64,000 nucleotides of DNA from positions 248,001 to 312,000 of the forward strand of contig NC_037325.1 in the NCBI RefSeq assembly GCF_000143535.2, given 5' to 3'. Origin of the DNA: Botrytis cinerea B05.10. Lineage: Eukaryota > Ascomycota > Leotiomycetes > Helotiales > Sclerotiniaceae. Made by a program: the position numbers and the translations under genes. Numbering within the stretch: the first letter of the stretch is position 1; every line of letters starts with the position of its first letter. A model generated the notes under the pieces. It was not told where the DNA came from, did not search any database, and saw nothing but the letters and a program-made list of their open reading frames with translations. Shown piece after piece: positions 1 through 64,000 of the stretch.

Positions 1-971
1 AATACTGTAACTACTTGCGAGGGATACTGGAGATAACGAGTGGCATTAATATAGCATTAAGGAATTTAATCTTGTATTCTCGTTCATCGTTAACTTATAT
101 CTTCATTGTATCATTACCATAGTTATATAAATACAAATACTTCCATCCATATAACAAACAAAAAGAAGTGATCCCCAACCACCCACGTTACCCCCCAGCT
201 AGCTATCTAGCTATCTACCTGTCTACCTGTCTACCTATGCAATATCCCTCCGTACGCGCTTACCCATCCCAAACCCATACCCAAACCCAAACTTCATCCC
301 CGCCTCTCAATTTTCCCAACCCCAAGCAAAAAAACGACAAAAAAAAATGTAGATGGCAGGACAACCAAACCAAGTAAGTGTGTGTGCGCCTGTGTGTGTG
401 ACATTATAATACAAGAACCTCTTCTATCCATTCCTCTCTTCCCTTCCCTCTTCTCTCTTTTTGATTCTCTTCTTCCATTCCATTACTCGCTGATTCTTCA
501 CATCTATCTATCTGCTCCCCAAGAAACTAAATCTAAAGTCTTCATTCACTATCCATCGGATTCTGATTCTCTTATCGGAACTAATAGTAACCATCGCATT
601 GTTTACTTGCGAACTCGCTATCTACACCGATATTATATCGTCTATCATCGCAAAATCCTCAGCCCCATCCAAATAATAGACCGAGTAGAATTGGAATATC
701 AAGGTATGTATCATCAGAACACTCTTGTTTGAGTGTTTGGTTTTTTTTTTATATAGACTGAAGGGAGAATATATATTAACATCCCATCCTAGATTTCCAC
801 ATCTAAATCAACTTTCCCTCTCACATTCACATTTCCATCCCATCTCGTCTCATCACACCCCGCCAATCTAATCCACCCACCAAATTCACCACATCCAACT
901 TCCATCCACCTCTCACTCACCGCTCAACTCCCAAAACACCCCCTCCCACCACCACCACCACCACCGCCAAA
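1..971. other. AT-rich leader region without a supported gene
   Basis: No reading frame here looks like protein. The open frames at 168-377 and 382-732 translate to pyrimidine-driven, composition-biased strings. CT-rich stretches near 420-480 and 840-960, ending in a CCA/CCG run just before 972, look like a fungal promoter or 5' leader for the small frame at 972. Confidence 0.5.
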
Positions 972-1130
972 ATGCAAGAAAACACCGTCATCGCCATAAT
1001 CATCATCATCCTCTTCCTAATCCTCGCTCTGATCGCCTACGGCATTTACAGACTCGTCCAGCAAGCTCGCGGCGGCTCCTCAACCATCTCTGGTAGTTCA
1101 GGGAGTTCAGGAAGTTTAGCTGATGATTAA
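972..1130 (+). CDS. Putative 52-residue single-pass membrane peptide
   Basis: This is a short intact frame, ATG at 972 and TAA at 1128-1130. It encodes an acidic/polar start (MQEN), one hydrophobic segment at about residues 6-24 that is rich in Ile and Leu, a basic flank (YRLVQQAR, about residues 25-33), and a Gly/Ser tail (repeats of GSS) ending LADD. The layout is a classic small tail-in-cytosol membrane peptide: one helix followed by positive residues. The ATG lies in a favourable context (CCAAAATG) after a CT-rich leader. I do not recognise a family. The frame is too short to exclude chance, but the clean helix plus basic flank is unlike the composition-driven frames around it. Confidence 0.42.
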   Translation: MQENTVIAIIIIILFLILALIAYGIYRLVQQARGGSSTISGSSGSSGSLADD

Positions 1131-3377
1131 AAAAATTAAAATTAAAATTAAACTTTTTCTTCTTCCTTTTTTCTGTTCTTTCCTTGGAGTGGGAAAGAGG
1201 CGGGAAGGAAGGAAGGGAAGGGAAGAGAAGAGAAGAGAAGGAGATGTGGGAGTGCAAGAGAAAGAGAAATGAGAAAGGAGAGGAGAGGAAAGAAGACTGC
1301 ATTGGATGGGATTGAGAAAAAAAGTTCCATCTCCATGCTTCTACTTCTGCTTCTGTTTCTTCAAATTTTGCCGCATAGGTTGTCAGAAACATACCTACCT
1401 ACATACGCATGCATGCAAGTCACGAATCAAATCACGAATGGATGATTTAAATGAATTGAGCGCATGGAGCGAATCACGGAGACAATTAGGTTCTGATACA
1501 TTCATTCATTCATTCATCCATTCATTCTCACATTTGTACGCATCTACTCTACTCTCTGCAGATCCGCTCAATAGAGAGATAGAGAAATGAAGAGAAAGAG
1601 CGTGATCAAATCAAAGATCAAAAAAAAAAAAAAAAAAAAAAAAAAAAACAACAACAACGATGCAATGCAATGGAATCAGGAATCAGGAAACGAGGAATCT
1701 ACTCGAAACGGAACGGGACGGGGCAGGATGGGCGTGGTATGGAAATGAGAGTAACACTAAACTCCAGATCCGATCTAATCTGTTCTGGAAAAGGGATGAT
1801 GGATGAGATGACGAATGAATGATGATGATGATGGGATGAATGGATGGATGGATGGATAAATGGATTTATTTCAGGGCGGGGGAGAAAAAAAAAAGGATCG
1901 GTAGGGCAGCAGGCAGGCAGGAATAAAGGAAGGGATGAAGGATATATCTACATCTACATCTACATGTATATGATTCACGATACGAACAGGATGTTGGAGA
2001 TGGAAATGCCTCTTTTTTTTTTTCAAAAATAAAAAAAATTAGATGTGGAAGAGGGAGGTTACTTGGTCAGTCGGTCGCACGTGTATATTTTGATAGCATG
2101 GCATGGCATGCATACATACATAACATAACATAGCATTGGAGTTTTTCGGTTTGGATTCGAGGTTGGGATTTGGATTTGGATTTGGATTCGATATACCACC
2201 ATTATTCATTATTATTAGTATCTGCATCAGTATCAATACAAATAAAAAATACGTCAATTACCATATATACATTACCTACTCACTTGCTTCGATTTTCCAT
2301 TCATCTTCTTCCCTCTTCACATTAAATAAATTCCTCGAAGCAAAAGCCGACATTCATCATCACCAAACTCTCATCAGGTCAAATAGGATGGAATGGCTAT
2401 GTGCAATAACAGTAAAATATGGTATCATTCTCACTCTCGTTCTCATTCTCGTCCTCGTCCACACTGTTGGTCAACCAATCAATCTCATATGCCATCTTCC
2501 CCCTTTCCCATTTGCAACATCATCATCCTCCTCTGCCTCTGCCTCATATCAAATAATCCCCATTCTAAGTACAAGTGTACTCCCCGTCCCCATTCCCATC
2601 CCCCAAGATTATTCTTCCCCAGTCTTAAACTCACACATCCAACCCACCAGTACCTCTTACCCTCTCATCCCCTCCTCTCGTCCTTTTATTTTATCATCCT
2701 CTGCCTCGCCCCATCTCCAGCTCCCACGTCTTCTTCCCTCACTCTTATACCCATATCCTATACCACATCATATCATGCATTGCGTGCAGCCATCCCAAAC
2801 CCCAATTGAATTCCATCCCATAAAAATCCATTTATCCATCCATCCATCCCTTCAAAAAATCCCAAAATCCATGCCCAAAACACATGTAATGCAATGCTCA
2901 TTCCATTTACCCATCCAAAGATGAATATAATTTGGATACGAATATGAATGTATGAATATACTAAAAACCCGAAAAGAAACCCCCTCGATGGAATCTTCAC
3001 AAGCGAAGCACTGCTCCACTTATGAATCTTCTTCTCATCTCATCAGTCCATCTTCCCGAAAAGGGGTATATAAGATCCAGTGCAAATGCATTTTCAGATT
3101 CCCAATCCCATTCGTAATCCAATAAAAATTCCCATTATCTCCAAGACCTTTCATCTCAAAAATGAATCCGAAAAGACTAGCGCCAATTTTTGCCTTGTCC
3201 CCTTATTCATGAATGCAAACAAACCAAGCAATGAAAATAAGCCGTTAAGAATAGAGGTATTAAGTTGATGGTATGTATGGAGACGGGAAGGTATCGTATG
3301 TATCGTATTGACTGAGAGTGGCGTTATCGTGATGAGAAAGGAGGAAAAGGTGCTGCAGAATTATATATATGTAGAAT
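1131..3377. other. Repeat-rich spacer, no supported gene
   Basis: This stretch is dominated by simple sequence: a 29-nt A run at 1620-1648, ATGG/GATG microsatellites near 1800-1860, a GGATTT hexamer array near 2165-2189, and CT-rich tracts to 2800. The 262-residue open frame at 2136-2924 begins with the translated hexamer (GFGFGF) and then continues as Ser/Pro/His-rich sequence, so I do not accept it as a gene. The 3' end probably holds the downstream UTR of ert1. Confidence 0.5.
1620..1648. repeat. 29-nt poly(A) tract
   Basis: An uninterrupted run of 29 A, followed by CAACAACAAC. The neighbouring sequence carries no gene, so this is a mononucleotide microsatellite or an old retroposed tail; no element is visible upstream that would support the latter. 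Confidence 0.9.
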
Positions 3378-5687
3378 CTAGATGCAAGGAAGGAACTATA
3401 AACCATTAGTTTCATCTCATTATAACGATTTCCCAATTCTGTCCAATCCATCCCCCTTTCAAAAAGAATAATACTCACATTCATAACAATTAACATGGGA
3501 ATGTCAAAGACATCCCTCTTAATTGTCCAACAAGAACTACAATCCACCTTTCCATCCTGTTGCAACGACTCGATTCCATTGTTCGCATCAATTTCCTTTA
3601 TCCTATTACCCATTCCTCCAATCCCAGCCCCATTGAATCCAACGATATCCTTTCGCTTTCCCTTATCACCTTCGGGAGATTGAGAGGTGTCTTTTGCCGT
3701 TTGATATCTAAGAAGCTTATAACGAGTCGTAACACTTCCTCTACTGTCTCCAAATGCCAATCGTGCAAAATCTTCATAGAATTCAATGACGCTATCATCG
3801 TCTAACAGTTCCGCGAGGAAGATAGGTTGAGTTTTACCGTTCGGGTTCGAGTCGGCAAGGTTGACGGGTCGCATTCTAGGCGTTGTGAAACTTCCCCGTC
3901 CTGAACTTCCTGAGGATGGAGGACCACCACTTCCTGTATTGGTATTAAGGTTTGCTTCATTTCCTAAGAGGACTTCCTTCCTCCATCCAGTCAAAAGTGT
4001 GAATTCTTTATTAGCAGCGGCGATTTCTCCAGTCCTACGACAGACCACTGTTGGCGTGCAGCAGTTCAACATGAAGTCTTCATACTCAAATAAAGTTCTT
4101 TGAAAACATTTCTCCATGAATATTAAATCTTGTCGATTGAGGGTTTTTGTACAAGAGATAAAGGATGGTCTAATGGAAGCGAGTGATTTGGCTATCCGAA
4201 GCGTCTTGTTTGGCGAGAATCGCTTTTGAATGAAAGCAGTCAAGCTATGGAAACCGGTAGTATACGAATAAGGTTCATGGACTGTATCGTAGATAGATGA
4301 AGGATCCCGATTCCTCTTTCCAAGTATACCCGATGGCCCAAGCTTGCCAGATGGGCCTGACTTCGTATCTTGTCGTTTTGCTGGCCTGTGACTTGCCGGT
4401 GCCGGATAATTAGTAGTTGTCGGTGAGCTCTCAAATCCCATTGTACTTGCCGCAGGACTCGCATCAGTGCTAGGACTGTGTTGACTGCCACTAGTGGCAA
4501 TTGCGTACGCATGAGGTAAACCATGATGTGGATTATTATTGCCAAAGACATTTCCTCCATTCGGTCTGTCCAAACCGACAGCAAAATCCGGCAATGAATC
4601 GTGAGAATAGATTTGATTAAAAGGCGGATTATTAGTGAAAGCTGAATTGTTACTGAAGCCGAGATCGCCAACATTTTGTGGCATTCCTGCACTTGAATCT
4701 TGTGGTGGTGTTTCTGCTGAGCCTGATGCCATATGCCCTAGCATTCCAAACTCTAATGCTCCATAATGATTTCCGAAATTTAATCCTTCTAAATCAAAGT
4801 TGAATAGTGCTGGATTACTGGGATCGAAAAATGCACCACCCCCAAATGCGGAATGAGAATCGTTTGAAACTTGCGGTAGAGAAATTCCTTGCATTCCAGC
4901 TGGTCGATTGCCTGCTGTGTGAAAAGTTGGAGATATCGGCGATGGCTGATTACTTCCAAAAGAGAGTCGATTCTGCAATGGCGGTGGCATTTGACCTTGT
5001 TGATTGGCTCCAAAGAGTGGATAAGACGGTGAAGTATCAGGTTGAGAGAAAAAGTTCCCCATACCAGGAGAAGGTTCCGTCGGTGTTGATGCGGCAGTGG
5101 CTCGATTACTGCTTACTTGTTGATTGTAAGTTGGTCCCAAAACAGGTCTGAGAGCTTCTGGTGGTGCATCGTGAAGATACTTGGCCTTCTTTCTGACACC
5201 ATCCTGGCAAGCATCCGCTAAACCTCGCTTTATACAACGTTGACATGGACGCTCGTCCCCTATTGAATTCATTCTCAGCACATGTAGCAAATTTCAATGA
5301 AAATTGAGAAAACTTAGATAAAAATAAAGAGCAAGATAACGAATGGTAAGGCTCTTGGCACGAAAAAGAGCCCAAAAATGAATCCTTGATAAAAACAAAC
5401 ATACCACAAGTTAAATGCGCTCGTTGACAAGCAAAACAAGCTCTTCTCGCCTTCTTTCTTCTAGGTCTCAAGGGATCTTTAGGATCGAATTTTGGTTTTG
5501 TAACTGTAGCCGTTGCTCCTACAGTATTTCCATTCTCCTCGCCGTCCGGTCTTACTTTTTGTTCCGCCATTTCTTGATTATCGCCCTCTTTTCCTATAAC
5601 ATCAAGCTCTTGCTCATGATCACTATAATCATTCTCCGAAGCACCATCCGAAACCTCAGGATCATCTATTTCAGTTTCTCCCGACAT
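3378..5687 (-). CDS. ert1: Zn2Cys6/PAS activator of gluconeogenesis, ERT1/AcuK family
   Basis: This is a nuclear transcription factor that in the ERT1/AcuK family activates gluconeogenic genes such as PEP carboxykinase and fructose-1,6-bisphosphatase. Exons are 5687-5405, 5259-3479 and 3395-3378, giving 693 residues. Intron 1 (145 bp, GTATGT) splits the Zn cluster: Cys84, Cys87 and Cys94 come before it, Cys100, Cys103 and Cys112 after it. Intron 2 (83 bp, GTGAGT) is needed to reach the short tail FLPCI; without it the frame reads on into non-homologous sequence. An acidic N-terminus (1-75) precedes the basic RPRRKKARR. The middle is Ser/Pro/Asn-rich. A PAS-like domain follows (motifs [12 protein letters not shown] and [11 protein letters not shown]), then a conserved CWTIKRD end. 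Its presumed target, PEPCK, lies about 28 kb away in this window. The family assignment is strong; the regulatory role comes from family knowledge. Confidence 0.92.
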
Positions 5688-7624
5688 CCTGTCTTAAATA
5701 CCTCACTTGGTACTTGTGCAGAAGCTAGTTCGTTTTTGCGACACCACACTCCAATCAATAGAAGCCCCAGTCAACCTCCCTCGCCAATCCTTGAATAGGA
5801 GCCCTGCTGCAGCAGCCTCGTCACACAACCAAGGCAACACAGGATGGTGCCGTGAACCGCCCGTCCAGCAACAATGCACAATGACCTTGTCTCCTCACTC
5901 CCACACTTCCAGCGCACACTTCTACCACCTTCTTGCGTCTGCGAGCAATCTTAATGCTACAAAGGGTAACCCTAGCGATACTCCGAAATAAATTCTTGCC
6001 GCAAAGTAAGTACCCGAGTCTTTTCAATCCCTTACCACGTTTCGCCGCGTGCCTATCCGAACACCAACACGCGTTCGCATGCACCGCTATTTGACCGGCC
6101 TTGATCCTCTCTTTCCGTAATTCCTTCCTTCCCAGAAACCAGGTAGGTTTGCCCGACTCGGCCGCTCCGTATTTTCTCGTAATTTCCTTGGGTCCAAAAT
6201 CCCACCCTTTCGTCTTTTCTCTTTTCGACAATCTTGCTTTCGATTCTTTTCGATTCTTGCTTCCGTCGGCAGCCAATCCAAAACCTAGTCTCTTCGTAAA
6301 GCACTACATCCACACATGTATAGTCACGCGGAGAACCTACTCCTTCAATCAAGCCTCCTCTCTCGTGCTGGAGAGAATGCGCAAATGTAATAATCGAATG
6401 CTGTGTTACTGTATGGAGCTGCAAGTATCCGCGAGCTAGTCCCACCGCAATCGCATTGATGCCCAAATAAAATGCCTTCCGCTACTGATGCGATTGAAAG
6501 ACCCTTTCCCTTTTTGCGTATCACTTCAAAATCGATATATTGGAAATGGATATGTTCGCCGTCCTTTGTTTTCTCGAGCGGTCCGGGTATTTGGGGTTTC
6601 TGTCCCTTTCAATTGGAACCTATATACCTTTTCCTTTCTCTTCTTTGGCCCTCTCGCCTCGTATGGAAGAGATTTGAAATTGTTGTAGATCAGGAAGGCG
6701 GGGGGGGGGTCGATGAGTTGCGAATTGAAACTGCACTTATCTTCTGTGCAATGGCGGATGGAAGGATTTGGGAAGAAGAGGTGGTGGGTAAATGGGTGTG
6801 AGTGGGTGAGTTTGAGTGGGTAGAAACGGGTAAGCTGAGAGAGAGGGTATCAATTGGGGGTTTTCCCAGAGTTGGATTTTGGAAATTGGAAATTTGAAAC
6901 TTGATTTTTTGATTGAATGACTGAATGACTGATTGACTGATTGACTGATTGACTGATTGATTGAACAAACAAATTACCTTTCCAAATGGTAAATCAATAG
7001 AAGATCTTTGTACTCAATTGGATGATGCAGAGTAGCACCCAGATTCTTTCCTCTCAAGCTTAAACGCCGCGTGGCAGGAACGAGGTTGTTTGTTGCGACC
7101 GTCTTGTATGGAAATATTGCGCGGGGAAAATTTTAGTGATGGTGATGTTCAACAGATCAAGCAAAAGCAAAAGAAGCTTTTCCCAAAGAAATCAAGTGGA
7201 GAGTGGAGTGAAGTGGATTACATGATAAACGGGAAACGGTAAAAGATGCTGAAATGAGTGAATTATGCTGAATTATGACGAATTATGCTAAATGGTGACA
7301 AATGGTGATAAAATATAATAAATTACGGAGCATGGTAAAATCACGATTGAGCCACAATTAAGGTTGACACAGCCACATTGGGAACACTCAATGTCTCCGC
7401 AATAATCTTTATCCAGTCATGCTATTTATTATTATTAACATAGCAATATATATTTGCTTAATATCAAACAAACAATTGTTAATAAATGGGAACGTCTTGA
7501 GTGTGACAAGTCCTTCATTAAATCCATTTGTTTGGCTTCTAGTTGCCCAACACATAAAGATTCCTCGTACACACCATCCATATATCTAGTATAGTTCACA
7601 ATTCTTCCACTCTCACCAATAACC

Positions 7625-7800
7625 CAATTTCCCATCCCTATCTCGAGCGCAGCGAGCTAAGGGGGTTTGGGGGCTTGCCCCCATCATCAATAACTTCATC
7701 AACAGTATAAGAATCGGATATCAGAAGTCTATTGAATGACGCTTCGCTGACCCTCCGGGGGCCACTGCCGTGGAGGCAGACTAGATTGCATTATTATTTT
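7625..7800. other. GC-cluster pair resembling fungal mitochondrial DNA (candidate NUMT)
   Basis: Within AT-rich sequence sit two compact GC-rich hairpins. At about 7640-7682 the sequence contains GAGCGCAGCGAGC followed by GGGGGCTTGCCCCC, a 5-bp-arm palindrome. At about 7748-7780 it contains CCTCCGGGGGCC and CCGTGGAGG, again self-complementary. Such clusters between AT-rich spacers are typical of mitochondrial intergenic or intronic DNA of filamentous ascomycetes, and the flanks (about 7430-7640 and 7790-7830) are also AT-rich. I infer a nuclear copy of mitochondrial DNA; the boundaries are not defined. Confidence 0.4.
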
Positions 7801-8744
7801 CTATAAGCCGGTGACAAGAAGTGCGTACCTACTATTTACTACATTACATATGCATCCATACATAACACATAATACATACATAAAATACTATATAATACAT
7901 TAAGTAGCAGCAAGCCATAGTAACTTGTAATACTCTACCAACCAATCCCAAGCATCCCACTCAAGCAAACTCACCACCCGTCCATCCATCACAAAACGTT
8001 CATTAGAAACAAGCCGACTCGCTTACCTTACATACCTGGGTATATTGTGTTGTACCATACTGTACTTACTGTATCCCACTCACCGACTGACTGACTGACA
8101 CCATCTGTCTGTCTATCTATCGTATCTGCTTACCACCCTTCATCTACCAGCTACCACGTATTCTGCATCTTGGCTCTAATAGTCCTAGACACCCACTATC
8201 CACCCACTCCCTTACACACAATCTGTATTCATTCCATACATACATACATACATACATGCATGCATATCCATCCCTCCATCCCTCCATCCATTCATTTCCA
8301 CCAAACAGAATCCGTTCCATCCCAATGGTTTCTGGAGTTTGTGGGAATAGACACATACACAATACATACAATACACACTGTGTAAACGAATCCCTACCCA
8401 CCAAGTAAGTAAGTAAGTGAGTAAGTACCTAGAAACCCAGCATTCAGCATAAACATAAACACAAACAAGAAGAAGAACAAACCCATCAAACACCATTTCC
8501 CGTTTCTCTTTCTCCCAGATTCTTCCCTCCCTGCGCATCTTCCCATGAGAAATAGTCCACCCAAAGTACCACACACACGTATCACATACCTCTCTCCATC
8601 TCTCTCCCAATTCAAATTCAAACTCAAACTCAAATTCAAACTAGAACTCAATCACCATCTACCCATTCATCCATCACGTATGTTCTCCTCTCTTCTTCTA
8701 TCCCCCTTCCCTTTCCATACCAATACCATACCACGCACTACCAC

Positions 8745-8776
8745 CCATCACATCACATCACATCACATCACATCAC
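8745..8776. repeat. CATCA pentamer array
   Basis: Tandem copies of CATCA, about six units, inside a CA/CT-rich spacer. Confidence 0.8.
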
Positions 8777-8974
8777 AATCCACACCCCCCTCCCCCTCCC
8801 AAAATTCCTACAGATATATGCACACTCACCCATCCACCTCACCACACCACATCACAATACAGTGTACCACATACACACACCCTCACCTCAAGACGTCGTA
8901 CATACACATCAGCTAACCAAGGTACATACATGATATGATATATTAACCCATGAAACCAGGGGGTTACCATCTAG

Positions 8975-9021
8975 TATCTGTATCTGTATCTGTATCTGTA
9001 TCTCTATCTCTATCTCTATCT
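8975..9021. repeat. TATCTG/TATCTC hexamer arrays
   Basis: Four or so copies of TATCTG run directly into three or so copies of TATCTC. One point change was evidently fixed and then amplified, so this is a compound microsatellite. Confidence 0.85.
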
Positions 9022-9321
9022 AGTATCTATCTTTCAAATCTTTCACATCTCATATTATATCTCCCGCGTTCTATTACCCATCTACCTGCGCATCTACCCA
9101 TCCATCCACTCATCCATCCATCCATCATCTTTTTATAGAAAACAAAACTAACCCGACAAAGCCAACTCAAAAGCAAGAAAATCTTCTTCAAAAAGCTCAA
9201 TTGCGTACTAGAGAAGATGGAGATGGTGGCGCACAGTAGCAGCAGCTAGCCAGCCAGCTAGCCAGCTAATTCAACTCGATATATACTATACTATACTATA
9301 TTATACTATATTATACTGTGC

Positions 9322-9354
<33 letters not shown>
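9322..9354. repeat. GATA tetramer array
   Basis: About eight uninterrupted GATA units in gene-free DNA. GATA is also the core site of nitrogen and light regulators, but a perfect array of this kind is most simply a microsatellite. Confidence 0.88.
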
Positions 9355-9355
<1 letters not shown>

Positions 9356-9651
9356 GATTTCAAAATTTCAAAATCTCAACAAACAAAGATTTAAGCAAAC
9401 AAATAAAATAAATCTCGCGCGGATCAGATTTCAAGACCTACAATATGAAGAACGGGGATTTGTCTATCTGCTCGGTATGTAAATATACATAACTACAGTA
9501 ACAAATGCAATGTAATGTAATGTAATAGAATAGAATGTATTGTATTACACTACAAACAACTCAACAGAAAAATAGTTGATTAGACGTTCAGAGAAAAAAA
9601 GAAAAAAAAAAAAGGAACAACTCAGAATAAAATAAACACATCCACAAGACG

Positions 9652-9685
9652 GAATGAATGAATGAATGAATGAATGAATGAATGA
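9652..9685. repeat. GAAT tetramer array
   Basis: About eight uninterrupted GAAT units downstream of the MFS transporter gene. Confidence 0.85.
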
Positions 9686-10234
9686 ACAAAGGGAATAAAA
9701 AAAACATCGTGCTGTGTTACCTCTGACACACACACACACAGACATACTTCCCCACCTACATAATGTTATTCCCTTTAAATTTTCCATCCGGAAGTACGCC
9801 TAGATTTTCCATCTTAATCCCCATCTTGGCGTCCGTTGAGGAATCATAATTGCTAGAGAGTATTTTGAATAAATGATTTGATTGATTTGAGGGGTATATG
9901 CTAAATTACAATTGATCTCAGCTCCGTCCATTTCCTAGATGTAGATAGATGAGATACCTAGGTACGAGAAACAAAGCAAAGCAATCATCAACACCGACAT
10001 CGACATCAACGTCAACGTTAATTCGCAACGTCTTTTTTATTAATAAGAAATCAAATCCTGATTCTTCCCTCCTGCCTTTTTCCCAAAACGCCATTCATCC
10101 ATGCAATGCCAACTAAGTCAATCGCTAGGTATATTTTCAAAAACTTTCTGTGCTTGCTCCGAGGCCCCAATGATTCTGAGCCCATGTTCATATTTTATAT
10201 TAACTGCTGTTGCATGTATTGCTGAAAAGTCACA

Positions 10235-12624
10235 TCACGCGGTAGCAAAACGACTATGTCCCCTGATCTTCTTCCCGTATTTAAAGAAGAGGTAGGGGAA
10301 AGGCGTCATGACCAGCGTCAAAAACGCCAGGAGAGTGGTTGCCCATTGATCGCCGAGCTTGTGATACATTTGGATACCAAAGAGCGGAAAGATAGCTAGT
10401 GAGATTTGTTCAGCCTATGTCTTTTTTTATTCTCCTCTCGTACATGAGACATTTATAGGTATGTAGAAGATTGATTTCAGGTCGATAGGGAAGAGAGGGG
10501 GAATAGGACTAACCTCCGAAACTACTTCTCATGAAACTATTCGCTGCTAGAGCGCTGGCTGCATACAATGGATATGCATCGACTAGGAATGTAAAGACGC
10601 CAGTAAAGACAAGAATGGTTCTGCATAAATCCCAACCGGTTAGCTACTTTTCCAAGTGTATCGTTTGGTACCACATCAAATGCGCATCATGTGAGACCAT
10701 CTCGAGTCTGCTCTCTCACCAGAGCATGAGATAGAGTGAAGATCCAGCATCACATTTCCCCAAAGAGGAACAGATGTGCAAAACATGAAATGACAAGATC
10801 AACTACATCTCCATGCAGGAACGAAACAACCATAATGCAAGCGCCACTTCGGCGATGGAACATACATGGTTCGGGGACCTAATTGCAAAGCGAGAGACAC
10901 ACGAGAGGACATCACGAATAGTGAAGAAATTTCATGAGAAGGAAAAAAAAAACTTGACATACCCCATTCCGAAAATACCGGATCCAATGATTGGGAAAAC
11001 CCAATGAACAGATGAATATGTTGTCCATGCAAAGAGGAATAAACCGATAGGAACGAGACAGGCTCCTAGAATAGCTGGAGGTAGGCGATATTCAGGTTCG
11101 GACCCACCAACTTCGCCCGTCATTTCTTCTCTCTGATTGATCAGTCTTACATAGTTCTTATGCCAGAAAGGGTCAGTAGCCGCTGCGATTAGCATCCCGA
11201 TGAATAGGCCCAGGAATGTTAATCCAACTTGGTATGGTTGGAATCCATGGTTTCCCTCAAAGACGAGAGGAAAGGCGCCAAAGAATAGGTAGAGGATACC
11301 GAGCAAGATGGCCGAAAATATGCAAAGGTTGAGACACATGGGCTCAAAGATTAATAATTGACCAGGTCTGAGTAGGGAGTAACCAATGGTCTTCGGAATA
11401 GACTTGTTGAGTCTCTCATTAGGTGCAAACCAACGATCATCGCCAGTCTCCTTTCGAATCTGACGAGCTTTGGCTTTCAAGACAACCGGATGGTATGTTT
11501 CTGGGACGAGAAAAAAGATCAATATTAAGTTGCACGCTGACCAGATGATGAGAACGTAGAATGTCCAACGCCACGACGTGAATTGGTTAATGAAACCAGA
11601 GATCAATGGACCAAATGATGGACCGATGAACGGCGATGCTGTATAGAGTAGCATAGGACCTTGAAGTTGTTCTCGGTTGAACAAATCTCCCACTGTGCCT
11701 CCTGCGACGGACAAAAAAGCACTTCCGGAAAGACCAGCGAAGAATCTCGCTACGAGCATCGTTTGAATATTTTGCGCCACGGCCGAAGGAATGAGCCATA
11801 GTAAGAAGAAAGAAAAGGAGCAAAGATATATCGGGCGACGACCATAGAATTCACTATTGATGTCAGTAAGTAAGTTGAAGGAGAGACATCGAATAGAATA
11901 CTTACGAAAGAGGTCCGAGCAACATTGGCCCCAGACCAAGTCCAAGGATAAACATAGAAAGTCCAACCGTAGCGACTTCTCGAGAGCAATTAAATTCTTC
12001 CTCTAGCTGGGCGTATGTACTAGTATACATTGATGACGCACATGTACTGATGATATGCAAGTCAGATTAGTATGTGTGATTTTCCACTTTTTTTTTGGAT
12101 ATAGCTTCACCATCCATGAGTAGGTATTCATGGTGCCGAGAAGGTAGGTGAACTTTGATATCAACCAGGATTTCCAGATGAACCCCATCTCAAAGTCCCC
12201 AAGGCAGGATATCAATTGAAGCAAGGAAAACATGATAAAAGATGGGATGAACTTACACACAAAAGGAACTTGCGCTAACAATAATAACCACCAACCACTT
12301 TCTTCCATGAGCCATACTTCTCGGACACATGGGATCACTGTCGCCACCATCAAAAATCACCTGGAAAGGATCTCTCTCTTCATCTCCTTGACCTTCAAAA
12401 TCGCCCGCAGGATTTTCCGGATCATCGCAACCATATCCATTCGAAGAGCGCCTTCGTGCCAGTGAAATGGATCGACTTAGTTTCTTATCCAATGTTGGAG
12501 CGGGCGTATCTGGAGGTGAAATTACGATGGGTGCAAATTCCTTGTCAAATTCAGTTGCAGCATGCGAGAGTTCTGAAGGCGAGATTGGAAATTTCTCGAA
12601 CTCGGCGTCCCCGATTGAGGACAT
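10235..12624 (-). CDS. DHA1-type MFS drug/polyamine:H+ antiporter
   Basis: This is a plasma-membrane proton antiporter of the major facilitator superfamily, drug:H+ antiporter-1 group. Exons are 12624-12257, 12046-11906, 11853-10963, 10620-10514 and 10395-10235, giving 555 residues with every junction in frame. A 100-residue polar N-terminus precedes helix 1 (KWLVVIIVSASSFCV). The DHA1 signatures follow: VTCASSMYTSTY after helix 1, LGPLSEFYGRRPIY (motif A region), and LYTASPFIGPSFGPLISGF (motif C region). The last two exons restore the conserved VDAYPLYAASALAAN and FPLFGIQMYHKLG ending. Introns are 210, 52, 342 and 118 bp; the 342-bp intron is unusually long here. Substrate cannot be read from sequence; relatives export fungicides, toxins or polyamines. 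Confidence 0.9.
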
Positions 12625-14655
12625 TATGAGATGAGTATGGATGAGTGGGTTGCTGCTGTTGGTTGGAGTGAAGAGGGGTGAAGAGAATGGATGAATCGCT
12701 TGTGAGAAACAGAGACGAGATCCGAAGCTGCGATTGTGGGATCAAGGTATTGGTGAGATAGTAGCCAGATCAATTCATCATTCGGACGAATTCATAGGCA
12801 GGGTTGATGATGTGATGTATTTGATGGATATATTGTTGTGCACATTCGTTCCCTCTGGTCCAAAGATATACTCGGGGTGCAAGATGGCATCGGGTCTTGA
12901 TATATAAATGGGTGTGAGAAAGTCAAAAAATATGGTTAGTGGATAATAGATACCTCTCCAACCTTAATCCAACGCTTTTACTCGTACCGCTTCCCCTGTT
13001 CTTTGGAGAATGGTAGAAATAGCTAGCTAGATGCACTGGTGGTGTTGTTACTCAGCAGATCTCAACTTTGTCATAAGATTGACATGAGGTTGGACTCTCT
13101 TTGCTATTAGTTGCTGTTAATTGTTCCTTGCAAGAAAATTCGCCTCAGCAATACGATAGATAGTCTTGAGGAGAAAGTGGGGGTGGATGTTGCGGGATTC
13201 GCGGGGAGTAAACTCGGCACCTCAGAGTGACATTGTAATGACATTGTAATGTCATTGTAACGGCATTGTGACCGGCAACTGTATCATTCTTCAGTGGCTC
13301 CAGAAGCTTGCCAGGATTTGGCCTCGTCATCTTCTTGCGGTGAGGATTATGATTGAAAGGAGAGGATGATTTGAAGTTTCTTCCCCTCTCCACATCTCTC
13401 CACATCTCTCCACTTCTACATTCCACACTTCATTGCTGCTCGGTATCTCGTATCAAGTCAATCTTTCACCGATTCCTGCTGTATCTGAGCCTCTCTTGAT
13501 CCAGCCATCTCCCGAGCTCCAGAGTCTTCCCCAGACAGAGCTCGAGACAGGTTCAGAAAGGCCTCAACGCCAGACCAGACCGTTTCCACTGCCTTATTAT
13601 TTGGTAGATTCTGTTTTCACGCCATTTCATCATTTCTCCATCTAGCCCCTGCGCGTGCGTGCTTGTCGGCTCGGTTACATAAACGCCGATGATCCCCATT
13701 TATCGTTTGAATATTTATCCCCCCTCGGCATTAGTATCAACACTGCACACTGCACACTGCACACTACACACTCACTGCACAGCACGCGTCGTGTGGGGGT
13801 TCGCATTATCATAACTCAGTGTCCCTCATACTTTAACGCCGGTAACTAATAATCGGCACTCTCAACGGCCGACTAGTGCCCGCTCGAGTAGGGGAAATTA
13901 AGTGTCTCTGGAGAGCAGACGTCCTCGATCAATCAACATCCATATAGTTCGTTTGGCTTTGGAGTTATGATGATAAATTCAATATCTTCATGGTATCTTA
14001 TCGCACCCTTGCCGAATTCAATAGTGTAATATTTTCTCAAATCACACAGGAATTGGTTGTTGTGTGGTAGAAAAAAGCTTTTCTCTGTTGATCTGTTGTT
14101 GTGATACATTTCCTATCAAAAACACTAGTGGAGGCACTTATTTGCTTTCCGGGGAAACTTACTTTCCCCAACTTAAAAATAGGTAGTCGGCGTTTAAAAA
14201 GACCGACTCTCAGTTGCTCATGCTTCTTGTTGCTATTATGGTGATTGATATTCCTCTTGAGCCCTGTGCGCCATGGGAGAACGTCAATGTCTTATATTCG
14301 GTAGTTAGTACTGGGTCTATGCGGAGTGCATATATGTCATCCGGCGAGACATCCCTCTGTGAACTGCTCTATTCGGGAGTCGATAAAAACAAACATTCAT
14401 GCTTAATCTTCAGAGCTTCTCTTTGGCCATGCCATGAGAGATCATTTGTTTACATCCAATTGTTTTAGTAAACATGCATGGAAAGTGACGAGAAAGAATT
14501 AAAACAAAGCAGATGTAGTTTCAATTGCAAAGTGGTGGTGGTATTTACTACGAACATCTTGTTATTCCAACTCCAGTCCCAAAATACGAGAAACCGTCAT
14601 TCTCGTTCGGTCCTCTCAACTTATCCATCATCTCCATTAGCACAGTTTCTCAACA
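12625..14655. other. Intergenic region between MFS promoter and rvt 3' end
   Basis: No gene is supported. Near 13217-13262 a short run of ACATTGTAATG-like units is repeated about four times. A CTGCACA run occurs at about 13741-13785. The open frames at 13145-13426 and 13433-13645 lack any recognisable domain. Confidence 0.5.
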
Positions 14656-17223
14656 TCACCCTTGCCACTTGAATCTACTCTCCCTAAACATTCCCACCAT
14701 TCCTGTAGGAAGTAATCCCTTTTCCACAACATTGATCCCCCCAAACCTCTCCTCCATATCTGCCCCATAAAGCTGCAAAATCCACTTCTGATAATTCGAC
14801 ATCCCCCTCGTCTCCCATTTACCCCCCTGCGCCACTCTTCCCACCATAATATCAACCGCACACTCCTTTGGCTCGCCTCTCAGCTGGCCATACGCACTAT
14901 ACAATGTTCTCGATGTGCGCTCCCGATATTGTGTATATTCTTCAAACGAGGGGAAGCCTTCGAGGTCGAGTTCTTTATCATGTTTAGGACGACTTGACCA
15001 TGCATCGCCATCATCGAATTCCTTTTTCGCACGTTCGTAACTATGACGCTCGTCTGTGAAGAACTTATCCATTATTTTATCTGGATTTTCCTCAACTTGA
15101 TCGCGGATCAAATAGAGTGGCACAAAAGGAGATTTGAGGTCGAGACCACCCATGGACATGGGAAAATAGAGGTAGCCCTCTGGAATATTATCAACACCAA
15201 AACGAGTATGGAGCATGGATTTAAGAGTTGAGGTAACGGAGCCACCAGTTTTGGAAAAGAGTTGGGTTTGGATACGGGAGAAGGTCGTGAGAATATCTTC
15301 CACATGGGCGAGTCCGAAACAATGGGCCGGTCGACCGAAGTTTGTGGTGAAGAAACGGGAGCCGTAGATGTTCCATGCTTGAATCCAGTCGAATATAGAT
15401 TTGCAAGCGTCCAGTTGAAGACTTAACTCTTTGATGTGATTATCAACTAGCTTTTGATCAATCAAGAATCGGCCAGTGAGAGGATCCAGGTACAGGAAAT
15501 TCCAACGAACAAGTCCTTTAGGGAGAGATGAAGGAGACTTGGTGATATTATTAGGATGACGAGTTACGGTGCAGGAGCCTGTCTTATCAGAATTAAAGCC
15601 AAGTCCCATGAGGGTTGCAAACTCTTCCATGACGTTCCACCCAGATACGCAAGCTGATTCACTACCCCAGAACCATATATCGTCGTGTAAGCGGTATAGA
15701 CGTGTACCATTGGTTCTATTGTTCATGGCAAAATCAAGACAGAAGAGAACAGTTTCGCCGAGCATGTCACTCAGTGGACCACTAATTGGAGTCCCACGTT
15801 TGCGGATACGAACAGGGGCGGATGGTCCATCGGAAGGAAAAACCATGGGTGCTTCAAGAGCGCGACGGAAGAACGATATCCATTTTGAGGAAACACCGAA
15901 ATGGGATAGAACTGAGAACATACTTGTGTGAGAGAGAGAAGGTCCAAACCAAGCAAAATCGGAACGAACTACCGTCACAGGGTTGCCAAGACGAGTTTGC
16001 ATTATTATTTCTGTGGCCAACGTGTGAAGCACGGATTGTGTGATTTGTTGAGGGGATTTGCGAGTGTCTGTTTCGTTTTCAGAGTCATCGTCATTGTAGC
16101 CGCCTCGTTGTTCCTCGGGTGAATGTTGTAGTTGTTCGAGAAAAATTTCAGAATCGAAGTGGCTCTCTCGGATAGCTTCAACGTTTCCACGATTGCTACA
16201 AGTTTGGTTAAAGAAGTATTCGCGTCTGTGTTTGTCTGCTTTAGGAACTTGTGTAGTGGAGCTAGCCCAGACATTGTGGGAATTTTTGAAATCGGTAAGC
16301 TTGCTTTTGAAGAATACGGACCATTTAACCCCGAGATAACGAAGAAGAATGGATTGTAGAAGATCTTCGTCATGATAAAATCGGTAACGACCGTTGACTT
16401 GCCGGCGTTGTTCGACAGTCGTACCCTCTGAGCCCCATTTCCACTTGTCGAGTGAGGATATGCGCATATTCAGAACGTCAGCGACTTCAGCGAGGACGAC
16501 CTTGTTGCTTTGGAAGTCTTTAAGAATGGCACGCTTTTCATCGGTAACAAGATCACTGCGTAGGAGGCCGTTAATCACCCATTTTAAAGAGTCTTCGTCA
16601 AAGTGCACTTGGTCTTCCATCTCCTTTTCGAAGATAGCGGTCTGGAGTCGTAGATTTTCCCAAGCATTCTTGATGTCAGAGGTCGAGGTAAAAAGCTTGG
16701 TGAGGTATGATTCGATAGCAGCAGTATCAGTTTCTAGAGGATTGAAAACATAGTCTTCCCATTTCTGTCGCTGCTCATGCATCTCCTCTCGACCAATACT
16801 CTCAAAGTCGCCATCAGACGCCGTCTTTTCTTCCGAGGCCGAGAGCCACTCATTGACAAGTCGTCCATATAAAGAGGCGTATTCATATTTCAACGAATGA
16901 ACGTCGAGCTCCTTCTCAAGTTTTTCTTGCCAATCTTTCAGGAGGCCTTCTGAAACGGATGGGTCATGTTGAGCTTGTTGAAGAAATAGCCGGATGTTGT
17001 ATAACGAGATAGATTTGTTATCCTTGAGCTTTCCCATGGAGGCAAGACTCTCAATACGATCTAGTAAGATGCGGAGTTTCTCACTTTGCTTGGGCTGATC
17101 TGAAACGGTTTTAAGAAGTTCCGACTTGCCTTGCTCGAATGCAGATCTCTGGGTTGAAATCTCCTCGAGTTTGATGGAAGTGATGGAGGAGAGGGTATGG
17201 GAAAGAATATCGGTGGACGCCAT
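14656..17223 (-). CDS. rvt: Domesticated cellular reverse transcriptase (rvt)
   Basis: This single uninterrupted frame of 855 residues contains a reverse-transcriptase palm but no nuclease, integrase, RNase H or gag region, and no terminal repeats flank it. That is the hallmark of the rvt class of host reverse-transcriptase-related genes known from fungi and a few other eukaryotes. Palm motifs seen: motif A VVRSDFAWFG with Asp422; motif B RGTPISGPLS with Gly477; motif C LHDDIWFWG with Asp514 and Asp515. All three metal-binding aspartates are therefore present. Residues 1-180 are charged, Leu/Lys/Glu-rich and probably coiled coil. An acidic insertion (about residues 370-395) lies between the finger and palm segments. 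The C-terminal 250 residues have no domain I can name. From the literature, the Neurospora homologue can polymerise nucleotides and is induced when translation is inhibited; its cellular role is unknown. It neighbours a divergent HET gene. Confidence 0.85.
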   Translation of the reverse strand: MASTDILSHTLSSITSIKLEEISTQRSAFEQGKSELLKTVSDQPKQSEKLRILLDRIESLASMGKLKDNKSISLYNIRLFLQQAQHDPSVSEGLLKDWQEKLEKELDVHSLKYEYASLYGRLVNEWLSASEEKTASDGDFESIGREEMHEQRQKWEDYVFNPLETDTAAIESYLTKLFTSTSDIKNAWENLRLQTAIFEKEMEDQVHFDEDSLKWVINGLLRSDLVTDEKRAILKDFQSNKVVLAEVADVLNMRISSLDKWKWGSEGTTVEQRRQVNGRYRFYHDEDLLQSILLRYLGVKWSVFFKSKLTDFKNSHNVWASSTTQVPKADKHRREYFFNQTCSNRGNVEAIRESHFDSEIFLEQLQHSPEEQRGGYNDDDSENETDTRKSPQQITQSVLHTLATEIIMQTRLGNPVTVVRSDFAWFGPSLSHTSMFSVLSHFGVSSKWISFFRRALEAPMVFPSDGPSAPVRIRKRGTPISGPLSDMLGETVLFCLDFAMNNRTNGTRLYRLHDDIWFWGSESACVSGWNVMEEFATLMGLGFNSDKTGSCTVTRHPNNITKSPSSLPKGLVRWNFLYLDPLTGRFLIDQKLVDNHIKELSLQLDACKSIFDWIQAWNIYGSRFFTTNFGRPAHCFGLAHVEDILTTFSRIQTQLFSKTGGSVTSTLKSMLHTRFGVDNIPEGYLYFPMSMGGLDLKSPFVPLYLIRDQVEENPDKIMDKFFTDERHSYERAKKEFDDGDAWSSRPKHDKELDLEGFPSFEEYTQYRERTSRTLYSAYGQLRGEPKECAVDIMVGRVAQGGKWETRGMSNYQKWILQLYGADMEERFGGINVVEKGLLPTGMVGMFRESRFKWQG

Positions 17224-18272
17224 GATTAAGATTTTTTGTAATGTAGATTATGAACTTTGACAAATTTTGCTGGTGGAAGATGTGCTTTGATAATGGGCAA
17301 TTGTAGATGAGAGAGAAATATGAGCGTGGATGTAAATGATGAGCTTCCTTGAAGAGTATGAAGAGAGATGGAAAGGTAAAAGGGCAGACCAGTGCCATAT
17401 TTATATGTTGGGGATATGATGGAGGTTCAATGTAAAATAGAGACAAAATTACATACCACTATGATGATATCATCACCAAAGGGTACAATGGGTCATCCCA
17501 GGCACAAAAGAAAGCTTCCCTGGCTTATGAAAGTGGCTTGGTATGGTTGAGAATGAAAGAGTAAATGGGGTATTCAACTTTGCTAATCTAGTTTCCTCTT
17601 AGTCGTTTTGACAAAACATAAAAATGTGTGTGTTGAGATGCACTGCTTGACCAATAAACTCATTAAACAAAGAACTAACCATGTATCAACTGGGTCCAAC
17701 CATCAAAGATCAACAACGGCACAGAATTTATTTCTCCACTTGAATCGCACATGAGTCAACGGCAAACAATTCTCGGAGCTGTGAGTAAACAGTGGAATAT
17801 CCGGGGGCCTCCAAGGAGGAGGCCTCCCGGAAAAATTTCCCGCAATTGATGAGGAACACAAAAAGCCCCACAAGTATACTTTTGACGTGCACACAGTACA
17901 AATCAGATACTTTCCTTAATCTTGGCGCTCTAGATTTGCAAATGACAGCAGTGATGGTAAAAGAAAAGGGACCAGGTGAGGTTGTTGAACTTAGGGAGTA
18001 CCAGACTCTACGTCGGTTAATCTTGAAAGGGTTAGTGCAGCGTGCTCCTGTGGCTGTGCCGCTCACACTTGAGCCACAGTCTTCTCATTTGCTTCTCTTT
18101 CGGCTATAATATGTCAACCTTTGTACCATCATGATTTCATTTCGTATAGAAATTGAGGTGGTACTACATTCTATATGCGTTGAAATCTTAGGTGATTTGA
18201 TCGATCACTCTGTTTGAGCGTCGTTAAATCTCACCATCTTCTGCTGTTCATAATTTTTAACGTGCATATAAA
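17224..18272. other. Divergent intergenic region between rvt and HET gene
   Basis: A 1.05-kb shared upstream region for rvt (minus) and the HET gene (plus). The open frames at 17703-18109 on both strands show no domain. CATATAAAATG lies at the very start of the HET frame, so a TATA-like string abuts the start codon; the true transcription start should lie further upstream. Confidence 0.5.
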
Positions 18273-20192
18273 ATGGCCAGTACTATTTACAGGCCATTGA
18301 ATAACACAAGCCAAGAGATTCGAGTGATCAAGATTCTCCCTGCGAATTCAGGACGGTTTGATGAGGGACTAGCTTGTATATTTGAATATGTTTCTTTAGT
18401 GAATGTCCTTGGTACCGGTTTCACTGCGTTATCTTACACATGGGGCGATGTCGTTCATGATGAGAATCATCCCGGGGACGAGCAAATAGCTAGAGGATTT
18501 AGTGACCCCCCGAGAGCATTTTTGCCTGAGCCCAATACCGTTGATGGAGTACCTGTAAGTATTGGTAAAAATCTCCTGGATGCTCTCAGGTACTTTCGAT
18601 CTGAAGCGGCAGTAAGAACGACTCAGCGGACATCGCCACAAAAGCCTCGCTTTACACCAGAGACTCGTATTTGGGCAGATGCCTTATGTATCAACCAAGA
18701 GGATCTGACGGAGAGAAATCAGCAGGTATCCATGATGCATCAAATCTATAAGCATGCTTCTCGCATATTAATTTGGCCAAGCATTCCTTATTATGGAGGT
18801 CAAAAGGAACTTGCTGCCATTATTGACAGTTTTGGAAATGATCATTGGAAAACTACTCAATCTCTGCTGAGACCGCACAATGCTAAGCTTATTGCCATTC
18901 TTCAAAACCCCCGATTTGATAAATGCTGGGAAGCACTAGAGGAGATCCACAACTCACCTTACTGGAACCGACTTTGGATTGTCCAAGAGGTCCTGAGCAA
19001 TTCTGAAACCTGGGTATACGTGGGCGATGAGCTCATTCCCCTCCTCCCTCTTCTCGCCATAAGCCTAGCACTCCAATATCTAGATAATAGCGACATTGAA
19101 ACTCTTCCACCATACACAACCCACATCGTCGAATCTGTTCAAATTCCTATCAATCTACCGCTCCTAGATGGCAAACTACATTTTTCAGACCCAACAGCCA
19201 AACCTATGGAGCTTCTCGATATTCTCCAAACATTTCGCAAATTCGAATGCAGAGACCCTCGAGATAAAGTTTATGGATTAGCCGGGCTTTCTAATTCATA
19301 TCACCAGAAACTGACGATTGATTACTCAAAGAGCGTGTCTGAAACATACAAAGATGTCGCTCGCCTAATTATTGAAACAACACATCGACTGGAAATAATA
19401 TGCGCAGATGAGAAAACAGAATGTAATTGTCCTTCGGGCTCACATCAAAACATATCTTCACTACCAACGTGGGTACCGAATTGGTCTTGTGTTCGGGAGG
19501 GGGTCGGTCCTCACCCTGGACTCCTAAGAGATCGAACTGCGGATCACTTGTTTCAGTGGAACGCCTCGGAGCATATGCTTATCGATGCATATATTTCCAA
19601 GGACGGCAATGTGTTGAACTGTAGAGGTATACATCTTGCTACTATTACTCATATCATACATCCAGTGGATGATCATGGACCTCTAGACTTTCACAATATA
19701 ATTGAACTGCTCCACACGACATTTGGTATCAATAGCTCTAACCAAGTCGCGTTATTTTCGGCGCTGAGAAAAACTCTTTTGAAAACTGGGTATATAGGCG
19801 AGCTTGTATCGCAGCACCTACCAGTCCCGACTTTTCTCAAAATATGCCATATGTTTTTCGCTCAAACTTCACCACCGCGAGAGAATGATGCAGAGCTAGT
19901 GAGCAAATTGTTTTACTATCTCAAAATGGCAATGGAGGATCGATGTTTCTACACGGGTATGACGAGCGAGGAGGAAAGAGGGAAAAGCGTAATGGGTGTC
20001 ACGTTTCCGTTTTCGAGAGAGGGGGATGTGATTGCTGTGCTGTATGGATGCAGATGGCCTGTTTTGTTGAGGAGACGAGGATCAGAGGAAACAGACGGGT
20101 TTAATGTTCTGGGAGAAGTGTATGTAGATGGATTTATGAATGGAGAAGGGCTAAGATTGGGGATTAGCGAGAAAGTTTTTGAGATTTACTGA
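18273..20192 (+). CDS. HET-domain (heterokaryon incompatibility) protein
   Basis: This is a member of the HET family, which in filamentous fungi takes part in non-self recognition and cell death after hyphal fusion, with the HET domain as the toxic effector. A single exon encodes 639 residues. The domain runs from about residue 50 to 240: the first conserved block is FTALSYTWGD (50-59), the second IWADALCINQ followed by EDLTERNQQV (133-152), then IYKHASRILIWP and LWIVQEVL. Next comes the common DPRDKVYGLAGL segment typical of HET proteins. No NACHT, WD40 or other partner domain is visible in the C-terminal 300 residues, so this is a stand-alone HET protein. It appears intact. Many such genes exist per genome and most are not tested incompatibility loci. 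Confidence 0.9.
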   Translation: MASTIYRPLNNTSQEIRVIKILPANSGRFDEGLACIFEYVSLVNVLGTGFTALSYTWGDVVHDENHPGDEQIARGFSDPPRAFLPEPNTVDGVPVSIGKNLLDALRYFRSEAAVRTTQRTSPQKPRFTPETRIWADALCINQEDLTERNQQVSMMHQIYKHASRILIWPSIPYYGGQKELAAIIDSFGNDHWKTTQSLLRPHNAKLIAILQNPRFDKCWEALEEIHNSPYWNRLWIVQEVLSNSETWVYVGDELIPLLPLLAISLALQYLDNSDIETLPPYTTHIVESVQIPINLPLLDGKLHFSDPTAKPMELLDILQTFRKFECRDPRDKVYGLAGLSNSYHQKLTIDYSKSVSETYKDVARLIIETTHRLEIICADEKTECNCPSGSHQNISSLPTWVPNWSCVREGVGPHPGLLRDRTADHLFQWNASEHMLIDAYISKDGNVLNCRGIHLATITHIIHPVDDHGPLDFHNIIELLHTTFGINSSNQVALFSALRKTLLKTGYIGELVSQHLPVPTFLKICHMFFAQTSPPRENDAELVSKLFYYLKMAMEDRCFYTGMTSEEERGKSVMGVTFPFSREGDVIAVLYGCRWPVLLRRRGSEETDGFNVLGEVYVDGFMNGEGLRLGISEKVFEIY

Positions 20193-20511
20193 GTTGGACA
20201 ATGTGTCAGGATTGATCGTAAGCTTTTGGCCAATAGGGAGGGCGTTTGTCGATGGAGAGAACGATCAGTCACCGAGGCAAACTTCAACAGTGTGGGTGCG
20301 AATCAGCTTCCGAACACTTAAACTATATTGATTTCAATAAATCTTTTTGAAATCTCGCTAATTATGAAGGCTGCCTTCATCCGATAGAATGAACAATAGT
20401 TTATATGAGCCAATGCGGCTACTTTGATGGTCATGCTTATTCGCCATGACATGATTTTTAATAATCACATATCCCAATCAAAATCGCCTTTCTGTACGCT
20501 GCACCACAGCT

Positions 20512-21964
20512 TTAAGCTTTCTCGTCACCATTTCCCTTTTCTTCCCCATCACTCAAAGGACTCAAAATCTCATCCAAAATCGCACCCGCGTCACCCAAAA
20601 ACAACCAATCATCCTTGCCCAACCCACCCGCACTACCCAGGCCCTCTGCATCCATATTGATCACTGCAACTCTTGCGCCCGCACCCCTCGCAACATCTAC
20701 ATATCCTGCTGCCGGATATACTTTTGCCGTTGTTCCAACGACCAAGATAAGATCAACGGGTGCTTTGTCAATCCATCGATCTACTTCATCTAGAGTATCT
20801 TCTGGGAGAGCTTCTCCAAACCACACAATATCCGGGCGTAAGAGAGCAGTAGTGCATTGGGGACAATGAGGAAGTTCTTCTTTATTGATCGTGGTTGTTT
20901 TTTTGGTTGGGTCAAGGAAGGTGATCATTGCTTGCTAGATACGTATTAGCTATAGGCGACTTTGAGGAAGTTGCATCGTACTTGGACTTCCGGGCCAACT
21001 CTGGATAACATTGCAGGGCTGAGGGTTAGGGGGATGTAAGGTCTTACTGTTTCGGTAGCTGCGGGGAGGATTTTGATATCATCTTCGCTGGTGATTGCGA
21101 TAGATGGATGGAAAGGATCTTCAAAGTTGTTGCGTTCACGGTAAGAGCAAACAGGATCGGCACATTTGATATCACAGAGACTTCCGTGAAGAAGCTTGAG
21201 GGAGCCTTCTGGATGACCCGCACGTTGAGCCAGACCTGATTGGATTAGTAAAGACTTAGGTCTAATGCTCCCAGCAGTAAAAGAAATAGCCCAGAACACT
21301 GAGATCGAATCACGGATTAAAGTTGAGAGTTTGCAACTTAAAAACCCTCAATAGTCTCCAGGACGAGTATTTTCGGCCTCAAAATATGATAGCAGACAAC
21401 ATAAGATACATCTCTCTCAGACTTACCATCGACATTCTGCGTCAAACACATAAATCCCTCTTCTCCATCCTTCTTCATTCTCTTCGCCAACTCCCCCAGC
21501 GCGAAATGTCCCTTGTTCGGTTCCGCAGCAAATGCCTTATGGCGTCTATACGAATAAAACAACCAAACCAAACCCGGATCTCTTGTGAAAGCATCCAGGG
21601 TAGCCAGGTTTTGCGAGCGATAATTTCTCCACATGCCACCTGGACCTCTGAAAGTGTCAAGACCAGATGAAGCGCCGAGACCCGCACCGCAAAGAGCAAG
21701 AACTCGAGTAGAAGAAGCAAGTACTTTTTTGAATGAGGCAACATCATTACTAGGTCTGTGTTCAGGGTTGGAACTAGGAGCGCGTTGCAAAGGCATGGGA
21801 TTTGCGGAAGCCATTTTGAAAGTACGGTGTGATTGGATGACTTTTTTGATTGCAGAAAGTTGATGTGATCTGGAAACAGTTGGCATTATGTTTTGGGGAT
21901 GCAGGTGCATTATATGTAGAGTTTTGTGAGGCTGAGTGGCGCAGTTTGCCGAACCCCGCGCCAT
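20512..21964 (-). CDS. SIRT5-type NAD-dependent lysine deacylase (sirtuin)
   Basis: This is a class III sirtuin that removes acyl groups from lysine using NAD. Exons are 21964-21427, 21235-20982 and 20934-20512, giving 404 residues from the first Met. The NAD loop is GAGLGASSGLDTFRG. The catalytic segment is TQNVDGL...LLHGS (His of the HGS motif). Zn ligands come from CDIKCADPVC and LPHCPQC. The YSYRR motif (Tyr-x-x-Arg) marks class III enzymes that prefer succinyl- or malonyl-lysine. Introns are 191 and 47 bp, the latter with a CTAAT branch site. Start choice is open: Met27 (21886) opens a basic, Ser/Arg-rich stretch that could be a mitochondrial presequence, and Met51 (21814) would give a family-typical 354 residues. 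It converges on the HET gene with a 319-bp gap. Confidence 0.9.
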
Positions 21965-23545
21965 GGTTGCCTAGATACCAATCATCGTGTATGGCAGATT
22001 CACTGGTAAAGCTTCAATAGAAGACAGTGTAGTGCAACATTGTGAGTGAATTGTGAGATGATAATCGTTAATGTTAGAGATTGAAGATATGCAGGTGGCA
22101 CGGAGGTTCTTATCGACGATCACGTGGCAGAACAGGATCTGACACAATTCTGGCAGTCAAACAAAAAAAGATGTCGAGAGCATCGTTAGATCTACAAAAA
22201 CTATTCACTAAATTTCTATTCTATGCGGCCCCGAGCATTGAGCATTACCCAGGGAAAATGCACAACCCTATGCGCTGCATGACACCTGGAGTATATGGAA
22301 AGATCTCACCTGCATCAAGTCGGATGTTACGATCAGCAGTCTAACTAAATCACAGCGAAGCATGAAATAAGGGCAGAAGGTTGCCAGGTATTCTTAATCA
22401 TGGGTGAAGAAGCTAAGAGGAAACCGAACTGTACTCAGGTCGAGTGCTGGCTTTCATTTAGCTACACGACGAAGAATGAACCTCTGATTGCCCCTATACG
22501 CAAACGCATGCCTATTGATATTGTCTCCAGAGTTTTGCGCCTAGACCCGGAGCAAAGAAAAAAAATCGAGTATGATGTTAAGCCGTTTGATTAGGTCGGA
22601 GGTCGGAGACTTGAGAGTGCTGAAGATGCGGCCTCGCGATTAGATGATAAAATTGACATCTTGTTGATCTGTAGAAATAGAAGAGGCAGGACAAAAGCCT
22701 TCTGCGAGAATGTTATCTGGGGTGATGGCAACGTGAAAAGAATCATATTCACTCTTGAAGACATTCCTGTTGCAAGAACAGTTGTTTCTTGGCCGACGAG
22801 GATGGATTTGTGAAGATGAGGCTTTTGCACGACGAATCCGCCTCGTCTGATAAGCTTACTCACTGCCACCGATAAGACTTGGTAAAAAAACACATCGTCA
22901 TTCAGATATGCAACAAAACTTTTGTTGAAACGGTAATTTCCGTCTTGATTAATGTACGACAAGGCGGAAAGAGCAAAGGGGCGATTGGGTGGGTCATAAG
23001 AAAAGGACTACACGACTGCCAGCATTCTCTTCTTCCCAACTCAGTTGTTGAGTCCAGTAACACAGTCAAGTTTCCAAATTATAGTAACCGGCGCATTTGA
23101 CGGAAGAGATGTTGATAATATTCAGATCTCAGGAACAGCAAAAGGCCACTCACTTGATGACTTTTGAAGTGTTCTGTTCTCAGTGAAGGACCGGCATTGG
23201 CTCGTGCGTCAAGCGGTTCCGCTCCGAGATAATTGAGAAAAAGGCTGTGCTAAGGCATCTTGCAGGTCTAGACGAGACCAACTTACTGTTGATGTATAAG
23301 CTTCATGCAGGACTCCACCATATGCTGAGGACAGAACTGGCTAGGCTGACAGACAAATGTTTGGCAGCCTCATAAACAATGAAAATGCGGTGCCTGTTAA
23401 GCATTTCAGGCCTACTGGGAATATTCTCTTCATTCTCCGTACTTTCCATTGCCCGTAAACATTGCATGGCAAAATAGCGAAAGGGTATCGAAAAAAATCC
23501 CGTGACCACAACGCCAGAACTCCACCTAGATGCCATCCATATTAA
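21965..23545. other. 1.6-kb spacer with possible decayed coding sequence
   Basis: No intact gene. On the plus strand, a 64-residue frame beginning at 22400 ends at an isolated TAG (22592-22594) and continues in the same frame for another 70 codons to about 22815. Further open stretches follow in shifted frames (22879-23100, about 23190-23373). The string reads more like protein than the microsatellite spacers do, but I recognise no domain, so a gene relic is only a possibility. Confidence 0.35.
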
Positions 23546-24586
23546 TCAATCATCGGAATCATAATCGACCAAACCAGCTACCTTTGGTATGGACGAAGCG
23601 TCTTCAGGAACAGAGGTAGACCTCTTCCTCTTGATACCAGCTAGCAAGGCTTTGGTTGTGCTCTTGGCGCCATTTGATTGCTTGTTGACAAGGAACGGAT
23701 CCATAGCAGCTCTTGTATTGCCTCTGATCTCAGCCACGGCATCGTTACGTTGTTTTGTAGCCAATGCCTTAGCTTGCTTTATTCGCGAGACGTTTGAGAC
23801 CTTCTTGTCTGCTGTAGACGGTTGGCTGTCGGTTTCAAAAAGAGGCTTCGAAATTGTCTTATCGATATTGATTTGAGAATCTTTACCTCCAAATTCAATG
23901 AAGCCCGCCCTCTTTACATCTTCCTCGTGCTCTGGCAACAAGTCAAGGCCTAAACTCATTTTATCTTGTAGTGCAGATGCTACGCCAGCTTCTTTTTCTC
24001 GCGCCTTTCTCCCCTCTCGGAAAGCTCTTCTTAGTTTTCTATTCGCTTCATGTGGATCTTCCCATTGTTCAGAAAGATCTTGCAGCTCTTCCAGTCGTTT
24101 CTTACTACCTACTAGCCTTTCTTTCTCCTCTACCTTTCCCTCTAAAGATGCAAATGCATTGTTTCTTAGATTCTCTCTCTCCTCTTCGGACAAGATTTTG
24201 GTATCCCCTTCCATGACTTTATCTTCGCCTGTATCTCGTTTCCTCGCGCCTTCAGTGATCACATAAGCTGTATTCTTTGGATCCGTACGTATCTCAATCG
24301 AACCGCCGCAAGTAATGTGTTTTATGCGAAAACTATAGATTGGCGTCGAGAAATAGTTGCCGACTTTCTTCTTCTCGGCATTGAATCGTACTCCTTGTCC
24401 TATTATGGTGGGCTTTGGGCAATGCGTGCACCAGATAGGATATGGCATCTCGAATCGTACCGTCAGAATACCCTGAGAAATCTTATTTGCTCGAGCTCCT
24501 AAAGCATGCTTTCCATGCAACTGGTTTCCACTCATCAGTCCCTCCTGATCAGGAGGGACATAACGTCCCATGTTGAAGCCTTGCAT
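23546..24586 (-). CDS. saf4: Saf4/CCDC130 (CWC16 family) splicing factor
   Basis: A nuclear pre-mRNA splicing factor of the CWC16/Yju2 family. One exon encodes 346 residues. The conserved N-terminal half carries MQGFNMGRYVPPDQEG, ARANKISQGILTVRFEMPYPIWC, the zinc-binding pairs CTHC (about 53-56) and ITCGG (about 91-95), and FRTDPKNT-like IEIRTDPKNTAYV. Residues 110-220 are charged and predicted coiled coil. The C-terminus ends VAGLVDYDSDD, the short acidic tail usual for this subgroup and absent from Yju2 itself, which supports Saf4/CCDC130 over Yju2/CCDC94. The family acts at the catalytic spliceosome; the CCDC130 branch is linked to intron quality control. It is divergent from SPF30, another spliceosome factor, across 470 bp. 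Confidence 0.93.
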   Translation of the reverse strand: MQGFNMGRYVPPDQEGLMSGNQLHGKHALGARANKISQGILTVRFEMPYPIWCTHCPKPTIIGQGVRFNAEKKKVGNYFSTPIYSFRIKHITCGGSIEIRTDPKNTAYVITEGARKRDTGEDKVMEGDTKILSEEERENLRNNAFASLEGKVEEKERLVGSKKRLEELQDLSEQWEDPHEANRKLRRAFREGRKAREKEAGVASALQDKMSLGLDLLPEHEEDVKRAGFIEFGGKDSQINIDKTISKPLFETDSQPSTADKKVSNVSRIKQAKALATKQRNDAVAEIRGNTRAAMDPFLVNKQSNGAKSTTKALLAGIKRKRSTSVPEDASSIPKVAGLVDYDSDD

Positions 24587-25056
24587 TTTTTGTTTGGTTG
24601 GAAGCGAGCTCCGTGATGATTGAGCCTGTGTGAGTAATGGAAAGATGAGATCGCCTCTCAGTTTGCATATACTTTTGTTGACTCGAAAATGATTTTTGCT
24701 GGTCCTTTCTTAAAGTTGGGCATTTAACATACGGTTGATTTTCTGTGACGTAGATTGAGATGTGGTTGTGATAAAATCGCGACGAGAAATTCCCAAGTTA
24801 GTAATTAGCATCGGCTCTTGATAATACCGTATCACGTGCACTTGTGAGATTAAGGTTATCGCCTCTCAAGATTTGAGCATCTTATTAATGTCTCCCGTCG
24901 CCAACACACGTTCTCCTTGATATCATATTGCGACATCTTGTCTACCATTGATTCCAGAAAAGCGGCATTTAACATCTCCACTATTTTGTTCACATATCAA
25001 CGAGAGGATTGATAGAACACTTCATTTTATATACACACGTAAAGACTCAGACCATC
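24587..25056. promoter_or_regulatory. Shared promoter of two splicing-factor genes
   Basis: This 470-bp interval separates the start codons of saf4 (minus) and spf30 (plus). It carries no open frame of note. A common bidirectional promoter is inferred from orientation and spacing only; no specific site is claimed. Confidence 0.5.
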
Positions 25057-26048
25057 ATGTCGGACGTAGCAGGATTAGAGAATGATATTAAAGAGTATAA
25101 GCTGCAGGTAGGCTCGCGAGTTATCATTCTATTGTTGTTTCATATTTGCAATACTGACATTCTTATAGCTAGAGACTGTCCAGTTGGGTCTACAAGCAGA
25201 CCCTGATAATGTAGAGCTTCAGACACTACAGGCTGAACTCGAAGAAGTCATTTCCCTCACAGAATCCACGATCGCAGAACTAAAGCCAGCTCCAGCACCT
25301 GTAGCCCAACCAAAGAAACCCTCGGAGCCGCCGATAAAAGAAAAATGGTCACGAGAAAACCACCCTGCTTTCAAGAAAGCAGTGCCTCCTCCACCCGAAG
25401 AGCCCGAAGTTGTAACGTCTTTTTCAGTCAACGATATGGTATTGGCGAAATGGCATTCGGGCGATAAAGGATTCTATCCAGCCCGAATCACATCTATAAC
25501 CGGCTCCTCTACATCTCCTGTTTACATTGTCAAATTCAAGAACTATGATACCACAGAGACTCTGCGAGCCAAGGATATTAAACCTATAGTCAACCCAAAT
25601 AAGCGTAAAGCTGATGGTACCCCAGTCGTAGCTTCGGCCCCTACTCCTCCATCGACATCGAATGTTATTTCGGCAGCTGCCGATATTGATCCAGAACTTG
25701 CGCAGCAATCCAAGCGCGAACCAAGCAAAGTCAGTGATGGACCCACGAGACCGGCCAAAGTCCCAAAGAAGATCAAGGCAAAGAAAGAATTAGATGACGG
25801 TAAGAAGAAATGGCAGGACTTTGCTGCGAAAGGAAAGTTCGGAAAGGCAGGAAAGAAGGACAGTATGTTCCGTACCCCTGACGGGGTAAATGGTAGAGGT
25901 AAGAAACATTACCTTATTTCTTTCATACTCTCGATATCTAATTCTTTATGTAGTCGGATTTACCGGATCGGGACAAAGTATGCGAAAAGATCCGACGAGA
26001 AGTCGTCATATATACCAAACCAATGGCGACGAGGATGGCTTTGCGTAA
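25057..26048 (+). CDS. spf30: SPF30/SMNDC1-like Tudor-domain splicing factor
   Basis: A spliceosome assembly factor whose Tudor domain binds symmetrically dimethylated arginines of Sm proteins. Exons are 25057-25107, 25169-25898 and 25954-26048, giving 291 residues. The N-terminus (1-55) is a leucine-rich coiled coil (LQTLQAELEEVISL). The Tudor domain is at about 103-157 (FSVNDMVLAKWHSGDKGFYP, then VKFKNYDTTE). The C-terminal part is Lys-rich and nuclear (KVPKKIKAKKE; KKKWQDFAAKGK) and ends in the conserved GFTGSGQSMRKDPTRSRH block, which is read only after removal of the 55-bp second intron. The first intron (61 bp) follows codon 17. Fungal members are rarely studied, but domain order matches human SMNDC1. 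Confidence 0.9.
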
Positions 26049-26510
26049 GGGGAGGTAGGGATAGGGAAGGAAGGGGCTATTCTCTGCAAGTATAGGTGTT
26101 CAGGCTGGAATTTCCCTTTCTATTTTTCATTTTCCTTTTCTTCAGCATCATCATAGGCAATTTGATGTAGGCTGACATAGGCTTTGCGTATGAGGACTAG
26201 AGTTTTGGATGCTTGTTCTTCGAATGAACATAATTTTTCACCAGTATTGTTACCGAATGACAATGAAACATGCTAAAGATTGCTTTTGGATAGGAAACCT
26301 GAGAATCACAAGCCTTGTGGGGGCTTTCTGTTTTCATCTGACCTTGAATCAACAGTTCAGGTACGAAAATTTCCGCACCGCACTTGATACCACGATTTCT
26401 ATGGCTCTCCTTTACATTTCATTGCCCCTAGAAGTTTCTTAGCTTTACAATGTCTATATTGTTTGTTGCTCGCCCCTTGACTGTTGTTATTCTGGTCTTA
26501 ATAAATACTA
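26049..26510. other. Convergent 3' region of spf30 and ind1
   Basis: A 462-bp gap between two stop codons of convergent genes. The plus-strand frame at 26209-26442 has no recognisable feature and probably lies in the spf30 3' UTR. Confidence 0.55.
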
Positions 26511-27562
26511 TTAGAACAAGCCAATCTTCTTTCCTACAACTTCCGTAATTGACATAAATGCTTTTGCTCTTTCGCTTTCGGGCTCCGCTACCACGGTTGG
26601 TTTTCCCCTATCCGCATCATCGCAGATATTCGCATGTAATGGTATATCTCCTAGAAAATCAATTCCGTGCTTTTCGCAAGCAGTAGTAACCCCCGAATGC
26701 GATCCAAAAATATGTGTGCTATTCTGACAATGTGGACATGTGAATAACGACATATTCTGTACCATTCCCAGAATTGGAATATCGATCTTCTTGAACATGT
26801 TGATACCTTTCACTGCATCTTTAAGAGCTATGTCTTGAGGTGTCGACACAATCACCGCTCCTGAAAACGGTTAGCACCTCCAACCAACAACAAGAATGCA
26901 CATACCATCAAGTACGATTTGCTGCGTTATGGTCAATTGAGTGTCTCCAGTTCCTGGTGGCAAATCGAGAACCAAAACATCCAATCCACCCCAGTCTACC
27001 TCGTGTAGAAGTTGCTGCAATGCTTTCATGACCATCAATCCACGCCACACAACTGGTGCCGCATCACCCACTAGGTAGCCCATTGACATGGACTTGACGC
27101 CATAATTCGAGAGTGGTATAAGTTGATTGTCTGCCGCCCAAATATCAGACGTGTCCCATATATTGCATTCGGACCAAAAACGCACTTGAGGATAATCTAG
27201 GCTCCCCAGATAGATTCAATAGTGTCGGTATTGAGGGACCAAAAATATCTGTATCTAGAATACCACTTCTTAGACCACGACGAGCAAAAGCGAGTGCAAG
27301 ATTGACTATCTCTCAATCAGTAGCCGTTTACATGTAGATATTACACTGAACTCGTACCAGAAAGCGTCGACTTTCCAACTCCTCCTTTTGCAGATGAAAC
27401 TGCAATCACTTTCTTTACGTCTTTTATCTTTCGTCGTTCTGGCAATCCACGCTGCATGCGCGGAATACTGCCCGTTCGTGGTAATCCCTGGTATGCGTCA
27501 ACGAACAGTTTCTCATTCAGTCTCCTTTGAATGATATTCTTCACATACCAATGGGTTCTCAT
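26511..27562 (-). CDS. ind1: Ind1/NUBPL mitochondrial Fe-S scaffold NTPase for complex I
   Basis: A mitochondrial matrix P-loop NTPase of the Mrp/NBP35 family that supplies Fe-S clusters to respiratory complex I. Exons are 27562-27358, 27305-27186, 27130-26906 and 26860-26511, giving 299 residues, with introns of 52, 55 and 45 bp. The N-terminus is basic ([10 protein letters not shown]), consistent with a targeting sequence. The deviant Walker A is [11 protein letters not shown] (about 56-66), placed right before intron 1. [15 protein letters not shown] follows as the switch region, then [15 protein letters not shown] (Walker B). The cluster-binding CPHC lies at 225-228. Length and motif set match Ind1 rather than cytosolic Nbp35 or Cfd1, which have N-terminal cysteines or different spacing. 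It starts 218 bp from bfr2, in divergent orientation. Confidence 0.94.
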
Positions 27563-27780
27563 GCTGTAAACTCCGTAGAGTAGAGAACAATCGTTGTTTC
27601 ATTTTATTCTAATGTTTAATTGAAGCTTCATTAACAATGCGACGAGAGCTCAACTTTTGAGCGGATATGGACCCGCTAGCGCGCCAAGATTTCATGGGGC
27701 GGAAGCTCCAAAATAATTTTTTGGATTGAAGTTCTGCGGAAAAACAAAACTTCTCAAAGTTTGCGGTAAAAACAAACAAT

Positions 27781-29660
27781 ATGGCGAAATCAAAGAATTT
27801 GGCAAAACAAATCAAGGAATTGGAGGATCCTGTCCCCAAGGGTAAGTTTGTATCCTTGGTTAATTACCGCAGAGACAATTTTATTGACTTGGACTTCTTT
27901 TCGCAGACTTCGATCCAGAAGATGATAAGCCGGCGCAAGAGAGCGGTTCGGAAAGTGGTGATGAGAGTGATGATGGATTGGCGGGGACAGAACATTATGT
28001 TCAAGTTGGGTAAGGAGCTTTTTTAATATATTTTTACAATGAAGCTTTACTAATCAAATATCACAGAAAGAGCAAGCTCCGAAAACCAGAAGAAGTCGCA
28101 CTTGGCCCTCAGTATGCCGGATCTCGAGTCACTCGCGAACAATTGATGAATGGCGACGATGAAGGTGAATCCGACTCTGTATATGAAAGTGTTGATGAAG
28201 AGGCAAAATTCGAGGGAATGGAATTCAATGGGGAATTTGACGATATGGAGGTCGATAGTGATGAGGCTTTGGCGGAGAGCGACGAGGAAAAGTTCAAGGA
28301 TTTTGTCTTCCGGGGAAGTGGAAAGCCGAAGAAGCCTGTTGACACAAAAAAACCTTCGGATGTCAATGGCATTAAGAAAAGGCCTACTGCTGCCGATTTC
28401 ATGTCTGACAGTGGTGAGGAGGGTGTGAGATTGTCTGAAGAGGATGATGACGAGGATCTTGAGGACGGAGAGGAGGATGAAACCGATGAAGATATCTTGG
28501 ATGTTGATGCTCAACATGCCGACTCCATGGACGAAAATTCTGACGAAGAGGATGATTCGAAAAATCCTGACCAGAGTGGTGATGAGGAAATTGGTAGTGA
28601 TGAAGAGAGTGAAGAAGAAGCATCTGGCGACGACGAAAACGATGAAGACGAGCAGGCAAGACGTGCTGAACTGCGAAAGATCATGGGAGAAGAACAGAAA
28701 ACAGTTGTCGCAACAATTTCTCAAGCAGCAAAGGCAGATGCAGACAAGGGTAATGCTGTGAAGCAACAGCGCAAAGCATTCGATTCCCTTCTCAATGTTC
28801 GTATTCGCCTTCAGAAAGCTTTAGTAGCTACCAACTCGCTAGCTGCGGCCGATGATAAAGACCAGGAGGACACCGATGAGAATCCTTTCCAAGCCGCAGA
28901 AGAAGCTGCTATTAAGTTATGGAACACAATTGATGGGCTTCGACACGATCTTTCAAAGGCGGCCAGTACGTCCAAAGCAGGACAGAAACGGAAGCGCGGC
29001 ATTGATTCCGCCACTTCTTCTTCTGCCATCTGGGAGCGAATGCAAGCTTCCGAGATTGCAAATATTGACAATCGACAAACTGTCCTTGAAAAGTGGTCTA
29101 GCAAAGTCCGTGCTACAACAGCCCTCCCTATCTCCCGCAAACTCAACCCCAATGCACCTCAACAATCAATCACTTCTCTTCTTCAAGATACACTCTCCAG
29201 CTCTGAACATCTCATTTCCCGCACCAAGGTCCCTCGCTCTTGCGCTCCTGTTCAGAAACAAATGAAGCTTACCACCGATCCAAACATTTACGACGATGCT
29301 GATTTCTACCAACTGCTTCTCAAAGAATTGCTCGATCAACGAATGGTTGATTCTTCTTCTGCAGCTGCCGGTGAAGCTGGTAAACCAATGCAATGGACAG
29401 CAGTGAAAGAAGCCAAGACTAGAAAGAATGTCGATACCAAGGCTAGCAAGGGCAGAAAAATGAAATTCACAGTTCACGAGAAGTTGCAAAACTTCATGGC
29501 GCCGGAGGATAGAAATACATGGGAAGAGAGTGCGAGGGATAGATTTTTCGCAACTTTGTTGGGTAGAAAATTAGATTTGGGTGAGGGTGGTGATGAGGAG
29601 GACGTTAGCGACGATGAAGTGAACAATGAGGAGGCGGGTTTGATGTTGTTTAGATCTTGA
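27781..29660 (+). CDS. bfr2: Bfr2/AATF (Che-1) small-subunit rRNA processing factor
   Basis: A nucleolar protein of the AATF/Bfr2 family, needed for early 18S rRNA processing. Exons are 27781-27841, 27907-28009 and 28067-29660, giving 585 residues. It opens with the conserved MAKSKNLAKQI. Intron 2 uses GG|GTAAGG, which restores the conserved KSKLRKPEEVALGPQYAGSR. Residues about 95-220 form long Asp/Glu-rich tracts. The AATF leucine-rich domain follows around RRAELRKIMGEEQKTV to LLNVRIRLQKALVATN. The C-terminal TRAUB domain shows DPNIYDDADFYQLLLKELLD, then KGRKMKFTVHEKLQNFMAP. The short 218-bp divergent spacing to ind1 suggests a shared promoter. Confidence 0.94.
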
Positions 29661-31149
29661 GGTTGAGTTCGTTAGGCGAGAATGGAGTAAACATACAGGT
29701 ATAATAAAAGTTTGGTGATAGATGTATGGATATATAGCATAGCATAGGAACTTGGCTGGAAATTATATGATACCAAAAAGAATAAATATCTTGCATAGGT
29801 GTTTTCTACCCATTTGGCTTCATTGTTGCAAACCATGATGGAGAGGACAAGTATTTACTGTTATAAGTTGCTCAACTCAAACTTTCCATTAAACACCAGA
29901 AATCTAGCACTATCTCGACATATCACCCCAACTCTATATATTATAAGGCCCTAAACAAATGCAAACCTCTATTTATCTAAACGCACTCAACGATCCCGTC
30001 CCTCCAGTTCTATTCATGATGGCTAACTCTACCCTACCTAATCCCCACGCATTCAAGCCACAATATTCATCCCCGGTGACTCCCAACCTGGAAATACTTG
30101 GACAAAAATTCTTCGTTTCCAAACGAAGCATACGAATCCCAACGAGCGCCCTCTCTATTTTTTTTGCCCTTTCCCTAGCATACTAGAGGACAAAGACAAA
30201 TCTAACAGTAAAGCCACACAGTCTCCGATAATCATAAGCCGTGATCCTGCCCTCTTCATTTTTAACTCAGTTCTCTACTCTACTAACTCTAGCATGAGAG
30301 CCCAATAATAAGAATAGGCTTTCGAGGCTCTAATGATTCGCCCTGTGCCGCGCTAAAAGAAGTTCTATATAGCCTGGCTAGGGGTCAGGGTTAGGCTCTC
30401 CGACGGATCCCTTCAGAACAGCCCTCGCGTTTTTATCACGTCACATTATGACATATTCTCTCCATGAGATTACCCGCTCGATGGGTATGAACTTGGCTTA
30501 TCCAACCACTATGTCGGGTAGGTATTTAAATACTCTTTCCCCTCTGCCTCTGTGAGGCGTAACTTCCTTCCCTCGAATTTCCCATGTGCTGTTTTACCAT
30601 GTGCTGTTTTCCCATGCTCATGCTATCATATCAGACTGTAGATTTGAGGCTCTTCTACACCGTAGTCGATATTGATCTTAGGATTCCACTTTCACGATTT
30701 TCCCAAGCCGCCTACCTACCTATCTGGATAGATACTCATCACCATTATTTTCTAAAATATCTTCCTTGCCCCTTTCTCATTCGCCTATCTACCTACCTAC
30801 CTATCTGCCTAGAAACGAACCATCATTGTCTAACCTCAAATCAACCATTCAGATATCACGCAGTGAACTTTGGCATTTGTGTGTATACAACCTCGCGGGT
30901 AAATCCATTATGTTAATCAAACACTCATTCTAAAGGTCGACCAGCCCACCAAACAGCCAGGAAGCAATTTCAAAATATCAGTAAATATATTCGAGGGATT
31001 TTCCTCGCCTAACCCATGCACGCCTATAAATTTCAAAACTCCATTCCTTTAATTATGTCAAGCCCCTATTGCATCCTGCCCATTACTTACCACCCCCAGT
31101 CCACAAATACAAAGCTCGGAAGCCAAATTGAGTTTCCAAAACTCTCGCA
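29661..31149. other. Intergenic region with a small inverted-repeat segment
   Basis: No gene is supported between the bfr2 and tco89-like stop codons. At 30294-30402 the sequence GAGAGCC is matched by GGCTCTC about 100 bp away, with GCCTGGCTAGGGGTCAGGG between, which could be a small MITE-like or regulatory segment. CTAC/CTACCTAC microsatellites occur near 30710 and 30790. Confidence 0.45.
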
Positions 31150-33003
31150 CTAATCCGCACTCCCACTCCCCTCGAAACTCTTCTCCCATAAGCTCCTCAG
31201 AAGCGCCGCAACATTTTCTTCATCCAATCCACTACCACCATCTCGATCAGTATCACTACCCCTCTCCTCTCCATCATAACTCTGTCTTCCCCCCTTCCTC
31301 GCATTTCCATTCCTCTCTCTCAAACTACCCGCTCGACTCACACTCGCACTCTTACTATGCGTATGGCCATTTCCAGGCCCTGGGATATTTTTGCCCCCAT
31401 GCCCAAGCTCTCCCATTTTCTCTAATCTCTTAATACCTCGTCCAACAGGATCTTGATGACGTCTTACAACCAAATATTCCAGACCCGTTCTTTCAAGCTG
31501 CACTTTGATCCTCGGATCCCCTTTTCCATCTCCGCCCATTAAGTATCCTCCATTGCCCATTCCCATTCCCATGCCCATTCCAGGTCCAAATCCCATACCA
31601 TTTGCTCCACCATGATTACCCATTCCAATACCTCCATTCAATAATGACAACGCACCTAGACCCTCTCTCTGCGGTTCAATATTTGACGATGCTCTTTGAA
31701 GCCAAAGTTTCTGTTGTGTGCGCGAATTATACGCATTAGGCGGTCCCGAAACGCCACTTGTAGAACTCTTTCGACTTCGAGGCAATAGAGCCGATTCCTC
31801 TTCCTCGTCAACATTATGTTTTGTTAAATTCCCCATCGACTTCGCTCTTGCTATTTCGCCAATCCCACCATGCGGTTTTTCCAACGCACTGCTATTTATA
31901 GCGCCCGTCCTAGATTCTCCCCTATGATCCGGCGGCGGAAACTTCGGACTATTCTCTCCAGGCGTCCCAGCATCTCCTACGAATCTCGATATCAATTCCT
32001 GGTTTCCACTCGCGGTACTAGCACCCATACTCTTCACCATCCCCGTCGATCGATCCACGCTACCAGAATGTGCATGCGCCATCTTTGGCGTTGGTTTCGC
32101 AGTTGCCATGCTCATTTTCGTTTCCGAAGCCAAATGAGACGGTGTTCTCTGAAGTAATTTCTCCGTGATCAATTTTGCGTCTGCAGTTGAATAACTGCTT
32201 CTATTCGCCTTCGTGTTTGTATCTGTCTTTACACTACCATTCCCATCAAAGTGATCAATTGAGCCCTTCGCAAAATCCCTCACAGAATCCGGACCGTTAG
32301 TCCTTTTGGCTTTCGGCGATGAAAGAGGAGATTGATGTCGAGAATTGGCGGCGGAATTGGCGGCGGATGGTTTGGCAGATGTATTTGCACTGCGGCTCAA
32401 AGCCGGACTTGCAGTCGAACTTGCTTCTTCCCAACCTTCTTCGTTGTCGTCTTCGACTTCTGTTTTTCCCGGCGTAGCTATGCCCAATTCAAAATGTACA
32501 CTGTTCGGTCTCTTTTTGCCCTGCTGCTCATCCGAGTTCTTAGATTTTCTCGATTGCCCCGTACTATTCTGCACATCTGCCGAGCTCCGATTACGTTTCA
32601 GGGCCGTCTGCGAAATGTTTTTCTGCCGATTGAGATTCGTGCTCGAATTGTGTGGTTTATCCCACGGCGCTTGAAATTCCTTCAAATTATCGTTGCTAGT
32701 AGTATGGCTGTGATGATTATTGTGGTTATGTGAGCTCAATGTACGAGATAATTTATGCAGCGCCTTATTACTGCTCACACGTCCGTATTTGCCGTGACCG
32801 ACTACGTGTTTGCGCTCGCCTTTGGCTTTGGGTTCTTTATGCTGTGTAGCAGTTGCACCTGAAGCTGGAGGTGTACCCGCCGGACTATCGCTTTGGTGGC
32901 TGGTGACCGAGGACGTGGATCGGTGATGGGCCGCCAGATTGGGCCGTAATTGCGATTGGGATTGCGATTGGGGGGCGTCTTCTGAAGGAGCTGGAGGGGG
33001 CAT
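31150..33003 (-). CDS. Probable Tco89-like TORC1 subunit
   Basis: A single exon encodes 617 residues, mostly disordered and rich in Ser, Asn, Gln and Pro. Islands that look conserved: ERKHVVGHGKYGRVSSNKALHKL (about 64-86), NISQTALKRNRSSADVQ, KKRPNSVHFELG followed by the acidic EVEDDNEEGWEEASSTASP, LQRTPSHLASETKMS, LISRFVG, and a C-terminal LERTGLEYLVVRRHQDPVGRGIKRL. This order resembles the fungal Tco89 family, a fungus-specific subunit of TOR complex 1 at the vacuole. I rely on recalled family pattern, so the name is tentative. A Gly/Met-rich repeat (GMGMGMGMG) near residue 475 is unusual. No membrane segment or catalytic motif is visible. Confidence 0.6.
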   Translation of the reverse strand: MPPPAPSEDAPQSQSQSQLRPNLAAHHRSTSSVTSHQSDSPAGTPPASGATATQHKEPKAKGERKHVVGHGKYGRVSSNKALHKLSRTLSSHNHNNHHSHTTSNDNLKEFQAPWDKPHNSSTNLNRQKNISQTALKRNRSSADVQNSTGQSRKSKNSDEQQGKKRPNSVHFELGIATPGKTEVEDDNEEGWEEASSTASPALSRSANTSAKPSAANSAANSRHQSPLSSPKAKRTNGPDSVRDFAKGSIDHFDGNGSVKTDTNTKANRSSYSTADAKLITEKLLQRTPSHLASETKMSMATAKPTPKMAHAHSGSVDRSTGMVKSMGASTASGNQELISRFVGDAGTPGENSPKFPPPDHRGESRTGAINSSALEKPHGGIGEIARAKSMGNLTKHNVDEEEESALLPRSRKSSTSGVSGPPNAYNSRTQQKLWLQRASSNIEPQREGLGALSLLNGGIGMGNHGGANGMGFGPGMGMGMGMGNGGYLMGGDGKGDPRIKVQLERTGLEYLVVRRHQDPVGRGIKRLEKMGELGHGGKNIPGPGNGHTHSKSASVSRAGSLRERNGNARKGGRQSYDGEERGSDTDRDGGSGLDEENVAALLRSLWEKSFEGSGSAD

Positions 33004-33811
33004 TTTAATTGACGTTTGCTTTAGTGTAGATGTAATGTATGTGATTGATGCAGGGCTGAAATTCGTGAGAGGTGATTGTGTACTTTTTATGGATTGAGAT
33101 GCAGGACGTCTGGAGGTTGATGTGTTGGTGCGAGCCGATTGCTAGACTGGTGGACTACTCCATAGAAAGCCAAACCTACAAAGTTCTAGATCATGTTCTG
33201 TGGGGTGCATTTCTTTATTCACTTCTACTCGAGAGTGTATGAGTAGATACATGTTTGTAATTTGGTGAATTGAAAATGATTGGGCGTGTCAATTGTTTAG
33301 TAGAAAGCAGAGTCGTATTCAACTATCCATGAAGTAATTAATCTGACATTGATGCTAGCTACTACACTACTTTATCATGTAGCCTTGTTCAAGAGGCTGA
33401 ATGGAGGAAGGTAAAAGGGGTAAATGACACTGCATTGCTGCTCTACATACATCTTCAATTATCATACATAGTATTTAACCAAACTTCAGATACCACACAA
33501 AAGTTTTAATCTTACCTAGGTATGTATCGTTATCATCATTTCCATCATTTTCCAATGAGGACTTGGACATTAGAAATCATGACAATTGGAAACTCTCAGA
33601 TAGGTTCTGACTTAAATGGGCCTGAAACATTTCAACAACCACTCACATGCATTTCATTGCTCATCAAATATAATTATAAATTTTGTTCATTCAGTTACTT
33701 AAATCTTGATGCTTGATGCTTAGTGCTACATCCGATACATCCCATTAATAAAGAACGCCAGCATATGTTTTGCTTAAATCAAAAATCAAAAACCCTTATT
33801 ATATACACCCC
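33004..33811. other. Spacer between the tco89-like start and the PEPCK stop
   Basis: About 800 bases without a credible frame. The right part is likely the PEPCK 3' UTR; the left part is the promoter of the tco89-like gene. Nothing else distinctive is seen. Confidence 0.55.
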
Positions 33812-36302
33812 TTAAACCTTAACAGCTGGCCCTGCTGCAATGACATCCTCAGTAGCTTCCGACTGGTATTTCTTAAAGTTCTCAACGAAGAGACCACCAA
33901 GTTTGTTAACCTCGGCTTTGAAGCTATCCTCTCCTTGACTCCATGCATTTCTTGGGTTCAACAATTCCGATGGAACATTGGTGCAAGTCTTTGGTACTTG
34001 GAGGTTGAAGGTCTCGTAGTTTTCATACTCAACCTTTGCAAGCTCTCCAGAGTGAATTGCGTCAAGAATAGCACGAGTGTATTTCAATCTAGTTCATGTT
34101 AGCATGCGTTTTTCCGGAAGATTCCAATTGTACTTACGGGCAACGCTTGCCACCAGTGGTAGCACCAGCTCCAACCCATCCAGTGTTCAACAACCAAGCA
34201 TTAGCCTTGTGGTGCTCAATCTTCTCAGCCAACATCTTAGCATAACGCATTGGGTGTAAAGCCAAGAAAGGTTGCGCGAAGCAAGATGAGAAGGTAGCCT
34301 GTGGCTCTGTGACACCATCTTCGGTACCGGCCATCTTTGAGGTGTAACCGGAGATGAAATGGAACATGGTTTGGGCGGAGTCAAGCTTGGAAATGGGTGG
34401 AAGGACACCACGAGCATCACATGTAAGAAGAATGATGTTGCTTGGGTGGTTTGTCGATAGACAAGGAATCTTAGCGTTGGAAATGTACTCAATTGGGTAT
34501 GCGCAACGGGTGTTCTCAGTCAAGGTTGAGTCATCATAATCAACAAGACGAGTGTCTGGGTCAAAAACAACGTTCTCAAGAACAGAGCCGAATTGGATAG
34601 CGCCAAAGATATCAGGCTCCTTCTCTGCTGAAAGACCGATGCACTTAGCGTAGCACTGCAGATTGTTAGCTTGATACAACGTAATGCAGATTCTGAAACA
34701 CTTACACCACCCTCAATGTTGAAAACACCACGGTCACTCCAGCAGTGCTCGTCGTCACCAATCAAGGCACGGTTGGGGTCTGCTGAAAGTGTTGTTTTAC
34801 CGGTACCCGAAAGACCAAAGAAGACAGTGACGTCTCCGTCCTTACCTTCGTTGGCTGACGAGTGAAGAGTGAGAACGTTATGCTTGACAGGCATCTCGTA
34901 GAAGAGAACTGTAAAAACACCCTTCTTCATCTCTCCGGCGTACTCAGTACCCAAGATAACCATCTCCTTCGCTGCGAAGTTGATAGCAACTGAAGTACCT
35001 GAAGTCATACCCTCGGTGTATCTGTTAGCAGGGAAAGATCCTGCGTTGTAAATAGTATAATCTGGGTGGAAATGTTCGAGATCTTTGCGTTCAGGTCTAA
35101 TGAGCATATTGCGCATGAAAAGAGCGTGGTAGGCACGAGCGCATACGACTCGAACCTTGATTCTGTATTTCTCGTCCCATCCTGCGAAACCATCGACGAC
35201 GTAAATACGATTTCTCGTGTTTAAGTAATCAATTGCACGTTCACGGTTGATTCTCCATACCTATCATTGATGTTAGTCTACTAAATTTCCAACATTCAAA
35301 AACTCATAGATAAAGTTCGCACGCGACATGTAAAGGGGGAATATGATAGCTGATCACTAATAGCAGCAAGATCGGGATAATATCGGTTTATCTGCACCCC
35401 GCGTTTTCGCTTGGGGAAGGAAGGAAAAAGATAAAGCCGAGGATGCCCAAGAGCTTATGACGTAGAAATGTGCGGGGAAATCTCTTAGAATGATTGTTTG
35501 GCGTAAAGAAGAAAGGAAAGTGATGAGTTGTAGATGTGAAGATGTGCTCTCAAAAATGCTGAGATGAGATTGCCGTTTTCAAAATCCGTAGTGTTGTAGA
35601 GCCAATGTAAATTTCCTCGACTGAAAACGTATTGAATGCATTTCCAAGGAAAAAGTAAAAGACGCAAGAAATGAATGTAAACAGAGAGAGAGAGAGGTTC
35701 TTACATCAGGTGTCATTGGCTTGTTGACTGGTCCCCACCAAATCTCATTTTCAGATGATGGTTCTTTGACAATTCTCTTGTCTAAGGGCGAGCGACCTGT
35801 CTTAGCTCCAGAGTATGCAGTGAGAGCACCGGTAGATGTGATGGCAGAACCAGTTTCGTAAACAAGTGCATCTTCGTAAAGGGCAGCGACACTTGGATTA
35901 GGAACCTAGAAAAGAATAGGAGTTAGCAGCTGGCAGATCCAAAGAGGGGGCGAGATACACACAATAGCTACACGATCATAATCGATATGTGCGTTCTCGT
36001 GAAGTTCCTCCTCAAGCTCGGTGTGCTCAACTTGTGGTTGTACACCGCTTGGGTGAAGTGCTGTAAAAGATAATGTTAGCAAAGTGAAGTTGCATAAAAG
36101 CTATCGCGAAGCGTCATCATTGAGCTGCGAGCTGAAAGACTGTGGGCGGACTGCTAAAGTCGCAGGTGCGTCGACATCCAATCTGACCCGAACATCAGAT
36201 GCCAGGTCGAATGCGGCAGGTCTGAAGCAGTGCTGAAGCAGTAGGAGCATGAAGAAAGGTATACTGACATGTGCGATTGACGCTTGGATTTGTAGAAACC
36301 AT
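33812..36302 (-). CDS. pck1: Phosphoenolpyruvate carboxykinase (ATP), gluconeogenesis
   Basis: This enzyme converts oxaloacetate plus ATP to phosphoenolpyruvate, the first committed step of gluconeogenesis (acuF in Aspergillus). Exons are 36302-36269, 36060-35963, 35905-35705, 35260-34706, 34655-34138 and 34088-33812, giving 560 residues with every junction in frame. Signatures: [13 protein letters not shown] (substrate Arg loop); [13 protein letters not shown], the kinase-1a P-loop (about 258-269); LIGDDEHCW with the Mn/Mg-binding aspartates (about 278-284); FNIEGGCYAKCI across intron 4; [16 protein letters not shown] near the end. Intron 1 (208 bp, only 34 nt after the ATG) and intron 3 (444 bp) are far longer than the others (49-57 bp), so they may hold regulatory sequence. 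The ERT1 activator is encoded in the same window. Confidence 0.97.
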
Positions 36303-39300
36303 TTTGAGAGTGGAGAGTGATGAAGAATGATAGTTGTTTGTAGGTTGGTGTTGTGCAATAATGTGCGAAGGACCAACACTGCTCTTGTCAGGATATGGAG
36401 ATGCAGTTCTTTGGATGGGATCGAAAGCCTTCTTATTCATATTTGAGGTCGACATCGTTCGGGTAGTGTGTCTGTGATTATGCCGAGTTTGGATGAAGCT
36501 GTCGTAGTAGTGGAGTAGTGAAGACGGCGTATAACGAATCACGCTAATGTTATTGGCCGGAATGGGTGATGCCGGAAAGGAAATATTATCATGTCGGGCG
36601 CACCGGAAAACTACGGAATGTAAGGGTTTCAGTGTTGAACACGATAAAGTACGATGCGTAGAACTAGTTGGGACAATAAATAATTGAGGATGGACCCGCA
36701 TGTCCGAGGCAGAATGATATCAGATCCAAGCGGTGGCTATCAAATTAACGATAATCTGCAGTGGCTAAGGCAGATGCAACAACAAAGCAGGATGGGGCAG
36801 GTCAGGGCCAGGGGATGCAGCAAGCAAAACACCAATATGGGAGGAAGTGATTAGAAATTCGTGAATATCGAGGTTTCCGTCTAAAAGGGAGATCTACAGT
36901 TACCATCGCATCATCATAGCCTTCGTCCGAAGTGGTAATATTGTACAGCAAAACGGTTTTACGCTCGTCTCGAATTCAGCCGCCGTCGTTCGTAAATGGG
37001 ATCGACTATTAGGTAGCATTGCAGCTGCATTGCATTTATCAAATTAAATAAGCTTTCTGGGGAGAGTACTTGCAAATGCGAGTAAGTCACCTTCTCTTGT
37101 AACCAAGCCTTCCCTACTGAGTAGACGATTAGATGCTTGGGAATTCTCCAGTAGTTGTTTGCTCACACGACCATCCGTCAGACTGGCTACGATTCAACCA
37201 TTGAGATGCATCTATTCATAACCAGTGAAAGTAGAAATGGACAATGCATTCCTGCCACTTGTAGCGTGAATCATGCAGTGTATCTTGTTCAAGGGGCAGA
37301 CAGCTCACCAACCATAAACAGGATGATTGTTATTTCTCACCTGTTACCCCGGGACCCCCTCATTTGCCTCGCGGTGTGGAGATACAACACCACGGTACCG
37401 TACTGGCGGTGGCTAACCTCCCGTCGTGTGGGAAAGCGTGCGTGGGATATCGATCACGTACTCCCTGTCGTCAAATTTTCCCATTTCCTATTCATAGGGG
37501 TGATCCCCACAACTTGGCATTCACATGCTCCGAAGTTCCCCGCAAACTGATTCGGGTAGTCTAACTTTTACGTCTTCTCAGCCCTCTAAGCCTTCACAAC
37601 CCTCAAAGCCCCCCTTTAAAATTCGGATCAACCCTTACACGTGCCTTGGTCCAGAACCAATCTTTGCCTTCGGGTAGCAAATCGGTACCTAATCGTATCT
37701 ATTTGGAGGCCCCCATTGGTCCGTTGACTAATTCGAGGCCTGTTCTTGTTTTGTTACGTCGACGATTTCATGCCCCAAAAGATTCGTGACATTTAGCGGG
37801 ACATTGAAGTCATTAATAGACGCTTATTACTTAATTTGGATCAAACGAAAACAGAAACCTGGAGGTCGAGGTCAAGGACGAAAACAGTTGCCGTTCTAAG
37901 ACAATCATTTCTACGGGTCTTGTCTTACCGTGCTCGATGGGAAAATCCTTATCCGACGCATTTCACGTGGCTTTTCCGGTAACGTCGACGTATTTTTCTC
38001 CAAAAGCAAACCCTTGCCCTTCTCTAACATCATAGACAACAATGCCATGTCATGAATACGAAAAAGCGGCGGAGCAAATTGCCTTATCATCATCACAAGG
38101 CCCCAACTCGTTTCCATCACGAAACATCCAGAATGCCTATCTCTTGTAACAACTGTTGCAATATTCAAAATCACTCAAGCAAGGAGCCGTTTGGAAAAAG
38201 AAATGGCTCATGTTGCAATACCATTACTATCTAGTGCTTTGATCGGACTTGGTAGTATGAGGGAATTAGTCAGATTTCGATGCTTCAAGGAGTAACATTC
38301 TTAAGGGTTATCGTGAAATCTAGGAGCAAGTGCTTCGTAGTTTTCATATGCTGTACAAGTGCGGTTCGGACCTTGGCAGGCTCACGACGTGTGCTCCGGT
38401 GTACAGTCTCTTATCAACGACGGACATTGTAGTTGGACCTGAGAACAAGTTCGTTGATCAATTGTTTTCTACCTTCTCTATACTGATGTCCTCGTTTCAA
38501 GAATGGGATAAACCGGCGTCACATGCTGAAGATCAAGCCATTGTGCTATCGCCTTCTTATTTTGGTTCCTTCATAGATTGAAGCTTGAGGCTATGGATAA
38601 ATCGCACATCATATTCTCCGGTGCCAAGATCCACCTTGATAATTAACTACCAATAAGCAGTTCCGACATAGAGAACATTCAAATGGATGTCTCGCAATCT
38701 CCAAAGATACCAAAATCCCGAAAAAAAAAAATGGTTTTGACCCATGTACATCGACAAGATGGGCGATTTGCATAATTTAACGAAAATAAGCCGGAAGCAC
38801 TACCAATTTAAAATCTTCTTCGAACATGTCGTTTTACTCGACATCTAGGATATAAAAGAGCGATCTAGAAGTACCTAAAGATTGGTAACGACTGCTGGGG
38901 AATGCTTCTATATCTCAGCAGGGCTGACACCTTGGCGGTCCCGGCGAAAGACTTGTGATCAAAGATTGTGGGTCTACCCCTTGACAAGGAAGCCAAGACA
39001 AATTCGCGGGGTGGCTAGTCTCGCTAGTCCACTACATATTCCCAGACCGCACACATATCACATTGTTATGACTTGAAGTTTAGTCAAGCCATGGTTCTCA
39101 ATTATCCTCTTCACCATCTTGAAATGCTGCTTCAGCTCAGTGGGATTTCTTCTCTTGAGTCCTACCCCTATGATTCGAGTCAAAAGGGCTTGAAAGAATT
39201 ACAAGGGACACCGACAACACGAGCTTGGGTAAATTGAGATAGGGTTCTTAAATTGCAACTCAAACTTGAGTCACCGGATCTCAAAATTTCAGTGTCCAAA

Positions 39301-40625
39301 CTTATCGAATCTTCGTGAGCTTTACGAACTGTCATTTGACTTTCAGAATTCCAGAGGCAATGCGTTTTAAACGCTCTGCAGCGATGACAAGGTGGCTGCC
39401 ACTTGGCATTACTAAGTTTGATCAAGCATTACATTTTGTATTCACCTGTCTGAATACAAGGTCCACTCTCATACACTCATTATTAAGAATAACCTCCATT
39501 TTCACTTGGATTTTGCCAGTCATTGATCATCACCCTTCCCTCAATCTTCTGATCGATAGTACCGACTTCGACGTGATGGTATGTGACATGTCTTTTTCGA
39601 GTACCAAATCTTCAGGGGTATGCATTACCACCCGTTACGCGACAGCGAGGTGAAATCTGTAGAGAATTTACTACCATTTCACTGTCCTGCCGCCTTAGAC
39701 ATACAAAAAAAAGCGACAACTTTCATTCCTGACATGTTGTTGCATCCAGTTGCCGCAATAGTACAGCCTTGTGCTGCAGCATTACGACCCTCATGTTGGA
39801 AGAAAGACCTCGCTTTTTAAATTTTCTAATGTTAAAGCTTTCACCCTGCGATTGAATTTTTGGAATTTCTAATCTTCATCTATGCATGAATATAGAGTCT
39901 TTTTTGGGCACTATTGACGGCTCTGGATGGTCTCGGTTAAGGTTTGGGAGAGAGTGGATGCGTAGTGAATTGTGTCACGGGATAGGTGTAGGTAATTGGT
40001 AGATGGCATGCAACGCCGTCTTTTTCTTGGAAGTGAATTTGCGACCTTGATGTTATAAGAGATGGTGGGAGGGTCAACACGATGACACCAGAATGTCATT
40101 GACGAGTAGGTAGGCACCCATTTCAAGGTAAATGTATCTATGATGAACACAGCAATCAATGGAAATTTATTCCTCGGCAGTGATCTAGGAACTCTCCAGA
40201 TGAAAGGACTCAAAAATGGCACATTGCAAGGAGTGCAATGATAGATAGGTACATCTATACAATGAGTGCTCGAAGCTCGAAAGGGGCATCTTCGCCGCCA
40301 GAGGAAGAAATATATCAATATCCACCGAGAAAAGAAAAAAGAACGGGTGTCAAGATTGGTATCTACATAAATGCGACTACAGAACTTTCAATTTCTCCTT
40401 CATTCCTTCTCTCCATTTCAGGTGCACGGTTAGAATATACTTTATGAATTACATATTGTACTTGTTTGTAGCCTCAAATATACATATATCATCATATCAT
40501 CATATCATAAATAAGAATACATTCAAATACCAACAACCCGTTTCAAGCTTCATTTGCTTTTTACTACATCCATTCCTATCTCATTCATCAATTTTTCTCT
40601 CCTCTCATTGATTCTTTCTTTCTAT

Positions 40626-40683
40626 CATTCAACCATTCAACCATTCAACCATTCAACCATTCAACCATTCAACCATTCAACCA
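40626..40683. repeat. CATTCAAC octamer array
   Basis: About seven tandem copies of CATTCAAC, immediately followed by a C-rich tract. Confidence 0.9.
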
Positions 40684-40701
40684 TCCATTCACATACCCCC
40701 T

Positions 40702-40717
40702 CCCCCCCCCCCCCCCC
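40702..40717. repeat. 16-nt poly(C) run
   Basis: An uninterrupted C16 (G16 on the minus strand), preceded by CCCCCT, between the CATTCAAC array and a CT-rich tract. Confidence 0.85.
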
Positions 40718-41230
40718 AAGCCAGGTTCTCTCTCTCTCCCTCTCTCCTCCTTAATCTCTCTTCCTCAAAAACTTTCTTATATACATCTATATCTATATTT
40801 ACCAACTTCTGCCATATTATTTCAATCTCTATATAATATTCAAGAATGACATCTACTTCCCCTCTCCTCTTATTACTTCCCCTCATTCTATTTCCCCTCC
40901 TTTCCCTCTCCCCATATCTTTCCCTCTCCCCTCTTCCCCTCCCCTCTCCTCTTCTTATCCCCCCTCTCTTTCTATTTTCTTTCCTTCTTTCTCCTCCTTT
41001 CCCTATTCGCCTTCCTTCTTTTCTCTCCTTCCCCTCAGTTTCCCCTCTTTCTACTTCCCCTCCTCCCTCCTTCCCCTCTCATCACCCATAAATAACAGCC
41101 TCATCATATCCTCGCCCCTTTTCATCCTTCCTTTCCCACTCCTTTCCTTCCCATTAGAATTAAAATACCATATCAAACACACACAACATCAATAAATACA
41201 ATAAATACAATAAAACTCATATTACCATTA

Positions 41231-41346
41231 CATTCACATTCACATTCACATTCACATTCACATTCACATTCACATTCACATTCACATTCACATTCACATT
41301 CACATTCACATTCACATTCACATTCACATTCACATTCACATTCACA
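41231..41346. repeat. CATTCA hexamer minisatellite
   Basis: About nineteen near-perfect tandem copies of CATTCA span 116 bp. It is the longest pure array in the window and shares the CATTCA core with the octamer array 550 bp upstream, which suggests a common origin by slippage. Confidence 0.95.
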
Positions 41347-41808
41347 CCTACCAAACGAGATCTTTCAAATATCAAACTTTAACCAAATATTTAGCATCCG
41401 CTGAATTCTCTTTCTTAACATCCTGCCCGCTTTCTAACCTGCCTATCTATCTACTAGTTAGATAGTGAACACGCTAAAACTTCACCATTCCATCACCTCC
41501 ACCTCCACATCCACCTTCACAACCTAATCAACGATGCCTTACTTCACGCATCTCGAAACCCTCAAAAAGATCATGAGAAGAAAGGAAATTGAGTAGAGAG
41601 GCCCATGTATACCCCGCCCAATCAAAATATTTGCACTTCAATCAAACTCCTAAGCCCTGCATCAATATCCATTGAAAATAAGTATCCATAACCAGACCAT
41701 ATGAACACCCGTGAAAATATGCGTGAAATGCGAATGCCTTTATAAAATATCCATCCATCCATCCGTATTTAGAACCAGCCAAACTGTTCGCCAACGATTG
41801 AGGTGTAC

Positions 41809-42877
41809 TTAGATTTCCTCCATTGTACCCGCTGCCTCTTCATTATCATCGTCGTCGTCGAAACTAGCTACCGAGGACATGGTATCATCATCTGATTCGT
41901 CGGCGCCCGCATCGTCTGCTGCGTCTTTGCTTGCGTATTTCGTTACATATTCTATACATTATCAGCTCCCGTCCCATCTACTCTCAGAATCCTTCTCTAC
42001 AACCCCCAAAAATACACACCTTTAACCTTTAGATCATACGCTTTCGAATCCCTCATAAGTAGTGCGGCGGCCTCTCCATTGAGCGGATCGGTTGGATTTG
42101 GATACCTAAGTAATTGTGGAAGGAACACTTCGAAGATGTTGATCATATCGAACATTGGCGACCAAGTTTGATTTATAACATCGAGACACACGGAACCGGA
42201 TCTACAAAGATAGTCTCAGTAAGTAATCTGTTCCACCGTGTAGGCGGTGGGGAAAGGGCCTACAACTCATCGATATTGGGGTGAAAGATGCGGTTTACGA
42301 AGCCGATGCTGGGGGATTTGTAGGGGTATTGATCTGGAAGTTCGACGTGAATTTTCCAGAGTCCGCCTTCGAATGGTGCTGCGAGAGTAGCGGTTAGTTT
42401 ATGTTTTTGGGAGGAAGGAATGAGGGAGAGGAGGGGAAGTGAACTAACTCTCTGCTGGTCCCTTGAAGCGGACATAGAACTCTTGCCTATTATTGTCATT
42501 ATATGAGTGGCTGATTCCAAAGTTCTCCTCAACATATTACATACACTAGATCAAAGGTTAGAACTTCTGCAGGCCACATGGGACTCCCGCCAACTTACTA
42601 TTGTCATTCACAAGAGTCACCTCATAATCCGACATCAACCTATACTCCTGGTAAGCACTGAAGCATAAATCAATCGGACTGGCTGTGAAGTGGTGTCGCA
42701 TACATCCTATAATCACACTGTTAGCTAGAGATCCTCGAAAAAATAACTTCTCCAATCATAGATACTGACTTCATGACCTATATACCCAAAACCAGACATT
42801 AGTCTTTCAACTCATCCACGTAATGACTATGGGATACTACTTACATCAGTCTCGATCCTCCGTCTAGGACTAGACAT
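41809..42877 (-). CDS. ubc8: Ubiquitin-conjugating enzyme E2, Ubc8/UBE2H type, with micro-exons
   Basis: An E2 that carries ubiquitin on a catalytic cysteine; the yeast orthologue works with the GID ligase to degrade gluconeogenic enzymes. My model has nine exons: 42877-42845, 42777-42770 (8 nt), 42706-42704 (3 nt), 42639-42599, 42545 (1 nt), 42486-42449, 42378-42264, 42201-42020, 41951-41809. This yields 187 residues. The start is [11 protein letters not shown]; micro-exons supply VMK, M and a split Met codon (A|T|G) before QEFYVRF. The catalytic block [13 protein letters not shown] puts Cys at 85, as in yeast Ubc8. HPNID and the acidic C-terminal tail (ADESDDD...) are typical. All eight introns (53-130 bp at most, mainly 53-70) have GT and AG ends. 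Skipping the 1-nt exon shifts the frame. The E2 identity is certain; the micro-exons are inferred from splice signals and homology. Confidence 0.95.
42557..42561 (-). promoter_or_regulatory. CTAAC branch site of the intron preceding the 1-nt exon
   Basis: A perfect fungal branch-site core, CTAAC, lies 11 nt before the TAG acceptor at 42548-42546. Together with the GTAAGT donor at 42598 it shows that the 53-bp intron ending just before the single T (42545) is well formed. Confidence 0.75.
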
Positions 42878-43969
42878 TTTGACGTTCGAGTTTACGAGAT
42901 TTAATTCTGGGTGAAGGAAGGAGGTAAGTATTCGGTTTGAGGATTTGATAATGTGTAGATCTGGAAAAATGGCGAAATGGTAAAATGGTGAAATAATGAG
43001 TTTATATGAGGAGAGAATTGGTCTTGGAGATTGTTGTAGTAGCAGCTAGACAGTGGACCGTACAGTCCTTATCTGAGCGATAAAGCGGTAACAATCGGTA
43101 GTTGCCGATTCATGCGCCCGCTTTGGTCTCGTGAGATGGTTTGAATGGCAACTATGTAATTTGTGTAATCATAATAATCATCACAATGATACTTGCTCGC
43201 TGGGCTCTGGGGAGGTCTTTGTCCGGATATGGATCGTGTATCAGGAAACATGAAGGCGAGGAGGGGTAAACACATCATCATATACTTCTCCGTCCACAGA
43301 AACGACAACTCGACCCACCCCAACCTATGTGATTCACAAGAACGCCTCCATCTGTGATTGCACGATGGAAGATAATGCTCAGGTACACCACAGCACATTG
43401 CATGATCTGAATGCTGCTTTAGACATCTTGGAGTAGGACCATGTTGAGCGGTATTACACGGGAAAGGAGGGGAAAGAAAACGCTTTTTATATCAAGGGTG
43501 TGAGTACACAGAAGTAGCTCAGCTTATCCTCATGGTAGGATCCTCTTCGAGCCAGACCTACCTGCCTACCTACCTACCTACGTATGAATGAATGAACGAT
43601 AACTCAGGTCCCCAAAGGATCAATAGCATCTTGTCTCATCTCATCTCATGCTGTCCATCTCATACATCCATCCATCCATCCATCACCACCCTTCCCTTCC
43701 GCCCAAACTGCCGCCTCGGTTCCCCTTACATAATCTAGCCCCATCCCTCGGCCCAAAGAATCCCCAAGCGACAAGACGGACCGCAAATAATGAAATAATC
43801 TCACTGTCCACTCCAGTATGGAAACCACAGCGCAATAATCATCACGACCTCAACAAAAAAGTTTGTTATGGACCTCCTCACTTCTAACAATGGCTGCCCA
43901 TCATCCATCTTCAAAGTTTTCTAATCATCAGTTTCAATCCGTGAGAATTGTTTTCCATCAATTTCAACC
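42878..43969. other. Divergent promoter region of ubc8 and panB
   Basis: About 1.1 kb between two divergent start codons. It holds CTAC and CATC microsatellites near 43557-43580 and 43670-43685. The open frames at 43069-43398 and 43646-43887 show no domain. Confidence 0.55.
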
Positions 43970-45040
43970 ATGTCTTCATCATTCCCCATCATGAAGATGA
44001 GCACGCGCATACTATTGAAGCAATATTCACGACCAGCAACTTTTGCTGCTAGACCGTTTCTTGCACAATGTCAAACTAGGAAAAGTTCGCATAGCCCTAT
44101 GGGCTCACAGAGTTCGAGGAAGAAGGTCACCATGACTACATTGAGGTCCATGTATAAGAAAGGGGAACCTATTGCCGTGATGACGGCTCATGATTTCCCT
44201 AGTGGTCATGTAGCGGATCTCGCGGGTATGGATATAGTCTTGGTGGGAGATAGTTTGGCCATGGTAGCCTTGGGAATGGAAGATACTAGTGAGGTTGTCA
44301 TGGAGGAGATGTTGATGCATTCTCGTTCTGTATCTCGTGCTGCAAAAGCTGCTTTCACTGTATGTACATTCCTGTATTCCATCAATTCATGCACCGCCTC
44401 CTTTACTAATGAACCAAATTATCAGGTTGGAGATCTCCCTATGGGCTCATATGAAATATCCCCCGAACAAGCTCTCGAGTCCGCTTTTCGATTTGTGAAG
44501 GAAGGTCGAATGCAAGGCATTAAATTAGAAGGGGGTGCAGAAATGGCTCCCACCATCAAGAAAATCACGGCCGCAGGCATTCCAGTCCTAGGCCATATAG
44601 GTCTCACACCCCAACGCCAGAATTCCCTCGGTGGCTTCCGCGTCCAAGGTAAAACTTGTGCTGGTGCACTGAAAGTTCTCGAAGATGCGCTCGCCGTCCA
44701 AGAAGCGGGTGCTTTCGGAATGGTCGTTGAAGCTGTTCCACAAGAAGTCGCAAAACTCATAACTGAGAAGTTATCTATCCCTACAATCGGTATTGGCGCA
44801 GGAAATGGTTGCTCGGGACAAGTTTTGGTGCAAGTTGACATGACTGGCAATTTTCCACCTGGTCGATTCCTCCCAAAATTTGTAAAGAAATATGGTGATG
44901 TGTGGAGCGAAAGCTTAAAAGCCATTACGGAATACCGCGAAGAAACGAAGTCTCGAGCCTACCCGGCCCCAGAGCATACATATCCGATTCCAGAGAAGGA
45001 GCTCGAGGAATTTCGAAGTGCGATTAGTAAAATGGACTGA
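43970..45040 (+). CDS. panB: Ketopantoate hydroxymethyltransferase (pantothenate synthesis)
   Basis: This enzyme transfers a hydroxymethyl group from methylene-tetrahydrofolate to 2-oxoisovalerate, making ketopantoate for pantothenate and coenzyme A. Exons are 43970-44359 and 44426-45040, giving 334 residues. The N-terminus is basic and Ser-rich (TRILLKQYSRPATFAARPF), a likely mitochondrial presequence. Conserved PanB blocks: MTAHDFPSGHVADLAGMDIVLVGDSL (metal-binding Asp), VGDLPMGSYE, KLEGGAEMAPTIKKI, GIPVLGHIGLTPQ and IPTIGIGAGNGCSGQVLV. The 66-bp intron (GTATGT, branch CTAAT, ATCAG) is a multiple of three and lacks stop codons, so an unspliced reading is also open; removing it joins the AAFT end to VGDLP as in the family. 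It converges with atg12, 208 bp apart. Confidence 0.95.
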   Translation: MSSSFPIMKMSTRILLKQYSRPATFAARPFLAQCQTRKSSHSPMGSQSSRKKVTMTTLRSMYKKGEPIAVMTAHDFPSGHVADLAGMDIVLVGDSLAMVALGMEDTSEVVMEEMLMHSRSVSRAAKAAFTVCTFLYSINSCTASFTNEPNYQVGDLPMGSYEISPEQALESAFRFVKEGRMQGIKLEGGAEMAPTIKKITAAGIPVLGHIGLTPQRQNSLGGFRVQGKTCAGALKVLEDALAVQEAGAFGMVVEAVPQEVAKLITEKLSIPTIGIGAGNGCSGQVLVQVDMTGNFPPGRFLPKFVKKYGDVWSESLKAITEYREETKSRAYPAPEHTYPIPEKELEEFRSAISKMD

Positions 45041-45248
45041 GGTGTTGTGGGTAAAATATCGATGTTGTTAGATTGCAAGCGTATTCGTCCAGCTTTTAGA
45101 TTCCCAATGTTCGTTTAGCTTTTAGATGCCCAGTAGCAATATAATTTTTTTGTTTACCAACCCAAATATAGTTTATAAAGCGATTCAATACCTCATGTTG
45201 ACTGTTTCGTCTGAATGACTGGCTACATGTATCGCATGGTTTGTTCGA

Positions 45249-45836
45249 TCATCCAAATGCCGGTGTCATCGAGTAGGTAACGATAAGCTGGTCCTTTGAA
45301 TCCTTAAAGCACTATTCCAAAAATTAGCATCGATCCATCCCATTCCCTCATCCCTCATCCCCCATCCCCCATAAACCACTCACCCTATGCAAATTCCCCA
45401 CCACCTCATCCAACGCCGGCGCAAAACAACTATTCACATACAAAAACACACTTTCCCTCTCCCCCCCACCCCCAGCATTCCGATCCAACTTCAACACCCT
45501 CCTCAAATACGCCACCACCGTCTCAAACCTCTGAGTCGAACTAATCTTCGACACGGGTCTCTGCAACGCGGGCGCCGACCCAATCGGCTGGAACCGCACT
45601 GTAATTTTCGGAGTGGGAAATACAAAGGCTGAGTCGAGCGCGGTGCTGGAGTCGCGCGGGAGATTGGTGAGCAAGAGGGAGGAGGTCATGGTTAGGGGGA
45701 GAGTGGGCGAGGAGGGAGGCAGGTCGGGGATTGCGGAGGAGTGCGTACGTGGGCGTGTAGGGAGGGAGGTAGAGGGAGTTGTGGGGGTGGGAGTGCGGGA
45801 GGGGAGGGGAGAGGTGTCGGGGTTGGAAGAGGTCAT
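45249..45836 (-). CDS. atg12: Ubiquitin-like autophagy protein Atg12
   Basis: Atg12 is conjugated through its C-terminal glycine to Atg5, and the Atg12-Atg5-Atg16 complex then drives Atg8 lipidation. Exons are 45836-45384 and 45311-45249, giving 171 residues; the 72-bp intron has a GTGAGT donor. Residues 1-75 are a Ser/Thr/Pro-rich disordered extension. The ubiquitin fold begins at KITVRFQPIGSAPALQ and runs through KISSTQRFETVVAYLRRVL, VFLYVNSCFAPALDEVVGNLHR and, across the intron, CFKDSKDQLIVTYSMTPAFG. The terminal Gly is followed directly by the stop codon, so no proteolytic processing is needed, as usual for Atg12. The ATG at 45836 was chosen because upstream codons read like 5' UTR. Confidence 0.94.
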
Positions 45837-46937
45837 TGTTTCGTGGTGTGGTGGGAGAGTCGGTTGTGTTTCGTTTGGTGGATGGAAATTCGATTTGAAA
45901 TGGCTGCGGGATTTTTTTTTCTTTGATTTCGAAGTCACAGTTTTAGTAGTGTTGTGCAATGTGAGGTTTGAGTGTGGTGGACGAGATTGTACGATGATGG
46001 AATGAATGAATGAGACGAGGCTGAGGCCGATGATATGATGCGGACCTTCGATGCGGAGTTGCGGCCGCCTAAATGGGGAGTGGGGCAAGGTTTTGATGTG
46101 AACCCTTATTTTAAGTTTCGGCACATTATTTTTAAGCTCACCGGGAACTTGCTAGGAGTTCTGTGGGAACATTCGATTTACCAGGAAGAATAATCTTTCC
46201 CTCGTGCTACTGCTACTATCGGGTTTTATACAATAAAGCGGGTTCGAAGTGTTTCGGCCTCTATCTTCGATAGGGTTCGTCGCTGTTTTACACAGCCTCA
46301 ACACATGCTAACAACATTGTTCATATACATCAGCGCGAACTCCACCCCCTCCCCTTCCACTAATAAAAGCTATAGTTCTCATTCATCACTATTATTCATT
46401 TAGAACTAAAGTACAGAAAGAAGTGTGTGTTAAATGCACGTTGTCTGCGCACAGACCATATTGCTACCGAACATATCAAAAGCTTCTACGCGAGCAATAG
46501 CCCAAGTACTACCAGGGTGTAACCCTTACAGTAGCAACTTTTCTAAGTGCGCCAATATTGATATTTACTAAGGAAATGGCCTTATAGAGTATAATGATTA
46601 CTACAAAAGGTGTGGGAAGTAGGAGGGTACAGCATTAATATTGAGTTGACTAAGGTAGGAAGGTGTCGGTAGTGCAGAGAAGGATGAGGTTATCGTGGGC
46701 CTCGCCCATTTAGTCCCGAATGGGATTAGAGGCTCTGCAGCTACCTAGGTATATAACAATAAGAGGCGTATCTAGGAAGAAAGGAAAACTAAACTAAACC
46801 ACTGGTACAATGTTATTTCACAGTATATCGAGAATCATGTAAAGTGAGACAACGCAGGATAAAGTAGTTCTATCTCATAATTCCATTTCAACTAAGAAAT
46901 TGTATGTGGGGAAAAAAGAAACCATAGCAGTCTAAAC
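45837..46937. other. Intergenic region, atg12 promoter and APH-gene 3' end
   Basis: No gene is supported. A long open frame on the minus strand continues upstream of the atg12 start to 46124, but it is Lys/Ser/Pro-biased and I treat it as UTR. Around 46700-46750 there is a short inverted pair of GCCTC/GAGGC. Confidence 0.5.
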
Positions 46938-48395
46938 CTACTCAATAAGCTTCTTTCTCAAACTCCAATTCTCGCCCTTCTCAAGTGCATCAAGCCACGC
47001 CGTAATTTGCTTTACAGACCATCCACCATCGCAACTCTGCACCGCCGCTTCAAAATCTGCTTTCACTGCCCCTTTCGTAGACTCTTCGATCCATTCTGGT
47101 GCAATTTTCTGCATTTCGTCTAGAAAAAGGGCGCGGAGCATTGTCGATTCGTACTCTAAAAGGTGCTCCCAATAGAGCTCGTTAATTCCTTCATTATCAA
47201 GCGCGTCTGTTGCAGACTCGTTGACGTTTTCCTCGTCATCTGGAGAGTACTGGTTTCTGTTCGGCTCCTCGTTTCTTTCCCTCCCTTTAAGGAATTCTGG
47301 GAACTCGCAGGCTTTCCATAATGGGAGTGTGGAGACGCACTCCCAGTCGACGATTCCGGTGACGGTGCCGTCATCGTCTATTAGGATATTTCGCGAAGAT
47401 AAGTCGTCGTGGAAGAGCACAGATTGCTCTGGAATAGAGTTAGCAGTAGGAAAAACGCTGGGAAGTAGTTTAAGAAGTCTCTCGGCGAGGATTTTGGCGT
47501 CCTGCGCGTCTTCAATCTCGTCTTCGTCGTCGGTTGTTTTGAGAATTCTTTCCTGGTCGGTAATGGCCAAGGTGAGACGAGCGCAGAGCCAGTCTTTGCT
47601 GTTGGTGAATGGTCCTCGGGGCACATCTTGTGTAATGTGATCTCCCCAGAAGAAGAACATTGACACTATTTGCCTTGGAGTAAGTGATATCTGTTGTGAA
47701 TCTTGTGGTGTTCCTTTGGCATCAATTGATAATATATTGGAAGACAGACTCCCTTTTTCAAGTTGAGATTCTGGGGTAATAAATATGTTGCCAATAGTAG
47801 AGAACTTGTGACGGAAAAGCTGGGCTTGGTATCGTACAATCTGCTTGACCAAATTCTGTTTGGAATCTCGGGACAATTTCCTCCATTTCGTTCGCAAATT
47901 CCCACCAGGTAGCATAGTCATTAGTATCCATTCGAACCCAAGCTCGTTCTCATTAGTATCATCAAACGCAAGAATCTGAGGCACCGGTATATCCGTAGTT
48001 TGGCGAATGAAGTTGATAGTTGCCACCTCACTGTTTGTTTTGTTGAAGGGGTCGACAGGCAATGTAACACGAACTAAGAAGCATTCACCTTCAGTCTCGA
48101 CTTTGTATAGTTTATTGAAAGCCCCTTCAGTATAAAAGCTAAGATGGCAGAAATCATTTTCTTTGAGGTTGAGGTGCTTTCGAGCGATTGATTCGACTTT
48201 TGCGATATCCGGCTCAGATGTCCAACGCGGCTCGAGACCAAATGTCTTGGCTACCCATTCCAGTCCATTCTGTTTGATCATTTTCTGGGTGCAAAGGAAC
48301 AATGGTAACAAATCGAGGATGCTGAACTGTGAGATAGTTAACTGAGGTGTAAAGAGCAGTCCAAAGCTCCACCAAATTGTGATCGGAGATTCCAA
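46938..48395 (-). CDS. Aminoglycoside-phosphotransferase (APH) family kinase-like protein
   Basis: A single exon of 485 residues from the first ATG. It has the APH fold typical of large fungal families of unknown substrate. The N-lobe shows LSFYTEGAFNKLYKVE (nucleotide loop region) and FLVRVTLPVDP, in which the Arg takes the place of the usual invariant Lys. The C-lobe has the catalytic loop VLFHDDLSSRNILID (HxD...N) and the metal-binding GIVDWE. The first 38 residues are hydrophobic and ragged, so Met39 (48281) may be the true start; this would give 447 residues. Fungal relatives are numerous and mostly uncharacterised; drug resistance should not be assumed. It is oriented away from the plus-strand orphan at 49665. 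Confidence 0.85.
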   Translation of the reverse strand: MESPITIWWSFGLLFTPQLTISQFSILDLLPLFLCTQKMIKQNGLEWVAKTFGLEPRWTSEPDIAKVESIARKHLNLKENDFCHLSFYTEGAFNKLYKVETEGECFLVRVTLPVDPFNKTNSEVATINFIRQTTDIPVPQILAFDDTNENELGFEWILMTMLPGGNLRTKWRKLSRDSKQNLVKQIVRYQAQLFRHKFSTIGNIFITPESQLEKGSLSSNILSIDAKGTPQDSQQISLTPRQIVSMFFFWGDHITQDVPRGPFTNSKDWLCARLTLAITDQERILKTTDDEDEIEDAQDAKILAERLLKLLPSVFPTANSIPEQSVLFHDDLSSRNILIDDDGTVTGIVDWECVSTLPLWKACEFPEFLKGRERNEEPNRNQYSPDDEENVNESATDALDNEGINELYWEHLLEYESTMLRALFLDEMQKIAPEWIEESTKGAVKADFEAAVQSCDGGWSVKQITAWLDALEKGENWSLRKKLIE

Positions 48396-49664
48396 TATAT
48401 ACTACTGTATCAAAACTAATGTGACTAATAGAGTTTATATGATGCTGTATTTCGGGCTTGGTTATGAAGATGAAGATTCTACGCCCCGTACAATTTTGTG
48501 ATTAAGATTCAGAAAAAAAAAGTATTAAGAGCTATTGGCATAAGGATATCGATGTGCAACAATCAACCCATCAGGTGTGTTTATCTCGTCTGGAAAATGG
48601 CCTTGAATGAAGTTATAACCACAAGCATCAGCGCCGGATCACTCCTGTCTCGATCAGTTCCTTACAGACCTCCACTCTTCTGTTCACCTTCAATGGTGTT
48701 GCTTGTTGGGATAAGATCGGCTTTTCTTGGCCAAGATTTGTGGTATGGAGGGGCAGGACAGACAACCCCACTACAACATGTTGGTGGTTAGTTCTACAGG
48801 TTATTAACTTCGTTTCGCGCTTTGTGTTTGATTGTTTTGTTGCCATCGGGTAATTCCCGATGTTAATTGAGTTTATTATCCGATGCAAACTGGTTATCTA
48901 GGATAATTGCTCAGAAATTATAAGGCGCTTCCCAATCCATCTGTTATGCAATGATCTACAAATCGTCACATGCATAATTTCCGGCAGATCTGGGTCGGTG
49001 TTTTGCTCCAATCTATTCGGTCAGGGTAGTAACCGCTGTCCTCTTTTCGGAACCCTTAGCCTTGCCTTCCACTATTCTACGTCTAATCGAGGCAGATTTT
49101 CATGAATATAAACTCAAGAAGCACCAGATCTGTTCTCTCCTTGTATCATTTTCAGTGCTAGATATGCAATATCAAAGATTTTTGTTTTTGAAAACTGAAT
49201 GGCAAACATAATTTTTGCCATATTAATGGTCGACTTTTCTACTTTTAAAACCGGGTAGCACATGCATCTTGGAGTCAATAATGGTGGGCGACCATCTGAC
49301 AAGGAGACACACCCCCAGGTGAACAAGGATCCTGGGCCTTGGGTGCTTGTCAACCAATTGAAGAAATCATGAAGTGTAGCACGATACTCCTAAGTGGTGG
49401 GATGGTGTCATAAATGTGCGAGGACTCTACCAGCTATAGGCCACACATGTGATGAAGTGATACGCACATAACTTCAAATGTTCGTGATAGAGGCATTAAA
49501 CCCCTATTTTTGACTACTCTGGCAAGATGCAAAGAGGTATAAACTTGAGCGTTTCTCCTTGAAAGCCTTTTTTGAACTCAGAAACTATCATTATTCTTAA
49601 ACAGCTCCGCCTTCTTGTTAAGTTGTTTATATACCACCCCTAGATACCCCTCCTACTTTTCAAC
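48396..49664. other. Spacer without a supported gene
   Basis: About 1.3 kb upstream of both the APH gene and the 94-residue orphan. Several short frames (48498-48791, 49114-49353) have no recognisable domain. CTATATTT-like AT-rich strings precede the orphan start. Confidence 0.5.
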
Positions 49665-50015
49665 ATGGGCAAAAATACCAAAAGAGCTGAAGACTTCATT
49701 GACGAAATTCCAGACTCAAAGTTGACTGGCTTCCCTACATCTGGAGGAACTATCTACAAGAACACAGACTTTCGCTTGGACATGCAGAGCGTAGGTTATT
49801 TTCTACTTCACCTGTTCTTCACCACTCCAGTATCCAAGGCTGATTCATGGCATTAGATGGCCACTGGAGATCCTAAGAAGCATAACCTTCAAGTCCAAGT
49901 CAGCAAGGAAACGAAGCTAGCGCCTAAAACGGTTGCTAGTCTTCTTGTATTGCAAGACGACCCTCCTTCCGCGGAGGCGATCAAACAGGCCTTGAAAGCA
50001 AGCGTCAATATTTAA
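49665..50015 (+). CDS. 94-residue orphan protein, two exons
   Basis: Exons are 49665-49790 and 49857-50015, joined by a 66-bp intron (GTAGGT donor, ATTAG acceptor) that sits in phase 0. The product is hydrophilic and basic (Lys-rich, about 14 Lys) without a signal peptide, cysteine or membrane segment. It begins MGKNTKRAEDFIDEIPD and ends LKASVNI. After the stop, AATGTATGT and a later TTGACAG would form another spliceable intron in the 3' UTR. Reasons to accept it: the frame resumes cleanly after the intron for 52 codons, and the ATG has a good context (CAACATGG). I do not recognise a family. It may be lineage-specific. Confidence 0.55.
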
Positions 50016-50163
50016 AATGTATGTATCTTTCTTCCACTATCCACTATCTTGACTTGATAATTTCTAATCCAAAATTCATTTGACAGATCACCAAAGACTG
50101 TTGGAGATCATTTGGGGTTTTTGTATTCATATAAGTTGAGATACATGTCGGGTTAACTTCGGT

Positions 50164-50184
50164 AGTACGCAAGAGTTGCGTACT
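50164..50184. repeat. Perfect 9-bp inverted repeat (hairpin)
   Basis: AGTACGCAA and TTGCGTACT form perfect arms around GAG. It lies about 150 bases past the orphan stop codon, so it could end a transcript or mark the edge of a mobile remnant; nothing in the sequence decides between these. Confidence 0.7.
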
Positions 50185-51959
50185 GTTATGGTGTAAACAA
50201 ACATGGCTGTACACTAAGGGGGAGCTAGTGCATTTTAACTAGGGAAGGTTCTTGTTGGTACGAGAAGGATACGGAAGACGTAGCACTCACATGTTGCGTA
50301 GGTCCTGTATGTCTAATTGTATTCTATCTCAAGCGCTAGCTATTGTATTGAAAGTAGTAAGTCTTATATAGACTTACCGAAAGAGCTAGTCTCTTTTGTA
50401 TTCGCTTAGGGCTTTACTACAGTAGCTATATCACAGTAGCCATTGAATTGAAGTCATTCACTTCGTTCACACCATTCTTATAGAACCTCCCCCCTCCTCT
50501 CCTACTTATTTCCTCAATCTACCTCATACCCGTCCTAGTACCCTTCTGTTTTCTCCCCTATGCTTCCCACTGTATCTGTACGGTCAGAAAACTGGCCATT
50601 ATTGCTAACAAGAGCCAATTTATATACCTGGAGTATTCCAGGGAGCTATAATGCTCAGGAGAATAGATCTTGAATTGAAAGCTGTTCGCAAGGAAGTAAG
50701 AAGATCATAAGGATCTAGGGGTCTAAATACAGGTGTGCACTAAACTAAAGCGATGTCGGACGGGAAGCAAACAAATATTGAAGGCAAACAATGCCTCCTA
50801 AAATGTTTGCTCTTCGCATGCATTATACAAGTCGCTTCTGCATGCATCGATCCTGTGACAGAGTGCCCCGGCTATTTTGAAGTCTTTCCATCGAGATTTT
50901 CCTCTGCAAAAGCCGAGCTAGTATGTTCTGCTTTGATGCGAAGCAATTGTCTGCTGTACCCAAAACTGTTATATTCTGCCGGATTATACTTCTCAAAATC
51001 GATTTATTCGACTCAATGTTCTTTTTTAATATAGTGCATTACAGATTTTCGACTATAGATGATTCAAGGTTGTGATTTCTATCGCAGAAAGAATAAAAAA
51101 ATTGGTCTGTAGCCTTCATCATCAGCTGTTGCTACAACTGCTGTATCATTCGGCGTGAATTTCCTCTGTGTAGATTCATGACGAGGGATTGAGTTTTTGA
51201 GGCGTGGAGCGGTTGGGACATAGTTATATGGAATAGCGTTGAACAAGGCCATCTCGAGCAAGTGAAAGTGATTGCTTAAGAAATTCTCTGCTCTTTTGAT
51301 ACAATAGAACTACAGAAATGAGGGGAATGAAAGATTCAAATATATATTTCCTTATTACTGTTGCCAAATACGACAGCATGGTTTGTGATTCACCGTAAAG
51401 TCCTATCATGCCATCGACCCTTCCTTCGAACATCCTCGCCACCAATAATATCTCGGCTTCGATACATCCACAGAATGACCACTTGTAGTGAGATTGTCAA
51501 TCCCACACTCTCATTTCGGAATGTGCACATATTGAACTCAGAGACTCTTGGAATCAGAGCGTCCCTTTAAAAATTATTATTCATTATCCTAACTATGCAG
51601 TTAAGCTGTCATTATCTCTCACTAAAGAATATTGAAAGACAAACAATATGTTGAAGCATACATCATGTATCGTAGTGATCAGAAGCATCGAGTTCAAGGT
51701 AGCGAATCAAAAATTGTAGCGAGTAATGTTCCGTCGAGATTTTCAGTTGTAGCGAGGCCGGTATAAGAGGAAATATGAAGTGAGTCGATACAGAAGAGGC
51801 TTATAATGTATAACAAGTTTGAATAACCAGATGAGGAAGTACTGGAAGGGAATTGAAGAGGAAGAAGACGGTTGAGAGGGAGAGTGCGATTCTTATAGAT
51901 GTTGAAACTGGCGGTTGGCACGTGGACGCACCTTGTCTAATGCAGCGGCCGCTAAACTT

Positions 51960-51962
<3 letters not shown>

Positions 51963-51991
<29 letters not shown>

Positions 51992-51992
51992 G
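51963..51992 (+). repeat. 30-nt poly(G) tract
   Basis: An uninterrupted G30 in gene-free DNA, about 200 bases before the icp55 stop codon on the opposite strand. It could form a G-quadruplex. Homopolymer length is prone to sequencing error. Confidence 0.9.
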
Positions 51993-52187
51993 CGCATGCA
52001 CAACGACTGAGATTATGAATTAAAATGGGCTCAGTGGAAAGAAAGGCGTGGCAAAGCTTCATGGGTAAAGTACTCAGTATCTAATCGATGTTATCAATCT
52101 CGATTGATTTGTGGGTATATACATTTATACTTTTTTGGCTTGGAGTGGTATACATCATTATCATACAATTCATTCATCCCCCTTCAT

Positions 52188-53837
52188 TTAATCGCGTAAA
52201 GCTTCGATATCTACAACCTCCTTCACTGCCTCGGTTGTTAAGACTAGAGGTGAATCCTCCTGTATACAAACGCTATCCTCAATTCTGATGCCCATACCTC
52301 TAAAATGAGCTGGCCAGCGCTCATCGTTTGGAACATAAACCCCCGGCTCGATCGTAATACAATGTCCTTCCCTGAGAAGGTTACTTCGAGAATATCCTGG
52401 AGTATCGTGAACATCAAGTCCAATATAATGACCGACGTGATGTGGAAATAAAGTATCGATAGCATTTCCAGACATGTCGAATCCTAATTGTTTCAATTGA
52501 TCCGTAAGACCATTTCTGGTAACTGCATGGATTTTGTCCAAAGTCATGTTTGAACTTCCCCTGCATAGCGCAACACTACTTCGTTGTACTTTTAAGAGTG
52601 CTTCGTAGAGATCTTTCTGCGCATCTGTAAATTTGCCATTAATGGGCCAGGTTCGCGTGATGTCCGTGATATATCCACCGTATTGTCCACCAGCGTCTAC
52701 AAGGACAAGTTCGCCATCCCGTAGCACATCGTTGTTGGAAACGTAATGTATGCTCTGAGAATTTCTTCCACCTCCAATGACTGGCACGTAAGCATTCTTC
52801 TCACAACCTCCGATTTTGAAATCAAATTCAAGAAATGCGCCAAGATGTTTTTCTTCAGTCCATCGTTTCCGCATAGCATTTGTAAATGATCTGCCGGAGA
52901 TTTTACCTGCTTTTCGCATATTTTCGATTTCGGCTTCACTCTTGATGGCCCTTAATTCGTTTATCAACGGCCCAACTGGCCTCGATTTTTTTGCTTTCGC
53001 ATCGCGGAATAGTTGCATAAGATCCTTTTGTTTCAATACGCCTGCCATGGAATCCAGAGTACCCCCAAGGAAAGATTCTTTGACATCCATATATATTTCA
53101 CTAGCTCCTTCAATAAGTGGCCTTAGATGTAAAGCTGCTTGGTTGACATCTCCAGACTATGTCAATATTAGCATTGTTATTGTTTGTGAAGTATTGTGGA
53201 AACCGTTGTCTTACTTCATCTGCATTAAAAACATCCAAGGCAGCTTGTTCCCCAGATCTAGCACCATCCCAGAGTTCTGCCTGCGGGTCTTTAGGTCTCA
53301 CAAACAGGTGGAATATAAATTCTGAAGACTCCAATCTCTGTATTACCGCAATTGCCTCGGGTTCATTAAATCCCGTAAGATAGAAGAAATTTGATTGCTG
53401 GTGGAATTCATGAAATACGGCCCCAGATCTGTATTTGATATCTGCCCCTCTCAAGATGGCGATTGAATTTGGAGGAAGCTTTGCAGCGAAATCTGCCCGT
53501 CGATCCGCATATTCTTGCGCCGAAATGCCTGGAGTAACTATCGCTTTGTTTAGTCGCATCGTAATTATGCTGTTGAATTCATCTTCGTACCTTCTCCAGC
53601 ATCCAGTAAATGAGGATGGGTTTCATGAACCGGCTGACCAAATTGAAGTTCTGAAGCTGATATCGAAGCATACGCTCTTTGTGGCTGATATGTTGTGTGA
53701 CATTTCGTTGCTGCAGACGATACTTCAGCTTGACATCGAGGCCGGGAAGATCTGAATGAAGAAGATGATACTCCTCTCCTCTTGCTTGTGCCTTCCAATT
53801 GCTGGAACAGTGTTCTTGTCCTTCTAGTGCACTTCAT
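52188..53837 (-). CDS. icp55: Mitochondrial intermediate-cleaving peptidase Icp55 (aminopeptidase P)
   Basis: An M24-family aminopeptidase P that removes one residue from the N-terminus of imported mitochondrial proteins after MPP cleavage. Exons are 53837-53591, 53537-53215 and 53156-52188, giving 512 residues, very close to the yeast length. The start at 53837 opens a basic, Ser-rich presequence (MKCTRRTRTLFQQ). Next come FGQPVHETHPHLLDAGE and TPGISAQEYADRRADFA, both typical of Icp55. The five metal ligands are visible: Asp in LVDAGGQYGG, Asp in YITDITRTW, His in HHVGHYIGLDVHD, Glu in ITIEPGVY, Glu in GIRIEDSV. Introns are 53 and 58 bp. A further in-frame ATG exists at 53957 but would add 40 unrelated residues ahead of the presequence. 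Confidence 0.94.
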
Positions 53838-54807
53838 GATAGAGAATCGGGATTCGCAATTGGCCGTTGGCGGGATTGAGGTTCTCGAGTCTTTCCCTGA
53901 ACTATGCAAGGCGAGGTAGGGATGCAAGAGGAAGATGTTGTCTATTGTTCGATGCAACCAAAAAAGATCTCCTGCGACCCAAGCTTAATGTTTTGTCATG
54001 CCACATTCAGCCATCAAGCACTAATGAACGTTTAAGCTTCCTCTTGCCTAGGTAGGCCTGTACTAGGCAGTTCACAGCTATCCTTCGCAGACTCCTCGAC
54101 CCGTACCGTGTTGTAAATATTATCAAGCGTAAATCCGAACGGTCCCATTGGCTCAGACGGGTAGTTTTTGGGTGGTTTTGGGTAATTTTTGGGTGATTTT
54201 TGGGTGGGATATAATTAGGATTTACCAGGTATCACTTATCATGACAAACTGGGGAAAGTAATTTAACTTGGCTGCTGTGTTGCTGAGTGAATGCAATCGA
54301 TGAATCCACTTCGCGCTTTTTAAGCCTTTTGTTGTCTACCATAACATCCAAGCCCAGTCGTGCTCCGTAGTCATCATCACATCAAAAAAAATAAGAACCC
54401 GACCCTCCTACCCAGAACCATAACATTAGCATTTACCTCGACCGGATAAAAGATTGACACTTCACTTCACACCACCACCACAACCACAACCACATAATAA
54501 CATCCTCGCCAGCATTATCCCAACCCGCATTCACTGCACAGTGCGGTACCTACGACTCTTTCGTGCCGATTCATTTCAATGGTATTCCTTTCCCCAGACT
54601 CTTGAATTAGAATTACTCGATGTCTGCGAGTACATAAAAAAGAGAGCTTCAAGGAAGTGGTCATAAACCGTGTCAAAAGTCGCGTGCTAGAACCACCCCC
54701 ACTCCACTCCTTCACAGGAATTTCTCTGTCCTACACAGAGAGTATTGATATCTTTGCATATGGCAACAGTATCACTATCTCCATTACCTGTCACATTAAC
54801 AACCAGT
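53838..54807. promoter_or_regulatory. Divergent promoter of icp55 and dbf4
   Basis: About 970 bases between divergent start codons. At 54164-54208 a TTTTGGGTG-like unit is repeated four times (units GTTTTTGGGTG, GTTTTGGGTA, ATTTTTGGGTG, ATTTTTGGGTG). No gene is seen. Confidence 0.55.
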
Positions 54808-56889
54808 ATGTCGACCAGGAGGCAGCCGCTCTCCACCATCTCCAATGTCGCCAATTCCCCGTACCGAGCGGTAGCTTCCACCACCACTAAACAAAAGCGA
54901 TCATACGCCAACATACAACGCGAAGATGCATATGGACAACCCCCCCCCGCGAAAAAACAGATGCTAGACGCACATCACCAAACGTTAAGAACTCCTCCGC
55001 GTCAAAGTATTAGCCAAGTATCGGGTGAAGGAAGGATTTTTACTCGGCGGTCGACCCAGCCAACCAATTTTGAACGAAAGTGTGTGGCAGCCAGAGGAGA
55101 CAGAGGTGCTCAGCAACAGCAGATTACAAAGGCAGATAAGGTGCCAGAGGAGAATTTGGAATCCATACGTCAATGGCAAAAGCATTATAGGAAGATTTTT
55201 CCAAAATTCGTCTTCTACTTTGAGAGCATACCAGAGGATGTCCGGCTTAAATATACTAAACAAGTTCTCGCCTTGGGTGCAGTAAGTAACGACTCTGTGT
55301 AAGTAATTGGGTATCGCGGATTGTATTGACATCTTTTCAGCGCGACGAAAAATTCTTCTCGAATGAGGTCACTCATGTCGTCACTACTCGATCAATTCCA
55401 TCAGAGATCCCATTTACCTCGTCAGCTACCGCTGAGTTACATTCGCAACATGGCACTATTAATCCCTCTTTGCTAGACAGATCATCAGAGACTGCAGATT
55501 CGAGGGAGTCTCGATCGAAGTTTACATTTGAAGCTCCAGGTGGTAGACGACTTAATCCACAAGGACATGATGGAGACTCAAGACGACAAGTCCGTAGCTC
55601 GGACGTACTATACAAGGCACGAGAATTGGGAATGAAGATATGGGCATTGGAAAAGTTGCAACGGATGATGACAACAATGTTTGACACGGATACTGGTTAC
55701 CAAACAGCACATAGCCACAACACACGGAGCCATTCTGTTCAGGGGGGTACGATAAGCAGAGGGGGCCGGGAAGCTGACCTATCCCAATTATTGAGGAATG
55801 AACGAATCTATGGACCATCCGATCGAGACCTCAGCGTCGCCACAAAAGAAATGACTATATTCAGAGGGCCTTATATCTATATTCACGATATTGATGAAAA
55901 GCAAAAGCCAATTATGGTTCGAGAATACAGCAAAGTTGCCCGCAAAGAAGAGGGAGATTGGCCTCAGTTCCGTAGTGTTGCAAATGGCAAGTGTCCATTT
56001 GTGGAAGAGGTTGAGTATAGTCGTCGTGAGGTGGAGAAAGAAAAGGAATTGATCCGTATTCAAAGGCAAAAGGAAAAGGAAAGGGCTGCGGTTCCAAGGA
56101 CAAGAGCTGCTGCTGCCGCGGTAGAAGCAGCTAAAATGCAACCACCAAAGGCAATCAGCAAGCGAGCACTATCCCAACTTGATGATGGAGCAAATCAAAG
56201 GGTTACTGTCTCGACAAATCAAGCTAATCCATTTGATACTGATAGAAGTAATCGTGCAGAACTTGAGTCTTCTTCTCGAGGGCAAAACGCGTTCGTCAGT
56301 CGTGCTGGCGTTGGTAGATTGTTTGGAGGTGAGCCCGTTGCATCGGGGGTTCAACCATCGAACATTACTTCTGCTATTCGCTCTCAAATGATTTCTTCGA
56401 CTGCAGCTCAACCTGGTCTCAAAGCTGGAACAAGTAAAGAGATACATGGTTTGCAGAGAAAGGTTCTTGAGAAGACAAACAGTGGAACTGGATCCCATCG
56501 TTTGACTGATATCACTGCTGCTGTAAGAGAAGACACAGCCACTCGCCCTGCAAAGCGTGAGGCGCAAAAGAAACTTGGTGTAATTGAAGAGGATGATATT
56601 CCTACAGACAAAGATGAAGTGGCAAGAAAGATGGAAGCTTCTCGCAAAGCAAAAGCTGTTCAGCAAAGAAAGCTTGAGAAGCGTGATCCAAAACCCGGAT
56701 ACTGTGAAAATTGCGCCGATAAATTTGAAGACTTTGACGAGGTAAATTTCTTTTCATCTGGTGATTTATATTATACTAATTATTATGTAGCATGTCGTCT
56801 CACGTAAACATCGTAAATTCGCGGAGAAGCTTGAGAATTGGAAAGAACTTGACGCCTTGTTAAATCAACTGGTTCGACCTCTTTTATGA
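54808..56889 (+). CDS. dbf4: Dbf4/NimO regulatory subunit of the Cdc7 kinase
   Basis: Dbf4 activates Cdc7 to phosphorylate the MCM helicase at replication origins; the Aspergillus orthologue is NimO. Exons are 54808-55281, 55341-56741 and 56791-56889, giving 657 residues. The start MSTRRQPLSTISNVANSPYR was preferred over an ATG 21 codons upstream, since it matches the family opening. Motif N (BRCT-like) spans IRQWQKHYRKIFPKFVFYFE to FSNEVTHVVTTRSIP and is split by intron 1. Motif M is GPYIYIHDIDEKQKPIMVREYSK at about residue 340. Motif C, a C2H2 zinc finger, is PGYCENCADKFEDFDEH...H (CENC, then His residues) and is split by intron 2; the last exon supplies HVVSRKHRKFAEKLENW. Confidence 0.93.
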
Positions 56890-58687
56890 TTGAAGATTCA
56901 TTCGCTTTCGCAAACGTACTTTCAGCCGGTCATTTGAATTCATATTCGAAATTCTACAACAGCTTGCCCCACACAAACTAATAATATAACGGCGTTCATT
57001 CATCGGGGCATGCATATGAAAAACCAAAACGGGATAGTCACAACAGAAACATCACAACCACAGCTTATGTTCCAAACTTTGCATTTGCTCCTTACGTACC
57101 ACAATACCCAACCATTCACGGTTGCAGTTTCCCCAAGAGGAATAGATGAAAGGGATGGGTAATGTTGTTTGCTTTTGGGGTTATGTTACTTGTCATTGTT
57201 TGGTTTGAGTTTACATTTAGCATTTACATAGGGGTTGGCGTTTTTTTCTTTCTATGTCTGTGTTGATTCTTTTCTCTTTGAGGGGGTGGGGCGTTGTGGG
57301 TTTCCAGGCGTGTTGTTGCTTTTGCTGAAGTCGAGGCTTGTTGATGGGCATGGTATGGCTGAGGAGCATCTTTTTGCATGCACTTCGTCGCGGAATGTCG
57401 TTTGTTTGTGCCTTATGGTGTATACGAGGTGGGGTGAGAGGTTTGAGACGAGGAAGTCAGAGCGAAAGAATGCTAGAAGAGGAGCTGCTGCCTATAAGTG
57501 AATAGCATGAGATGGAATCTGATGATGTGTTCAGAAAGCACTTTACTTGTGAGAAGGCGAGAGAAGGGAGGAAGTGTTCTTTCCATGTACATATTATATA
57601 TGTATATGTGTGTCGGTTAATGAATGACCGCATCAATGAATAAAGAAAAAAGATCATAAGAATCGATGTCAAAATAAAAATGAGATTTTATTCATATGAT
57701 AATATAAAGGGGTTGAGTGCTCGCTTAATCTTAACCTAGAAAGTTGAGGTTGAAAGAGATGTATTGAAAATGAAGTGAATGTACTTATGTAACCAGGTAT
57801 TTAATAAGTTGGATGTAAGACGTGGTCTATAAATATTATAAGGAGTTGAGTAGGTAGGTAGGTAGATATCAATAGTCGTGAAATAACACTTATCATGTGG
57901 TTAATGCATAGGCAATTAAAATCATTATTTGTTTATACTCCTCTCTGCATTCCCCCCTCTCCCCCTCTCCCTCTCTCCCTCTTGAGTAGGTATCATTTCC
58001 CTTGCTCAATAATAACATCATATCATATCATATCATATCCCACGATATCCCACGATATCCCATTAGCGTAAACCTATGACCCATAATCTCAACACCCGCC
58101 AATCTCAACACCAATCTCAAACAACCATACAAATTTCAATAATTCGCCTACAGCTATATTTATAATTATAACCATAATTATAACCATAACCCTAACCCTA
58201 AGCCCTCTCTCCGTCTCCCTTTCTCCTTCCTACGCCCCAGAAAGTAGAGCTACATCTACATCTATATCTGCACCTCGTCTCATCTCATCTCATAACTCTT
58301 ACACATCATTCTGATATTTCTCATTTACTCAACTTTTCTATGCCGCTCACTACCTATTCCTCACTCTCCCACCCATCCCTTATGAATAAAATACATACGC
58401 TCATGTCGCTTCACTTCATTTCACTTCACTTCATTCAAGCGAAAGAAAATCAATCATCTTTTTATCTGACACCATATAAATATTTATATATGGGACCATG
58501 TATATTTCGTTAATCATTTTATATCAACGTAGCAAGCACTTGATCCATGCATGCATGTATATCTTTTTACTTCAGCCCTCCGATCCACCCCGATCCACCC
58601 CATCCCATGCCCCTTATATTTCCGCCCTCTACCCTCTCAAATAACTCAGATCCACAATCTCATTACATGATTCTAATGTAAATGTAT
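56890..58687. other. Convergent 3' region of dbf4 and sup35, repeat-rich
   Basis: No gene is supported in 1.8 kb. From 57860 on the sequence is largely simple repeats: CT-rich tracts, TCATA pentamers (58017-58040), a two-unit CCCTAA telomere-like string (58188-58201), and TTCACTTCA units. The frame at 57235-57501 is composition-driven. Confidence 0.5.
58188..58201. repeat. Short telomere-like CCCTAA string
   Basis: AACCCTAACCCTAA equals just over two units of the fungal telomere repeat (CCCTAA). Two units are few enough to arise by chance in an ATAACC-rich context (TAACCATAATTATAACCATAAC precedes it in short repeats). Confidence 0.5.
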
Positions 58688-61108
58688 TTAAGCAGCAGCA
58701 TCAACTTCTTCTTGACTAATCAACTTTGTGATTTTACCAATGGCGATAGTTTGACCCTATTTGATATGTATGTTAGTTTCCAATCTCTCATTTCTCCTTT
58801 TCCTCTCGCCAAAGCTAATGTCCCAAACAAGGATTCAACACGTACCTGATCTCTAAGGGTGAATCTACCCAATTGAGGATAATCTTCAAACTTCTCCACA
58901 CAAACGCTTCCGGCACCACCAATAACCTCCATTCTGGCAATGATGGAATCACCCTTCTTCGCATGAGTTGGCGGAACTTTACTCTTTCTATTAGTACCCT
59001 TTTGCAATTTGTGCAATAGTGCTGCGAAAGTAACTTCTTCAATAGCTGAATGGACGTGCATAACGCAATTGAAGCCAGCAGATAGAATACTCTTCAAGTC
59101 CAAAACTCTAATTTGAGCTTCGAAAGTAGTAACGCAATGAACGAGACGTTTTGGCGAACAAAGAACGAAACCGGGTAAAATATCTTCTTCTTCGATACCT
59201 CTGAGACGAAGACGAATTTGATCTCCACATTGACCTGCGGGAATTTCTTCTTCGGTCTCTCCGTATGCTACCATAACTTCGACCTTTTCTTTATTGGGCA
59301 TCATGACAAGGTTCATTCCCTTCTTTACGACTCCAGATTCGATCTTACCCTCGACGAGGGTACCCATATCTCTGTATTTTCCATTAATTGGCATCATGAA
59401 TGGTGCGTTGACTTTACGTTCGAGTTGAGTCATGTTGTCGAGGAATTCGAGGAGAGATGGTCCATCGTACCATGGGGCGACACCCTTAGGAATTCTGTCC
59501 TTGATACCCATTGTTACTTGTGCGGCGATTGGCATGAAGAATACGTCGGTCTTAAGGTTATAACCAGTTCCTTTCAAGAATTGAGAAAGTTTGGTTGTGC
59601 ACTCCTTATATCTATCGTGGGACCATTCGACAGTTGGGTCATCCATCTTGTTAATGGCCACAATAAGTTTGTTGACACCTTGAGTTTTTGCCAACATGGC
59701 GTGCTCACGAGTTTGTCCTCCCTTTTCAAATCCAGTCTCGTATTCTCCCTTACGAGCAGAGATAACTAAAATTCCAACATCTGCTTGGGAAGCACCACCA
59801 ATCATACTTGGTACGTAGGTTTTATGCCCAGGGGCATCTAAGATACTGTATCTCCGTTTTTCGGTCTCGAAATGTGCACGTCCAACTTCGACAGTCTTTC
59901 CTTTAGATCTCTCCTCTTTTGTCAAATCGAGAGCCCACGACAAGTACCATGTCTCACGACCCATATCCTTGGCCTCTTTCTTGTTCTTTTCCATGGTTCT
60001 CTCATCAACCATTCCGGTAGCGTAAAGGATAGAACCACCCAGTGTCGATTTTCCAGCATCAACGTGTCCAATAAAAATAATGTTAACATGCTCCTTGCCG
60101 TAAATTTCCTTGAGGGTTTCCTCATCAACATCGGCTGCTTGCTCTTGCTCTACCGCATCTGCGGCACGAGCAGCTGCCTTTGCGGCACCAGAAGTTCGAG
60201 AAGGCGATGAACGACCGGATGATGGTGTAGGAGACGTCTTCCCACTGGAGGCTGCAGGAGTCTTCTCAACCTTCTCGATAGCTTTTGCGGCAGTAACCTT
60301 AGCACCGGCTTCTGCAGATGCGGCTGCGGCTGCTGCTTCCTTCTTTGGTTCTTCCTTCTTCGCCGGAGCTGGAGTACCGATAGAAAGGACCTTTGCCTTT
60401 GGCTTTGGCGCATCGCCTCCAATGCTTAAAACCTTTGGTGCATCTCCTCCAATGCTCAAAACTTTTGGTGCTCCATCCTTTACTGCTACGGGTTTGTTTA
60501 GGTCTGCTGAACCATCAGCTGGTCTTTTTGCAATAGTTGGTGTTTGCCGAGGAGGTTGTGATGATTGAGTTGCTGCTTGTGGTTGTTGAGCATATCCTGG
60601 ATATTGTTGTCCTGTAAATGATTGCAGTCAGTATTTTAAACACTACCAATGCTCGCACGCTGTAAAAAAAACCAGAGGGTCCTCGAGTCCCTTCCGTACT
60701 TCTACCCTTTTCATAAGGGTACTGAAATACGTCAAGAATCCTAAGATCTATCGACGACTCACCGTATCCTGCATTGTATCCACCTTGTTGATATCCACCA
60801 GCATTGTAGCCTCCTTGTTGATACTGATTGTTGTACCCTTGTTGACCATATTGAGGATATCCTCCATAACCCTGATTTTGATATTGAGCGAAGTTTTGTT
60901 GTTGTCCATATTGATCGTAACCTCCTCCGTATTGTTGATATTGTTGACCAGGTTGAAATGATTGTGCGCCAGGCTGAAAGGAATTTGCGCCCGGTTGAAA
61001 TGATCTAGCTTGGGGATTTGCATTCAAATTCATTCGTTGGGTTTGTTGTGAAAGATTGTTATCTTCCTGAGCGGCTGGATCATCTTCCCATGAGTTGAGG
61101 TCCGACAT
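58688..61108 (-). CDS. sup35: Translation termination factor eRF3 (Sup35) with prion-like N-domain
   Basis: eRF3 is the GTPase that works with eRF1 to release finished peptides. Exons are 61108-60763, 60611-58846 and 58756-58688, giving 726 residues. N domain (about 20-150): Gln/Asn/Tyr/Gly-rich with QYGQQ and GGYN units and three SFQPG copies, resembling the yeast Sup35 prion domain. M region: GDAPKVLSIG repeated in tandem, then Lys/Ala/Glu-rich sequence. The GTPase starts after DEETLKEIYGKEHVN: G1 GHVDAGKST, G3 DAPGHKTY, G4 NKMD. Domain 3 ends GRFTLRDQ|GQTIAIGKI across the 89-bp last intron. Intron 1 (151 bp) lies inside the prion-like domain. The C-terminal EEVDAAA is unlike that of eEF1A, ruling out that paralogue. 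Confidence 0.97.
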
Positions 61109-61979
61109 CTTTGCTAAGATTCGCGGATTTGCCTTGGTCTGTAGGACGTATGTGTGGGTTGTGAAGGAGGAATTTGAAAGGGCCAAAAAAACTAAAGGAA
61201 TGGGGAAGAGAAGTGGCAGGTATTGGTGGGGCTATAATAGCAATGATGAATCGTCTATCGTCTATCGTCTATCGTTTATCGTTTATGGAGGGGTTTTCCA
61301 ATATTTTGAGTGATATTTACAGAAAATATATACAGAAAATATTTACAGAAAATATATACGCCGGTAGAGGATTTATGAGTGCTTGTGTAATAATGCTTGA
61401 ATCGTATAAAACCAATGACAATATAAAATCAATGACGGTGCACCACGGTATATGTGAATCTCAGTGACTCACAGATACCCACGAGACTCCATATATGCCT
61501 GATAAATGCCCAAAGTGAGTTGAATTTTACGTAGACGCTGGCTGACCTCTACAGCCTCATTGTCGTCTTTCAATTGTGTCTTGTTCAATAACATGAGAAC
61601 CGTACAGTCAGTCAGTACATTATGTATTGTACGGGTAAAAACCGTAATCAATAATTTCAACCCTCGTTTTCCATTGGCGGCGTCCTTTCATCAAGTGCCG
61701 CTATTAATATCTTCAATCCCCGGTTGATGACGTGTTGGCCAATCAATCGCAAGGCAAGTACGATGCTGTTTGAGCCTTATTACATCCAATCTATCTTTGT
61801 TTGCTTCAAATCGTCAACTTGATATAAAAATAAATTCGACACCAACATCAACATTGACATTGACATCAACAACAACCCAAAAACTCTACACAACTCCTCA
61901 TAAATACCATGTCTATTATATCGACCACCTCCTACGTCTTATAGTATTTGATCCAAACTGAGACCTGCATACGTTCAAA
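61109..61979. promoter_or_regulatory. Divergent promoter of sup35 and the Ran-binding gene
   Basis: About 870 bases between divergent start codons. Local repeats: CTATCGT units at 61254-61275 and AGAAAATATATAC units at 61321-61360, plus an ATTGACATCAAC-like run just upstream of the Ran-binding gene. No gene is seen. Confidence 0.55.
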
Positions 61980-64000
61980 ATGGATTTCTTCCTGGGCAAG
62001 GTAGAATGGATGCTCTCCCCATGTTTCATCATCACGTGCTAACCATTGCCTCTTCTTCCTTAGGTCACTCAACATGCTGTGAACTATGCCATCAGGTATG
62101 TTTCATTCTATGCAGAGTTTTGGAGTGTCTTCTAACCATGACATAGGTCTGGGATTGGTGTGACTGCTTCCTTTGCCATAAGACAAATCCCCAGAATTCT
62201 GAAGGTGGGATTTCTTATTGGGACCTTGAGCTTGGGAAAAACATGTGGCTTACGAGATTCTAGACCGTGGACAACAATGCTGATTATCGAGAGCTTCATG
62301 AATTACAAGAGAGACTCAATAGTAAAATCAAAGTACGTCGACTTTTCATGTCAATTAAATCAAGGATATGGGTGTTTTCAAATACTAACTTACGACCTTC
62401 CAGATCGTATCACCAGCTATTGATATGATAGAGCTTATGTGAGTTTCATTCACTGCCAAAAAAAAACTCCCTACTTACAATACATAGTGCCGCGAGAGGA
62501 AATACAACTTTAGAGTCAGCTGTATCTTTAACCAAATCACTTCGATGGGATATTCAATCTCTTGGTATGAGATTAGCAAAAGCTGCAAGTGCTGCAGAAG
62601 TTTCACTTCGGAATAAAACCAAAGCAAAAACACAAGCTGCTCATGAGACTGAGATTCGAGAGATTCTCAGAGATATCAAGAGGCTCTTGACCAACATCGA
62701 GGATGCAGTTCCACTCATCAATTTAGCCATCACCACTTCCGGAGCGAACCTCTCGACAACACTCCCAGCTACTGTGTCACCGTCGAGACTATTACAAGCA
62801 AGCAATCTTCTTACTGCTGCAGATCATCAATATTCGAGGAATCCAAATAGGCCAGTACAAGTTGGAACAACACTTACTCTCTCTTTGTATATGTTATTTG
62901 CCGGACATGCTTATCGAGCTCAGGATGAAGAAGGTATGCGAGAAACTACATGGAAAGAAGTTATACATAAAGCCAGGGTCAGGCTTTTACGTGTACCTCT
63001 CAAATCTACATACGGACCATCTGGACAGCTACATCATTCTAAAGAGGCCCGAGATTATTTGACTGCGAAAGATTCGTCTTTGATTAGTGGCGAAGGCAAA
63101 GCAACAGAATACGCATATCAGCTTGAAATAATCGAGGATTTTGATGATGATCGAGTTCACACTTTTGATGAAGGAGAACCACAACCTGGACCATATGGAG
63201 ATGTCAAAATGGCAGGTATTCGAGAGTACTTACCAATTCATCAGATATCCAAGATATTCTATGCAGATACTGGCAAAATATTGAATATTGGTAACCAGGA
63301 TGAAACAAACAGTCCTGTTTTACTATTGAAGCGAGATATTAATGCAATGCCACCAAGACGAATGATGGAGGGACAGGAGACACAAAACGAATGGTACGAT
63401 AATGGCGAAGATATACCCCCAGAGGAATTTTCAGAATCAAATGAAGAAGAAAGGCTAGAACGTGAGGATGAAGAAGATGATGAATTTGATATCGATGAAC
63501 AACTTCGAAGAGAAAGTATGGCACCAGAATCACCATCAAAGGGAACTGTGGAAACGCCACAAGAGACAAGCGCAACATGGCGACTTCCTCATGATCTTGA
63601 CCCAGAATGGCTTGCTTTGGAAGTATATACAGAAGCTGAAGATTCGGAATCTGAAGAAGAACTCGAGTCTGAATCAAATGGAGGTTCTTCTTATAGTCGG
63701 CCGAATACTTCAGGCCAAAATGCCTCTACTAACGATTTAACCACGAATCTCTCAAATCTCAAAATATCCTCTCCAGCTCCAGCCACTCCATCCAAAGAAA
63801 CAAATCTTCTACCACGCCCTATATCTCCCATGCCTCTCTCCTTTGACCGTTCGGAATCTCCTCAACCACTGCAAATCGACATCAACCTCCGCTCTTCTCT
63901 TTCTCTTCTCGAAATGCTTATACGTCTTACTGCACTTCAACAATTTCAACAATCTACTCATCTATCCGTCCCAGATGAATTCCTAACTTTCTTCCTTCAT
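61980..64000 (+). CDS. Ran-binding (PF05508-type) protein, truncated by the window edge
   Basis: Six exons are visible: 61980-62000, 62064-62095, 62147-62204, 62264-62332, 62404-62438 and 62488 to the right edge, giving 576 residues so far with no stop. The first exon encodes only MDFFLGK, and the next four are 32-69 nt, so the front of the gene is densely interrupted; all junctions are in frame with GT...AG ends. The N-terminal block reads VTQHAVNYAIRSGIGVTASF, then LHELQERLNSKIK and IVSPAIDMIELIAARGNTTLESAV, the pattern of the fungal RanGTP-binding family related to yeast Yrb30, which affects Ran GTP hydrolysis and nuclear transport. A long acidic stretch (about residues 440-480: EEERLEREDEEDDEFDID) follows. 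The function is assigned by family only. Confidence 0.85.

Follow-up and report, generated by a model that had tools for sequence, protein, structure and literature searches.

The window, by which we mean the whole 64,000-nucleotide stretch of DNA analyzed, covers bases 248001-312000 of contig 16 in the 18-contig, 42,630,066-base genome of Botrytis cinerea B05.10. On its minus strand, frame and translation define ubc8, a gene with nine coding exons that sum to 564 nt and encode a product of 187 residues. The first 86 coding bases are split over exons of 33, 8, 3, 41, and 1 nt with five introns. Exon 1 (42845..42877, 33 nt) provides 11 residues, and exon 2 (42770..42777, 8 nt, GTCATGAA) gives V-M-K, residues that align to yeast Ubc8. 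Exon 3 (42704..42706) is a 3-nt micro-exon, GAT, which gives Met15 in VMKMLMSD, and exon 4 (42599..42639, 41 nt) ends in AAT A. Between the 53-nt intron 4 (42546..42598) and the 58-nt intron 5 (42487..42544) lies a predicted exon 5 consisting of a single T (42545..42545), which would fill the second position of the ATG for Met29. Exon 6 (42449..42486, 38 nt) is followed by exon 7 (42264..42378, 115 nt), exon 8 (42020..42201, 182 nt), which holds the catalytic Cys85 in GSVCLDV, and exon 9 (41809..41951, 143 nt), which encodes an acidic tail and runs to the stop codon. An earlier note on this DNA had given a coding length of 564 nt and placed the catalytic Cys at residue 85, both of which are borne out; its exon numbering implied two small exons upstream, and these were found as the 8-nt exon 2 and the 3-nt exon 3. 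From FYVRFKG to the end, the model is identical to the B. cinerea T4 entry P0003. Downstream of ubc8, at about 41300-41345 of the window, there is a run of GTGAAT repeats.

The ubc8 product carries a UQ_con domain (PF00179; 3.9e-39). Among solved structures, it matches yeast Ubc8 (8pmq_E, 7.1e-72) and human UBE2H (8pjn_2, 1e-64) best, followed by 2z5d_A (2.4e-63), 2onu_A (3.2e-62), and 1yf9_A (5.1e-55), with other E2s starting from 5.1e-27. Cys85 is the single Cys of the product and aligns within GSIKLDV and GTVKLDV of chains 8pmq_E and 8pjn_2, both of which have Lys at that position. With a UBC fold domain, an active-site Cys, and Ubc8 and UBE2H as its closest solved relatives, the protein belongs to the Ubc8/UBE2H family. 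The alignment with 8pmq_E is gap-free over residues 1-155 and includes VMKLLMSD and NDSMQEF, the latter being the pattern that the earlier note had given for yeast Ubc8. The positions of Met15 and Met29, which derive from the 3-nt and the 1-nt exon, respectively, are therefore both present in yeast.

Exon 4 ends ...AATGACAATA at 42599 and is followed by a GTAAGT donor from 42598. Intron 4 contains TCTAACC, whose branch A lies 12 nt before the 3' end, and terminates in CTAG. The T at 42545 stands directly between this canonical acceptor and a canonical donor, in the order CTAG|T|GTATGT. Intron 5 has a weak branch site and ends AATAATAG, after which exon 6 begins with GCAAGAGTTC. Met29 is assembled from the A of exon 4, the T at 42545, and the G of exon 6. 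The earlier note had proposed this same arrangement. Its coordinates for the T and for both introns are correct, the CTAAC branch site that it described is present within TCTAACC, and translation agrees that A, T, and G form one Met codon joining NDN to QEF. Its claim that treating the two introns as one 112-nt intron shifts the frame also holds, with 563 nt remaining when the T is skipped. When intron 4 is read through, a stop is reached (TTC TAA). Both the reading frame and the family sequence NDNMQEF need the T. The mRNA junction expected with the T included is ATGCAAGAG, or, as a longer string, GACAATATGCAAGAG; the competing junction strings GACAATAGCAAGAG, GACAATAAGTTC, and GACAATAGTAAGCAAGAG are not those of an mRNA with the 1-nt exon. 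The observation itself is confirmed, and a single-nucleotide exon is very probably the right interpretation of it. We predict with high confidence, from the sequence, that the T at 42545 is a constitutive 1-nt exon of ubc8, a UBE2H-family E2.

Splice sites were scored against 62 reference introns. To infer these, long open frames were joined across 200 kb of this genome, plus the window and eight short loci, and ubc8 was excluded. These introns have a median length of 62 nt, and 5 of the 62 are at least 112 nt long. A looser training of the matrices, on 179 introns, had shifted toward AAG and GAG acceptors, and the stricter set was used in its place. Relative to the 62 introns, the donor, acceptor, and branch site of intron 4 lie at the 94th, 97th, and 55th percentiles, and those of intron 5 at the 29th, 37th, and 2nd; the summed scores are 24.1 and 15.7, respectively. 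We enumerated the joins from NDN to QEF that use one GT-AG intron or two, each 40 nt or longer, stay in frame, and are free of stops. Among the 12 solutions, the 1-nt exon ranks first (15.7 for its weaker intron), and none of the others yields NDNMQEF. The reading put forward earlier is thus supported as the best-scoring in-frame solution and the sole one that gives the family sequence. The runners-up score 13.2 (NDNKFYVRF), 10.0 (NDNSNFYVRF), and 7.1 (NDNSKQEF).

The first of these runners-up has one 117-nt intron (42598-42482) with its acceptor inside GCAAG. It is in frame, with the second-best score of 13.2, and is the annotated form of B. cinerea T4 (P0003); NDNKFYV also occurs in 13 of the named entries listed in the homologue searches described below. 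However, none of the 62 reference introns has an acceptor that scores as low, one K takes the place of the M-Q-E that yeast keeps, and the AG|T|GT traces in relatives are left without explanation, so that we consider this reading very unlikely. NDNSKQEF results from a single intron with a GTTGGC donor at 42594, which the earlier note had named as the alternative to be weighed against its own reading. This solution is also in frame, and SK precedes QEF in 10 of the listed named entries. Its donor scores -0.9, below all 62 reference introns, but this low score is not decisive by itself, because intron 7 of ubc8 likewise uses a donor below all 62 (1.4; intron total, 8.6). Intron 3 is weak as well, with a donor at the 2nd percentile and a total of 12.9, and scores alone therefore cannot settle a gene model here. 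Nevertheless, its total is 7.1, whereas even the weaker of the two introns in the 1-nt solution has 15.7, and its product has one residue more than yeast; use of the 42594 donor is extremely improbable.

Two adjacent introns in a fungus are also the setting of the stwintrons described in PMC5639578, in which a splice element of an external intron is split by an internal one and nothing is left between them. Of 15 nested in-frame solutions, none gave NDNMQEF, and only 2 had a composite donor or acceptor, both with the same 11-residue reading. Moreover, the donors and acceptors of both ubc8 introns are intact without the other. On these nested solutions, scored for split donors and acceptors, the ubc8 pair does not class as a stwintron, and we give that explanation almost no weight. 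The likeness lies in two neighboring fungal introns that would be removed in succession; stwintrons, as described there, have a split splice element and leave nothing in the mRNA, whereas in ubc8 one base would be left (PMC5639578).

To estimate how often such an arrangement arises by chance, we shuffled the 112-nt region 20,000 times, preserving dinucleotides and holding the first 6 and last 3 bases fixed. An AG-N-GT split that left about 40 nt or more on each side appeared in 2,744 of the 20,000 shuffles. The observed splice-site score was reached in 35, with T as the base in 8 of those 35. Among the inferred introns of at least 90 nt in the same genome, an AG-N-GT split at the observed score was found in 0 of 15.

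The earlier note had suggested a comparison of this intron pair in other Leotiomycetes. Homologue searches, each limited to the best 120 of more than 5,600 matches, gave 203 different proteins, which we sorted by source and name into three groups: 55 that lack an organism name, 136 from named Pezizomycotina, and 12 others. Most of the 55 lie on contigs of 0.9-3.6 kb, with one on a 7.3-kb contig and one for which no length is given; as they code all or most of the protein unbroken, they are probably spliced transcripts. All 55 of these listed entries have Met at the site, as do ten fungal entries outside the Pezizomycotina (Saitoella, Dipodascopsis, Mortierella and kin, chytrids, and similar). 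Among the 136 listed named Pezizomycotina entries, NDNMQEF or an equivalent occurs in 16 (including P0105) and is missing from 120. Twenty named entries have M before QEF, of which P0023, P0094, P0175, and P0186 were excluded for the extra residue in NDNSMQEF. Wrong forms among the listed named entries include NDNKFYV (13), NDNSKQEF (10), NDNRQEF (6), and many longer insertions, and the stretch is missing altogether in a few, such as P0068, P0086, and P0114. P0017, P0040, P0051, and P0090, among others, are irregular as well.

Mistranslated intron residues in these protein gene models allow the DNA of the relatives to be inferred in part. On this basis, 41 of the 120 divergent entries fit AG|T|GT, 2 contradict it, and 77 are uninformative. 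The 41 fall into four kinds. In the first, intron 4 is spliced and intron 5 is read, so that Met is followed by a residue for which a T-starting codon is possible; this holds in 18 of 20 entries. At the second position there are 15 Tyr, 2 Phe, and 1 Ser, and the 15 of 20 with Tyr compare with a background of 0.035 in the rest of the segments (p 2e-18, with species not independent). Seven of these entries run to AG|G and so display whole introns of 57-75 nt, five with names of Eurotiomycetes (P0133, P0135, P0144, P0168, and P0169) and two with names of Dothideomycetes (P0148 and P0193). In the second kind, intron 5 is spliced from the T, leaving Val before QEF, and the preceding residue has an A-ending codon in 13 of 13 entries. 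P0081, a fourteenth Val entry, was counted with the first kind; P0052 needs an AAG acceptor, and P0021 and P0029 were judged from the residue before V. Six of the Val entries (P0099, P0132, P0141, P0146, P0165, and P0184) start with Ser and therefore hold the whole of intron 4, which measures 54-81 nt. The B. cinerea entry P0029 has DLV before QEF, which corresponds to a splice from the donor right after the T at 42545.

In the third kind, both introns are read through, and 5 of 5 entries are compatible with AG|T|GTATG: P0084, P0085, P0100, and P0195 from Fusarium and P0150 from Aspergillus niger (for example, HQCMP corresponds to CAG|T|GTATGCC). Their intron pairs measure 47+52, 49+56, and 56+67 nt. 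The fourth kind has the donor shifted by four, then the T, then GTN, which gives Ser-x-Val in P0069, P0118, P0142, P0153, and P0174; a sixth match, P0141, was counted among the Val entries. Across the 18 entries in which whole introns could be measured, these are 47-81 nt long. The two contradicting entries, P0061 (Mollisiaceae, NDNMHP) and P0154 (Emmonsia, NDNMPN), do not fit a T followed by GT, and may have a non-GT donor, another acceptor, or a lost exon.

By name, the 41 fitting entries belong to the Leotiomycetes, Sordariomycetes, Dothideomycetes, Eurotiomycetes, Lecanoromycetes, Coniocybomycetes, Geoglossomycetes, and Pezizomycetes; six of the names were checked, the Pezizomycetes are represented by one Val-type entry (Morchella snyderi), and Thelocarpon was left without a class. 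Because the species are related, p values overstate the case, but the breadth over classes does not. The comparison that had been suggested thus gave 41 traces for the exon and 2 against it among the 120 divergent protein entries, with Leotiomycetes among those in favor. The 1-nt exon is probably common to many filamentous ascomycetes and widely present in the Pezizomycotina, and it looks ancient because the fitting entries span eight classes. The same comparison bears on the reading of the T as a sequencing error or part of a decayed gene copy. In other strains and genera, too, entries depart from the expected sequence at this position and carry this trace, and in B05.10 all other exons are intact and the frame is fully open; nothing was found in favor of error or decay, and its probability is negligible.

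One of the divergent forms has the right length. NDNRQEF, with Arg for Met, occurs in six entries from five species (P0002, P0007, P0013, P0031, P0082, and P0156). When the modeled mRNA was aligned to the genome as a single intron with one mismatch, the mismatch fell on the T in 6 of 6 alignments, with the genome having the G of AG. Since a mismatch on the T turns Met into Arg, NDNRQEF would represent a T-containing transcript forced onto one intron. The Monilinia fructicola gene models, which are among these entries, are described as curated with RNA-seq support (PMC8070815). NDNRQEF was considered as contrary evidence and set aside on the grounds of this probable origin. A 13-nt near-repeat between the end of exon 4 (42596-42608) and the end of intron 5 (42488-42500) was also considered, as a trace of tandem duplication, and was rejected. 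The likeness drifts in related Botrytis entries: those of B. fragariae and B. porri (P0004 and P0015) have NVNNR and NDHNR where B. cinerea DNA would read NDNNR, so that the near-repeat is probably due to chance.

The neighboring micro-exon GAT (42706-42704, minus strand) is flanked by introns of 63 and 64 nt. Splice scores in this genome do not favor it over one 130-nt intron (12.9 versus 15.3), and the case for the 3-nt exon is accordingly one of comparison. Its residue, Met15, is kept in 47 of the 47 classifiable entries among the 55 listed without an organism name. The 136 listed named entries divide into 34 without the residue (VMKLMSD), 12 with VMKMY, as if running into GTATG after GAT, 47 that keep it, 34 otherwise altered, and 9 unclassified. 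This suggests that the 3-nt exon is also widely shared in the Pezizomycotina. The corresponding mRNA strings are AAGATGTTGATG with the 3-nt exon and AAGTTGATG without it.

A U1-bound donor and an engaged acceptor that lie one base apart would overlap, so that exon definition is hardly possible. Guo and Liu argue alike for APC11, where exon definition would hardly be able to act (PMC4674806). We infer that intron definition would remove introns 4 and 5 of ubc8 in succession, since an acceptor could hardly be occupied at the same time as a donor one base away. Intron 4, which has the stronger sites, would probably go first, with either order possible. Intron 5 would then leave from a donor reading TAT|GTATGT, which scores about as before (7.2 versus 7.6 with the looser matrices), and the T would keep the frame into the catalytic domain. 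The 1-nt exon would date to an early Pezizomycotina ancestor, together with the neighboring 3-nt exon, and would have survived because losing the base breaks a housekeeping protein. As judged from the homologues, the antiquity of both exons is likely. A more speculative role for the small exons is that of a splicing checkpoint. Both exons, present in the Pezizomycotina ancestor, might have been kept not by inertia alone but because slow or condition-dependent intron removal, with skipping that puts the message out of frame, sets Ubc8 output; we regard this proposal as doubtful.

The earlier note had called one-nucleotide exons very rare, which stands, and had cited a published case in APC11; the published set is larger. 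Such exons in protein-coding nuclear genes are reported for APC11 (PMC4674806), VPS55 (PMC8831610), and CYP621A (PMC12940212), and the snoRNA host transcripts of Candida parapsilosis, C. orthopsilosis, and L. elongisporus are also reported to have introns separated by single-base exons (PMC5033589). Arabidopsis APC11, for which intron definition and recursive splicing were proposed, resembles ubc8 in that one base lies between two introns, is constitutive, is needed for the frame, and belongs to a gene of the ubiquitin system; it differs in that the base is A, in having been demonstrated with cDNA and GFP constructs, and in being a plant gene that is not homologous to ubc8 (PMC4674806). In land plants, the VPS55 and APC11 exons are described as conserved over a wide clade and missing from reference annotations, with wrong proteins as the result, and in this they are like the ubc8 exon; unlike it, they are plant exons with RNA-seq and RT-PCR support, and VPS55 inclusion varies in some plants (PMC8831610). 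Organelle cases, in which the machinery differs, include a fungal mitogenome in which group II introns flank a one-nucleotide exon (PMC12308204) and placozoan cox1.

A fungal parallel is CYP621A, whose 1-nt exon is reported in 20 Fusarium orthologues with 18 SRA reads and was presented as the first for a fungal gene (PMC12940212). Both exons are fungal, both fall at the second position of a codon within a conserved motif, and both suffer the same annotation failure. In contrast to ubc8, the CYP621A base is a G in AG|G|GT, is known from one genus, belongs to a P450 of unknown function and not to a core E2, and is supported by RNA reads. In light of the Candida single-base exons, the claim of fungal firstness needs to be qualified (PMC5033589). 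A search of the open-licence literature on micro-exons in Botrytis, Aspergillus, and Fusarium, on fungal Ubc8 introns, and on 1-nt exons found no report of an exon of this kind in ubc8, which is apparently a new and deeply conserved case of a very rare exon type. Confirmation would bring a core housekeeping gene into this set, with an exon that is apparently shared throughout a subphylum that has many sequenced genomes and several genetic model species. The gene would then be a tractable case for studying how an exon that leaves no room for exon definition is dealt with by the spliceosome, and a conserved E2 would prove to be wrong in most of the listed named Pezizomycotina entries (120 of 136 lack the expected junction). 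The Candida transcripts share with ubc8 spliceosomal introns one base apart in a fungus, with a processing route that has RNA-seq support there; they differ in carrying intronic snoRNAs and in having clusters with nested or zero-nucleotide (recursive) splicing as well, whereas the ubc8 base lies in a coding frame (PMC5033589). These snoRNA host transcripts are a possible yeast model for the same mechanism (PMC5033589).
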